A DNA stretch of 42,054 bases from Sporosalibacterium faouarense (lineage in GTDB: Bacteria; Bacillota; Clostridia; Tissierellales; VENL01). Made by a program: the position numbers and the translations under genes. Of this stretch, positions 1 to 42,054 are shown piece after piece. The notes below the pieces were generated by a model, which saw nothing but the letters and a program-made list of their open reading frames with translations, searched no databases and was not told the DNA's origin. The stretch's first letter is position 1. The number at the start of each line of letters is the position of its first letter. The stretch spans positions 1-42,054 of the forward strand of contig NZ_JAETGO010000080.1 of the NCBI RefSeq assembly GCF_016765695.1, read 5' to 3'.

Positions 1-269
1 ACATGAGTCGTACATCTACTTATTCAGTCCTTTCACTCCTTCATAAGCAGTGTTACGGCTTCAACATGCACAGTATGTGAGAACATATAATACAAAAAAC
101 TGCCGTTATTTATGGTACGGTTCACCATATCGTTGTAACTGGAATTTTAGAAACTAAGACAAAATTGAATATTTGACTCAAATCTATAATACTTTAAATA
201 TAATCTGTTTAACTATAGTCATTATAGTTTTTTATCTCTAACTAAAATACAATGTCAATTACATGAAAT
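1..269. other. Gene-free left edge, possible mobile-element fragment
   Basis: No convincing ORF is present. The first ~130 bases are clearly less AT-rich than the DNA that follows and contain short self-complementary pieces such as GGTACGGTTCACC, so they look unlike the surrounding intergenic sequence. Read on the minus strand they could be the 5' RNA domain of a group II intron running out of the window, because the right edge carries such an intron on the same strand. That is a guess from texture, not a recognised motif. Bases ~130-269 are ordinary AT-rich spacer downstream of the methyltransferase gene. Confidence 0.25.
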
Positions 270-896
270 CTACTTCTTACATTTAATAATTATAAAATGT
301 AATGGAGGTTTATTTTTCATGCTTTTATTTGACTCAACAATTTCTGAAGTTTCCATCAAGCCATACTCTACAAATTCTTCCTTTATTGAATTATAATCAT
401 AAAAAAACATTTTCACGCCTTTAATTCTCTCGAATCGATCTTTACTCAATTGCTTTCCTTTTCCAAACATAGGAGCTTTTTTTGAAATAGTTGTGAAAAT
501 CATATATCCATTTGGTTTTAATTGACTATAGCAATCTTTAATAAATTGCTTTCTCTCATGCTTATTTAATAAGTGAATAAGCGCATAACAAAATATACCG
601 TCATAAAGTTTGCTGTCAAAAGGCATGTCGCTTACTGAGCCATTGTAGATACTAATATCATCAAGCCCGTTTTTTCTCGCCAAATCAATTGCAGTTTTTG
701 AAATCTCAATACCTGTTACATTGATTCCGTTCTCAATAAATATCTTTGCATTTCTACCATATCCAATACCTGGTATTAAAATGTCCTTAACTTTCTTTTC
801 AAGGAAAAAATCCTTTGTCAAAATTGCAGAATCTGAAGGTTCAAATCCCCACATTGTTTGTTTCTCTATAAAACTTTCTTCCCAAAATTCTGTCAT
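270..896 (-). CDS. Class I SAM-dependent methyltransferase (Rrf2-regulated?)
   Basis: This 208-residue protein has the class I methyltransferase fold. Motif I (ILIPGIGYGRNA, residues ~39-50) binds S-adenosylmethionine, and an acidic residue ends strand 2 (GIEIS, Glu64). Motif II/post-II (DGIFCYALIHLL) and a hydrophobic strand IFTTIS follow. The N-terminal W-x8-WG-x2-P pattern resembles small-molecule methyltransferases of the TehB/thiopurine type, but the substrate cannot be read from the sequence. An RBS (AGGAG) lies 5-6 nt before the ATG. Upstream is a promoter (TTCAAT-N17-TATAAT) covered by a 10+10 bp inverted repeat that matches one at the neighbouring Rrf2 gene, so that regulator probably controls it. 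Confidence 0.85.
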   Translation of the reverse strand: MTEFWEESFIEKQTMWGFEPSDSAILTKDFFLEKKVKDILIPGIGYGRNAKIFIENGINVTGIEISKTAIDLARKNGLDDISIYNGSVSDMPFDSKLYDGIFCYALIHLLNKHERKQFIKDCYSQLKPNGYMIFTTISKKAPMFGKGKQLSKDRFERIKGVKMFFYDYNSIKEEFVEYGLMETSEIVESNKSMKNKPPLHFIIIKCKK

Positions 897-965
897 CTCT
901 TTATCTCCTCATAATAGATTTTTTCAACTTCGTCATTTAAGTGTCTTCTTTTTTCAATTATATAT

Positions 966-994
966 ATTATAGATACATTTTATCTATAATTGAA
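966..994 (-). promoter_or_regulatory. Methyltransferase promoter with Rrf2-type operator
   Basis: On the minus strand TTCAAT (989-994) is separated by 17 bp from TATAAT (966-971). The spacer and -10 box are occupied by a perfect inverted repeat, ATTATAGATA-N5-TATCTATAAT (966-990). The same geometry occurs at 1475-1499 over the Rrf2 gene promoter. A regulator bound here would block RNA polymerase. The promoter and repeat are seen directly; which regulator binds is inferred. Confidence 0.65.
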
Positions 995-1060
995 GTATAA
1001 AAAACTTACAGGATAACTCTACATCTGAAAGAATTATTATTCCTTACTTCTTCCATTGCT

Positions 1061-1453
1061 TTACATATACTGAACTATTTCATAAATCTTTTTATTCTGT
1101 AGATACCTTTTCATAACATTCTCTGCTTCTTTCATTACTTTGAAGATTTGACACCCACTCTCATCGTCATGTAATTCACAACTAAATAATGCTCCCGTTC
1201 CTTCAGTTGCCTTAATCACATCCATAAATGAAATTTCCTCTACCCTTTTACGTAAAACATAGCCCCCTTTTACACCTGGTGTTGACTGAATTAAATCAGC
1301 CTTTACTAGTTCTGTTAAAATTTTTGAGAGATAGGTAGCAGATATATTGAAATTGTCTGCTAATATTTGCAAACTAAATTTATCATCTTTATTATTTTTT
1401 ATCATATACGCAATGGTATGAAGCGCATAGTTTGTAGCCTTTGTATATTTCAA
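1061..1453 (-). CDS. Rrf2 family transcriptional regulator
   Basis: This 130-residue protein matches the Rrf2 family in length and layout. The N-terminal winged helix (KYTKATNYALHTIAYM, then ATYLSKILTELVKADLIQSTPGVKGGYVL) carries the family's recognition helix and the wing glycines G60 and G63-G64. Beyond the dimer helix are two cysteines, C92 and C101, in the loop where IscR and NsrR place three Fe-S ligands. Only two are present, so an IscR-type cluster is not assured. It may sense thiols or redox, or use a non-Cys ligand. The gene has a perfect TTGACA-N17-TATAAT promoter with an operator immediately downstream, which indicates autorepression. The nearest likely target is the methyltransferase gene downstream. 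Confidence 0.9.
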   Translation of the reverse strand: MKYTKATNYALHTIAYMIKNNKDDKFSLQILADNFNISATYLSKILTELVKADLIQSTPGVKGGYVLRKRVEEISFMDVIKATEGTGALFSCELHDDESGCQIFKVMKEAENVMKRYLQNKKIYEIVQYM

Positions 1454-1474
1454 AATGAATCCTCCTTAAAAGAT

Positions 1475-1526
1475 ATTGTAGACTCTAATTATCTATAATT
1501 ATACTGGTAATATTTATTATTGTCAA
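1475..1526 (-). promoter_or_regulatory. Consensus promoter and autoregulatory operator of Rrf2 gene
   Basis: The minus strand carries TTGACA (1521-1526), 17 bp, then TATAAT (1498-1503), a perfect sigma-A promoter. From 1475 to 1499 lies an imperfect copy of the repeat found at 966-990: one half TATCTATAAT is exact, the other (ATTGTAGACT) differs at three positions, and the spacer is again 5 bp. It overlaps the -10 box and start region, the expected place for a repressor site. Confidence 0.7.
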
Positions 1527-1620
1527 TCCTTAGAATATGTACATCTCTTACATTCAGTGTGGAAAATCAAGTATCATTGAATTTTAAATCTATAACAATT
1601 AGTTGAATTGTTAAATTAAT

Positions 1621-1660
1621 ACAGGTCAGTTATACTCATTAATGAGTATAACTGACCTGT
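1621..1660. terminator. 40-bp perfect palindrome, likely bidirectional terminator
   Basis: Bases 1621-1640 (ACAGGTCAGTTATACTCATT) are followed at once by their exact reverse complement, giving a 40-bp palindrome with no spacer. It lies 44 bp past the stop codon of the ABC exporter gene. The RNA would form a long hairpin, but flanking T-runs are weak on both sides (ATTAATTT on the minus strand), so termination is likely rather than certain. Confidence 0.55.
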
Positions 1661-1703
1661 TAATTATGCTTAGATTTAATTTCCTTTATATTTCCAATAG
1701 GAT

Positions 1704-3665
1704 TTATTCATATCGTAAAGACTCCATTGGATCTAACTTTGCTGCCTTTGATGAAGGCATAAGTCCTGCTATAATGCTTACAGTCATACTAACAGCTACA
1801 CCAAAGAACATCGTTAGACCTGTTAAATCAATCAACTCTGCTCCAAAGCTTTTTGATAGGATACTATTACCAACTACACTTATAATTATTGCTATAAAAA
1901 CTGCAATTAAACCACTAAATAAACCAAGTAATGCTGATTCTGAGAAGAAAATACGTTTAATATCCTTCTTTCTGGCACCAATGGCACGAAGTATTCCAAT
2001 TTCTTTCGTACGTTCCACAACACTGATGTAAAGAACAACTAAAATCATAATTCCAGAAACAATTAATGAAATTCCAGAAATTCCTGCTAGTAATACAGTG
2101 GCTAAATCTAGATAAGACGTTACTTGTTCAAGCATAGCTGCTGTTTTAGAATTTGCATATCCAAGATCTTTTAGTTTCTTCTTTATTTCATCGACTTGAT
2201 CTTGTTCATTGGCAAATGCATTAATCTGTGTTGGGCTCAAAGTCATATTGTTCTCCACATATGCATTTTCTAATGTTTCATATTGCACATAAGCCGTAGT
2301 CATTCCTTGCATACCTATACCTTCTGCACTGTATATACCTGAAACCATCAGTTTTTTCTCAATAATGACAGGCTTATTTTCATTATTGATTTCATTTACA
2401 TAAACACTTAATTCTTTACCAATAAGAGATTGATAATCCTCTTCACCTGTCAAATTTTTGGCTACAGAAGGTGTAAGCAGAAGCTCGTTTTCCTCAGGTA
2501 ATTCTCCCACTTCCAAGTTTTCTTTCTTAATACTGTCAGTAATTGTAGAGAATAAGATGATATCTGAACGTTTATCCTCGTAGCCTGCACTAGTTTTCAT
2601 ATTAAACGTAATGACTTTTTCAACCTTATTTACATTTTCAATAGACTGAATTTTCTCTATATCCTCTTCATTAAAAGACTCTAACTCTGACATCATAGCT
2701 CTAGGGCCAGTTTCTCTTTCTGCCTCACTGGATTGCTTAGTAATCTCAATCATTAAAGGATTCATACTAGAGTTAATTTCATCATTAATAAAGTCTGTTA
2801 CACCACTACCTAATGCTAGCATAATAATCACACTTATGATCCCAATTGATCCACCTAGTGCCACTAATATATTCCTTTTAGCATTTAATTTCATATTTTT
2901 TAATGCAAGTTTAAAAGAAGCAACCAAACTTAAATTTCTTGCTTTTGTCTTATCTATTTTTTTAGCTGATTGGTAGCTGTCTTTTAAATTGATATCATCT
3001 ACAATTCTCCCGTCATCAATTTTCACAATTCGACTTCCTGAATCAGCCGCCTTTTGAGAATGGGTTACCTGAATAATCAATTTCCCTTTTTTAGCAATTC
3101 TATCTAATAACTTTAGTACCTGCTCACTTGTTTCTTTATCTAAAGAACCTGTTGGTTCATCTGCTAAAATAATATCAGGATCGTTGGACAAGGCCCGAGC
3201 AATTGCTACACGCTGCTTTTGTCCGCCAGAAAGCTGATTTGGTTTTTTCATCATATGATCCTTTAAACCAACTTCTAATAAGAGTTTTTTTGCTCGTTCA
3301 TTTCGTTCTTTTTCACTTTTACTTGCCATCTGCATAGCAATTGTCACATTTTCTAAAACTGAAAGATGAGGAATTAAATTAAAACTTTGAAAAATGAAAC
3401 CAACTCTACTTTTTCGATAATCATCTATTTCTATTTCTTTCATCTTTTTAATATTCTTACCCTCTATAAATACTTCTCCCTCAAAATTAGAGTCCATTCC
3501 ACCAATAATATTCATCAGTGTAGATTTTCCACAACCTGATTCTCCAAGTATAGAAACGAACTCACCTTTATTAAAACTAAGATTTATATCATGTAGTATG
3601 GTTGTTTTTTCTTTACCATCAATTATATAGGATTTATTAATATGTTTAACCTCTAATAGGTTCAT
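1704..3665 (-). CDS. MacB-like ABC exporter, ATPase fused to FtsX permease
   Basis: This 653-residue protein combines an N-terminal ABC ATPase with a C-terminal FtsX-type permease. Walker [10 protein letters not shown] (41-49), Q-loop FQSFN, signature LSGGQ (145-149), Walker B IILADEP (165-171) and H-loop His202 are all intact. From ~265 there is a first membrane helix, then a ~200-residue extracytoplasmic domain, then three helices (~525-545, 580-600, 620-640), the MacB/LolD-LolCE architecture. Such half-transporters dimerise to export peptides, antibiotics or lipoproteins. The gene begins 1 bp after the TetR stop codon, with its RBS (GAGGAG) inside the TetR gene, so the two are translationally coupled. 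The likely role is drug or peptide efflux; the substrate is unknown. Confidence 0.88.
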
Positions 3666-3666
3666 T

Positions 3667-4290
3667 TTATCTTCTCCTCTCTTTACAGAGCCCCTTCTTC
3701 AACAAATGTATTTCTGTAATATAGTTTTCTAAAGATTCCTTAATTGGCATCTCATTTGTAAAGTTGCTAATAGTATTGTGAAGTGTTATTACCATAAGAA
3801 TTTGCATAACATGCCTGAATTCTTTCTCATCAGCAATATTTAAATTTTCTTTATCAATTAAATCACTTAATTCTAACAACTCATTACTAAATTTCCTTTT
3901 ATTAAAACCATTAGTAAATGTGTTCTCTATCTTATGATTCATATTGAGAAAAGCATTCCTAAGAAAATCCCCGTGTTCTTTTGTCTTGAACTTTTTCAAC
4001 ATTAAATGAAACATTTCAATAAAGGTATTAAATATATCACCATTTAATTTCTTTAAGATTGAGATAAAACTCTCTTTACTTTCTTTGGCATATTTATTTA
4101 ATAGAAAAAAATATAGGTCTTCCTTGTCGTTAAAGTATTGATAAAAGCTACCTCTAGAAATTCCCGCTGACTTAACAATATTAGAAATTAATGCTTCACT
4201 TAATTGAACTCTTGAAAACTCTTTTTGAGCTGCATTCAATAGAGTCTCCCTTTTATCTTTAGAAATATTAAAAAATGTTTGTTTTGGCAC
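3667..4290 (-). CDS. TetR/AcrR family regulator of the adjacent ABC exporter
   Basis: This 207-residue protein has an N-terminal TetR helix-turn-helix (residues ~8-55: RETLLNAAQKEFSR, then ISRGSFYQYFNDKEDLYFFLL, a textbook recognition helix) and a divergent helical ligand domain. It is the first gene of a two-gene operon with the MacB-like exporter; the TAA stop and the next ATG are separated by one base. Its promoter holds two matching 13-bp palindromes, so it most likely represses itself and the exporter until a ligand, probably an exported compound, releases it. Confidence 0.9.
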   Translation of the reverse strand: MPKQTFFNISKDKRETLLNAAQKEFSRVQLSEALISNIVKSAGISRGSFYQYFNDKEDLYFFLLNKYAKESKESFISILKKLNGDIFNTFIEMFHLMLKKFKTKEHGDFLRNAFLNMNHKIENTFTNGFNKRKFSNELLELSDLIDKENLNIADEKEFRHVMQILMVITLHNTISNFTNEMPIKESLENYITEIHLLKKGLCKERRR

Positions 4291-4314
4291 TGTTTATCCC
4301 CCTCTTATCTTAAA

Positions 4315-4373
4315 TGACACCATGTCATATTTAATCCTAGATTAATTATATATGACAAGGTGTCATTTGTCAA
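4315..4373 (-). promoter_or_regulatory. TetR operon promoter with two TGACA-N3-TGTCA operators
   Basis: The minus strand has TTGACA (4368-4373), 17 bp, then TATAAT (4345-4350), a perfect sigma-A promoter. Operator 2, TGACA-AGG-TGTCA (4353-4365), fills the spacer. Operator 1, TGACA-CCA-TGTCA (4315-4327), lies downstream with centres 38 bp apart. The 18-bp stretches around them also form an inverted pair with one mismatch. This is a typical TetR-family autoregulatory arrangement. Confidence 0.75.
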
Positions 4374-4471
4374 TCAAAATACAGTAAATTATAGCGAATA
4401 TTTATTATTATTAATTTATCATTAAACTTATAGTTGCTAATAAAGAAATGTACTCCATACAAAAAGATTAA

Positions 4472-4726
4472 TATACAACAATACAAATAGATGAAATTCA
4501 TAATAATGTTTCTAACAACTCTCATAGATGTGTTCTTTGCAATCGTGTATGTCAAGATAATAAGGTGGCCTTTGTCTCACCTATCTGCAAAGCAAATAAA
4601 AATGGTGGAAAATCTTATAGGTCCATAGGATTTGAAATATGTTTAGATAGTGAAGAATGCAATGAAAGAATTACATCAACTGAGAAGCTTGAAGAAATCC
4701 TGAAAAATGTGAATAATTTGAAGTAA
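4472..4726 (+). pseudogene. Truncated FusB/FBP-type EF-G-binding protein, zinc-finger end only
   Basis: An open frame with no usable start codon (it follows an in-frame TAA at 4469-4471) encodes ~83 residues ending at the TAA 4724-4726. The product contains CVLCNRVC, then VSPICK, then GKSYRSIGFEICLD and ECNERI. The C-x2-C...ICLDSxxCN spacing is the treble-clef zinc finger of FusB/FBP proteins, which bind elongation factor G and rescue ribosomes stalled by fusidic acid. The ~130-residue N-terminal helical half is missing. No RBS is visible. It is therefore a 5'-deleted remnant beside the TetR operator, perhaps cut by a past rearrangement. Family recognition is from memory of the motif. Confidence 0.6.
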
Positions 4727-4796
4727 TGGTTACATGATACCTTTACCTTTATTGAGAAAATATTATAACTCTCATTTTTATATCAACCACAGAAAT

Positions 4797-4832
4797 TAAA
4801 AACCCCCTCTACATTAAATGTAATTGGGGGTT
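4797..4832 (-). terminator. Terminator of the second methyltransferase gene
   Basis: AACCCCC (4801-4807) pairs with GGGGGTT (4826-4832), reinforced by inner TACATT/AATGTA pairing. On the minus strand the hairpin runs into TTTTTAATTT, a usable U-tract, 20 bp after the methyltransferase stop. Confidence 0.75.
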
Positions 4833-4852
4833 ATATCTATGCTTGTTATTCT

Positions 4853-5641
4853 TTACTTTTTTAACAAGAAATATGTTATCTCAACTTCTTCTTTAAAATT
4901 TCCTTTTGGATTTATATCAAGTAAAACTTCCTTTAATTCTCTTTCGAATACATTAATATTATCTCCTAGCAGTCTTTTATTGCAAAATGAAGTAGAATAT
5001 AAATAGCCTATTAGACTTTCCATATTCCATTCATATATAAATTTGAATTTTCCTTTTTGGCTTAGTTTAAATTTACTTTCTTCAAAATAGTCCTCAAATG
5101 ATTTTTGATCAGAAGGAAATTCTCCTTTTCCAGCTTTTCTTTTTTCACCTAACCATTTTTTAATTATTTTTATAGTTTCTTTTTGCCATGTTTTTTTACC
5201 GCTCCAAAAACTAGTACCTGCTAATACAACCATTCCACCAAACTGAGTCAATATATCGTAAGACTTATTTAGAACTACATCTTTATCCATCCAATGAAAT
5301 GCATTACCACATAGTATTAAATCAAACTTTCCTAATTCCTCACCTATTTTTTCTGATTCCATTGTTATAAAGTTAATATTACTAATATTTTTCTCTGAGC
5401 TAACTTTCTTGGCCTCATTTATCATTTCTTGATCAATATCTATTCCAATAACTTCTTTGAAACTTTTATGTAATGGTATTGCCAACTTACCTGTCCCACA
5501 TCCTAAATCTAAGAGTCTACCTTTGCCATCGACTTCATAAAACTTAGTTATAATATCTAATAACTCTTGGGGATATTCTATTCTATATTTGGAATAGTAT
5601 TTAGCTGTACCTACAAACAATTCTTTATTTGAAAAACTCAT
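4853..5641 (-). CDS. Class I SAM-dependent methyltransferase (Methyltransf_11 type)
   Basis: This 262-residue protein carries a canonical class I methyltransferase core. Motif I is LLDLGCGTGKLAIPL (residues ~43-57), the acidic end of strand 2 is GIDIDQEM, motif II is FDLILCGNAFHWMD (NAFHWMD is typical of the UbiE/BioC-like and trans-aconitate-type enzymes), and motif III is GGMVVLAGTSFW. The N-terminal FVGTAKYYSKYRIEYP segment is common to this subfamily, whose substrates are small carboxylates or undefined metabolites. A good RBS (AAAGGAG) precedes the ATG. It is a monocistronic gene with its own terminator. The actual substrate cannot be assigned. Confidence 0.85.
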   Translation of the reverse strand: MSFSNKELFVGTAKYYSKYRIEYPQELLDIITKFYEVDGKGRLLDLGCGTGKLAIPLHKSFKEVIGIDIDQEMINEAKKVSSEKNISNINFITMESEKIGEELGKFDLILCGNAFHWMDKDVVLNKSYDILTQFGGMVVLAGTSFWSGKKTWQKETIKIIKKWLGEKRKAGKGEFPSDQKSFEDYFEESKFKLSQKGKFKFIYEWNMESLIGYLYSTSFCNKRLLGDNINVFERELKEVLLDINPKGNFKEEVEITYFLLKK

Positions 5642-5940
5642 AGTTTCACTCCTTTGAAACCTTTATTTCTATATCATAAAAATAAGTAAACTCTAAATCA
5701 TTAATTAAGTGCTATTTATTATTTACCAAAAACTCCTTGGCCAATATAGAAAAAAAGTATAGTAATTATACATTAACTAAAATTATAACATATTATAGAA
5801 AGCCATTATCTATTAATTTCCAATTATGTTGTTATTCTCATAAACTAAACCTACATTCATAATCTCTTCTAAATTCTTGAAGGATTAGTATAAGCTTATA
5901 TAGAATATAGTAATTTAAATAAATATAAGGAGGTATTGCT

Positions 5941-6237
5941 ATGCAATTCATAGTTACAGGTTATGACGGTACAGACTCAGGAGCCATGGAAAGAAGATTG
6001 GCTGTTCGTGAAGAACACCTTAAACTAGCAGATTCAATGCGAGAAGAAGGAAAATTACTTTTTGCTATTGCACTATTAGATGATAATGAAAAAATGATTG
6101 GTTCAAAACTTATTATGGAGTTTCCAACTAGAGATGAACTTGATAAATGGTTAGAAAAAGAGCCTTATGTTAAAGGTAATGTATGGCAACAAGTAGAAGT
6201 AAATCCATGTAAAGTTCCACCGATGTTTTTAAAGTAA
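5941..6237 (+). CDS. YciI-like (YCII domain) protein
   Basis: This 98-residue protein fits a single YCII domain, a ferredoxin-like dimeric alpha/beta fold. MQFIVTGYD forms strand 1, RREEH-type helix residues (VREEHLKLADSM) carry the conserved histidine, GKLLFAIALLDD and MIGSKLIMEF form the central strands, and DELDKWLEKEPYVKGNVW is the C-terminal helix and loop with the family's EPYVKGxVW motif. These proteins may be hydrolases or dehydrogenase-like enzymes; the best-known relatives only suggest a His-Asp active site. The AGGAGG RBS is perfect, and a -35/-10 pair (TTGAAG-N16-TATAGA, 5877-5904) is visible. A terminator follows, so it is monocistronic. Confidence 0.85.
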   Translation: MQFIVTGYDGTDSGAMERRLAVREEHLKLADSMREEGKLLFAIALLDDNEKMIGSKLIMEFPTRDELDKWLEKEPYVKGNVWQQVEVNPCKVPPMFLK

Positions 6238-6292
6238 AAAAAGAAATATAATGAATAAATAACTTTTCCTTGATGACAATTTTAGATAATAG

Positions 6293-6336
6293 ATGCCCCT
6301 ACTACATATCTGCAGTGGGGGCATATGGTATTTTTG
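6293..6336 (+). terminator. Terminator after the YciI-like gene
   Basis: ATGCCCCTACT (6293-6303) pairs with AGTGGGGGCAT (6314-6324) with one G-T pair. A partly T-rich tail, GGTATTTTTG, follows. The hairpin resembles the one at 32945-32968. Confidence 0.6.
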
Positions 6337-6441
6337 AAAACTTAAAACTAAAATAATTATTCAGATATATGTCCTACAATAAATTCTGGACTACCTAAGC
6401 CCATTGAAAAAAAACTATTTCTTCTCAATATATGAAAAAAT

Positions 6442-6882
6442 CTACTCTAAATTAAAGTTATTATTAAGCTTCTTTAATAGATTAAGGAACACTTCTTTTT
6501 CTTCAGAAGAAAAATTATTATATGCAGTCGAATAAACATCTCTAGAAATTTCATTAAATTTATCTTCTATATCCTTACTTTTTTTTGTAATTTTAACATA
6601 AGTAACTCTTCTATCTTCTTCACTTTTCTCTTTTTTAATATATCCAAGTTTTGACAATTTATTAACCAATACTGTAATAGTAGACTTGTCTTTTCCCGTC
6701 AATCGTACTATATCTTTCATGCTCAGTTTACCATGATTATCATATAAAACTGTAAGTATATTCCCATATGAAGGAACTAAATCAAATAATCCTTTTTCTT
6801 TCAGCTCTTTTTCTATAAAGTCAGTCATCTTTTTCTTAGTTTTACTTATATAGTATACAATATATTTATCCTTCATAATCAA
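6442..6882 (-). CDS. MarR family regulator, divergent to oxidoreductase
   Basis: This 146-residue winged-helix protein has the MarR layout: an N-terminal dimer helix, then LSMKDIVRLTGKDKSTITVLVNKLSKLGYIKKEKSEEDRRVTYVKIT, in which KDKSTITVLVNKL is the recognition helix and SEEDRRVTYV the wing with the family's D-R-R motif. C-terminal helices complete the dimer interface. No cysteine is present, so an OhrR-type oxidation switch is unlikely. The gene is divergent from a YhdH-type oxidoreductase, with a 22-bp palindrome in the shared region, so it probably represses that gene and senses an electrophile or phenolic compound. The ATG at 6882 fits the GGAG RBS; a second ATG two codons on is also possible. 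Confidence 0.9.
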   Translation of the reverse strand: MIMKDKYIVYYISKTKKKMTDFIEKELKEKGLFDLVPSYGNILTVLYDNHGKLSMKDIVRLTGKDKSTITVLVNKLSKLGYIKKEKSEEDRRVTYVKITKKSKDIEDKFNEISRDVYSTAYNNFSSEEKEVFLNLLKKLNNNFNLE

Positions 6883-6963
6883 TCTCCTATTTCTATGTAT
6901 AATTCTAGCTATAAAGTAATTATAATATTAATTAAAGTATTAATCAATTTCTATAGTAATAGT

Positions 6964-7012
6964 TTGACACAAAACTATTCTTTTATTATAATTAGTTTTA
7001 TATAAAACTAAT
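6964..7012 (+). promoter_or_regulatory. Consensus promoter overlapped by 22-bp MarR-type palindrome
   Basis: TTGACA (6964-6969), 17 bp, TATAAT (6987-6992): a perfect sigma-A promoter for the oxidoreductase gene. A 22-bp palindrome, ATTAGTTTTAT and its exact complement, spans 6991-7012 and overlaps the end of the -10 box. A bound MarR dimer would shut off an otherwise very strong promoter. Confidence 0.75.
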
Positions 7013-7028
7013 AAAAGGGAGTGTTAAA

Positions 7029-8036
7029 ATGAGTAATATCAAATTTAAAGCAATGTTAGTGTCAGAAATAGAGGATAAAAAATTCTCAAGAGAAATTGTA
7101 ACAAGACAGTTAAAAGACCTCCCCAAAGGCGACGTTTTAATAAACGTAAAATATTCCTCCTTAAACTATAAAGACGCTCTTTCTTCAATAGGAAACCGAG
7201 GAGTTACCAGAAATTATCCCCATACTCCTGGTATCGATGCAGCAGGTATTATAGTTGAAAGTAATAATGACAATTTTGAAGCTGGAGATGAAGTAATTGT
7301 AACAGGTTACGATCTTGGAATGAACACTTCAGGTGGATTTGGAGAATATATAAGAGTTCCTGCTGAGTGGGTTGTTAAGCTTCCTGAAAACCTTACATTA
7401 AGAGAAAGTATGATATATGGAACTGCTGGATTTACCGCTGCCCTTTCAGTTTACAAGCTAGTAAACTCAGGTATTAAACCTGATGATGGAAATATATTAG
7501 TAACAGGTGCAACAGGTGGCGTAGGTAGTACTGCCATTTCAATCTTAAGTAAAATCGGATATAATGTCATTGCTGCTACAGGAAAAACACACGAAAAAGA
7601 TATGCTCTTAGGGATTGGAGCTAAAGATATAGTTGATAGAAGAGAAATAGACGATGATTCTGGAAGACCTCTTTTGAAAGCAAGATGGGCAGGAGTAATA
7701 GACACAGTAGGTGGAAATATGTTATCTACAGCAATTAAAACGACAAACTATGGTGGTAGTATTACTTGTTGTGGAAATGTTGCAGATCATAAATTTTCAA
7801 CTTCAGTATATCCTTTTATTCTAAAAGGAGTAACATTATTTGGGATTGATTCAGTTCAATGTCCTATGGATATCAGGCTTAATATTTGGAAAAAATTATC
7901 TTCAGATTGGAAGCCTAATACTTTAAATGATAATGTGAATGAGATATCTTTAAAAGGTTTAAATGAAAAAATTGATATGATGTTAGATGGAAAGCATAAA
8001 GGCAGAACTATAGTTAATTTATCATCTCAACAGTAG
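7029..8036 (+). CDS. YhdH/AcuI-type NADPH-dependent quinone/acrylyl-CoA reductase
   Basis: This 335-residue medium-chain reductase lacks zinc ligands. The N-terminal GroES-like domain holds VKYSSLNYKDALSSIGNRGVTRNYPHTPGIDAAG, the signature of the YhdH/YhfP/AcuI branch. The Rossmann domain has LVTGATGGVGSTAI (nucleotide binding) followed by AATGKTHEKDML, typical of NADPH use. AcuI homologues reduce acrylyl-CoA; others reduce quinones or unsaturated carbonyls. Sequence alone does not separate these. The gene has a GGGAG RBS, is monocistronic, and is almost certainly controlled by the divergent MarR protein, which fits a role in detoxifying reactive carbonyl or quinone compounds. Confidence 0.88.
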   Translation: MSNIKFKAMLVSEIEDKKFSREIVTRQLKDLPKGDVLINVKYSSLNYKDALSSIGNRGVTRNYPHTPGIDAAGIIVESNNDNFEAGDEVIVTGYDLGMNTSGGFGEYIRVPAEWVVKLPENLTLRESMIYGTAGFTAALSVYKLVNSGIKPDDGNILVTGATGGVGSTAISILSKIGYNVIAATGKTHEKDMLLGIGAKDIVDRREIDDDSGRPLLKARWAGVIDTVGGNMLSTAIKTTNYGGSITCCGNVADHKFSTSVYPFILKGVTLFGIDSVQCPMDIRLNIWKKLSSDWKPNTLNDNVNEISLKGLNEKIDMMLDGKHKGRTIVNLSSQQ

Positions 8037-8413
8037 AAAGTTTAAAAGTTTATTATACATATCTCTAAATATTATTCTGACAATATGTACAAAGTTAAAT
8101 TTTATTGAGTCTAATATTTGAGGAAATTGATATTAAAATTTTATGTGAAAACATATTTAATTTGTGAATATGTAAATTCTCATTTATCTAAAAGATAAGG
8201 AGCTGTTATATTAGAATAACAGCCCCCTATCTTTTTTATTTTTTCCAAATACCCTTTTTCACGAGAATCATATGATTTATTAACTAAAAAAATTGCATAG
8301 TAAAATTTTATGCAATATTATATTGAATTTGTAAATATGCATTTTCCTCAACTATTAATATTCTGAAACAATATCTACTTCTTAATTTAGATAAAAGAAA
8401 AGTTAATTTGCTG
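8037..8413. other. Intergenic stretch with one terminator
   Basis: No ORF or structured RNA is recognisable apart from the hairpin at 8191-8240. The rest is AT-rich spacer between the oxidoreductase and the TetR operon. Confidence 0.6.
8191..8240 (+). terminator. Rho-independent terminator
   Basis: AAAGATAAGGAGCTGTTAT (8191-8209) pairs with 8216-8234, with two wobble pairs and a 6-nt loop, followed by TTTTAT. It lies 155 bp after the oxidoreductase stop and would also work in the opposite direction. Confidence 0.75.
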
Positions 8414-8473
8414 TTGACCAATATGGTCTATGGTGATATGATTAATCTATAGACCATATTGGTCTATAGATTA
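8414..8473 (+). promoter_or_regulatory. TetR-ABC operon promoter with GACCA-N3-TGGTC operators
   Basis: TTGACC (8414-8419), 17 bp, TATGAT (8437-8442). Operator 1, GACCA-ATA-TGGTC, spans 8416-8428 inside the promoter. Operator 2 is a 31-bp perfect inverted repeat (8443-8473) with 14-bp arms TAATCTATAGACCA around TAT, ending next to the RBS. The shared GACCA-N3-TGGTC core is like operators of FatR/TetR-class repressors. Autoregulation by the following gene is the simplest reading. Confidence 0.8.
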
Positions 8474-8486
8474 GGAGGTAAATCGT

Positions 8487-9122
8487 ATGAATGAATCATT
8501 TAAACAATTAGATAAAGAAAAACAACAAAGAATTTTAAATGCAGCCTATATTGAATTTACAAAAAACAGATATAAAAAGGCATCCACAAATCAGATTGTC
8601 AAATCAGCGGGAATAGGTAAAGGTATGCTCTTTCATTACTTCAATAGTAAAAAAGAATTATTTAATGACTTAGTAGAAATGAGTATACAGTTTGTACAAG
8701 AAGAGTATTTAGATAAAATTCCTAACAAAAATCTAGGTTTTATAGAAAAATATAAACTAGCAGCAAAGGCAAAACTGAATGCCATGTTGAAAAATTCGTA
8801 TGCCTTTAGCTTTTTGGCAAGTATTTATCTTAATAATTTTGAAGATGTACAAGAGGAAGTAAAAAATAAAACTGAATATGTTAAAAATCGAGGTCTTGAT
8901 AAACTTTACTCGAATATTGACTACAGTTGTTTTAGGGATGATATCCCACCAGAAACTATCATAAAACTTATAACATGGTCTGTAGAAGGATACCAGACAG
9001 AACTACTATATAAATTGAAGTCTGTTGATCTCATAGATACTGATATGGACCCCTATTGGAAGGAGTTTGATGAATTATTGGAACTATTAAAAACTTTATA
9101 TTATAAAAAAGGAGATGAATAG
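8487..9122 (+). CDS. TetR/AcrR family regulator of ABC exporter operon
   Basis: This 211-residue protein starts with a TetR DNA-binding domain (residues ~10-58): KQQRILNAAYIEFTKNRYKKAST then IVKSAGIGKGMLFHYFNSKKELFNDLV. The rest is a helical ligand-binding domain unlike any I can name. RBS AGGAGG. Three bases separate its stop from the ATPase gene's ATG, and its 3' end carries that gene's RBS. Two operator copies in the promoter indicate self-repression of the three-gene operon, with release by an exported compound or lipid-like ligand. Confidence 0.9.
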   Translation: MNESFKQLDKEKQQRILNAAYIEFTKNRYKKASTNQIVKSAGIGKGMLFHYFNSKKELFNDLVEMSIQFVQEEYLDKIPNKNLGFIEKYKLAAKAKLNAMLKNSYAFSFLASIYLNNFEDVQEEVKNKTEYVKNRGLDKLYSNIDYSCFRDDIPPETIIKLITWSVEGYQTELLYKLKSVDLIDTDMDPYWKEFDELLELLKTLYYKKGDE

Positions 9123-9124
9123 TA

Positions 9125-10024
9125 ATGAGTGTTTTAAAGGTTGAAAACCTAACAAAGAAATTTGGTAAGTTTACTGCTTTGGACAATGTAAGTCTTGAAC
9201 TACAAGAAGGAGAGGTTTTTGGTTTCATTGGTCCAAATGGTGCAGGAAAAACTACTACCATTCGTTCAATTTTAGGAATTTTAAAGGCTACAAGTGGTAA
9301 AATAACTGTTTTTGGAAAAGATTCTTGGAAAGATGCAGTTGAAATCCATAAAAGGCTTGCCTTTGTACCTGGGGATGTTTCTCTTTGGCCAAACTTAACA
9401 GGTGGAGAAATAATTGACTTATTCATTAAATTAAATGGAAGTAATAATAAGAGTAAAAAAGAAGAACTTATCAAGCTTTTTGATTTAGATCCTTCTAAAA
9501 AATGCAGGACTTATTCTAAGGGAAATAGACAAAAAGTCGCTTTGATTGCTGCTCTATCAGTAGATGCCGACTTATATATACTTGATGAACCAACATCTGG
9601 ACTTGACCCGCTAATGGAAAAGATTTTTCAAGAATGTATAAGAAATTTAAAATCTGAAGGCAAAACCATTTTTCTCTCAAGTCATATACTATCTGAAGTT
9701 GAGCAATTATGTGACAGAGTATGTATAATTCGTAAAGGTAAGATTATTGAAACAGGTTCACTAAAAGAGTTAAGACATCTCATGCGCAACCAGATTACCA
9801 TTGAAACAAAGTCTACTGTTTCTGATCTAGAAAATCTCAAAGGCTTATATGGTTTAACTGTAAGAGATAATACATATAATTTTCAAGCTGATGCAGATAA
9901 ATTGATTTCTATTATTAACCACTTTAATAGTTATGGCATAGTTAACCTAGAAAGCATGCCCCCTACTTTGGAAGATCTATTTATGCACCATTATTCAAAT
10001 GGTGAGGTGAATAGTAATGTTTAA
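9125..10024 (+). CDS. ABC exporter ATPase (drug-efflux type)
   Basis: This 299-residue ABC ATPase has Walker A GPNGAGKTT (~38-46), a degenerate signature (YSKGNRQKVALIAAL), Walker B LYILDEPTSGLDP and H-loop SSHILSEVEQLCDRV. The ~75-residue C-terminal tail after the ATPase core is typical of DrrA/CcmA-like multidrug ATPases. It overlaps the permease gene by 8 bp and so is translationally coupled. Together they form an ABC-2 type exporter, with the ATPase working on the cytoplasmic face. Confidence 0.92.
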   Translation: MSVLKVENLTKKFGKFTALDNVSLELQEGEVFGFIGPNGAGKTTTIRSILGILKATSGKITVFGKDSWKDAVEIHKRLAFVPGDVSLWPNLTGGEIIDLFIKLNGSNNKSKKEELIKLFDLDPSKKCRTYSKGNRQKVALIAALSVDADLYILDEPTSGLDPLMEKIFQECIRNLKSEGKTIFLSSHILSEVEQLCDRVCIIRKGKIIETGSLKELRHLMRNQITIETKSTVSDLENLKGLYGLTVRDNTYNFQADADKLISIINHFNSYGIVNLESMPPTLEDLFMHHYSNGEVNSNV

Positions 10025-11621
10025 TATAACAGGGTCAAAAGTTCTATCTGCCTTCATTTTAAAGAAAGACTATAAAAGAATACTCATATGGATTGCTATA
10101 TTGGTGATTTTATCTTTCTATGTCGCAAAGTCGTTTCCTTCATTATATCCAACAGATATGGATGCAAAAGCCATAGTTGATACCTTAGCCAATCCTGCAA
10201 TGATTGCAATGTTAGGTCCATATTATGGCGACACCAATAGCTTCCAGATGGGAGCCATATTTAGTGCCGAAATGTTACTTTTTACTGCACTAGCTGTAGC
10301 AATAATGAATATATTGTTAATTACCCGTCATACAAGAAAAGATGAAGAAGAAGGTAGACTTGAATTAATTCGCTCTCTTCCCGTTGGAAAATCAGCAATC
10401 TTATTTTCAACTCTATCTGTTTACACAGTTGTAAATATAGTTATGGGATTTCTCATAGGCATAAGTCTTGCTTTAGCAGGAATTGAATCTATGAATTGGA
10501 GTGGTTCAATATTGTATGGTATGACATTGAGCGCTACTGGAATACTCTTTGCCACTACTACATCTGTTTTTTCTCAGCTAACTCAAACAACCCGTGGTAC
10601 ACTAGGGTATTCTTTTAGTTTTTTAGGCTTTACGTATCTATTAAGAGCTATTGGTGACATCAATAGTGAGGCTCTTTCACTAATTTCACCTTTAGGTCTT
10701 ATAATGAGGACTAAGACCTATGTAGAAAATGTATGGTGGCCAATATTAATAGTATTGGCTTTGTCAGTAATTATTGGATATATCGCTTTTAGACTAAATA
10801 ATATTAGAGATTTAAATGCCTCATTTATCCCGGTAAAACCAGGAAAAAAAGACGCTTCTATCTTTTTACAAAGTCCGTTGGGATTAGCATGGAGAAACCA
10901 GAGAGGAACAATTATTGGTTGGGCTATCGGTATGATGATTTTAGGAGCTTCATATGGTTCAATTTTAGGGGATGTGGAAAGCTTTTTCTCTGGAAATGAA
11001 ATGTATCAGAAATTACTTGAAGGTATAGGTGGCGCTGGCTCTATGGTGGAACAATTTGTTGTTATGCTTTATGCTATAATTGCAATGGTTGGAACAGTTC
11101 CAGTATTACAAATTATTTTGAAGCTTAGACATGAAGAAAAAAGAAATCGTCTAGAACATATATTAAGTCGAGTAGTATCAAGGGGTAAGCTTATTTTTAG
11201 TTACGTAACTCTAGCAACAATAACTTCATTAATAATGTCTTTTGCAGGGACTTTTGGGTTATACAGTGCTAGTGCTTCTGTTGCTACCACACATTTAAAG
11301 TTTTCTACTATGATGAAAGCGTCTTTAGCTTATTTGCCCGCTATATGGGTATTTATGTCCATTACAGTCTTACTATTAGGTATGTTTCCTAAGGCAATAA
11401 AAGTGATTTGGGTTTACCTTGGTCTTACTTTTGCCACAATTTATTTTGGTGGACTTCTTCAATTGCCTGAATGGGTTTCAAATCTTACACCTTTTGGACA
11501 CGTCCAAAAAATACCAATGGAGGATTATAATATTATAAGTGGAATTGTGTTATTTGCTATCTCAATATCACTTATTCTTATCGGCAACATAAAATACAGA
11601 ACTCGAAACCTTGAAGGCTAA
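10017..11621 (+). CDS. ABC-2 type permease, COG3559 polyketide/drug exporter family
   Basis: This 534-residue integral membrane protein has about twelve hydrophobic segments in two homologous halves, e.g. ILIWIAILVILSF near the N-terminus, VNIVMGFLIGISLALAG, ILIVLALSVIIGYIAF at the end of half one, then GWAIGMMILGASYGSIL opening half two. The cytoplasmic loop ITRHTRKDEEEGRLELIRSLPVGKSAI recurs in the second half as LKLRHEEKRNRLEHILSRVVSRGKLI. This internal duplication is characteristic of the TnrB3/COG3559 'exporter of polyketide antibiotics' group. It is the membrane partner of the preceding ATPase. A strong terminator follows. Export of a toxic compound is likely; its identity is unknown. 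Confidence 0.88.
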   Translation: MFNITGSKVLSAFILKKDYKRILIWIAILVILSFYVAKSFPSLYPTDMDAKAIVDTLANPAMIAMLGPYYGDTNSFQMGAIFSAEMLLFTALAVAIMNILLITRHTRKDEEEGRLELIRSLPVGKSAILFSTLSVYTVVNIVMGFLIGISLALAGIESMNWSGSILYGMTLSATGILFATTTSVFSQLTQTTRGTLGYSFSFLGFTYLLRAIGDINSEALSLISPLGLIMRTKTYVENVWWPILIVLALSVIIGYIAFRLNNIRDLNASFIPVKPGKKDASIFLQSPLGLAWRNQRGTIIGWAIGMMILGASYGSILGDVESFFSGNEMYQKLLEGIGGAGSMVEQFVVMLYAIIAMVGTVPVLQIILKLRHEEKRNRLEHILSRVVSRGKLIFSYVTLATITSLIMSFAGTFGLYSASASVATTHLKFSTMMKASLAYLPAIWVFMSITVLLLGMFPKAIKVIWVYLGLTFATIYFGGLLQLPEWVSNLTPFGHVQKIPMEDYNIISGIVLFAISISLILIGNIKYRTRNLEG

Positions 11622-11664
11622 ATTTATTCTTATAAAAAATAAAAATAGTGAAAAGAATTTAAAT

Positions 11665-11709
11665 AGCCTGAGCTCTAAAATCCACAGAACTCAGGCTGTT
11701 TAATTTTTT
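11665..11709 (+). terminator. Terminator of TetR-ABC operon
   Basis: AGCCTGAG (11665-11672) pairs with CTCAGGCT (11690-11697), followed by GTTTAATTTTTT. It ends the three-gene operon. Confidence 0.8.
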
Positions 11710-11733
11710 GAAAATTAACTTGTCTTAAAAGAA

Positions 11734-12462
11734 CTATTTTGTTTTTAAGGTATAATAATTGTAAGAAGTTATTTGAATAAGCATAATCATACAACTCACA
11801 AAAACAGGGAAAACACCTGTGCTCAAAACTATATTACATAGTATTGTAAGCACTATCAATCCTAACGATGCATTTCTAGAAAACTGAAATGCATGATACC
11901 CAGATTTATATATTCTAAACTTCTCAGCCTCATCGCAACTTTCAAGAAATTCTTTATTAAATTTTAAAGAAGTCGGTTTTCCCTTTAATCGATTATCAAT
12001 TTCTTGTATATACCTTATTGCAATAATTTCTAAAACAGCTGCACATATACTACTGAACAGAAATAAAAATAACACTAATAATAAATTTTCCCTGGTTCTA
12101 TTAAATGTCATTCCAAATAGCATAAGATTGAGTATTAGAAACACCCCATTTATTAACATTGATAATTGAAAGGCATACTCACCTTTACTTTCAAAGGTGT
12201 CAATTTCATCATCAGATACTAGAGCTGTCCTATCATAATTTTTCTTAGCTTTAATATATTGAAATACAGCTGGTAGAAATAAACACACAAATAAAACAAT
12301 ATAAATTAAAACAGTATACTCAATAAAAAAATCTGATATTTCTTCTAGAATCTTCATATGATTATATTGATTTAATTTCATTAAACCAAATGATAAGATT
12401 AATCCAATTACTCCACCAATTCCCATCAATAATAATATTCTAAGTATTGTTTTCCTATTCAT
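11734..12462 (-). CDS. DUF3169-like membrane protein paired with XRE regulator
   Basis: About 242 residues from the chosen ATG (12462), which sits 7-8 nt after AGGAGG within the end of the XRE gene; the upstream in-frame ATG at 12507 has no such RBS. There are six likely membrane helices in two-helix groups separated by charged loops (e.g. QYIKAKKNYDRTALVSDDEID), and the sequence matches my memory of DUF3169 proteins, which are regularly coupled to a small XRE regulator. The gene overlaps the XRE gene by 8 bp. The function is unknown; such regulator/membrane pairs may sense envelope stress or act as an anti-regulator. Confidence 0.75.
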   Translation of the reverse strand: MNRKTILRILLLMGIGGVIGLILSFGLMKLNQYNHMKILEEISDFFIEYTVLIYIVLFVCLFLPAVFQYIKAKKNYDRTALVSDDEIDTFESKGEYAFQLSMLINGVFLILNLMLFGMTFNRTRENLLLVLFLFLFSSICAAVLEIIAIRYIQEIDNRLKGKPTSLKFNKEFLESCDEAEKFRIYKSGYHAFQFSRNASLGLIVLTILCNIVLSTGVFPVFVSCMIMLIQITSYNYYTLKTK

Positions 12463-12670
12463 TCTCTTGATCCTCCTGATAACAAAATACTTCTTCCACT
12501 GACACATTAAATACTTTACATAACTTTAATACTAAAGTTATTGAAGGATTGTAATCACCTCTTTCAATCAAACTAATAGTTTGTCTAGATACACCAACTA
12601 GCTTCCCTAAGTCAGATTGATTTATCCCCATTTTTGCTCTTTGAATTTTTAAGGTATTCTTTAATGGCAT
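12455..12670 (-). CDS. Small XRE/Cro-CI family regulator
   Basis: These 71 residues are essentially one helix-turn-helix domain: LKIQRAKMGINQSDLGKLVGVSRQTISLIERGDYNPSITLVLKLCKVFNVSVEEVF, the compact YgzD/YvaO-like form in which SRQTISLIERG is the recognition helix. The acidic tail YQEDQENE overlaps the next gene's start. Start ATG with RBS AGGAGG. It is co-transcribed with the DUF3169-like membrane protein and probably controls this pair. No inverted repeat is obvious in the 60 bp upstream. Confidence 0.9.
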   Translation of the reverse strand: MPLKNTLKIQRAKMGINQSDLGKLVGVSRQTISLIERGDYNPSITLVLKLCKVFNVSVEEVFCYQEDQENE

Positions 12671-12731
12671 ATGGTCCTCCTAATAAATCTATTTCTTTAA
12701 TACAAAACACTAATATTACAAAACTAGATAT

Positions 12732-13181
12732 TTAATATAGTTTTCCATCCTTCTCTGCTTCTTTTTCTTTGGAAGATCCTATTGCTACACCGATTGAAAT
12801 TCCCAGTCCGATTCCTATTGATATTAAAGCTGGATTTATTGAAGTAAAAACGACACCGATACCACTTCCTAATGCCACACCAATTGACAAATAAATTCCA
12901 ATATACGTTCCTTTAGGCACATATCCATAATTTTTTTTGACTTCTTCTTTTAATGATTGAAAATTCTTATTATAACTTTTTCTTAAATCTTTTCTTCCTT
13001 CAGAAATTAACCTTAAATCATTACTTAATTTTTTAATTTTCATAATTAGTTCTTCATCTTTTATATTGTTCTTATGGGCTTTTTTTATCAGATTTTTTAA
13101 TGTTTTAATTTGTAATTTTCTAGATTCTTTTTCTCCTAACTTTTTTTCTACTATCACAATATTATCTATTAAATCTAACAT
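12732..13181 (-). CDS. Small membrane protein with glycine-rich double hairpin
   Basis: A 149-residue protein of unknown family. Residues 1-90 are charged, probably helical and coiled-coil-like, with no export signal. Residues ~92-138 hold two glycine/isoleucine-rich hydrophobic segments (YIGIYLSIGVALGSGIGVVF and ISIGIGLGISIGVAIG) with G-x3-G spacing, like glycine-zipper helices that pack in membranes. The C-terminus is charged. RBS GGGAG. The gene stands alone behind a very strong promoter bearing three TGACAA-type operator copies, so its expression is tightly conditional. The function is not assignable. Confidence 0.75.
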   Translation of the reverse strand: MLDLIDNIVIVEKKLGEKESRKLQIKTLKNLIKKAHKNNIKDEELIMKIKKLSNDLRLISEGRKDLRKSYNKNFQSLKEEVKKNYGYVPKGTYIGIYLSIGVALGSGIGVVFTSINPALISIGIGLGISIGVAIGSSKEKEAEKDGKLY

Positions 13182-13207
13182 AGAACAATTCTCCCTTTTA
13201 ATATTTA

Positions 13208-13282
13208 TTTGACAACTATATTTTTCATAATGACAAATATAGTTGTCATTAATATTATAGCCTTGACAAATATATTTGTCAA
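13208..13282 (-). promoter_or_regulatory. Consensus promoter with repeated TGACAA-N6-TTGTCA operators
   Basis: On the minus strand TTGACA (13277-13282), 17 bp, TATAAT (13254-13259). A 20-bp perfect palindrome (TTGACAAATA and its complement) covers 13263-13282 over the -35 box. A second, TGACAA-N6-TTGTCA within ATGACAA...TTGTCAT, is at 13230-13249, and a weaker third copy (TGACAACTATATTTTTCA) at 13210-13227. The cognate regulator is not evident among the neighbours. Confidence 0.7.
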
Positions 13283-13338
13283 ATAGGAATATTTATACAG
13301 TTAGTTTGATAGCAGTCTTTTTTATTTAAATAATGAAA

Positions 13339-13374
13339 TATCCCCTTACTTCTTTATTAAGTAGTAGGGGGATA
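13339..13374 (-). terminator. Terminator of the GNAT-phosphotransferase operon
   Basis: TATCCCCTTACT (13339-13350) pairs with AGTAGGGGGATA (13363-13374) with one wobble pair. On the minus strand TTTCATTATTT follows. It lies about 70 bp after the phosphotransferase stop. Confidence 0.6.
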
Positions 13375-13442
13375 CTTGCAGCGCATAGTATATCCTAATA
13401 AATCCATTTTACGATCTTAAAGTCCTCTCACAATTTTACTAA

Positions 13443-14495
13443 TTATATAGATATCTTATCAAATAAAAAACTACTCTCTAATCTATTTATAATTTTTTCT
13501 TTAATCCCTTCAACCTTATCCATCAGATCCTGATTCTTATCACTATTCATGCACATAATACATAACTTTCTAAGGTGCTGCTTTACATGTTCAATTCTTA
13601 TTCCAATATCTATTTCTTCTATCGACTCATTAGGTTTGTAATATTCAATGAACTTCATCCCAATATATTTATCTTCTATATAATAAGTTGTCCTTGCTAT
13701 TTCATAAACCCACCAATTAGCTCTACATTCATCCCAATCTATTATCCTAGGTTCATCCCCTTCATAAACAATATTTGATGGAAACATATCGCCATATATA
13801 AGAACGCTTTCTTTTGGTCCTTTTATTCCTTTGCATAAATCATTGATTTTATTAGAAACATACTTTAAGAATTCTTCCTCTAAAACCTCATGATTCACTA
13901 ATTCATTGACCTTAACTCCACCATCTTTAACATTCCCAAAAGACCATCTAATAACTTCATCAATATTTTCATAATACTCATGAATACTAGAAAATTTATT
14001 TTGTCCCTTAATATCTCCAAAATAATTAAGCTTTATTGAATGTATTTGTTTTAGTAATAGAGCATAGTCCTTAATCCAACTAATCTCTTCCTTTGGGTCC
14101 ATCTTAAGACTTACTTCTTCATTAAATATTTTCACTTCTCCATCTATCCATTTTTGTATTATAAATCCATAGGGTGCTATTTTATTGCTTTCATCCGAAT
14201 GAATTATTTTATAATAGTTAAAGCCTGCAGAATTGAGAAGTTCATAACATTTATTTAAAGTAACCACATCAGGATACCCACTCTTCAATAATATTTTAAC
14301 TAGGAGTTTAATTTCCTCCTTCTTATTTATCAAGAAGCCTCTCATAAAATAATTTAAATTTTGACCATCTTCAATCTCTTTTACTTCTGTTATTAACATT
14401 TCATACTCATCTATTAAGATATTTTTTATTTCTTCCGTAATTATTTTCTTTTCATCCACAGAAGGATTTATAAATTCTTTTACTTTAAAGATCAT
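13443..14495 (-). CDS. Aminoglycoside-phosphotransferase-like kinase (APH family)
   Basis: About 350 residues. I take the ATG at 14495 because AAGGAG lies 9 nt upstream; the in-frame ATG at 14528 has no RBS and would sit deeper in the GNAT gene. The C-lobe carries the APH/choline-kinase motifs: VLIYGDMFPSNIVYE (catalytic Asp and metal-binding Asn) and RIIDWDE (the Mg-binding 'DxD/DFG' Asp). The Brenner motif's usual His is Tyr (YGD instead of HGD). The N-lobe contains LLVKILLK, a likely ATP lysine. Substrates in this family range from aminoglycosides to choline, homoserine or sugars, so resistance should not be assumed. It overlaps the GNAT gene by 11 bp; the two are translationally coupled. 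Confidence 0.8.
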   Translation of the reverse strand: MIFKVKEFINPSVDEKKIITEEIKNILIDEYEMLITEVKEIEDGQNLNYFMRGFLINKKEEIKLLVKILLKSGYPDVVTLNKCYELLNSAGFNYYKIIHSDESNKIAPYGFIIQKWIDGEVKIFNEEVSLKMDPKEEISWIKDYALLLKQIHSIKLNYFGDIKGQNKFSSIHEYYENIDEVIRWSFGNVKDGGVKVNELVNHEVLEEEFLKYVSNKINDLCKGIKGPKESVLIYGDMFPSNIVYEGDEPRIIDWDECRANWWVYEIARTTYYIEDKYIGMKFIEYYKPNESIEEIDIGIRIEHVKQHLRKLCIMCMNSDKNQDLMDKVEGIKEKIINRLESSFLFDKISI

Positions 14496-14967
14496 TATTA
14501 TATACTCCTTCCATAAAAACCGCTTCACCTATTACCTCTAGACCACATTTCTCATATAATTTTTGTGCAACTGGATTATGTGTATATAATCTTACTGAAA
14601 TTGCATCTGTTTTAGATTGTAATTCAAAGGCTTTTTTCATTAGTTCATAAGCTACTCCCTTACGTCTAAATTCTGGAGCAGTCCATAGTTCATCTATATA
14701 AATCATGCCTTTATGCCATTTCCCTATTTTGGGAATATACATTAAAGAAATCCAAGCAATATATTTATCTTGATACTTAGCTGCATAGACATAAAATCCT
14801 TGATGATCTAATTCCTTATAAACGTCTTCAAAGCACTCATTCTTGCTTGCCCTTTTTTCTTCAGTTGTTCTTTCAACTTCGTTAATTCTCCAATATACCA
14901 TGTCATTAAATTCATGATAATTGTTTTTATTAATTCGTTCTATAGTTATTTTTAACTTTCCACTCAT
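14485..14967 (-). CDS. GNAT family N-acetyltransferase
   Basis: This 160-residue single-domain GNAT has motif A IDELWTAPEFRRKGVAYELMKKAFEL (R-R-x-G-x-A acetyl-CoA pyrophosphate loop, residues ~92-115) and motif B VRLYTHNPVAQKLYEKCGLEVIGE, the usual N-x-x-A-x-x-L-Y-E-K-x-G-F/L end. It likely transfers an acetyl group from acetyl-CoA to an amine on a small molecule or protein. The purine-only RBS GGGGGG lies ~7 nt before the ATG. It is the first gene of a two-gene operon with an APH-like kinase, suggesting that both modify the same compound class, an inference from linkage only. Confidence 0.9.
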   Translation of the reverse strand: MSGKLKITIERINKNNYHEFNDMVYWRINEVERTTEEKRASKNECFEDVYKELDHQGFYVYAAKYQDKYIAWISLMYIPKIGKWHKGMIYIDELWTAPEFRRKGVAYELMKKAFELQSKTDAISVRLYTHNPVAQKLYEKCGLEVIGEAVFMEGVYNNDL

Positions 14968-15060
14968 GCTATTTCCCCCCTGTTTTCACTAGATCTTACC
15001 TTTATATAAATAAATCTAACATAAGAATTTTACAGAAACAACCTTGAACTTTTTTCATAA

Positions 15061-15088
15061 AAGAAAATGAGAAAGGCTCACGCCTTCC
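15061..15088 (-). terminator. Terminator of CD3324-family gene
   Basis: GAAAGGC (15071-15077) pairs with GCCTTCC (15082-15088) around a 4-nt loop. The minus strand continues TCATTTTCTTTT. It lies just past the stop at 15094. Confidence 0.65.
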
Positions 15089-15093
15089 CCATT

Positions 15094-15384
15094 CTATAAC
15101 TTATTATCTTGTAACTTTCTTTTCTGTTGAGTAATAATACGGTAAATACTTTTTTTAGATAAATGATATTCAACTGCAATATATTTAACCTCAACACCTT
15201 TTAAATACTCTTCATATATACTGCTATTTCTTTCCCTGATTTCATTTCTAGTATTAGTACTTTCACCCCATACCTTTCTTTTAGAACTTTTTCTTGGTAT
15301 ATATACATACCTACCATCAACATATTTTTGAATTGATTCTATAATATCTTGAGGTAAGATATCCTCAACATTAACATAGCTCAT
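15094..15384 (-). CDS. CD3324 family DNA-binding protein (Mor-like HTH)
   Basis: A 96-residue basic protein. The N-terminus (SYVNVEDILPQDIIESIQKYVDGRYVYIPRKS) and the C-terminal helix-turn-helix (YLKGVEVKYIAVEYHLSKKSIYRIITQQKR) match the clostridial CD3324 group, relatives of the phage Mu Mor/C activators. It is therefore probably a transcriptional regulator, though targets of the family are, to my knowledge, not established. RBS AGGAGG 6 nt from the ATG. The 5' leader contains an eight-codon ORF with its own RBS and a 12-bp hairpin, which hints at translation-coupled control. Confidence 0.8.
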   Translation of the reverse strand: MSYVNVEDILPQDIIESIQKYVDGRYVYIPRKSSKRKVWGESTNTRNEIRERNSSIYEEYLKGVEVKYIAVEYHLSKKSIYRIITQQKRKLQDNKL

Positions 15385-15420
15385 AATGCTCCTCCTTTTA
15401 TTGAATGTCTAAAGGATTGA

Positions 15421-15464
15421 GCAAAGGCTATTATTTTTTATCTTCACCATGCAATAGCCTTTGC
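15421..15464 (-). repeat. Perfect 12-bp hairpin in leader of CD3324-family gene
   Basis: GCAAAGGCTATT (15421-15432) is exactly complementary to AATAGCCTTTGC (15453-15464), with a 20-nt loop. On the minus strand its first arm begins at the stop codon of the leader ORF. No U-tract follows, so it is not an ordinary terminator; a translating ribosome at the leader stop would cover the first arm. Confidence 0.6.
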
Positions 15465-15490
15465 TATGCATTAATAATATATTTTCTCAT
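15464..15490 (-). CDS. Putative 8-aa leader peptide MRKYIINA
   Basis: On the minus strand ATG AGA AAA TAT ATT ATT AAT GCA TAG follows AGGAGG by ~10 nt. It is too short for routine gene calling. It ends at the base of a 12-bp hairpin and precedes the CD3324-family gene by 79 bp. The strong RBS and the position against the hairpin are what make it credible as a regulatory upstream ORF; there is no codon bias for one amino acid beyond two Ile codons. Chance occurrence remains possible. Confidence 0.4.
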   Translation of the reverse strand: MRKYIINA

Positions 15491-15630
15491 ACTACTCTTA
15501 CCTCCTACTATCTAATTTTATGAATAATAAGAACATCAAATCTTTACTATATTTTGTAATATTTATAGATGTTCCTATTATATAAATTTCTAGATTAAGT
15601 GATAAAGTCCTTTATAATTAGGTTAATTTA

Positions 15631-16335
15631 TTAAACAACAAATTCATTAATTGTTGACTCTTTTGTAATCTTTCCTTTATCCATAAATAAGACTCTATCA
15701 GATGTATTCCTTACTAAATCCATATCATGGGTAATAATCAAAATACCCATATCCTTTGAAGACAGATTTTTTATTATTGATGAAATTCCTTTACTTAACT
15801 CAGGATCTAATGCTGATGTTGGTTCATCAAAACACAAGTATTCAGGTTGTAATACTAAAGCCCTTGCTATGGCAGCTCTCTGTTTTTGGCCACCTGATAA
15901 CTCACAAGGATAGGCATCCTTTTTATCTTCCAGTTCAATGATTTCTAGTGTTTCTAATGCTTCTCTTGTTGCCGCTATTTTATCCATATTTAATACCTTA
16001 ATGGGAGCCTCAATAATATTCTCAAGAACAGTCATATGAGGAAATAAATTAAAACTCTGAAATACTAACCCCATTCTTCTTCTAAATATTCTTAACTCTT
16101 TCTTCTGAGCATAACTAAATTTTTCATCTTCAGTCTTACATAAAAATAGATTGTCAAGCTGTATTGTACCACTGTCTGGCTTCTCAAGTCCATTTAGGCA
16201 TCTAAGGGTAGTTGTCTTACCTGCTCCTGACTTTCCAATAATAGATAAAATTTCACCTTTATTTAGTTCAAAGCTCAAATTATTTAAAACTAAGTTTCCT
16301 TTAAACTTCTTATTTAACTCCTTTATCTTCAGCAC
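15631..16335 (-). CDS. Polar amino-acid ABC importer ATPase (probable histidine)
   Basis: This 234-residue GlnQ/HisP-type ATPase has Walker A GKSGAGKTT (~34-42), Q-loop FQSFNLFPH, signature LSGGQ, Walker B YLCFDEPTSALDPE and H-loop ITHDMDLVR. It energises the permease encoded upstream in the same operon. The start is GTG, placed 7 nt after GGGAGGG. It is the third gene of the cluster SBP-permease-ATPase, all downstream of one T-box leader specific for tRNA-His, so the imported substrate is probably histidine. Confidence 0.92.
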   Translation of the reverse strand: MLKIKELNKKFKGNLVLNNLSFELNKGEILSIIGKSGAGKTTTLRCLNGLEKPDSGTIQLDNLFLCKTEDEKFSYAQKKELRIFRRRMGLVFQSFNLFPHMTVLENIIEAPIKVLNMDKIAATREALETLEIIELEDKKDAYPCELSGGQKQRAAIARALVLQPEYLCFDEPTSALDPELSKGISSIIKNLSSKDMGILIITHDMDLVRNTSDRVLFMDKGKITKESTINEFVV

Positions 16336-16392
16336 TACGCTTCCCTCCCATAATTTACTTTAGAAATACATCTAGTATCTTCAATAAATTTT

Positions 16393-17052
16393 TTATTGAT
16401 AGTATTCATATTTTTTCTCTAAAAGATTAAAGCCTCTTGTTAATATGGCTGTCAAAATCAAATAGATAATTCCAATTAAAACGAGGGGCATAAGAGATGC
16501 ATCCCTATTTGATGCTATTTTCCCTGCCCTCAGTAACTCTCCAATTCCTACTACATAAACTAGAGATGTATCCTTGATTAAAGTAATGACCTCATTAGCC
16601 ACTGGTGGTATCACTCTTTTAATCACTTGTGGAAGAATTATTCTTATGAAAATATGAGTTTTAGAAAGTCCTAGTACCTCACCAGCCTCATATTGTCCTT
16701 TATCAATAGATTGGATTCCTGATCTAAATATCTCACCAAAATATGCACCATAATTTAATATAAAAGCAATGAATGCTGCTGTTGACCTATTAAAAACTAA
16801 TCCCACGTAAGGTAATCCAAAGAAAATTAACACTAGTTGAAGGAGTAATGGAGTTCCTCTCATTATCCATATATAAAACTGAGTAACTTTAGAAATTATT
16901 TTTATGGTAGATAGTCTACACAGTGCAACAAAAAAACCTAGAGGAATAGATAACGCAACTGTTATTATAAATATCTTAATTGTAATTTTGAGTCCTTCAA
17001 AAATAGAAGGTATTAAAGAATATATATATTGAATCACATTTATCACCACCAT
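16393..17052 (-). CDS. Polar amino-acid ABC importer permease (probable histidine)
   Basis: This 219-residue HisM/GlnP-type permease has five or so membrane helices and the EAA loop EAGEVLGLSKTHIFIRIILPQVIKRVIPP, which docks on the ATPase. MRGTPLLLQLVLIFFGLP and the C-terminal LILTAILTRGFNLLEKKYEYYQ are family hallmarks. It begins 3 bp after the binding-protein stop. The first ATG (17052) lacks a clear RBS; a GTG five codons later is preceded by GGTGGTGAT, so the true start may be there. Confidence 0.92.
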   Translation of the reverse strand: MVVINVIQYIYSLIPSIFEGLKITIKIFIITVALSIPLGFFVALCRLSTIKIISKVTQFYIWIMRGTPLLLQLVLIFFGLPYVGLVFNRSTAAFIAFILNYGAYFGEIFRSGIQSIDKGQYEAGEVLGLSKTHIFIRIILPQVIKRVIPPVANEVITLIKDTSLVYVVGIGELLRAGKIASNRDASLMPLVLIGIIYLILTAILTRGFNLLEKKYEYYQ

Positions 17053-17055
17053 CCA

Positions 17056-17871
17056 TTATTTTATTATGTTTTTTCCAAACCATTTTTCAGATATTAATTT
17101 AGCACTACCATCATTCTTCAGCTCAACCAATGTTTGATCTAATTTTTCCAGCAACTCAGTGTCTGGTTTTCTTAATCCAATTCCATAATTCTCTTTTCCA
17201 AAGTCTTCTTCAAGGATTTTATATTTTTTTACTCCTCTTTTTTGAATATAGTACCTTGCTAATATCTCATCGGCTACAACTGCATCTGTTCTTCCTGCTT
17301 CCAAGTCCATAAAAGCTTCATTGTTTGTTTCAAATAATATTAGTTCTCCATTTTTAAATTGCTTAACTAATTCCTGCTCCTTGTTCACAGCGTCTAAAGA
17401 ACTAGAGCCACTTTGTACAGCAACTTTTTTTCCAATAAGATCCTCTTTCTTAACTATGTTTGAATCAGATAGAGTAATAATTACTTGCTTATTTTCTAGA
17501 TAAGGTTTAGTAAATGCAACTTTCTCCTCTCTTTCCATAGTTATTGTATATCCATTCCAAATAAGATCAATATTCCCCGAATTAAGTTCTGCTTCTTTCA
17601 TTGACCAATCAATAGGTTGAAATCTTACTTCTACTCCTATTCTTTTAAAAGCTTCTTTTGCTAAATCTACATCAAATCCAACAATTTCTCCTTGTTCATT
17701 TCTAAAACCCATTGGTGCAAATGTATCATCTAGTCCAATTGTTACATATCCTTGTTCTACTATTTCATCAAGTCCAATTCCATTAACAATCTCTTCTTTA
17801 CCACATGCAGAGATTATAAAAGTTATACTAATAAACAAAGTTAAAATAAATAATAAATTATTTTTTTTCAT
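17056..17871 (-). CDS. Amino-acid ABC importer substrate-binding lipoprotein (probable histidine)
   Basis: These 271 residues have a lipoprotein signal peptide (NLLFILTLFISITFIISAC, lipidated Cys23) and a SBP_bac_3 fold: GYVTIGLDDTFAPMGFRNEQGEIVGFDVDLAKEAFKRIGVEV is the family signature. IDLIWNGYTITMEREEKVAFTKPYL and AVQSGSSSLDAV line the ligand cleft. Protein family alone does not define the amino acid. The T-box upstream (specifier CAC, discriminator-pairing G) points to histidine, as in Firmicute histidine uptake clusters described from comparative genomics. It is the first gene of the operon, with RBS GGAG. Confidence 0.9.
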   Translation of the reverse strand: MKKNNLLFILTLFISITFIISACGKEEIVNGIGLDEIVEQGYVTIGLDDTFAPMGFRNEQGEIVGFDVDLAKEAFKRIGVEVRFQPIDWSMKEAELNSGNIDLIWNGYTITMEREEKVAFTKPYLENKQVIITLSDSNIVKKEDLIGKKVAVQSGSSSLDAVNKEQELVKQFKNGELILFETNNEAFMDLEAGRTDAVVADEILARYYIQKRGVKKYKILEEDFGKENYGIGLRKPDTELLEKLDQTLVELKNDGSAKLISEKWFGKNIIK

Positions 17872-17912
17872 ATTTTCATCTCCTTTTATTTTTTGTATAA
17901 GAGCTAATTTTT

Positions 17913-18210
17913 CAATAAAAAAACTCGTCCTCTAGCTAAGCTAGAGGACGAGAGTTTTACTCACGTGGTCCCACCTCATTTTATTAATACCTCACGGAAT
18001 TAACCTTTTCGAGTACGGCAAAGTTTGCTTATACTCTAGCACTGTAACGGGTGCGGTACCGAGGACAGTCTACACCCTTAACTAAGGGTTCGGTGCCTGA
18101 CTCTGAGATGTGTTCAAAATAATTTTCTATGCCCCTCTCACCAAACGGGAACTCTCTGTTCAAAAAATTTATTCCTACTATTTCTCATCATAGTCTTTTC
18201 TTCATTTAAT
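17913..18210 (-). ncRNA. T-box leader specific for tRNA-His
   Basis: On the minus strand, Stem I includes the GGTGAGAG element, the specifier loop GAA-CAC-A (CAC at 18110-18112, a His codon followed by a purine), the T-box motif AGGTGGGACCACG (17964-17976) and a terminator: CTCGTCCTCTAGC (17924-17936) pairing with 17940-17952, then a T-run. In the T-box bulge TGGN, N is G, which pairs with a C discriminator base, the unusual C73 of bacterial tRNA-His. Uncharged tRNA-His should stabilise the antiterminator and switch the importer genes on. Exact 5' limit is approximate. Confidence 0.9.
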
Positions 18211-18225
18211 CTCTTATACTTTAAT

Positions 18226-18254
18226 ATGGTAAAGCATTAAAGTGGTTTTGTCAA
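18226..18254 (-). promoter_or_regulatory. Promoter of the His T-box transporter operon
   Basis: The minus strand has TTGACA (18249-18254), 17 bp, then TACCAT (18226-18231). It lies immediately after the reductase stop codon. An ACTTTAAT/ATTAAAGT hairpin (18216-18241) overlaps it. Confidence 0.55.
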
Positions 18255-18259
18255 GTTTT

Positions 18260-20188
18260 TTATTTTTTTAGTATTTCTTTTGCAGCATATTGTCCACCAA
18301 GTCGCCCTGATGTGAAAGCATAGCCTATTCCAACACCATTGCCAACATAAGTATCATTAAATAGTACCCCTTCAGATTCCAATCCTACTGCGTATAATCC
18401 ATTAATTGGAATACGATTATTATTAAGTACTTGGAATTTCTTATTTACTAATAATCCACCTACAGAACCTAAGTTGTTTATTTCAGCTATTATAGCATAA
18501 TATGGACCGTTTTCTCCCATAGGAGTTAAATACTCTTTATTCTTTCCAAACTCAGTATCTACTCCAGTGTTTATAGCATTTTTATAATTATTATATGTCT
18601 CTTTAAAAACTTCTACATCCATTCCTGCATTTTTTGCTAGTTCTTCTATTGTATCTCCCTTATATCCATCTCCATTTTCAACCATAGAATCTAATACTTT
18701 ATATGCATCTTTCCAAGGATTATCCAACGTAAATTGATCCTGAAAGTCAGCATAAAACTCTGGTGGTAATCCTGGAAGTCCAGGTGCATTAACACCAATC
18801 ATTCCCTCTGCAATTAGAGAGTCTATTTGTGACTTAGAAACAACTACATAGTGATATGGTCCATTAAATGCACTAGTATTAGCAGCAGCCACAGCTGTTA
18901 ATGTTGCAGCTTCATCTCTAAATCTTGCACCTGAAGTTCCTACATTCATAAAATTGGGCAAATAAGAAAGCATAAGTGGGTAACTTGCCTTAAATGATTC
19001 GTAATTGCTTTTCAAATCACTAGTAGCCCTTGCTAGAGTTTGATGAAGCATCTGGCCTCCAAAATTATCTGGGACTTTAGCTCCAGCTTCCCATGACATT
19101 TCTAATCCCTCTCCAATATTCTGACCTAATCCACCATTTACACCTTCAAAGCCAAAGGCTTCTTTAACCATTTCTTTATTAGCTGCATAACCTCCTGTAG
19201 CCATAATTACATTTTGTGCAGTTATTTCAAGAGTAGTTCCATCTATTTTCTCAGCTACTACTCCTATGACATCTCCATCTTCATTTACAATCAACTTTTT
19301 ACCAGTTGTATTAGTTATAACTTGACCACCTTGATTTTCAACTGATTCAGCCAACATCCTTTTTAATGTTTCTTCACGATTTTCATAAGGTGGTAATACA
19401 TGTAATTGCTCTCCGCCAAAGTTCATATATGTTGTATTATATCCTTTTTCTTTTAACCAATCATATGTATCACCAGATTTAGTTACATATTGTCTTATAG
19501 CTGCTGCATCAACTCTCCAATGGTTATTTACTATCCAATCATCGATTGTTTTTTCCTCATCAACAACTAACCCACTTTCAATGGCAGCTGAGGAATTAAA
19601 AAATTTACCTGCCCAAGATAAATTACTAGCTCCTCCAATAACTCCTGTTTTTTCTATAATTATTACTTTGGCACCTTCATCCGCTGCAGCTATTGCTGCT
19701 GATACTCCAGATGCCCCAGCGCCTACTACAACAACATCTGCTTGTAATCTTACTACCTTTCCTTCATTTTCTTTTTTTGTACCATTATTTTTTAATACTT
19801 CTACATCGCCACCTGCTTGCTTTACAGCATCTTCAACGGCAGTAATTATTGCTTTACTAGAGTTTGTTGCACCTGATACAGTATCTACATCTAGTGTTTG
19901 ACCATCTAATATCTGACTTTTAATGCTATTAAGAGCATTATCTCCTAGTCCAGTAGTTTCTGCTTGACTTAAAATCTTTATGTCGATAATTTCATCTTCA
20001 CTAAATTTTACTTCTAATTTTATTGGACCTCCGTTACCCTCTGCTTCCACAGTGTAGCTTCCAGCTATATAAGTACTCTCATCAGCTGAATTTGCAGTTT
20101 GTTGTGTACATCCACTAACCATAGATACAACTAAAAGCATACAAAGTAAAAAGACTATTCCTTTGTTAATGTTTTGACTATTTTTCAC
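18260..20188 (-). CDS. Exported flavinylated FAD-dependent reductase (lipoprotein)
   Basis: About 642 residues from a GTG start (20188), chosen because GAGGAG abuts the in-frame ATG at 20197 but is 9 nt from this GTG. A signal peptide ends in a lipobox (SMVSGC, Cys27). The FMN-binding domain has D-x2-SGAT (T108 should carry covalent FMN, attached by ApbE). The FAD domain begins VVVGAGASGVSAAIAA and ends GLYAVG...GRLGG, as in fumarate-reductase flavoproteins. R422 aligns with the catalytic Arg of fumarate reductases, but the substrate-binding His (HHTMGG) and Arg (ANRLGG) are replaced by EINNLGS and NDTYVGNG, so fumarate is improbable. It is probably an extracytoplasmic reductase of another unsaturated acceptor, with a MerR-type promoter. 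Confidence 0.85.
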   Translation of the reverse strand: MKNSQNINKGIVFLLCMLLVVSMVSGCTQQTANSADESTYIAGSYTVEAEGNGGPIKLEVKFSEDEIIDIKILSQAETTGLGDNALNSIKSQILDGQTLDVDTVSGATNSSKAIITAVEDAVKQAGGDVEVLKNNGTKKENEGKVVRLQADVVVVGAGASGVSAAIAAADEGAKVIIIEKTGVIGGASNLSWAGKFFNSSAAIESGLVVDEEKTIDDWIVNNHWRVDAAAIRQYVTKSGDTYDWLKEKGYNTTYMNFGGEQLHVLPPYENREETLKRMLAESVENQGGQVITNTTGKKLIVNEDGDVIGVVAEKIDGTTLEITAQNVIMATGGYAANKEMVKEAFGFEGVNGGLGQNIGEGLEMSWEAGAKVPDNFGGQMLHQTLARATSDLKSNYESFKASYPLMLSYLPNFMNVGTSGARFRDEAATLTAVAAANTSAFNGPYHYVVVSKSQIDSLIAEGMIGVNAPGLPGLPPEFYADFQDQFTLDNPWKDAYKVLDSMVENGDGYKGDTIEELAKNAGMDVEVFKETYNNYKNAINTGVDTEFGKNKEYLTPMGENGPYYAIIAEINNLGSVGGLLVNKKFQVLNNNRIPINGLYAVGLESEGVLFNDTYVGNGVGIGYAFTSGRLGGQYAAKEILKK

Positions 20189-20292
20189 TATAATCATCTC
20201 CTCTTATTTTGTTTAGTAATAATCTACCTTACCTTAGATATTTGATTTTAAAAAAATACAATAGTTTTAGTAAGCTAGACACTTCATTCAAT

Positions 20293-20323
20293 ATTTTAAA
20301 CCTTAGTGTAACACTAAGGTCAA
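20293..20323 (-). promoter_or_regulatory. MerR-type promoter of the flavinylated reductase gene
   Basis: On the minus strand TTGACC (20318-20323) and TAAAAT (20293-20298) are 19 bp apart, longer than optimal, and the spacer is filled by a perfect dyad ACCTTAGTGT-N-ACACTAAGGT (20300-20320). An over-long spacer with a central dyad is the hallmark of promoters activated by MerR-family regulators through DNA distortion. The MerR gene next door is the obvious regulator. Confidence 0.8.
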
Positions 20324-20343
20324 TAGTTTGTTAAATATCAAAC

Positions 20344-20373
20344 TAAAAAAATCAGATTCAAATGAATCTGATT
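20344..20373 (-). terminator. Terminator of the MerR gene
   Basis: AATCAGATTCA (20350-20360) and TGAATCTGATT (20363-20373) form a perfect stem. The minus strand ends TTTTTTTAGTT. It separates the MerR gene from the reductase transcript. Confidence 0.85.
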
Positions 20374-20430
20374 TTTAGATTAAGCATGTTTTTTATCTCA
20401 TACTATTAAAAATATACAAAAATATTAAAA

Positions 20431-21240
20431 TTATTGAATTGGTATATATATTTCTAAATAACCTTTACTTTCATTATTGAATTTCTCATTTACTATTATT
20501 TTACCAATAATATCTCCTGCTATTGAATATCCATTTTTTTCTATATAGTCTACTATATGCTGTAATGACTTCCGAGTTATATAGTCTTCTTGGGAATTAC
20601 ATATAACAGAATATATATACGTTTTAGATTCAATGTATTCTACATTACTATCAGTCTTTATCTCAAAATCATTAATGCAATCTTCAAATATAGCAAGTCC
20701 CCAACTATATCCAAATGAATCTTTATTAGATAAAAACTCTTGATACTCTATTTTACAAGAATAGAAAGAAAAGGGTAATATATTCATCCAAGTATCGACT
20801 ATACTTCTTAAATGATCATCCTTTAATAATGTGTTTTTACTTGTTTGCTTTATCCTATATATCCCTGGTAGTTTTCTTTTTTCACATTTATTCAACTTAT
20901 TTTCTATTGCTCTCAGGCTATCATTGATTTCTGTAATTTTATTTAAAAGCATACTCTTTCTCTTTATCTCTTCTTCAAGATTCAATTGAGTTTCCTCTAT
21001 CTTCTCAATAATACTATCTATTGAGGAATCTTTAGTGAGTATAGCCGCTTCTTGTAATGGTATTTCAATACTTCTATACCACCTACTCATAAGCAAATCT
21101 CTTGCATCTAAATCATTGAAATATCTATAATTATTTCTATTGTCCCTAATGGGTTTAATAATATCATGTTTTTCATATAGTCTTAATGTATCAACTGTTA
21201 CTCCTAACATATCAGCAAATTCTCCAATTGTATACTTCAT
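20431..21240 (-). CDS. MerR family activator with GyrI-like effector domain
   Basis: This 269-residue protein has an N-terminal MerR winged helix (KYTIGEFADMLGVTVDTLRLYEKHDIIKPIRDNRNNYRYF), a long dimer helix (~75-120, EEEIKRKSMLLNKITEI) and a ~150-residue C-terminal domain with the beta-rich pattern of GyrI-like/BmrR-type effector binding, including the repeated strand-helix units SFGYSWGLAIF and KGYLEIYIPIQ. Such domains bind bulky organic ligands. The only 19-bp-spacer promoter nearby drives the flavinylated reductase, so the ligand may be that enzyme's substrate or a related compound. RBS AAAGGAG. A terminator follows. Confidence 0.88.
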   Translation of the reverse strand: MKYTIGEFADMLGVTVDTLRLYEKHDIIKPIRDNRNNYRYFNDLDARDLLMSRWYRSIEIPLQEAAILTKDSSIDSIIEKIEETQLNLEEEIKRKSMLLNKITEINDSLRAIENKLNKCEKRKLPGIYRIKQTSKNTLLKDDHLRSIVDTWMNILPFSFYSCKIEYQEFLSNKDSFGYSWGLAIFEDCINDFEIKTDSNVEYIESKTYIYSVICNSQEDYITRKSLQHIVDYIEKNGYSIAGDIIGKIIVNEKFNNESKGYLEIYIPIQ

Positions 21241-21310
21241 TAGAAATTCTCCTTTCAGAAATTGTATCTAACATATTATAATAATTGAGATTTATTTTCT
21301 AATTCTTATA

Positions 21311-21886
21311 CTATTTTTTAATGGAATTTAGTTCTCTAGCTCTCCTCACAATTTTATTATAAATTTCAATTAAATAAGGTTCACTAGAATACTTGTCCAA
21401 ACTATTAACTTTAATCCATCCCACATTACTAGTTTCTTCTTCATTGACAACTAATTCTTCACTTTCATCAGCTAATAAAGCATATGATACATTCATATGC
21501 AAATGGGATGATACATAGTTTCCTCTCTTTACATGTCCATAAACAGGTATAATGTCTATAGATACTATATCATTTATTAATGGAGTTACCTTGGATATTC
21601 CCGTTTCCTCCTTTGCTTCTTTAATGGCCACTTTAAGCATGTTACTGTCACCATCCGCATGACCTCCAGTCCAAGTCCAAGTATTGTATATATTATGATG
21701 AATCATTAAGATTTTATCTAAAGATTTATTTAGAATTAATCCTGAGCTTGTCATATGTACTATTTGATTATCTCTTGTTAAGATATTATCATAAAATAGG
21801 CTGATATACTCTAAAATAATTTTTTTGTCACTGATTTCTTGTTTATTAATCGGTTGATATTTGGAAATTGCTTCTTTAAAGTTCAC
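21311..21886 (-). CDS. Nudix hydrolase
   Basis: This 191-residue protein has a Nudix box at ~74-96: GHADGDSNMLKVAIKEAKEETGI. The consensus GX5EX7REUXEEXGU is met except that the first Glu is Ser and the Arg is Lys; the metal-binding EE pair (KEETG) is kept. The segment WTWTGGHADGDS is typical of the subgroup annotated as NUDIX pyrophosphohydrolases with unknown substrate. An N-terminal ~45-residue helical extension precedes the fold. The start is GTG with only a weak RBS (AGGAT), so expression may be low. Confidence 0.85.
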   Translation of the reverse strand: MNFKEAISKYQPINKQEISDKKIILEYISLFYDNILTRDNQIVHMTSSGLILNKSLDKILMIHHNIYNTWTWTGGHADGDSNMLKVAIKEAKEETGISKVTPLINDIVSIDIIPVYGHVKRGNYVSSHLHMNVSYALLADESEELVVNEEETSNVGWIKVNSLDKYSSEPYLIEIYNKIVRRARELNSIKK

Positions 21887-21962
21887 TTATACCACATCCT
21901 TATAAGTTCGTATAATAATAACTTCTATACTAATTTTTTATAACCTTTTTATAGTTTTAGCA

Positions 21963-22014
21963 AAAAACCACAGCAACAATAATACATATGTGTATTATCG
22001 CCACTGTGGTTTTT
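21963..22014 (-). terminator. Terminator between Nudix and wall-hydrolase genes
   Basis: AAAAACCACAG (21963-21973) pairs with CTGTGGTTTTT (22004-22014), with an inner AATACA/TGTATT stem. It ends the wall-hydrolase transcript on the minus strand and is symmetrical enough to act in both directions. Confidence 0.8.
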
Positions 22015-22070
22015 ATAGCTAATAATCATTAAATTAATATTTATAATTTTAATACCTATTTTTTTATTGC

Positions 22071-23141
22071 TTAAGGCAGTATTCTCTTTGCAGAATAATA
22101 AGTGTCAGCATAGTAGCCTGACATAATTGTCGATACCTTTACAACATCTCCTGTATTTGGTGAATGTACAAAATTACCATTACCAATATATATTCCAACA
22201 TGATTAACTGTTTTGCCATTACTTGCAAAGAAAACTAAATCTCCATATATTAATTTATCTTTTGAAACATAAGTACCTATTCTAGATTGTTGTTTTGAGG
22301 TTCTTGGTAAAGATACTCCAAGCTTTTCATATAATGAATATACTAATCCAGAGCAATCATAACTATTTGGCCCTGTAGCACCCCATTGATAAGGCTTGCC
22401 TAACTCTTGAGGTATAAGACTTTTTAATCTCATAACCTTTGCTAATTCTCTTGAACTACCACGTGTTACAGCTAGCCTATTACTTGAAACTTTTTCTGAA
22501 GCTAATACTTTATCATATGTCCTTTTTACAAGTATAATTGCTTCTTCCCTAGAAGTTTCTCCACTTGGATTAAATATATTACTACCAACACCATTTATGG
22601 CACCTACTTGATAAAGGTAGTCAACTGAATCTCTTGCCCATGACGAAATCATGTTGTTGTCAGCGAATTTATGGATATATTCATTTGAATATTTATATTC
22701 AGGTTTAGCTGCATGCAAGGTTCGATATATCATTACGCTTATCTCTTCTCGAGTCACCATATCATTAGGAGCAAACTTATCTACACCTATGCCATTTACA
22801 ATTCCCAATTCATTAGCTATAATTACCTGTGAATTCTGCGTATCGACAAAAGGACTTTTCCCTTTAACCACTTCTTGCTTACCACTCAGAACTTCATATA
22901 ATTTTACAGCAATCTCACTAAATTCTCCTCTAGTAATACTATTTCTGTATTTTCCCTGGATACTATCTGGTATAAGCTTTACCTCTACTGCTTTATTAAC
23001 TTCATCCTTTGCCCAATCACTTGGAGTATTCCCATTGCTTTCAGTTAAATATGTACTAGCATACTTAGCTTGAGGTATTGCAATAATAGTAAGTACAGTA
23101 AGTGTAAAAATTACACAATATTTACATATCTTATTTATCAT
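22071..23141 (-). CDS. Secreted SLH-domain NlpC/P60 cell-wall hydrolase
   Basis: About 356 residues from the ATG at 23141 (AAAGGA upstream); the longer frame adds residues without an RBS. A signal peptide (CKYCVIFTLTVLTIIAIPQAKYAS) is followed by three SLH repeats (~40-230; DWAKDEVNKAVEVKLIPD, SPFVDTQNSQVIIANELGIVNGIGVDKFAPNDMVTREEI, KFADNNMISSWARDSVDYLYQVGAINGVG...FNPSGETSREEAI), which tether proteins to secondary wall polymers. The C-terminal NlpC/P60 domain has catalytic Cys in YDCSGLVYSLYEKLGVSLPRTS and His in NHVGIYIGNGNFVHSP. It should cleave D-Glu to mDAP bonds in peptidoglycan at the cell surface, for growth or separation. Confidence 0.9.
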   Translation of the reverse strand: MINKICKYCVIFTLTVLTIIAIPQAKYASTYLTESNGNTPSDWAKDEVNKAVEVKLIPDSIQGKYRNSITRGEFSEIAVKLYEVLSGKQEVVKGKSPFVDTQNSQVIIANELGIVNGIGVDKFAPNDMVTREEISVMIYRTLHAAKPEYKYSNEYIHKFADNNMISSWARDSVDYLYQVGAINGVGSNIFNPSGETSREEAIILVKRTYDKVLASEKVSSNRLAVTRGSSRELAKVMRLKSLIPQELGKPYQWGATGPNSYDCSGLVYSLYEKLGVSLPRTSKQQSRIGTYVSKDKLIYGDLVFFASNGKTVNHVGIYIGNGNFVHSPNTGDVVKVSTIMSGYYADTYYSAKRILP

Positions 23142-23394
23142 TAGTAATCTATCCTTTCTACATACGACATATATAAGTATTATCCACAAAATAGTATTTT
23201 ATACTTTCAGTTATTTAAATATTATCATAAATGTTCCCTTTATTTTGCTTCTTTTTTATTCCAGTCTTGTTAATTAAAGCTATTGCTTAAATAGCCCAAG
23301 AACAAATTCCCTTTTAAATCTTTCTGAATACAATAAATATATCATTATTTTTAACACAAATATCTTCATATTCTAAAATTTGTTAAATTTGGGG

Positions 23395-23422
23395 TTGACA
23401 CCAATATAAAGTATAATATAGA
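23395..23422 (+). promoter_or_regulatory. argS T-box promoter
   Basis: TTGACA (23395-23400), 16 bp, TATAGA (23417-23422), within a TATAATATAGAAT stretch. It lies just upstream of the T-box leader. Confidence 0.6.
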
Positions 23423-23429
23423 ATAATCA

Positions 23430-23670
23430 TTAAATAAATTTATGGAAATTCATTGAAGAGAAAAGTATCCATTTATATTTTCTTATAGCGAGTAGAAGTC
23501 CGGTGGAAGTTCTACAGAAAATAAAGTGGTGAAGAGGGCCTCTGAGAAGCTACCTGAGCACTTGCAAGGGTTAGACGTTGACTGCGTTAAAGTTTTAAGT
23601 GGACTATTTTAGTCAATTTGAGTGGTACCGCGGATTAATACCCGTCTCTATTTTTAGAGACGGTTTTTTT
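23430..23670 (+). ncRNA. T-box leader of argS
   Basis: The T-box motif AGTGGTACCGCGG (23621-23633) is nearly canonical; its N is T, pairing with an A discriminator. Stem I includes GTCCGGTGGAAG. The terminator CCGTCTCTA-TTTT-TAGAGACGG (23642-23663) is followed by seven T. The specifier is probably AGA (23533-23535, Arg) in GTGA-AGA-G, although GAG one base later cannot be excluded by eye. Uncharged tRNA-Arg would induce argS. Confidence 0.88.
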
Positions 23671-23708
23671 ATTTTATTTTTAATTCATTAGTTGAGGAGG
23701 TATTTGAT

Positions 23709-25472
23709 ATGAAAATGCTTATAAAAAAAATAAGTGAAATAGTTGAATCAGCATTTGAAAAAAGTGGATATGATAAAAAGTATGGGGTGGTTACAACATC
23801 TAATAGACCTGATTTATGTCAATTCCAATGTAATGGAGCCCTTCCCTCAGCAAAACAATATAGAAGAGCACCTAAACAAATTGCTCAAGATGTATTAGAA
23901 TGGCTTGAAAAGCATGATATATTTGAAGAAGTTAGAATTGCTGGTCCTGGCTTTATTAATATAAATATTAAAGATAATTTCTTAAAAAAATATCTAAATG
24001 AAATGTATGATAGTGATAATTTGGGTTATGATACTGACCCTCATCCACAAACTATCATTATTGATTATGGGGGTGCTAATGTTGCAAAGCCACTCCATGT
24101 CGGTCATCTAAGGTCCGCAATTATTGGTGAAAGCATTAAAAGAATTTGCAAATTTGTTGGTCATAATGTAATAGGAGATGTTCATTTAGGAGATTGGGGA
24201 CTTCAAATAGGTATGGTAATCTCTGAGCTCAAAAGACGTAAACCAGAGCTTCCCTATTTCGACGAAGATTTTCAAGGTGAATATCCTAATAAAGCTCCTT
24301 TTACTATAGATGAGCTTGCAGAGATATACCCTACTGCTAGCAAACTAGCAAAATCTAATAAAATCGCCATGGATGAAGCTAAATTAGCAACTGCAGAGCT
24401 TCAAAAAGGAAGAAATGGTTATATAGCATTATGGAGACAAATATTAAATGTTTCTGTAAATGATTTAAAGAAAAATTATAGTAATTTAAATGTAGAATTC
24501 GACCTATGGAATGGTGAAAGTGATGGTCAAAAATATGTTGATACAATTGTAAATTATCTAAAGGAAAATAATCATACTTCTACAAGTGAAGGATTATTAG
24601 TAGTAGATATATCTAAAGAAACCGATACCTATACTATTCCCCCATTTATAGTTTTGAAATCTAATGGTGCTGCTTTATACAGTACTACTGATCTTGCAAC
24701 CATTTGGGAAAGAATTGAAGAGTATAACCCTGATCAAATTATATATGTAGTTGATAAAAGGCAATCTCTCCACTTTGAACAGGTTTTTAGATGTGCTAGA
24801 AAAACTAGTATTACTGGTGAGGATTTAAAACTAGATTTTATTGGATTTGGTACTATGAATGGAAAAGATGGCAAACCCTTTAAGACAAGAGAGGGTGGAG
24901 TTATGAGGCTTCAAGATTTAATTAAAATAATTAAAGATGCGGTTTATGATAAGCTTAAAGAAAATGACTCAATTAGTACCTACAAAATAGATGAAATTGC
25001 AAGAAAAGTTGGTCTATCAGCTCTTAAATATGGTGATTTATCTAACCAAATTACTAAAGATTATGTTTTTGATATCGATAGATTCTCATCTTTTGAGGGA
25101 AATACTGGTCCTTATATTCTATATACAGTAGTTAGAATCAAATCTATTCTCAGAAAAATTAATAATGAAAATTTTCAATACTCTAATAAGATAGAAGCTC
25201 CCCACAGTGATATAGAGAGAAATCTATTCTTGAAACTTACAAAATTTAATGAAGTTATAAATCAAAGCTTTGAAAATAAAGCACCTAATAAAATTTGTGA
25301 CTATATTTATGATTTATCTAATACTTTTAATAGATTTTATCATGAAACCAAAATAATTACTGAAGAAAATCTAACTAAAAAATCATCATGGATTAATCTT
25401 ATTATTTTAACAATGAAAGTTCTTGAAACTAGTTTAGACCTCCTCGGCATTAAAGCTCCTGAAAGAATGTAG
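23709..25472 (+). CDS. argS: Arginyl-tRNA synthetase
   Basis: This 587-residue class I synthetase has an N-terminal Arg-tRNA-synt-N domain (ending AGPGFININI), the HIGH-type motif VAKPLHVGHLRSAIIGES (~125-142), the arginine-binding region GDWGLQIGMVI, and DGKPFKTREGG in place of KMSKS, as usual in ArgRS. ALKYGDLSNQI and the DALR anticodon-binding domain (FDIDRFSSFEGNTGPYILYTVVRIKSIL) complete it. RBS GAGGAGG. It charges tRNA-Arg for translation. The T-box directly upstream confirms regulation by tRNA charging. It is slightly divergent from the essential clostridial ArgS and could be a second, T-box-inducible copy; the window cannot tell. Confidence 0.95.
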   Translation: MKMLIKKISEIVESAFEKSGYDKKYGVVTTSNRPDLCQFQCNGALPSAKQYRRAPKQIAQDVLEWLEKHDIFEEVRIAGPGFININIKDNFLKKYLNEMYDSDNLGYDTDPHPQTIIIDYGGANVAKPLHVGHLRSAIIGESIKRICKFVGHNVIGDVHLGDWGLQIGMVISELKRRKPELPYFDEDFQGEYPNKAPFTIDELAEIYPTASKLAKSNKIAMDEAKLATAELQKGRNGYIALWRQILNVSVNDLKKNYSNLNVEFDLWNGESDGQKYVDTIVNYLKENNHTSTSEGLLVVDISKETDTYTIPPFIVLKSNGAALYSTTDLATIWERIEEYNPDQIIYVVDKRQSLHFEQVFRCARKTSITGEDLKLDFIGFGTMNGKDGKPFKTREGGVMRLQDLIKIIKDAVYDKLKENDSISTYKIDEIARKVGLSALKYGDLSNQITKDYVFDIDRFSSFEGNTGPYILYTVVRIKSILRKINNENFQYSNKIEAPHSDIERNLFLKLTKFNEVINQSFENKAPNKICDYIYDLSNTFNRFYHETKIITEENLTKKSSWINLIILTMKVLETSLDLLGIKAPERM

Positions 25473-25598
25473 TACAAAATAAAGTACAGAGATGATTTGT
25501 CACCTTTGTCAGCAATTGATAGCTCATAAGTTAAGGCTTAAAATTAAATTTGGGATGAAATTACTGAAATTGATTCTCCGATTCCCTACCTTATTTAT

Positions 25599-25627
25599 TT
25601 GTAAAGTCATAATGCTTTTAATATAAT
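25599..25627 (+). promoter_or_regulatory. Promoter of the XdhC-family gene
   Basis: TTGTAA (25599-25604), 17 bp, TATAAT (25622-25627), about 60 bp before the TTG start. No operator is obvious. Confidence 0.6.
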
Positions 25628-25689
25628 AAAAGGTATATAATATATGTAATTAACTTAAGTATTAAATACAAATTGGATGGTGACTGATC

Positions 25690-26772
25690 TTGAACATAAA
25701 AGTATATAATGCTTTATTGGAAAACTTAACTAATGGACAAAAATCAGTTCTCATGACTTATCTGAAAACTGTGGATAATAAAAGTGGGAATATTATAAAG
25801 AAAGAGCTTATTACAAGAGAAGATATAGATTCCACTAACCAGCAGACAACTGTTTCAAAAGAACTTAATGAAAAACTCAATCATGCACTCCATACAGGTA
25901 ATATTGAAATACTTAATATGAAAAATAATGATCAAATTTTAATTGAACCTTACTTTCCGAAGCCTCGTTTAATTATTTTTGGAGGTGGACATATTGCAAT
26001 TCCCTTAGTTGCTTTCGGTACTAAGGTTGGATTCTCAGCTACTGTGATTGATGACCGCCCTTCTTTTGCTAATTCAAATCGCTTTTCCAAAGCATCTGAG
26101 ATTATTTGTGATAGTTTTAAAAATAGTTTTAGTAAGCTGAATATTGGAGAGTCTGATTTTATAGTAATCGTAACAAGAGGGCATAAACATGATGAGACTT
26201 GCTTACGGAATGCATTAAGGTGTAATCCAGCTTACATAGGAATGATCGGATCTAAACGTAGAGTAAAGGGTGTAAAGGATAAATTACTTAGCGATGGTTA
26301 CACTGCAAGTAGAATAGAGGAAATCAATGCTCCTATTGGTTTAGATATTGGTGCAGTAACTCCAGAGGAAATCGCAATTGCTATAATTGCAGAGATTATA
26401 AGCTACCGTAGAATAAGTAAAAATCCTGCTACTAGCAAGATTACCAAGAAAGTAAATTGGCCAGAGTTTGATCCTGAAATAATTGAAAATTTATTAGTAA
26501 AAGAAGAAATTCCTAAAGCACTGGTTACAATAATTTCTTCAAAAGGTTCTGTCCCTAGAAAGGCTGGTGCAAAAATGTTAGTTTGGTTTGATGGAAGAAC
26601 TATCGGGAGTATCGGTGGCGGATGTAGCGAAGCCAGTGTAATAGCTACCGCTAGAGATGTAATGCTAAATAAAAGTTATTCTATAGAGGACGTTGACATG
26701 ACTGCAGACATGGCCGAGGAAGAAGGTATGGTTTGTGGTGGTAAAATGAAAGTCCTAATTGAATCTTTATAA
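25690..26772 (+). CDS. XdhC-family protein with permuted domain order
   Basis: This 360-residue protein begins with TTG (an in-frame stop sits at 25681-25683 and there is no alternative ATG nearby). XdhC/CoxI proteins sulfurate or insert molybdenum cofactor into hydroxylases such as xanthine dehydrogenase. Here the XdhC_C Rossmann domain comes first (PRLIIFGGGHIAIPL, ~92-240), followed by the XdhC_CoxI domain (KALVTIISSKGSVPRKAGAKMLV...SIGGGCSE...GMVCGGKM, ~276-357) with its conserved Cys349. Standard XdhC has these in the opposite order. No molybdenum hydroxylase is nearby, so the partner is encoded elsewhere. Residues 1-90 match neither domain clearly. Confidence 0.85.
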   Translation: MNIKVYNALLENLTNGQKSVLMTYLKTVDNKSGNIIKKELITREDIDSTNQQTTVSKELNEKLNHALHTGNIEILNMKNNDQILIEPYFPKPRLIIFGGGHIAIPLVAFGTKVGFSATVIDDRPSFANSNRFSKASEIICDSFKNSFSKLNIGESDFIVIVTRGHKHDETCLRNALRCNPAYIGMIGSKRRVKGVKDKLLSDGYTASRIEEINAPIGLDIGAVTPEEIAIAIIAEIISYRRISKNPATSKITKKVNWPEFDPEIIENLLVKEEIPKALVTIISSKGSVPRKAGAKMLVWFDGRTIGSIGGGCSEASVIATARDVMLNKSYSIEDVDMTADMAEEEGMVCGGKMKVLIESL

Positions 26773-26777
26773 GTGAG

Positions 26778-26828
26778 AAAATATAACTCTTCCCTATTTG
26801 TACACGATACTGAGAAGAGTTATATTTT
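26778..26828. terminator. Bidirectional terminator between xdhC-like and HxlR genes
   Basis: AAAATATAACTCTTC (26778-26792) is perfectly complementary to GAAGAGTTATATTTT (26814-26828). A and T runs on either side let it end both converging transcripts. Confidence 0.85.
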
Positions 26829-26833
26829 ATTTA

Positions 26834-27175
26834 TTAATATTCTATTTTCTGCATTTCTTTTCCCCAGTCAGCTAGCTTCTTTAATGCTGGAATTAAATTC
26901 TCTCCATTTTCAGATAGTGAATACTCAACTCTAGGTGGTACTTCCATAAATTGTTTTCTATTTATAATTTCGTAAGATTCTAGCTCTTTTAAAGTTTGAC
27001 TTAGCATCATATTAGTAATCCCATCAATATTTCTCTTCAACTCATTGTATCTCATAATTCCATTTTTACTTAGTGCCCAGATAATAGGCAATCTCCATTT
27101 ATTCCCGATTATGTTCAATGCATAGGTTAATGGACAATCATCTAAAGGACTTTTATATAGTTTTTTATCATTCAT
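26834..27175 (-). CDS. HxlR family regulator
   Basis: This 113-residue winged helix has the HxlR hallmarks: DDCPLTYALNIIGNKWRLPIIWALSKNGIMRYNELKRNIDGITNMMLSQTLKELESYEIINRK, with the conserved Cys14 near the N-terminus (thiol sensing in HypR- and QorR-like members). MMLSQTLKELE is the recognition helix. The gene is divergent from a GNAT gene, with overlapping promoters and two palindromes between them, so it probably controls both and may respond to electrophiles via Cys14. Confidence 0.92.
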   Translation of the reverse strand: MNDKKLYKSPLDDCPLTYALNIIGNKWRLPIIWALSKNGIMRYNELKRNIDGITNMMLSQTLKELESYEIINRKQFMEVPPRVEYSLSENGENLIPALKKLADWGKEMQKIEY

Positions 27176-27228
27176 GTTAATCCTCCAATACTCAGCTTTT
27201 CCTTACTTAATCAGAAAATACTGCATAC

Positions 27229-27282
27229 TTGTCATAATATTTCTACTTGATATAATCATATCAAAGCTAATCGATTAGTCAA
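27229..27282. promoter_or_regulatory. Overlapping divergent promoters and operators, HxlR/GNAT
   Basis: Plus strand: TTGTCA (27229-27234), 16 bp, TATAAT (27251-27256), for the GNAT gene. Minus strand: TTGACT (27277-27282), 16 bp, TATGAT (27255-27260), for HxlR. A TTGATAT-N4-ATATCAA repeat (27247-27264) covers both -10 boxes, and a 12-bp palindrome CTAATCGATTAG (27267-27278) overlaps the HxlR -35. One bound dimer could silence both promoters. Confidence 0.65.
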
Positions 27283-27316
27283 ATGCGTATTATTTTCTTT
27301 AAAGGAGGAAAATCTA

Positions 27317-27859
27317 ATGAGTATTAAATATAAAGTTATTTCTGCTGATAATATTAACTGTATTAAGAATTTATGTAATGAACTAATGGTATATCAAAAA
27401 ACTAAGGCACATATTCACCCAGAATGGTTTGATAATATGTGCTTCGAGAGTAGGATGATTCCAGCTATCGATGGTTCCAAGTCTAACTTTATAATAACAG
27501 CAAAAGATAAAGATGAAATTATTGGCTACGCATATAGCAATATTTGTTCAAAAACAACTTATTCTGATGGATTCGCTACTCTTGAACCTGTTGATTTTTT
27601 TGATTTTAATTCTGTTAAAGGTGATGATGTTGGCTGCCTTTCTCAGTTCTTTATAAAGGAGGATTATCGAAAAACAGGTATAGGAACAATTTTATTCAAC
27701 AGGTCTTTAGATTGGCTAAATTCAGCAGAATCAATAGATGATATATTCATTTTTGTATCTAATGGAAACGAGGACGCGTTGAGATTTTATCAAGGTAAAG
27801 GCTTCAAGGTTAGTCATCAAATATTAGGTGGATTTATCACAGTTTTGAGAAACTTTTAA
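27317..27859 (+). CDS. GNAT family N-acetyltransferase
   Basis: This 180-residue GNAT has motif A VGCLSQFFIKEDYRKTGIGTILFNRSLDWL (the R-K-T-G-I-G acetyl-CoA loop) and motif B IFIFVSNGNEDALRFYQGKGFKVSHQ. The N-terminal portion contains a YQKTKAHIHPEWFD segment shared by some GNATs acting on small amines. RBS AAAGGAGG. It is divergent from the HxlR regulator and under a promoter that overlaps its operators, so its expression is probably stress-responsive. The substrate is unknown. Confidence 0.88.
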   Translation: MSIKYKVISADNINCIKNLCNELMVYQKTKAHIHPEWFDNMCFESRMIPAIDGSKSNFIITAKDKDEIIGYAYSNICSKTTYSDGFATLEPVDFFDFNSVKGDDVGCLSQFFIKEDYRKTGIGTILFNRSLDWLNSAESIDDIFIFVSNGNEDALRFYQGKGFKVSHQILGGFITVLRNF

Positions 27860-27970
27860 TCATAATCACTTTATAATAGGTTCTTGAGTTGTGAATATAT
27901 GACTATAAAACATTCAATTCTAATTTAAATAACTATCATAGTAATTGTTTATATAAATTGAGTTTACATA

Positions 27971-28007
27971 CTAAATCCCTCTTGCTTACAAGTAGAAGGG
28001 ATTTAGT
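27971..28007 (-). terminator. Terminator of lipoprotein gene
   Basis: CTAAATCCCTCT pairs with the segment ending AGGGATTTAG at 28007. It lies 20 bp past the lipoprotein stop codon on the minus strand; the T-run is weak. Confidence 0.55.
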
Positions 28008-28026
28008 TCACTAACCTCTCAAATAT

Positions 28027-29205
28027 TTAATTTAGCAAATTCACTTCTGAGTTTTCTCTTTTAGTAAATCCATCCATTAATTGTATTCCATCTTCATTAA
28101 AGTCATATACAAAATATATTATTTCTGTTATACCAGAAGCTCCACCTCTCATATATGTTTCTGCAATCAAATCTTCTTTACCATCATTATTATAGTCAGC
28201 AAATTCATATTTGGTGAAATTTGAAAAGAACATATAATTCTCCCTACCAATATACTGCTCTCCCATTTCATCTAAAAATTTTCTATAATCATTTATTATA
28301 TTGGTTTCATCTTTTGTAAGCTTCATTTTCATTTCTATATTTTGTCCTACAATTGATAAAGTCAAAAATTCTTCATCATAATCTTTGACTTTAATCGTAC
28401 TACTAAAGAAATCATTCATATCCCATGTTTTCTTTAACATATCATCTTTATATTCATAGCAAGATAACCAAGCTGTTGATCCATATTTACTAGTGAAAGA
28501 GTAAGTAGAACCTACCAGAAAGAAATATCCATTTTCTTCTGAATTTTCTTTTATAAGTAATTGGTTTACCATCTGATTACTTGCTATTGTACTTTCAATA
28601 CAATCTTCAGAAACATTTGGAATAACCTCAACCTCTTGCCCTTTATACTTCAACCTGATGTCTCCATCATAATATAATAAAACTTCATCTTCTTTAGCTC
28701 TCTTAGTTGTGCTTGTATTGTTACGTAGCAAGATATCTTTCTCAAATGTATCATACATTACTTGGTCATTATTCTCTTTTAAAACGTATCTATCCCATAA
28801 AGTACTATTCCAATTTTTCACTATATATATCTTTTCTGAATTATCAAACCAAAAGTATCCGTTTTGTGTATCTAAATAGATTTTTTCAAAGCCTTTAAAT
28901 TTTAAGACTACTTCAAGGGGTTTTTTCTTATCTGTTGGTGGCTTGGCAATTTCATAATCCTCTATTTCCTCTATTAATCGCATTGTAAACTCTTCAGTGG
29001 CAGGATAATAATTATCACTTGTTTGTTTGATTTTTAAATCAAATATTTCTTGGGAAATTAATTTTTCTATACTAGTACTTAGCTTTTCCCCTTGAGCTTG
29101 TAAATCCATACTTTCATCAGTATTATCCTGATTTTTGCTTATATTACAGCCACTTGTTACTACAAGTAAAACACTAATTATTAGAATATAGATTTTCTTA
29201 TTCAA
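28027..29205 (-). CDS. Lipoprotein of unknown function with EF-hand-like Ca loop
   Basis: This 392-residue protein has a lipoprotein signal peptide (KKIYILIISVLLVVTSGC, lipidated Cys20), an acidic, Thr/Asn-rich ectodomain and, near the C-terminus, FADYNNDGKEDLIAETY: a D-x-N-x-D-G-x-x-D Ca-binding loop of the kind found in VCBS/FG-GAP or dockerin-like repeats. The middle holds beta-rich segments (VLKFKGFEKIYLDTQNGYFWFD, GYFFLVGSTYSFTSKYG). I do not recognise the family. A surface sensor or binding protein is plausible. RBS GGGGG; monocistronic. Confidence 0.7.
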   Translation of the reverse strand: MNKKIYILIISVLLVVTSGCNISKNQDNTDESMDLQAQGEKLSTSIEKLISQEIFDLKIKQTSDNYYPATEEFTMRLIEEIEDYEIAKPPTDKKKPLEVVLKFKGFEKIYLDTQNGYFWFDNSEKIYIVKNWNSTLWDRYVLKENNDQVMYDTFEKDILLRNNTSTTKRAKEDEVLLYYDGDIRLKYKGQEVEVIPNVSEDCIESTIASNQMVNQLLIKENSEENGYFFLVGSTYSFTSKYGSTAWLSCYEYKDDMLKKTWDMNDFFSSTIKVKDYDEEFLTLSIVGQNIEMKMKLTKDETNIINDYRKFLDEMGEQYIGRENYMFFSNFTKYEFADYNNDGKEDLIAETYMRGGASGITEIIYFVYDFNEDGIQLMDGFTKRENSEVNLLN

Positions 29206-29708
29206 TGTTCTTCCCCCTTCTCATCCTGTGTTCTTGTATAATCAAAGCACCTTAAGATAGATGCTATAGAATTTTAACTATACTTGGCAAAACTTTATAT
29301 TTACATTAGCTATTAAATAATTCTATATTAATGTGTTAATCCCTTCACATTTAATCAATTTTCTAAATGATAAAATTTCTTATTTACACTTGAATATGTT
29401 TTTTCATAATTTCATCTAAACTACGGCTTATTCAATTGTTTTTTCTCTAAATTAAGTAATAAAGTGATTAAATATCGGAGTTAAAATAAGATGATATTTT
29501 CTTTGAATAAATACTCTCTTATATTTTTGTTCTCACTAAATAAAAATATATGGTATTATATATGTAGTATTTCAATAAATAATATAAAGGGATGGACGGG
29601 TTGATTTAAGGGTTTTAAAGGTTGAAGTGACGAGTTAATCAATTATCATTTAGATATTTTTAAAAAATAATTTTAAATAAAATAGCAGTACTTAAAGGGG
29701 GATACTTT
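29206..29708. other. 500-bp intergenic region with promoter and G-rich leader
   Basis: No ORF is credible. On the plus strand an extended -10 promoter (TTCTCA-N18-TATTAT preceded by TGG; -10 at 29554-29559) would make a leader of ~140 nt before the LysE-type gene. Bases ~29587-29636 are unusually G-rich for this genome (AAGGGATGGACGGGTTG, then GGGTTTTAAAGGTTGAAG) and could fold, but match no riboswitch I know. Nothing else is evident. Confidence 0.4.
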
Positions 29709-30371
29709 ATGTTTAATATATGGGCTTTCTTTTCCTATGTTTTCGTTGTAAGCTTTACTCCAGGACCAAATAATATTATGTCCATGGCAAATGCAAGCAA
29801 GTATGGATACAAAAAGACATTAAAGTTTATTTTTGGAGTTTTTACTGGCTTTTTTATTGTTATGCTTCTTAGTAGTTACTTTAACCTATTGCTTTTTAAT
29901 CTCATTCCTAAAATTAAATTTATTATGGGATTAATAGGATCAGTATATATGGTTTACTTAGCTATTAAGTTAATGAAATCTGAAGAAGAATCACAAGAAA
30001 CACTTGATGATTCTGATATTGAGGTAGATATAACTACTGACCAATCCCAAAATCCTAAAGAAAATGGGAATAACCTGTATTCTTTCTTCACTGGCTTAAC
30101 AATGCAGTTTGTCAATCCCAAAGGAATACTTTACTCTATTACTGTAATATCAAATTTTATTATACCTTATTATAAGTCAAATATTGCTTTATTACTTACT
30201 TCATTATCCCTTGCATTAGTAGCTATTTTATCAACTTCAGTTTGGGCATTATTTGGGTCTCTCTTTAATCGGTTCCTATCAAGCTACCAAAAACAATTTA
30301 ATATCGTTATGGGGTTATTATTAATCTATAGTGCTATTACCATTTCTGGTATTACACATATATTCCAATAG
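29709..30371 (+). CDS. LysE/RhtB-type amino-acid exporter
   Basis: This 220-residue membrane protein has the LysE signatures: FTPGPNNIMSMANASKYGYKKTLKFIFG in the first helix and loop, and MQFVNPKGILYSITVISNFI in the fourth helix. Six helices are expected. Between helices 3 and 4 is a long acidic insert (KSEEESQETLDDSDIEVDI...), longer than usual. The family exports basic amino acids, homoserine/threonine or related compounds across the cytoplasmic membrane. RBS GGGGGA. It is transcribed alone; the 5' leader is long. The actual substrate is undetermined. Confidence 0.85.
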   Translation: MFNIWAFFSYVFVVSFTPGPNNIMSMANASKYGYKKTLKFIFGVFTGFFIVMLLSSYFNLLLFNLIPKIKFIMGLIGSVYMVYLAIKLMKSEEESQETLDDSDIEVDITTDQSQNPKENGNNLYSFFTGLTMQFVNPKGILYSITVISNFIIPYYKSNIALLLTSLSLALVAILSTSVWALFGSLFNRFLSSYQKQFNIVMGLLLIYSAITISGITHIFQ

Positions 30372-30420
30372 AGTAAATCATTCTACACACATGCAGTCTT
30401 ACATATAAAATTTCTTCATT

Positions 30421-30468
30421 TTAAAGACTAGTATAGTGTTATTTAAATAACACTATACTAGTCTTTAA
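30421..30468. terminator. 48-bp perfect palindrome, bidirectional terminator
   Basis: The arm TTAAAGACTAGTATAGTGTT continues through ATTT and is followed directly by its complement, 48 bp in all. It contains the last codons and stop (30439-30441) of the minus-strand gene and lies 50 bp past the LysE stop. It therefore can end both converging transcripts while being partly coding. Confidence 0.7.
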
Positions 30469-30990
30469 TTCAATATTACTTCCTTCTGTTGAGTTCGTAT
30501 CTTCTTTACCCCTTATTACCAATTTAGCTCTTTGGATTTCATTTGATTTACTTACCCACACCTTCAAACTTATATTTGGTTCTTTTATGGAAATAATATC
30601 ATCAATAAATCCTGAGCCAAGATTTTCAGCTTCAGTTATCATATGTTCATATTTCATTCGTTCTCTATTTATATTATCTATTAGCCTATTAACCATATCT
30701 TTTGAAAATTCACTACTATTTAAATTTACCAGATATGTCTCATCTTCTTGATTTTCAATCTCTAGTTTATTTAATATTTCTAATGCCGTGGAGAGACTAC
30801 TATGTCCATTAATCTTATTTCCTCCAAATAAGGGAAAAAAGCTTAGAGGATTCCCTTTGTTATTAAACTCATTTGTAAAGCTAAACACTTGCCCTTGTGA
30901 TTTATTCATCTTTGCTTGAATAGTTCCTCTAAAATCTTTTTTATCATTCATTGTTTTTAACACATTGAATATGAATTTTACTTTATTCAT
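30439..30990 (-). CDS. Hypothetical protein
   Basis: A 183-residue soluble protein with no signal peptide or membrane segment and no family that I recognise. It has a basic N-terminal third (MNKVKFIFNVLKTMNDKKDFRGTIQAKMNKS), a G/F/N-rich middle (PLSFFPLFGGNKINGHSS), then a likely helical segment (KDMVNRLIDNINRERMKYEHMITEAENL) and C-terminal strands. Its coding 3' end is embedded in a perfect palindrome. The initiating ATG follows AAAGGGGAGGAT-like sequence. It sits between the LysE gene and dbpA; no operon partner. Confidence 0.6.
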   Translation of the reverse strand: MNKVKFIFNVLKTMNDKKDFRGTIQAKMNKSQGQVFSFTNEFNNKGNPLSFFPLFGGNKINGHSSLSTALEILNKLEIENQEDETYLVNLNSSEFSKDMVNRLIDNINRERMKYEHMITEAENLGSGFIDDIISIKEPNISLKVWVSKSNEIQRAKLVIRGKEDTNSTEGSNIELKTSIVLFK

Positions 30991-31058
30991 AGATAATATC
31001 CTCCCCTTTAAAGGATAATAATGATTAACATTTACATATTAATTTGTAATTTAGACTT

Positions 31059-32504
31059 TTATCTATTAGCTTTACTTACCTTACGAATTCTGCCTTTAAT
31101 AGGCTTCGTTTGCAATGCCTCAAGAACTATTTCCCCTTTATTATTCAGCACTTCTACAAATGTAGATACATCTATTATATTGATAATTCCTATATCTTCA
31201 GCTGTCACTCCTTCTATATTACAAAGGGTTCCAACAATATCTACTGGTCTCATTTTTGTTTTTTTACCAGCGTTGATATGTAATTTCATGATTTCTTTAT
31301 TCAATTGTGCTCCTTTATCCTCTTTAATTTTAGGCTTTGTATTAATTTTTTTTAGGAAATCAGGTTTTGCTTCACCAATAGTTTCTTTATCTGGTTTTTC
31401 TTTTAATGCGATATCTCTATTAATATATTCTTGTATATCATCTAAATATTTATTTTCATCTGGAGTAACAAAAGTAATTGCCCTACCTTCGTTATTTTTT
31501 CTACCAGTCCTTCCTATCCTGTGGACGTAACTTTCACTATCAAATGGTATATCATAATTAATAACAAGATTAATATTATTTACATCTATTCCTCTAGCAG
31601 CTACATCTGTTGCTATAAGGTATCTAAAGTATCCTCTTTTAAAATCATTCATTACTCTTAATCTATGCTTCTGTTCCATATCTCCATGAATTTTATCACA
31701 ACTATAATTTAGATCTTTTAGCTTGGTACTAACCTCATCTACTTTTTGCTTTGTATTGCAGAATATTATACAGCTATCTGGATTCTCTAGTATAGTTATA
31801 TCACCTAATAATTTCATCTTATCTTCTTGCTTTACATTAAATCTTTCTTGAGATATTCTATCCATCGAAGAATTTTCATCTTCAATATTAATTTGAATAG
31901 GGTCATTCATATATTTGTAACATAATGCTTCTATATCTTTAGGTAATGTGGCAGATAATAATAAATTTACCCTTTCCTCTGGTAATCTAGTTATTATTTC
32001 CTCCAATTGCTCAACAAAACCCATATTAAGCATTTTATCGGCTTCATCTATTACTAAATATCCTATCTTTGAAACATCAAGTGTTCCCTTTTGTAAGTGG
32101 TCAATTATACGCCCCGGTGTACCAACTACAACATGAGTCTTTTGCTTAAGTGCTTTTTCTTGTCTTTGGAAAGATGATTTACCATAAACAGCTAACACTT
32201 TAATCCTTTTAAATCTACCTATATTAAAAATATCTTCTTTAACTTGAGTTGCTAGTTCCCTTGTTGGCGTAACAACCAATGCTTGAGGCATATTTTCGTC
32301 CCAGAGAACTTTTTCGCATATTGGAATTGCAAAGGCAGCAGTTTTTCCACTTCCTGTCTGAGATTTTACTACTATATCCTTATGTTTTAAAACTGCAGGT
32401 ATCACCTGTTTTTGTACTTTTGTTGGCTTGTGGAAGTTTAGCAAACTAATTGCTTTTAATATTTCATCACTTAATTCATATTTATCAAAATTTAATTTTG
32501 TCAT
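31059..32504 (-). CDS. dbpA: DEAD-box RNA helicase of DbpA/YxiN type
   Basis: This 481-residue helicase has motif Q and motif I SQTGSGKTAA (48-57), Ia PTRELATQ, motif II DEAD (153-156), motif III SAT (184-186), HGDMEQ, and motif VI HRIGRTGR. The C-terminal ~75 residues (MRPVDIVGTLCNIEGVTAEDIGIINIIDVSTFVEVL) are the DbpA RNA-binding domain that targets hairpin 92 of 23S rRNA, which places it in 50S ribosome assembly. RBS AGGTGA. No neighbours are co-transcribed. Confidence 0.9.
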   Translation of the reverse strand: MTKLNFDKYELSDEILKAISLLNFHKPTKVQKQVIPAVLKHKDIVVKSQTGSGKTAAFAIPICEKVLWDENMPQALVVTPTRELATQVKEDIFNIGRFKRIKVLAVYGKSSFQRQEKALKQKTHVVVGTPGRIIDHLQKGTLDVSKIGYLVIDEADKMLNMGFVEQLEEIITRLPEERVNLLLSATLPKDIEALCYKYMNDPIQINIEDENSSMDRISQERFNVKQEDKMKLLGDITILENPDSCIIFCNTKQKVDEVSTKLKDLNYSCDKIHGDMEQKHRLRVMNDFKRGYFRYLIATDVAARGIDVNNINLVINYDIPFDSESYVHRIGRTGRKNNEGRAITFVTPDENKYLDDIQEYINRDIALKEKPDKETIGEAKPDFLKKINTKPKIKEDKGAQLNKEIMKLHINAGKKTKMRPVDIVGTLCNIEGVTAEDIGIINIIDVSTFVEVLNNKGEIVLEALQTKPIKGRIRKVSKANR

Positions 32505-32737
32505 TTTATCACCTCTTCTTTTGTAGTAAATAATCTTCTATTGTACTATAATTTTTATTCTAAAACCTATATTTTCATAATTGTTTATTATTAAAATATT
32601 TTAGGGTATAGTTATTTATATTTAGTTTGTACTCAATATAATTTTTTAGACATTTAAGCTCAAAATATGATAGAATACAGAAAAAGAGTAATGCTTACAA
32701 AGCTATATTCTATTTTATTACTAGTAGTTTAAAGGAG

Positions 32738-32923
32738 TTGATTATCATTAGCAAGAATAACTTTGACTTTTTTAAATCAAATTATAATTATGAGGAAGAT
32801 AATTATGATCGATTAAAGAAGACAAGAAAAAGCAAGAATAAAATTAAGGGTTTTACTAAGAAAGCCACCCATAATACTAGCGAATTTGATTATGAAGAAG
32901 ATCCATATGAGCCTACAAAATAA
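32738..32923 (+). CDS. Small charged protein, start codon unclear
   Basis: A ~58-61 residue frame encoding SKNNFDFFKSNYNYEEDNYDRLKKTRKSKNKI then GFTKKATHNTSEFDYEEDPYEPTK, rich in Tyr, Asp/Glu and Lys, with no hydrophobic segment and two (N)YEED-type acidic-aromatic motifs. AAAGGAG (32731-32737) abuts the TTG at 32738, too close to use; the next well-spaced in-frame codons are ATC and ATT (32744-32749), so a non-canonical start such as ATT (giving M-S-K-N-N) is possible. A terminator follows at 32945, supporting transcription. Function unknown. Confidence 0.5.
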   Translation: MIIISKNNFDFFKSNYNYEEDNYDRLKKTRKSKNKIKGFTKKATHNTSEFDYEEDPYEPTK

Positions 32924-32944
32924 TTCTTCTCAAAATACTTACTC

Positions 32945-32968
32945 CCCCACTACATTTAAGCAGTGGGG
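32945..32968 (+). terminator. Terminator after the small charged ORF
   Basis: CCCCACT (32945-32951) pairs with AGTGGGG (32962-32968), then ATATTATTTTG. The loop and stem closely resemble the terminator at 6293-6324. It may also serve the ABC-F gene from the other side. Confidence 0.6.
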
Positions 32969-33015
32969 ATATTATTTTGTCGTAAGTATAGTTCTACTAA
33001 GAATTCTTGAGTTAA

Positions 33016-34932
33016 CTAGCTTTCTTGGTTTTGTATCTGGTCATTAATATCATTTAGATACTCCCATCTTTCAAGTTTATATAACAATTCCTCTTCTACA
33101 TTTTCCTTTTCAGTAACAAGCTCCTGTAATTTGACAAAATCACTGGAATACTTGTTCATTTCCGTTTCAATATCAGTTATTCTATTTTCTAATGTTTCTA
33201 TATCAGAATCGATTTTCTCGAACTCAAGTTTTTCTTTATATGAGAACTTTAAATCATGATTTTTATTTTCTCTTTTCTTTTTCTTTTCTTCATTTTTTAT
33301 GTTCTCATTATCAACTTCAGATGTTGATTGAAGAAATTCATTTTTATATTTAATAAAATCAGAATAATTCCCAGTATGTATAACTATTTCTCCATCCCCT
33401 TCAAATGAAAAAATTTTAGAACATACTCTATCTAAAAAATATCTATCATGGGATACAGTAACAACTACACCATTGAATTCATCAATATATGATTCTAAAA
33501 TATTTAAGGTTTCTATATCAAGGTCATTTGTAGGTTCATCTAACAATAATACATTTGGAGCTTCCATAAGAATCCTCAATAGGTATAACCTTCTCCTTTC
33601 TCCCCCTGAAAGTTTTTTGATATAAGTCCATTGCATATCTGGAGTAAATAAGAACCTTTCCATCATTTGAGAAGCACTTATCTTGTTTCCATTCTCATCA
33701 GAGATGAATTCTCCACCCTCTCTGATGTATTCTATAGCCCTTAAATCTTCATTCATGTCTTCACTTTCTTGTGAGAAATAACCAATTTTTACTGTTGCTC
33801 CAATATCTATGTTGCCTTTATCTGGTGACAGTCTTCCATATAATAAATTTAGAAGAGTAGACTTCCCTACTCCATTGTCTCCAATTATCCCAATAATATC
33901 TTCTCTAAGTAGTATATAATTAAGATCTCCAATTATTTTTTTCTCACCAAAGCTTTTTGATAAGTTACTTATTTCAATTATCTTTTTTCCAAGCCTTGTT
34001 GAGCCAACAGATATCTCCATATTTGGTTCATCTGTATCTATTTTTGATTCTTCAAGATCTTCAAACCTTTTTATTCTAGCTTTTTGCTTTGTAGTTCTTG
34101 CCTTTGCTCCTTTTCTAATCCATTCAAGCTCTTTTTTATACAAGTTTTGACGCTTTTTTTCTAAAGTTGCTTCTAATGCTTTTCTCTCAATTTTCTTTTC
34201 TATAAACTCACTATAATTTCCTGAATAAGTATATAGTCTACCATGATCTAATTCTATAGTCCTATTCACAACCCTATCTAAGAAGTATCTATCATGAGTT
34301 ATCATAATTAAGGCTCCTTTTCGATTTTCCAGATAATTCTCAAGCCAATCAATAGTTCTGTTATCCATATGATTTGTTGGTTCATCAAGGATTAGCAAAT
34401 TACATGGAGTTATAAGAGAAGCAGCCAGTGCAACTCTTTTCTTCTGTCCTCCCGATAGAGTATTCACTTTATCATCAAAATTACTAATTCCAAGCTTAGT
34501 GAGAATTGTTTTAGCTTGACTTTCCAACTCCCAAGCATTTAAAGAATCCATCTTAGCCGATAATGAAGTTAGTTTATTCTGAAGTTCTACATTTTCTGAA
34601 TCCTTTGAAATAGCTAAAAGAATTTTCTCATATTCCCTAACAACACTAACTGCTGGTGAATCTCCTTTAAAGATATTTTCTAGAACAGTCAAATCTTCGT
34701 TAAACTCTGGATCTTGAGATAAGTACTCTATTTTGGTGTCCTTTGGAGAATTTATAACTCCAGAATCCATTGTCTCAATCCCAGCAATTATTTTTAATAA
34801 AGTTGACTTACCTGTACCATTTATCCCAATAAGACCAATCTTGTCACTAGATTCTATATTAATAGAAATGTTATCAAATAATGTTTTTTCACCATAACTT
34901 TTTGATATATTATCAGCTGAAATAATGTTCAT
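33016..34932 (-). CDS. ABC-F translation factor, Uup-like
   Basis: About 638 residues from the ATG at 34932 (AGGA 8 nt upstream; the ATG at 34941 overlaps the RBS). It has two ABC domains without membrane helices: first GINGTGKST, LSGGQKKRVALA, LLILDEPTNHMD; second GDNGVGKST, LSGGERRRL, VLLLDEPTNDLD. Between them is the P-site tRNA interaction motif helix pair (RKALEATLEKKRQNLYKKELEWIRKGAKARTTKQKARIKRFEDL). A C-terminal coiled coil (~565-635) marks the Uup-like branch. ABC-F proteins act on the ribosome, here more likely housekeeping than antibiotic protection, but the latter cannot be excluded. Confidence 0.9.
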   Translation of the reverse strand: MNIISADNISKSYGEKTLFDNISINIESSDKIGLIGINGTGKSTLLKIIAGIETMDSGVINSPKDTKIEYLSQDPEFNEDLTVLENIFKGDSPAVSVVREYEKILLAISKDSENVELQNKLTSLSAKMDSLNAWELESQAKTILTKLGISNFDDKVNTLSGGQKKRVALAASLITPCNLLILDEPTNHMDNRTIDWLENYLENRKGALIMITHDRYFLDRVVNRTIELDHGRLYTYSGNYSEFIEKKIERKALEATLEKKRQNLYKKELEWIRKGAKARTTKQKARIKRFEDLEESKIDTDEPNMEISVGSTRLGKKIIEISNLSKSFGEKKIIGDLNYILLREDIIGIIGDNGVGKSTLLNLLYGRLSPDKGNIDIGATVKIGYFSQESEDMNEDLRAIEYIREGGEFISDENGNKISASQMMERFLFTPDMQWTYIKKLSGGERRRLYLLRILMEAPNVLLLDEPTNDLDIETLNILESYIDEFNGVVVTVSHDRYFLDRVCSKIFSFEGDGEIVIHTGNYSDFIKYKNEFLQSTSEVDNENIKNEEKKKKRENKNHDLKFSYKEKLEFEKIDSDIETLENRITDIETEMNKYSSDFVKLQELVTEKENVEEELLYKLERWEYLNDINDQIQNQES

Positions 34933-35090
34933 TACTATCATCCTTTTTGTTGAATTTATTAATCTTAATTAAAAATGTTCTATGTAATTTAAAAATTGAT
35001 AAGTTACTTTTTATATCTTATCATACCTTGAAAAAGAAAACATATATTTATCTTATTACTTCAACTTAAAAATTGTGTTAGTAAAATGAA

Positions 35091-35120
35091 AGACCCCATC
35101 TTTAAATTAGATGAGGGTCT
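35091..35120 (-). terminator. Terminator of DUF3231 gene
   Basis: AGACCCCATCT (35091-35101) pairs with AGATGAGGGTCT (35109-35120) with one bulge. The minus strand continues TTTCATTTTAC. Confidence 0.75.
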
Positions 35121-35125
35121 ATAGC

Positions 35126-36124
35126 TTAGATACTCATATCAATTGGCTGAGGTGGAGCCTCTAACCACCCATTCTTTACCATAATCTTAATGCCTTTATT
35201 ATAATATTCAAGCATGTCTTTCATTATTATCAGACTTTTACCGTTAATATCATTTCTTAAGCTAGCTGTTAGAGATTGACCTATCATGTTAAAGCAGTAC
35301 ATGCCTATACATGTATTTATAAAATATAGCATTATTTTTTCTGAAAAAGGTGACTCATCGGTATCAAATATTTTATACTCTCCAGTTGATGATATATTAA
35401 TATTTTCCTTTGACAAAACTGGTTGTAGTGAATCAACTACTTTTTGTATTTCTTTCACTCCATCATTGAAATGCTCTTTTAATTCTTTAGACTTCGCTGT
35501 CTTGGAAAATACAACAAAGACCATTTTAGAAAATTGCGCTCTAAATATAATTCTTGCTAAAGCAGATATTTCTGATATATTTAATGGTCTATTATCACCT
35601 ATTAACCTCCCAAGGTATTTTTTGTTATCTACTAAAATTATATCTTTTTCAATAGCAATATTTGGATGCTTTGGATATATTCCTTTTTCTATCATATATT
35701 CAATTACATCATCCTGCATTGAAATATTATAACTTATGTTATCTTGAAAGTACTCTCTAATATCTTTTCTCGTAGAATCTAATAAGGCACTAGTATAGGT
35801 ATGTATAGTTAATAAAATAAAGTCATAACAAAAGGCTGCAATAAACTCATCTGAGATAACTCTTGGAGCATCAGCCTTGACATCTTCACTTATAAATCCA
35901 TTAGGTAACGGGATAAACTCTTCCTTAAAAATATTCTCTATCATAAACATACTTTGCTTTGCTCTGTTAATTTTACTAATTAGTATTTCTTTTATCCTAT
36001 CACTCTCAACGATATCTACAAAGTACTCAAAAAACCTGAGCTCCATGTTATTTTTGATATATGATGCCCACATACCAGATATTTCAGCGGATGTTAAAGC
36101 TATCCTATCTTTCTTTTCACTCAC
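35126..36124 (-). CDS. DUF3231 family protein
   Basis: A 332-residue all-helical protein with two related halves of ~160 residues (e.g. SAEISGMWASYIKNNMELRFFEYFVDIVESDRIKEI and the later LNISEISALARIIFRAQFSKMVFVVFSKTAKSKELKEHF, then LMKDMLEYYNKGIKIMVKNGWLEAPPQP). The ending GWLEAPP-Q/P is diagnostic of DUF3231, a duplicated ferritin-like fold common in spore-forming Firmicutes and sometimes spore-associated. The start is GTG with GGAG 9 nt upstream. No partner gene is evident. Biochemical role unknown. Confidence 0.85.
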   Translation of the reverse strand: MSEKKDRIALTSAEISGMWASYIKNNMELRFFEYFVDIVESDRIKEILISKINRAKQSMFMIENIFKEEFIPLPNGFISEDVKADAPRVISDEFIAAFCYDFILLTIHTYTSALLDSTRKDIREYFQDNISYNISMQDDVIEYMIEKGIYPKHPNIAIEKDIILVDNKKYLGRLIGDNRPLNISEISALARIIFRAQFSKMVFVVFSKTAKSKELKEHFNDGVKEIQKVVDSLQPVLSKENINISSTGEYKIFDTDESPFSEKIMLYFINTCIGMYCFNMIGQSLTASLRNDINGKSLIIMKDMLEYYNKGIKIMVKNGWLEAPPQPIDMSI

Positions 36125-36231
36125 TATATCGCTCTCCTTTGCACTATTTTATATTATTATTCCTTATAGGCCATAAAATATATTAATAATAGTACTCTAA
36201 GTGAAAATTTTAAAATTTATAAACAAATCCA

Positions 36232-37938
36232 TTATGATATTCCATATTTATCAAGCTTTTTATATAGACTAGCTCTAGTTATGCCTAGCAAATCGGCGGT
36301 TTTTCTTTTATTCCCTTCATTCTTGTTAAGAACCTCCGTTATAACCTTTCTTTCAGTTTCTTCTAAAATAGTTTTTAGCTTCCTTTCATCAATCATATAA
36401 TTTTTAGACTTTCTTTTAGTTATTTTATTTGGTAAATGTTCGGGCCTAATGACAAGATTTGAATCTAATAAATTTATTGCTCTTTCAATTACATTCTCCA
36501 ATTCTCTTATATTCCCTGGCCAATAATAACTCTCAAAATACTGAAAAACTTCCTTTGAAATTCCCTCTGCATATATACCTATATTCTTAGCTATTTTATT
36601 TTTTAATGCTATAGCTATATCCTTTATATCTTCTCTTCTCTCTCTTAAAGGTGGTATAGTAATATTAACTACATTAAGTCTATAATATAAATCTTCTCTA
36701 AATTCACCCTCACTAACAAGTCTTTCTAGATTCTTATTGGTAGATGCAATTATCCTGACATCTGATTTTTTTATAATATTTCCGCCTACATGTTCAAATT
36801 CTTTTTCTTGAAGAACTCTTAAGAGCTTTGCCTGCATTTCCAATGGCATATCTCCTATCTCGTCCAATAAAATAGTTCCTCCATTTGCAAGTTCAAATTT
36901 ACCTTCTTTCCCACCTTTTTTTGCCCCTGAAAATGCACCTTCTTCATAGCCAAAAAGCTCTGATTCCAAAAGATCGGCAGGGATTGCAGCACAATTTAAT
37001 TTTATAAATGGTGCATATTTTCTGTCACTTGCATTGTGTATTGCATGGGCAAGAAGTTCCTTTCCGGTGCCACTTTCTCCTAATATTAATACATTCGAAT
37101 TTGTCTTTGCCACTCTTTTAGCTATATCTATTACAAATTTCATTTTAGGACTATTTCCAATACAATCCTCAAAAGAATATTTAGCAGTTCTTTCTTTTTT
37201 AAGCTCTGATTTATAGTACTCAAGCTCTTCTTCTAGTCTATCAATTTTTTTTCTTAATGATACGAAGTCTCCAATGTCCTTGAACATCACCTTCCCAACT
37301 GCACCAACTATTTTTCCCTTTTTAACTATGGGCACCCTCATAGAAATCATTTTATTTCCTGCATTTTCTTGTATATCTCCGATTTCCTTTACACCTGTTC
37401 TTACTACTATATGCATTCTTGTATTTTCTATTACGTCTGTTACATGCTTACCTTCAGCATTATGCTCCCCTAAAAACTCTTTATATGCTTTACTCATCAT
37501 CTTGATAATTCCAGTCTCATCAACCACAACTACCCATTCGTTAGCTGTATCTAATATTGTGTTTAAAATTTCAATATAATTCTCATCTTCATTGAGTCTT
37601 TTACTTATCTTATTATAGTCGGTTATATCATTAAAAAGAATCAACATACCATAAATAGAATTTTCTTTTTTAATTGGAACCTTATTTACAGATAGATGAT
37701 TATTATTTATTTCAAGCTCTTTATCTAAATTAAAGTCTTTATTCTTTATGAATTCTATTAGTTCAATGTCGTCAATAATCTCTGATACTTTTTTTCCTAC
37801 ACTAATTTCTTTTTTTATATTTAGCAATTCCTCAGCATGTTTATTGACTAATATTATTTTATTATTCTTATCTATTCCTAATAAAGCTTCTTTTACTAAA
37901 TCAAGAATATGATATGTGTATATATCCAAGGGTTTCAT
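36232..37938 (-). CDS. Sigma-54 activator with two PAS domains
   Basis: This 568-residue enhancer-binding protein has two PAS domains (~5-110 and ~125-220), a coiled-coil linker (~225-250), an AAA+ domain with Walker A GESGTGKE (287-294), the sigma-54-contacting loop GAFSGA (334-339; consensus GAFTGA, conservative T to S), Walker B ILLDEIGD (356-363) and PGNIREL (474-480), and a Fis-type HTH at 541-565 (NKRKTADLLGITRASLYKKL). PAS domains suggest sensing of redox, flavin or a small ligand. It is transcribed separately from the bcd-etf operon (a strong terminator lies between) but is the nearest sigma-54 activator to that operon's -24/-12 promoter. Confidence 0.92.
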   Translation of the reverse strand: MKPLDIYTYHILDLVKEALLGIDKNNKIILVNKHAEELLNIKKEISVGKKVSEIIDDIELIEFIKNKDFNLDKELEINNNHLSVNKVPIKKENSIYGMLILFNDITDYNKISKRLNEDENYIEILNTILDTANEWVVVVDETGIIKMMSKAYKEFLGEHNAEGKHVTDVIENTRMHIVVRTGVKEIGDIQENAGNKMISMRVPIVKKGKIVGAVGKVMFKDIGDFVSLRKKIDRLEEELEYYKSELKKERTAKYSFEDCIGNSPKMKFVIDIAKRVAKTNSNVLILGESGTGKELLAHAIHNASDRKYAPFIKLNCAAIPADLLESELFGYEEGAFSGAKKGGKEGKFELANGGTILLDEIGDMPLEMQAKLLRVLQEKEFEHVGGNIIKKSDVRIIASTNKNLERLVSEGEFREDLYYRLNVVNITIPPLRERREDIKDIAIALKNKIAKNIGIYAEGISKEVFQYFESYYWPGNIRELENVIERAINLLDSNLVIRPEHLPNKITKRKSKNYMIDERKLKTILEETERKVITEVLNKNEGNKRKTADLLGITRASLYKKLDKYGIS

Positions 37939-38066
37939 TGAATCACCTCTATTTAAACAAATTGTATTCTACCTAAATTATATCATGTATTTCATAATCG
38001 ATTAAGGAAATTGCATATTTACAAATTAAATGTACTTTTGCAAGATTTAATTAGGTGTTAAAAAAA

Positions 38067-38103
38067 AAGAGCTATCTAAGTTACAAAACTTAAGATAGCT
38101 CTT
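38067..38103 (-). terminator. Terminator of maoC-bcd-etf operon
   Basis: AAGAGCTATCT and AAGTT pair with AACTT and AAGATAGCTCTT across an ACAA loop, followed on the minus strand by nine T. It separates etfA from the sigma-54 activator gene. Confidence 0.9.
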
Positions 38104-38130
38104 TTCTTTCACTTAACCCTCAATATTTTA

Positions 38131-39144
38131 TTACTTGTCTTCTTTAGTAGCAGCTACTTCATCTATTACCATTGGTATAATCTTATTTATATCTCCAACT
38201 ATTCCTAAATCAGCTGTTTCAAATATAGGAGCTGTACTATCTTTGTTAATAGCAATTATATAATCTGATTCTTCCATACCTGCTATATGCTGTATAGCTC
38301 CTGAAATCCCACAAGCTATATAAATATTTGGTCTAACAGTCTTTCCTGTTTGTCCTACTTGATGGTCTCTTTCAAGCCAGCCTGCATCAACCACTGCACG
38401 AGAAGCTGATATTTGTCCTTCTAGTAAATTTGCTAATCCCTTTAGAGTCTTAAAATTCTCTGGTTTTCCAATACCTCTCCCGCCTGAAACTAGTACATTA
38501 GCTTCTTCTATATTGATTTTTTCTTTCTTTTCTTTAACTATTTCTAATACCTCAATATTCAAGCTATCCTGAGATATGTCTATTTTATATTCATTAATTT
38601 TTCCTAATCTATTTTCATCTCTTTCACATATTTTCATAACACCTGGTCTCACTGTAGACATTTGTGGTCTATGATCTGGACAAACAATCGTAGCCATAAT
38701 ATTTCCACCAAAGGCAGGTCTAGTCATCAGCAAGTTATTATTATTTTCTTTATCAATTTCTAATGAAGTACAGTCAGCTGTTAGTCCAGTATATATCCTT
38801 GCCGATATTCTCGGTGCTAAATCCCTACCGATTGATGTTGCTCCAAATAGAAATATTTCTGGCTTATATTCATTTATTATATTTGAAATCACTTTTGTAT
38901 ATGGCTCTGTTGTATATACATTTAGAACATCACTATCAGTATATAATATTTCATCTGCTCCAAAATATATTAATTCATTTAATTTATTTTTAATATCATG
39001 CCCTAATACTACTGCTATTACCTTTTCATTAATATCATCGGCAAGCTCCCTTGCTTTTCCCAATAGTTCTAATGATACCTTTTGAATCTCACCTTCTCTT
39101 TGTTCAACAAATACATACACACCTTTATATTCTGAAATATTCAA
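38131..39144 (-). CDS. etfA: Electron transfer flavoprotein alpha subunit
   Basis: This 337-residue EtfA has the N-terminal alpha/beta domain, the variable linker, and the C-terminal FAD domain with VLVSGGRGIG, SRAVVDAGW, GQTGKTVRPNIYIACGISGAIQHIAGM and SDYIIAINKDSTAPIFETADLGIVGD, the canonical FAD-binding signature. It pairs with EtfB to pass electrons to or from butyryl-CoA dehydrogenase. The start is TTG, 6-7 nt after GGAGGG. It is the last gene of the operon. Confidence 0.95.
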   Translation of the reverse strand: MNISEYKGVYVFVEQREGEIQKVSLELLGKARELADDINEKVIAVVLGHDIKNKLNELIYFGADEILYTDSDVLNVYTTEPYTKVISNIINEYKPEIFLFGATSIGRDLAPRISARIYTGLTADCTSLEIDKENNNNLLMTRPAFGGNIMATIVCPDHRPQMSTVRPGVMKICERDENRLGKINEYKIDISQDSLNIEVLEIVKEKKEKINIEEANVLVSGGRGIGKPENFKTLKGLANLLEGQISASRAVVDAGWLERDHQVGQTGKTVRPNIYIACGISGAIQHIAGMEESDYIIAINKDSTAPIFETADLGIVGDINKIIPMVIDEVAATKEDK

Positions 39145-39164
39145 CTTATTCCCTCCTATCTATA

Positions 39165-39947
39165 CTATATTACATGTTTTTCTTTAAGCTTATTAACAAT
39201 TATTTGAGCTGCTTCACTTGGTTCAACTTCAAATTTTTCTCCAGCAGCTTTAGCGCCCTTTGTAAAGGACTTTTTAACTTTTGTTGGAGAACCCTTTAGT
39301 CCTATATGTTCTCTATTTACATCTATATCTTCAAGGGTCCATTTCTTTATTTCCTTTTCTCTATTAGCATCAAATATCCCTTTGACTGACATATATCTTG
39401 GACTATTCATTTCACTTAGCGTAGTTATTAAACATGGCATTTTAACCTTTACCTTATGATAACCATCTTCAAAAACTCTTTTAAGAATTAAACTATTTCC
39501 GTCTTTTTCTAAATTTGCTACATAACTAACCTGTGGGATTTTTAGATGTTCAGCAATTTGAGGTCCAACCTGAGCTGTATCACCATCAATTGCTTGTCTT
39601 CCTGCTATAATTAAGTCATAATCAAGATTCTTAATAGCTGCTGCTAAAGTACTAGAAGTTGCCCAAGTATCTGCCCCAGCAAATGCCCTATCAGTAAGAA
39701 GAATCCCTTCATCAGCTCCCATAGAAAGAGCTTCCAACAATGCTTTTTCAGCTTGAGGTGGTCCCATAGTTAAAACTGTAACATGTGCGTCTGTCTCATC
39801 CTTTAACATTAATGCAGCCTCTAAACCACTTTTGTCATCAGGATTTATTATACTTGGAACCCCTTCCCTAATTAGAGTACCAGTTTTAGGATCAAGTCTA
39901 ACTTCTGTTGTATCTGGAACTTGCTTTATACATACTACTATATTCAT
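39165..39947 (-). CDS. etfB: Electron transfer flavoprotein beta subunit
   Basis: This 260-residue EtfB has the CIKQVPDTTEVRLDPKTGTL N-terminus, NPDDKSGLEAAL and AGRQAIDGDTAQVGPQIAEHL. The RQAIDGDTAQVGP stretch matches the bifurcating (group 2) EtfB of clostridia and Acidaminococcus rather than the mitochondrial type, so with EtfA and Bcd it may couple crotonyl-CoA reduction to ferredoxin reduction by NADH; that is family inference, not proof. RBS AAGGAGG. It sits 20 bp before etfA in the operon. Confidence 0.94.
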   Translation of the reverse strand: MNIVVCIKQVPDTTEVRLDPKTGTLIREGVPSIINPDDKSGLEAALMLKDETDAHVTVLTMGPPQAEKALLEALSMGADEGILLTDRAFAGADTWATSSTLAAAIKNLDYDLIIAGRQAIDGDTAQVGPQIAEHLKIPQVSYVANLEKDGNSLILKRVFEDGYHKVKVKMPCLITTLSEMNSPRYMSVKGIFDANREKEIKKWTLEDIDVNREHIGLKGSPTKVKKSFTKGAKAAGEKFEVEPSEAAQIIVNKLKEKHVI

Positions 39948-39959
39948 ATTAATGCCTCC

Positions 39960-41099
39960 TTATCTTAATAAACTTCCTGCTATTACCATTTTCTGTACTT
40001 CTGATGTTCCTTCATATATCTCAGTTATTTTAGCATCTCTCATCATACGTTCAACTGGATACTCTCTTGTGTACCCATATCCACCGTGTAATTGTACCGC
40101 CTTTGTCGTAACCTCCATAGCAGTTTCTGCTGTGAATAATTTCGCCATAGCAGCTTTATCACTATATCTTTCTTTGTTATCCTTAGCTCTTGCCGCACTA
40201 TAAACTAAAAGTCTTGCAGCCTCGGTTTTGGTTTGCATATCTGCAAGCTCAAATTGAGTATTCTGGAACTTAGATATTGCCCTACCAAACTGTTTTCTTT
40301 CCTTTACATAACTTACTGTCTCATCTATAGCACCTTGAGATATTCCTAATGCTTGAGCTGCTATTCCTATACGTCCACCATCTAAGGTTTTCATTGCAAT
40401 CTTAAAACCTTGACCTATTTTACCTAATAGATTTTCCTTAGGTACCTTACAATTCTCAAATATTAACTCACAAGTTGCAGAACCTTTAATCCCCATTTTT
40501 GCTTCCTTTTTCCCAACACTAAAACCTTCAAAATCCTTTTCAACTATAAATGCTGATATTCCTTTAACACCTTTAGACTTATCAGTCATAGCCATAATTA
40601 TATAAACATCTGCATATCCTGCGTTAGTAATAAATATCTTAGAACCATTTAGTATATAGTAATCTCCAACTAATTCTGCCTTAGTCTGCTGACCCGCCGC
40701 ATCTGTTCCTGCATTTGGCTCTGTTAAACCAAATGCTCCTAAATTATCTCCTTTAGCTAATGGAATCAAATATTTTTGTTTTTGTTCCTCTGTACCAAAC
40801 TCATATATTGGCGTAGCGCATAAAGATGTATGGGCAGATACAATTACTCCTGTTGTTGCACAAGATTTTGATAATTCTTCAACAGCCATAGCATAGGCTA
40901 AATTGTCTCCTCCTTGTCCACCATACTCTTTTGGGAAAGGAATCCCCATAAATCCATATTTGGCAAGCTTTTTGACAGTCTCTACTGGGAACATTTCCTT
41001 TTCATCAACTTCTTCTGCTAAAGGCTTAACTTCTTTTTCTGTAAATTCAGTAAACATTTGCCTTAACATCTTGTGTTCATTTGGCAATCTAAAATCCAT
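39960..41099 (-). CDS. bcd: Acyl-CoA dehydrogenase, probable butyryl-CoA dehydrogenase
   Basis: This 379-residue short-chain acyl-CoA dehydrogenase has LGAFGLTEPNAGTDAAGQQTKAEL (FAD/substrate loop), YILNGSKIFITNAGYADVY, QFGRAISKFQNTQFELADMQ, and QLHGGYGYTREYPVERMMRDAKITEIYEGTSEVQ. The catalytic base is Glu363 in YEGTSE. Linkage to etfB-etfA indicates the crotonyl-CoA to butyryl-CoA step of butyrate metabolism. No thiolase, HBD or crotonase is in the window. RBS AGGAGG. It begins 62 bp after the maoC stop. Confidence 0.92.
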   Translation of the reverse strand: MDFRLPNEHKMLRQMFTEFTEKEVKPLAEEVDEKEMFPVETVKKLAKYGFMGIPFPKEYGGQGGDNLAYAMAVEELSKSCATTGVIVSAHTSLCATPIYEFGTEEQKQKYLIPLAKGDNLGAFGLTEPNAGTDAAGQQTKAELVGDYYILNGSKIFITNAGYADVYIIMAMTDKSKGVKGISAFIVEKDFEGFSVGKKEAKMGIKGSATCELIFENCKVPKENLLGKIGQGFKIAMKTLDGGRIGIAAQALGISQGAIDETVSYVKERKQFGRAISKFQNTQFELADMQTKTEAARLLVYSAARAKDNKERYSDKAAMAKLFTAETAMEVTTKAVQLHGGYGYTREYPVERMMRDAKITEIYEGTSEVQKMVIAGSLLR

Positions 41100-41160
41100 A
41101 GTAAGCTCCTCCTTGTAATAAAAATATTTTATACTTATTTTAATTTCGTTAGTTAATTAA

Positions 41161-41610
41161 CTAACGAACTACATTACTAATTGCAACTTCTTCTTCAACT
41201 TTAGGAGGCATTACAGTAGCGATACCCTTTAATACCACCTCTCCATCTTGATTTGTACATATAGTATTTAACTTAACTCTATTTTTCTCTTGGATTTTCT
41301 CAATAACCTCTACCTCAGCTTTAATTGTATCTCCAAATTTTACTGGCGCTGTAAATTTTAAATCTTGACCGAGATATATTGTTCCTGGCCCAGGTAGATG
41401 AACCCCTAATACTGCAGATATTAGTCCAGCAGTTAACATACCATGGGCAATTCTTCCCTTGAACATTGTGTTTTTTGACGCTTCATGATTTATATGGGCA
41501 GGATTTATATCTCCAGTCACTCCCGCATACAAATAAACATCTGTTTCAGAAATAGTCTTTTGAAATGATGCTTTGTCACCAATTCTAATTTCATTCATTG
41601 TTTTTCCCAT
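41161..41610 (-). CDS. MaoC-like (R)-specific enoyl-CoA hydratase
   Basis: This 149-residue hot-dog protein has the hydratase-2 motif YAGVTGDINPAHINHEAS (catalytic Asp and His in D-x-N-P-x-H) and GRIAHGMLTAGLIS. It should convert (R)-3-hydroxyacyl-CoA to crotonyl-CoA or similar, feeding the acyl-CoA dehydrogenase encoded next. It thus may stand in for crotonase with R stereochemistry. It is the first gene of the operon, about 120 nt after a sigma-54 promoter. RBS GGGGG. Confidence 0.9.
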   Translation of the reverse strand: MGKTMNEIRIGDKASFQKTISETDVYLYAGVTGDINPAHINHEASKNTMFKGRIAHGMLTAGLISAVLGVHLPGPGTIYLGQDLKFTAPVKFGDTIKAEVEVIEKIQEKNRVKLNTICTNQDGEVVLKGIATVMPPKVEEEVAISNVVR

Positions 41611-41740
41611 TTTGATATTACCCCCTTAAATTTAATAAGCAATTATCGCTAAAACTGTATTGTATAAGAGACTCTATTTAGATCCTATGCCTAAAAGTTA
41701 GGTCAATGGTTAAAATAAAGCCTCTTTGATAAATATAATT

Positions 41741-41756
41741 TGCAATTACTATGCCA
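41741..41756 (-). promoter_or_regulatory. Sigma-54 (-24/-12) promoter of maoC-bcd-etf operon
   Basis: On the minus strand TGGCATAGTAATTGCA fits the sigma-54 consensus TGGCAYRN4TTGCW at every fixed position and in spacing. It faces the maoC gene. The start of transcription should be near 41730, giving a leader of ~120 nt. It requires an enhancer-binding activator; the PAS-AAA+ protein at 36232-37938 is the likely one. Confidence 0.85.
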
Positions 41757-41856
41757 TTTGAATATAAAAAAAATATTTTTTTTCAATCTTTTATATAAAA
41801 CTTCATAAAATAGCCAATTGACATGTTTATTTTTTTACCCTAATGAAATTTTTGTT

Positions 41857-41872
41857 TGATATTTTTTTATCA
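41857..41872 (-). promoter_or_regulatory. Possible activator site upstream of sigma-54 promoter
   Basis: TGATA-N6-TATCA lies about 105-115 bp upstream of the -24 element, in the usual enhancer range. The spacer is all T, and such short repeats occur by chance in AT-rich DNA, so this is only a candidate. Confidence 0.25.
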
Positions 41873-41992
41873 TAATTTGAGTTTTCCATCAAAAAAAATG
41901 TTTATATAGTAAAGTGACTGTGTGAAAATTACTACATGTATATTTTTTTCTAATTTTTTTCAATCTAGTATTTTCTAAAAAAAATTCTGACA

Positions 41993-42054
41993 ATCGAGTA
42001 GGAGGTAGATAATTATTTTATCTACCGACCTCTCACACCACCGTACGTACCGTT
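41993..42054 (-). mobile_element. 3' end of a group II intron (partial)
   Basis: Read on the minus strand from 42054: ...CGTACGTACGGTGGT, then GTGTGAGAGG, then a hairpin GGTAGATAAAATAATTATCTACC and CTCCTACTCGAT. This is the 3' half of domain V, the linker, domain VI and the 3' splice region typical of bacterial group II introns. Its junction with flanking sequence is near 41993. The rest, including any reverse transcriptase, lies beyond the window. Confidence 0.75.

Follow-up and report, generated by a model that had tools for sequence, protein, structure and literature searches.

A conserved short-ORF leader with three competing helices upstream of CD3324-family, Mor-like regulator genes suggests ribosome-sensing translational attenuation

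Attenuators of the erm type are built from four RNA arms in which the pairings A:B and C:D alternate with the pairing B:C, and the Shine-Dalgarno (SD) sequence of the controlled gene lies in arm D. The leader of Bacillus subtilis vmlR, as described in the relevant sections of PMC9226507, has a short upstream ORF (uORF) with an antibiotic-induced stall, competing helices, and a hairpin that sequesters the SD; beside the erm- and cat-type translational attenuators we also cite msrD (PMC10314930). For FusB of plasmid pUB101, the part of PMC12493156 that deals with its control describes translational attenuation by ribosomes stalled with fusidic acid, and in that part the review calls the regulation of FusB homologues unknown. 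In Actinobacteria, according to the passages of PMC7157823 on induction, regulon and binding, the activator WhiB7/WblC is induced by translation-targeting antibiotics through uORF-mediated attenuation, has a regulon table that contains 16 GNATs, 7 methyltransferases, ABC proteins and tetM, and binds just upstream of the -35 element.

The locus compared here with these systems lies on the minus strand of a 42,054-nt stretch of Sporosalibacterium faouarense DNA (the window). A leader ORF encoding MRKYIINA and ending in TAG (15490-15464, with its ATG at 15490) is preceded by an SD, AGGAGG, at 15506-15501, with a spacing of 10 nt between SD and ATG, and the position of this ORF is kept in our alignment of related leaders (A1). 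The preliminary description had reported this 8-codon ORF with a good ribosome binding site, a perfect 12-bp hairpin at its end, and a spacing of 79 to a gene for a Mor-like regulator. Both the ORF with its binding site and the spacing are borne out, the latter as the 79 nt from the leader stop codon to the CD3324 start at 15384. The hairpin is indeed perfect but measures 13 bp rather than 12 (inverted repeat 15465-15453/15432-15420, 100% complementary, loop of 20 nt), and its 5' arm opens with the last two bases of the leader stop codon. The features had been placed correctly, although the strand had gone unstated and a second hairpin, in which 15416-15411 pairs with 15398-15393 and masks the regulator's SD, had been omitted. 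Folding of 15520-15370 gave a z score of -3.14, and 2 of 200 shuffled sequences were equally stable. A predicted sigma-70-like promoter (TTATCA-17-TATAAT, 15577-15605), identified by consensus match in a region where 11 promoter-like matches were found and 9.0 were expected, would place the transcription start upstream of the leader ORF. Its predicted -10 element is overlapped by a 14-bp inverted repeat (93%; 15524-15581, minus strand), which could serve as an operator or form a stem at the 5' end.

The regulator gene (15094-15384) encodes a protein of 96 aa that is matched over cut-off by both the CD3324-family profile NF040785 (109.1 bits, cut-off 65) and the Mor profile PF08765 (37.9 bits, cut-off 24.9). 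When its AlphaFold model (pLDDT 87, pTM 0.56) was searched with Foldseek, the C protein of phage Mu was the best match (E 0.096) and Mor the sixth (E 0.53), with none at E 0.001, and in a profile search against PDB sequences Mor ranked third (E 0.08), behind a CAP-repeat chain (E 1.2e-6, no stretch of which passes alone) and GerE. A phage origin of CD3324 was rejected, since 50,697 phage records contained no match.

Three helices that are incompatible with one another were found in alignment A1. Helix A:B joins the last two leader codons and the stop codon (arm A, AATGCATAG, 15464-15472 in the window) to the segment after the stop codon; B:C is the reported hairpin; and C:D joins the 3' arm of that hairpin, with the bases behind it, to the SD region of the regulator. 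Arm B (15448-15465) serves two partners, pairing with C through AGCAAAGGCTATT (15465-15453) and with A through CTATTGCATG (15457-15448). Arm C, the 3' arm of the hairpin, is AATAGCCTTTGCT (15420-15432), and the stretch that pairs with the SD region (15411-15423) consists of TGCTC at 15423-15419 and TCCTTT at 15416-15411. Arm D (15387-15398) comprises AAAGGA at 15398-15393 and GAGCA at 15391-15387, and contains the regulator's SD, AGGAGG, at 15396-15391. Over 23 leaders, 89.9% of cells are paired in A:B, with 5 of 9 pairs changed on both sides, and 93.0% in B:C, with 5 of 13 pairs changed on both sides; the covariation score was matched by none of 500 shuffles for either helix. In a swap test, native arms were compared with arms exchanged between leaders, and native pairing was the more stable for A:B (-7.3 against -5.0 kcal/mol, 0 of 20000 permutations), for B:C (-17.7 against -15.6 kcal/mol, 0 of 20000) and for C:D (-12.3 against -10.6 kcal/mol, 1 of 20000). 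The mean cost of opening the SD region is 4.8 kcal/mol with B:C formed and 9.3 kcal/mol with C free; it is higher by more than 0.5 kcal/mol with C free in 21 of the 23 leaders, and in the window it is 4.4 with B:C formed against 11.3 with C free. A geometry of the erm or cat type had been proposed for this leader, and the proposal gains support because the reported hairpin, which by itself misses the ribosome binding site, competes with two other conserved helices.

Conservation of the ORF and hairpin had been named beforehand as the point on which this proposal could fail, and both proved to be conserved. The DNA of 15507-15370 is 86% identical in one other genome (G026), where it also stands before a CD3324 gene, and parts of it are 72-83% identical in six further genomes belonging to other families of the order. 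CD3324 loci were gathered from the order, where 31 of 249 genomes scored over cut-off and one of 61 genes was dropped for having no start by our start rule, and from the phylum, where 41 of 398 genomes scored over cut-off, the loci were drawn from 30 of a larger number of CD3324 matches, and 8 of the 29 fetched were dropped by the same rule. The window type of leader (class A) is represented by 23 sequences from nine families of the order, in which the position of the ORF and the three helices are kept; 18 of them, including that of the window, precede a CD3324 gene, and five precede the gene that follows CD3324. A model built from these 23 leaders (R1) gave 25 matches at E<=1e-5 in 17 of the 249 order genomes, 23 of them being the sequences from which it was built. 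The two beyond the training set are a degenerate copy in G057, which raises the number of families with matches from nine to ten if it is counted, and a leader in G031 before a lone DUF1062 gene, whose A:B arms are again able to pair, with different letters. At E<=0.01 there were 31 matches, six of them between 0.0016 and 0.008, and one of these six, in G118, was rejected on inspection, there being no such leader at that site.

A broader count took in every class of leader. An SD-led ORF of 5-45 codons was present in the 210 nt preceding 54 of 81 CD3324 genes, compared to 23 of 173 other genes with intergenic upstream regions (Fisher p 2e-17, a value that is optimistic because the loci are related). 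Among the 27 of 81 CD3324 upstream regions that failed this count are the degenerate leader of L104, a class (D) in which the uORF overlaps the gene start, and three genes that lie no more than 9 nt behind another gene (L082_3, L105_5 and L125_3), where a short ORF should indeed be absent if such leaders are a feature of free-standing regulators. One of the proteins encoded upstream of these three carries nucleotidyltransferase domains (KNTase_C at 24.8 bits, slightly under cut-off), and a domain search with the other two returned no match. That the hairpin is a passive repeat or acts only on RNA stability, with ORF and hairpin together by chance or shared descent, would be in keeping with the AT-rich intergenic DNA and the near-chance level of promoter-like matches; we give this idea very little credence, since three incompatible helices covary and recur in nine families, and a second class of leader has similar logic.

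In our preferred reading, to which we assign a probability of roughly 70%, the leader is a ribosome-sensing translational attenuator, and the gene under it encodes a WhiB7-like regulator that acts locally on translation-stress genes; stalling, the sequence of OFF and ON states, the inducer and target activation are inferred. No U-tract follows the leader helices, so control by the leader is probably translational. During free translation of the leader, ribosomes would arrive at the stop codon and B would be hidden by the ribosome or paired with A. Given a ribosome footprint that reaches some 15 nt beyond the P site, a ribosome at the stop codon would cover A and much of B, leaving C to D. With B unavailable, C would pair with the regulator's ribosome binding site in D, and the regulator would be off. 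A stall in the first leader codons, whether caused by a drug or by other translation stress, would instead cover A and expose B, allowing B:C to form; D would be weakened and the Mor-like regulator made. The regulator may then activate a promoter just past its own terminator, which in the window stands before the GNAT and APH-like genes. The piecewise opening costs given above favour such a shift. In equilibrium folding with the ribosome masked, however, SD accessibility did not clearly increase in most leaders; a marked rise was seen only in L083b, and in the window the value was 0.22-0.23 throughout. The short anti-SD hairpin accounts for this result, since it is kept in both states. The lowest-energy fold of the window leader without a ribosome includes B:C, suggesting that a leader free of ribosomes could be in the ON and not the OFF state; being OFF would then depend either on the earlier formation of A:B or on the arrival of ribosomes at the stop codon.

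The leader peptide is exactly 8 sense codons long in 18 of the 23 class-A leaders, and its sequence varies (MRKYIINA, MGTPFYFA, MKLEVVFA, MMKLIINT, VLIKVQYA, MREYTNA), with no common codon run. Codon-level selection was not found among the 23 leaders, where third positions are least diverse and single differences in leader codons are 25 synonymous and 123 nonsynonymous; therefore, we claim no conserved stalling peptide. A variable peptide of kept length favours a stall that depends on position and not on a specific peptide. Any early stall would suit this geometry, including one caused by a lack of charged tRNA or by some other general slowdown in translation, in which case the leader would be an amino-acid or starvation attenuator and not a drug sensor. 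The neighbourhood lends this some colour: at gathering threshold, the only Rfam matches in the window are two T-box leaders, at 17941-18200 (minus strand) and 23444-23652 (plus strand), and the first of these is upstream of a set of genes for amino-acid ABC transport that stops a little short of the leader. The leader peptides have no common codon run, however, and the genes downstream are frequently resistance-like, and we find a starvation signal unlikely.

In the rest of the order and in the phylum, CD3324 genes are preceded by other leaders of similar logic. In class B, aligned as 14 leaders (A5; 7 of 22 candidates were lost to a trimming rule, and the near-duplicate L102 was left out), an arm CUCCAUGCAAAGUC pairs either with a proximal segment, UUUGCAUGGAG, or with a distal one, GACUUUGC. 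The proximal pairing is 96.4% paired, with 7 of 10 pairs changed on both sides, and the distal pairing 99.1%, with 3 of 8 pairs changed on both sides; they share columns and are thus mutually exclusive. The anti-SD helix of this class is weaker (79.2% paired, and a slide of one column does equally well). Swap tests over 19 leaders gave 0 of 20000 for all three pairings, in a set that contains one mis-trimmed leader (L107) and two that pair poorly with the distal segment under the cut used (L154 and L163).

Searching the phylum with a class-B model (R2) gave 17 matches at E<=1e-3 in 13 of 398 genomes, four of the 17 having helped to build the model. Eleven were at CD3324 genes, one of which (in G560) is split into two frame pieces, one was before an apparent CD3324 remnant (L211), and four were directly before FusB-type genes (L217, L219, L221 and L222; PF07299, PF16571); the context of the remaining match, in G331, falls outside this tally. 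The FusB-type gene of Paenibacillus cellulosilyticus also has a class-B leader (E 8.5e-9), giving a fifth FusB-type case, with L224 among the five loci. Class-B leaders are also present in named plasmids of Paenibacillus and Pseudalkalibacillus. The leaders of pUB101 fusB and of a Priestia FusB gene were rejected as members of the class, neither having an R2 match to E 1. The strongest clue to the signal is that a leader known from regulators here stands before FusB-type genes as well.

Other arrangements were also observed. A third kind of leader, with arms like GATCTACCCAC/GTGGGTAGATC, lies upstream of CD3324 in L156, L158 and L165. In 8 loci (L064, L067, L066, L065, L023, L069, L025 and L024), a distinct CD3324 paralogue (mostly with a TTG start, LSYKKG/LSYKNA) has an SD-led uORF that runs across the gene start in another frame and stops 68 nt into the gene, and a small ORF like KIEVLLA follows the paralogue gene in several loci.

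Strong conservation of the RNA beside a variable peptide, and the class-B core that is well conserved across the phylum, could also be accounted for by an RNA that binds a ligand or protein, either as a riboswitch or through autoregulation by the CD3324 protein at its own leader, with an incidental ORF. Such a role would leave unexplained why arm A includes the stop codon in leaders of the window type, why the ORF keeps its position and, in 18 of 23 leaders, its length, and why SD-led short ORFs are strongly enriched; leaders stand before FusB-type and DUF1062 genes as well, and Rfam has no match at the leader at gathering threshold, a search of ten loci to E 0.5 returning nothing except three sub-threshold microRNA matches. 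We judge a binding RNA to be unlikely.

In the window, an intrinsic-terminator-like hairpin is predicted directly after the regulator gene (15064-15095), and is followed by a candidate target promoter block, AAGGTTG-19-TTAGAT (15014-15045), which may hold the activator site. The presumed targets are a GNAT acetyltransferase gene (14485-14967; PF00583, 56.3 bits) and a gene for an APH-like phosphotransferase, or kinase (13443-14528; PF01636, 39.4 bits), the start of which is uncertain, its longest ORF overlapping the GNAT gene. We surveyed the 56 same-strand genes next after 61 CD3324 ORFs (37 clusters; best 25 of 59 families). Among the families listed were GNAT PF00583 (16 genes), DUF1062 (5), the metallo-beta-lactamase superfamily (3), FusB-type EF-G-binding proteins (2) and serine beta-lactamase-like proteins (2), and there was at least one SpoU rRNA methylase and at least one ABC-F protein (413.1 bits, cut-off 380). 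FusB-type proteins, both those after CD3324 and those behind class-B leaders, score under the cut-offs that define the named resistance families, indicating that these proteins are relatives. Among 58 control genes, located three or four places upstream, no GNAT appeared in the families matched twice or more, and the GNAT excess after CD3324 gives a Fisher p of 4e-5 even if one control GNAT is assumed. In a Pseudalkalibacillus plasmid, a gene annotated as FusB/FusC lies 134 nt after CD3324.

A terminator-like hairpin follows 37 of the 56 CD3324 genes, compared to a mean of 8.9 in 10 shuffles. The block [AG]AGGT[TA]-N18-22-TANNN[TA] precedes the next gene in 12 of 17 class-A loci and in 4 of 39 loci of other classes, a count made on the same sequences from which the pattern was derived, and one of the 12 matches (L118_13) sits on the terminator and not on the block. 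When the genome of the window was searched for a regulon by a crude scan for the block, there were 3 matches and 3 in the control, with no excess, and one of the two matches other than that in the window falls inside a gene.

DUF1062 genes occur in several of these settings. A class-A leader stands directly before five of them downstream of CD3324, and the lone DUF1062 gene, which brings the number with a direct leader to six, lies directly behind a class-A attenuator in L199 (1821-2534, minus strand), where the 4-kb stretch contains no CD3324 gene. The lone protein scores 139 bits with DUF1062 and just over cut-off with an S4 RNA-binding domain (23.6 against 22.8 bits), and a CD3324-linked relative has weak matches to zinc-ribbon chains. 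In L104, the decayed remains of a second attenuator and its DUF1062-like gene (5254-5660, plus strand) lie between CD3324 and a GNAT gene, and the regulator's own leader there is also degenerate.

These observations can be extended to a reading of the whole family, for which we see the chances as evenly balanced: across Bacillota, CD3324/Mor-like proteins may be activators induced by drugs or translation stress, a functional counterpart of WhiB7 made from small local modules, with leaders also placed on protective genes, among them those for FusB-type EF-G-binding proteins. Each module would comprise a ribosome-sensing leader of one of several classes, a regulator, a terminator and one adjacent protective gene, and DUF1062, with an S4-type RNA-binding domain in one copy, would be a new candidate for a translation-protection factor. 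The leader analysis provides a so far uncharacterised family of Bacillota regulators with a testable input, ribosome stalling, and a testable output, the adjacent gene. WhiB7-like logic is suggested in another phylum, a possible route of regulation is proposed for some FusB homologues, and the covariance models point to unrecognised protective genes such as DUF1062.

The preliminary description had considered control of this kind to be undescribed for the CD3324 family, which is consistent with the open-access literature searched, where we found no description of such a leader for the family; a term search of the ncRNA-discovery paper PMC8632094 found no CD3324, YraL or Mor. The attenuator is a device of known kind, and its combination with a CD3324 regulator is new. 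Like the erm- and cat-type attenuators, the window leader has the four-arm order, A:B and C:D against B:C, with the SD in D; unlike them, it controls a Mor-like regulator (or, in related loci, DUF1062 or FusB-type genes), and the sequence of its leader peptide is unconserved. It shares with the vmlR leader, as far as the cited description goes, a short uORF, competing helices and an SD-masking hairpin, and an antibiotic stall would be a further likeness; vmlR has an intrinsic terminator within its leader, whereas here a terminator-like site is found only after the regulator gene. With pUB101 FusB, in the part of the review cited, it has in common a leader sequence, alternative RNA folds and control at the level of translation. 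FusB-type genes are found here both as neighbours of CD3324 and directly behind a class-B leader, but the lack of an R2 match to E 1 indicates that the pUB101 leader is a different RNA from class B, and most of the genes controlled here are regulators. The Mor and C proteins of phage Mu (PDB 1rr7, 9l0x) are related to the CD3324 regulator through the Mor Pfam family, but CD3324 genes are chromosomal or plasmid-borne, with leader RNAs and resistance-like neighbours. The closest system in function is, in our comparison, WhiB7/WblC, and the resemblance to CD3324 is of function only, the regulator being Mor-like, not a WhiB-family protein, and the two proteins unrelated. In the cited account, WhiB7/WblC is controlled by transcription attenuation and has a large regulon, whereas control here is probably translational, and the adjacent gene alone is indicated as the target.
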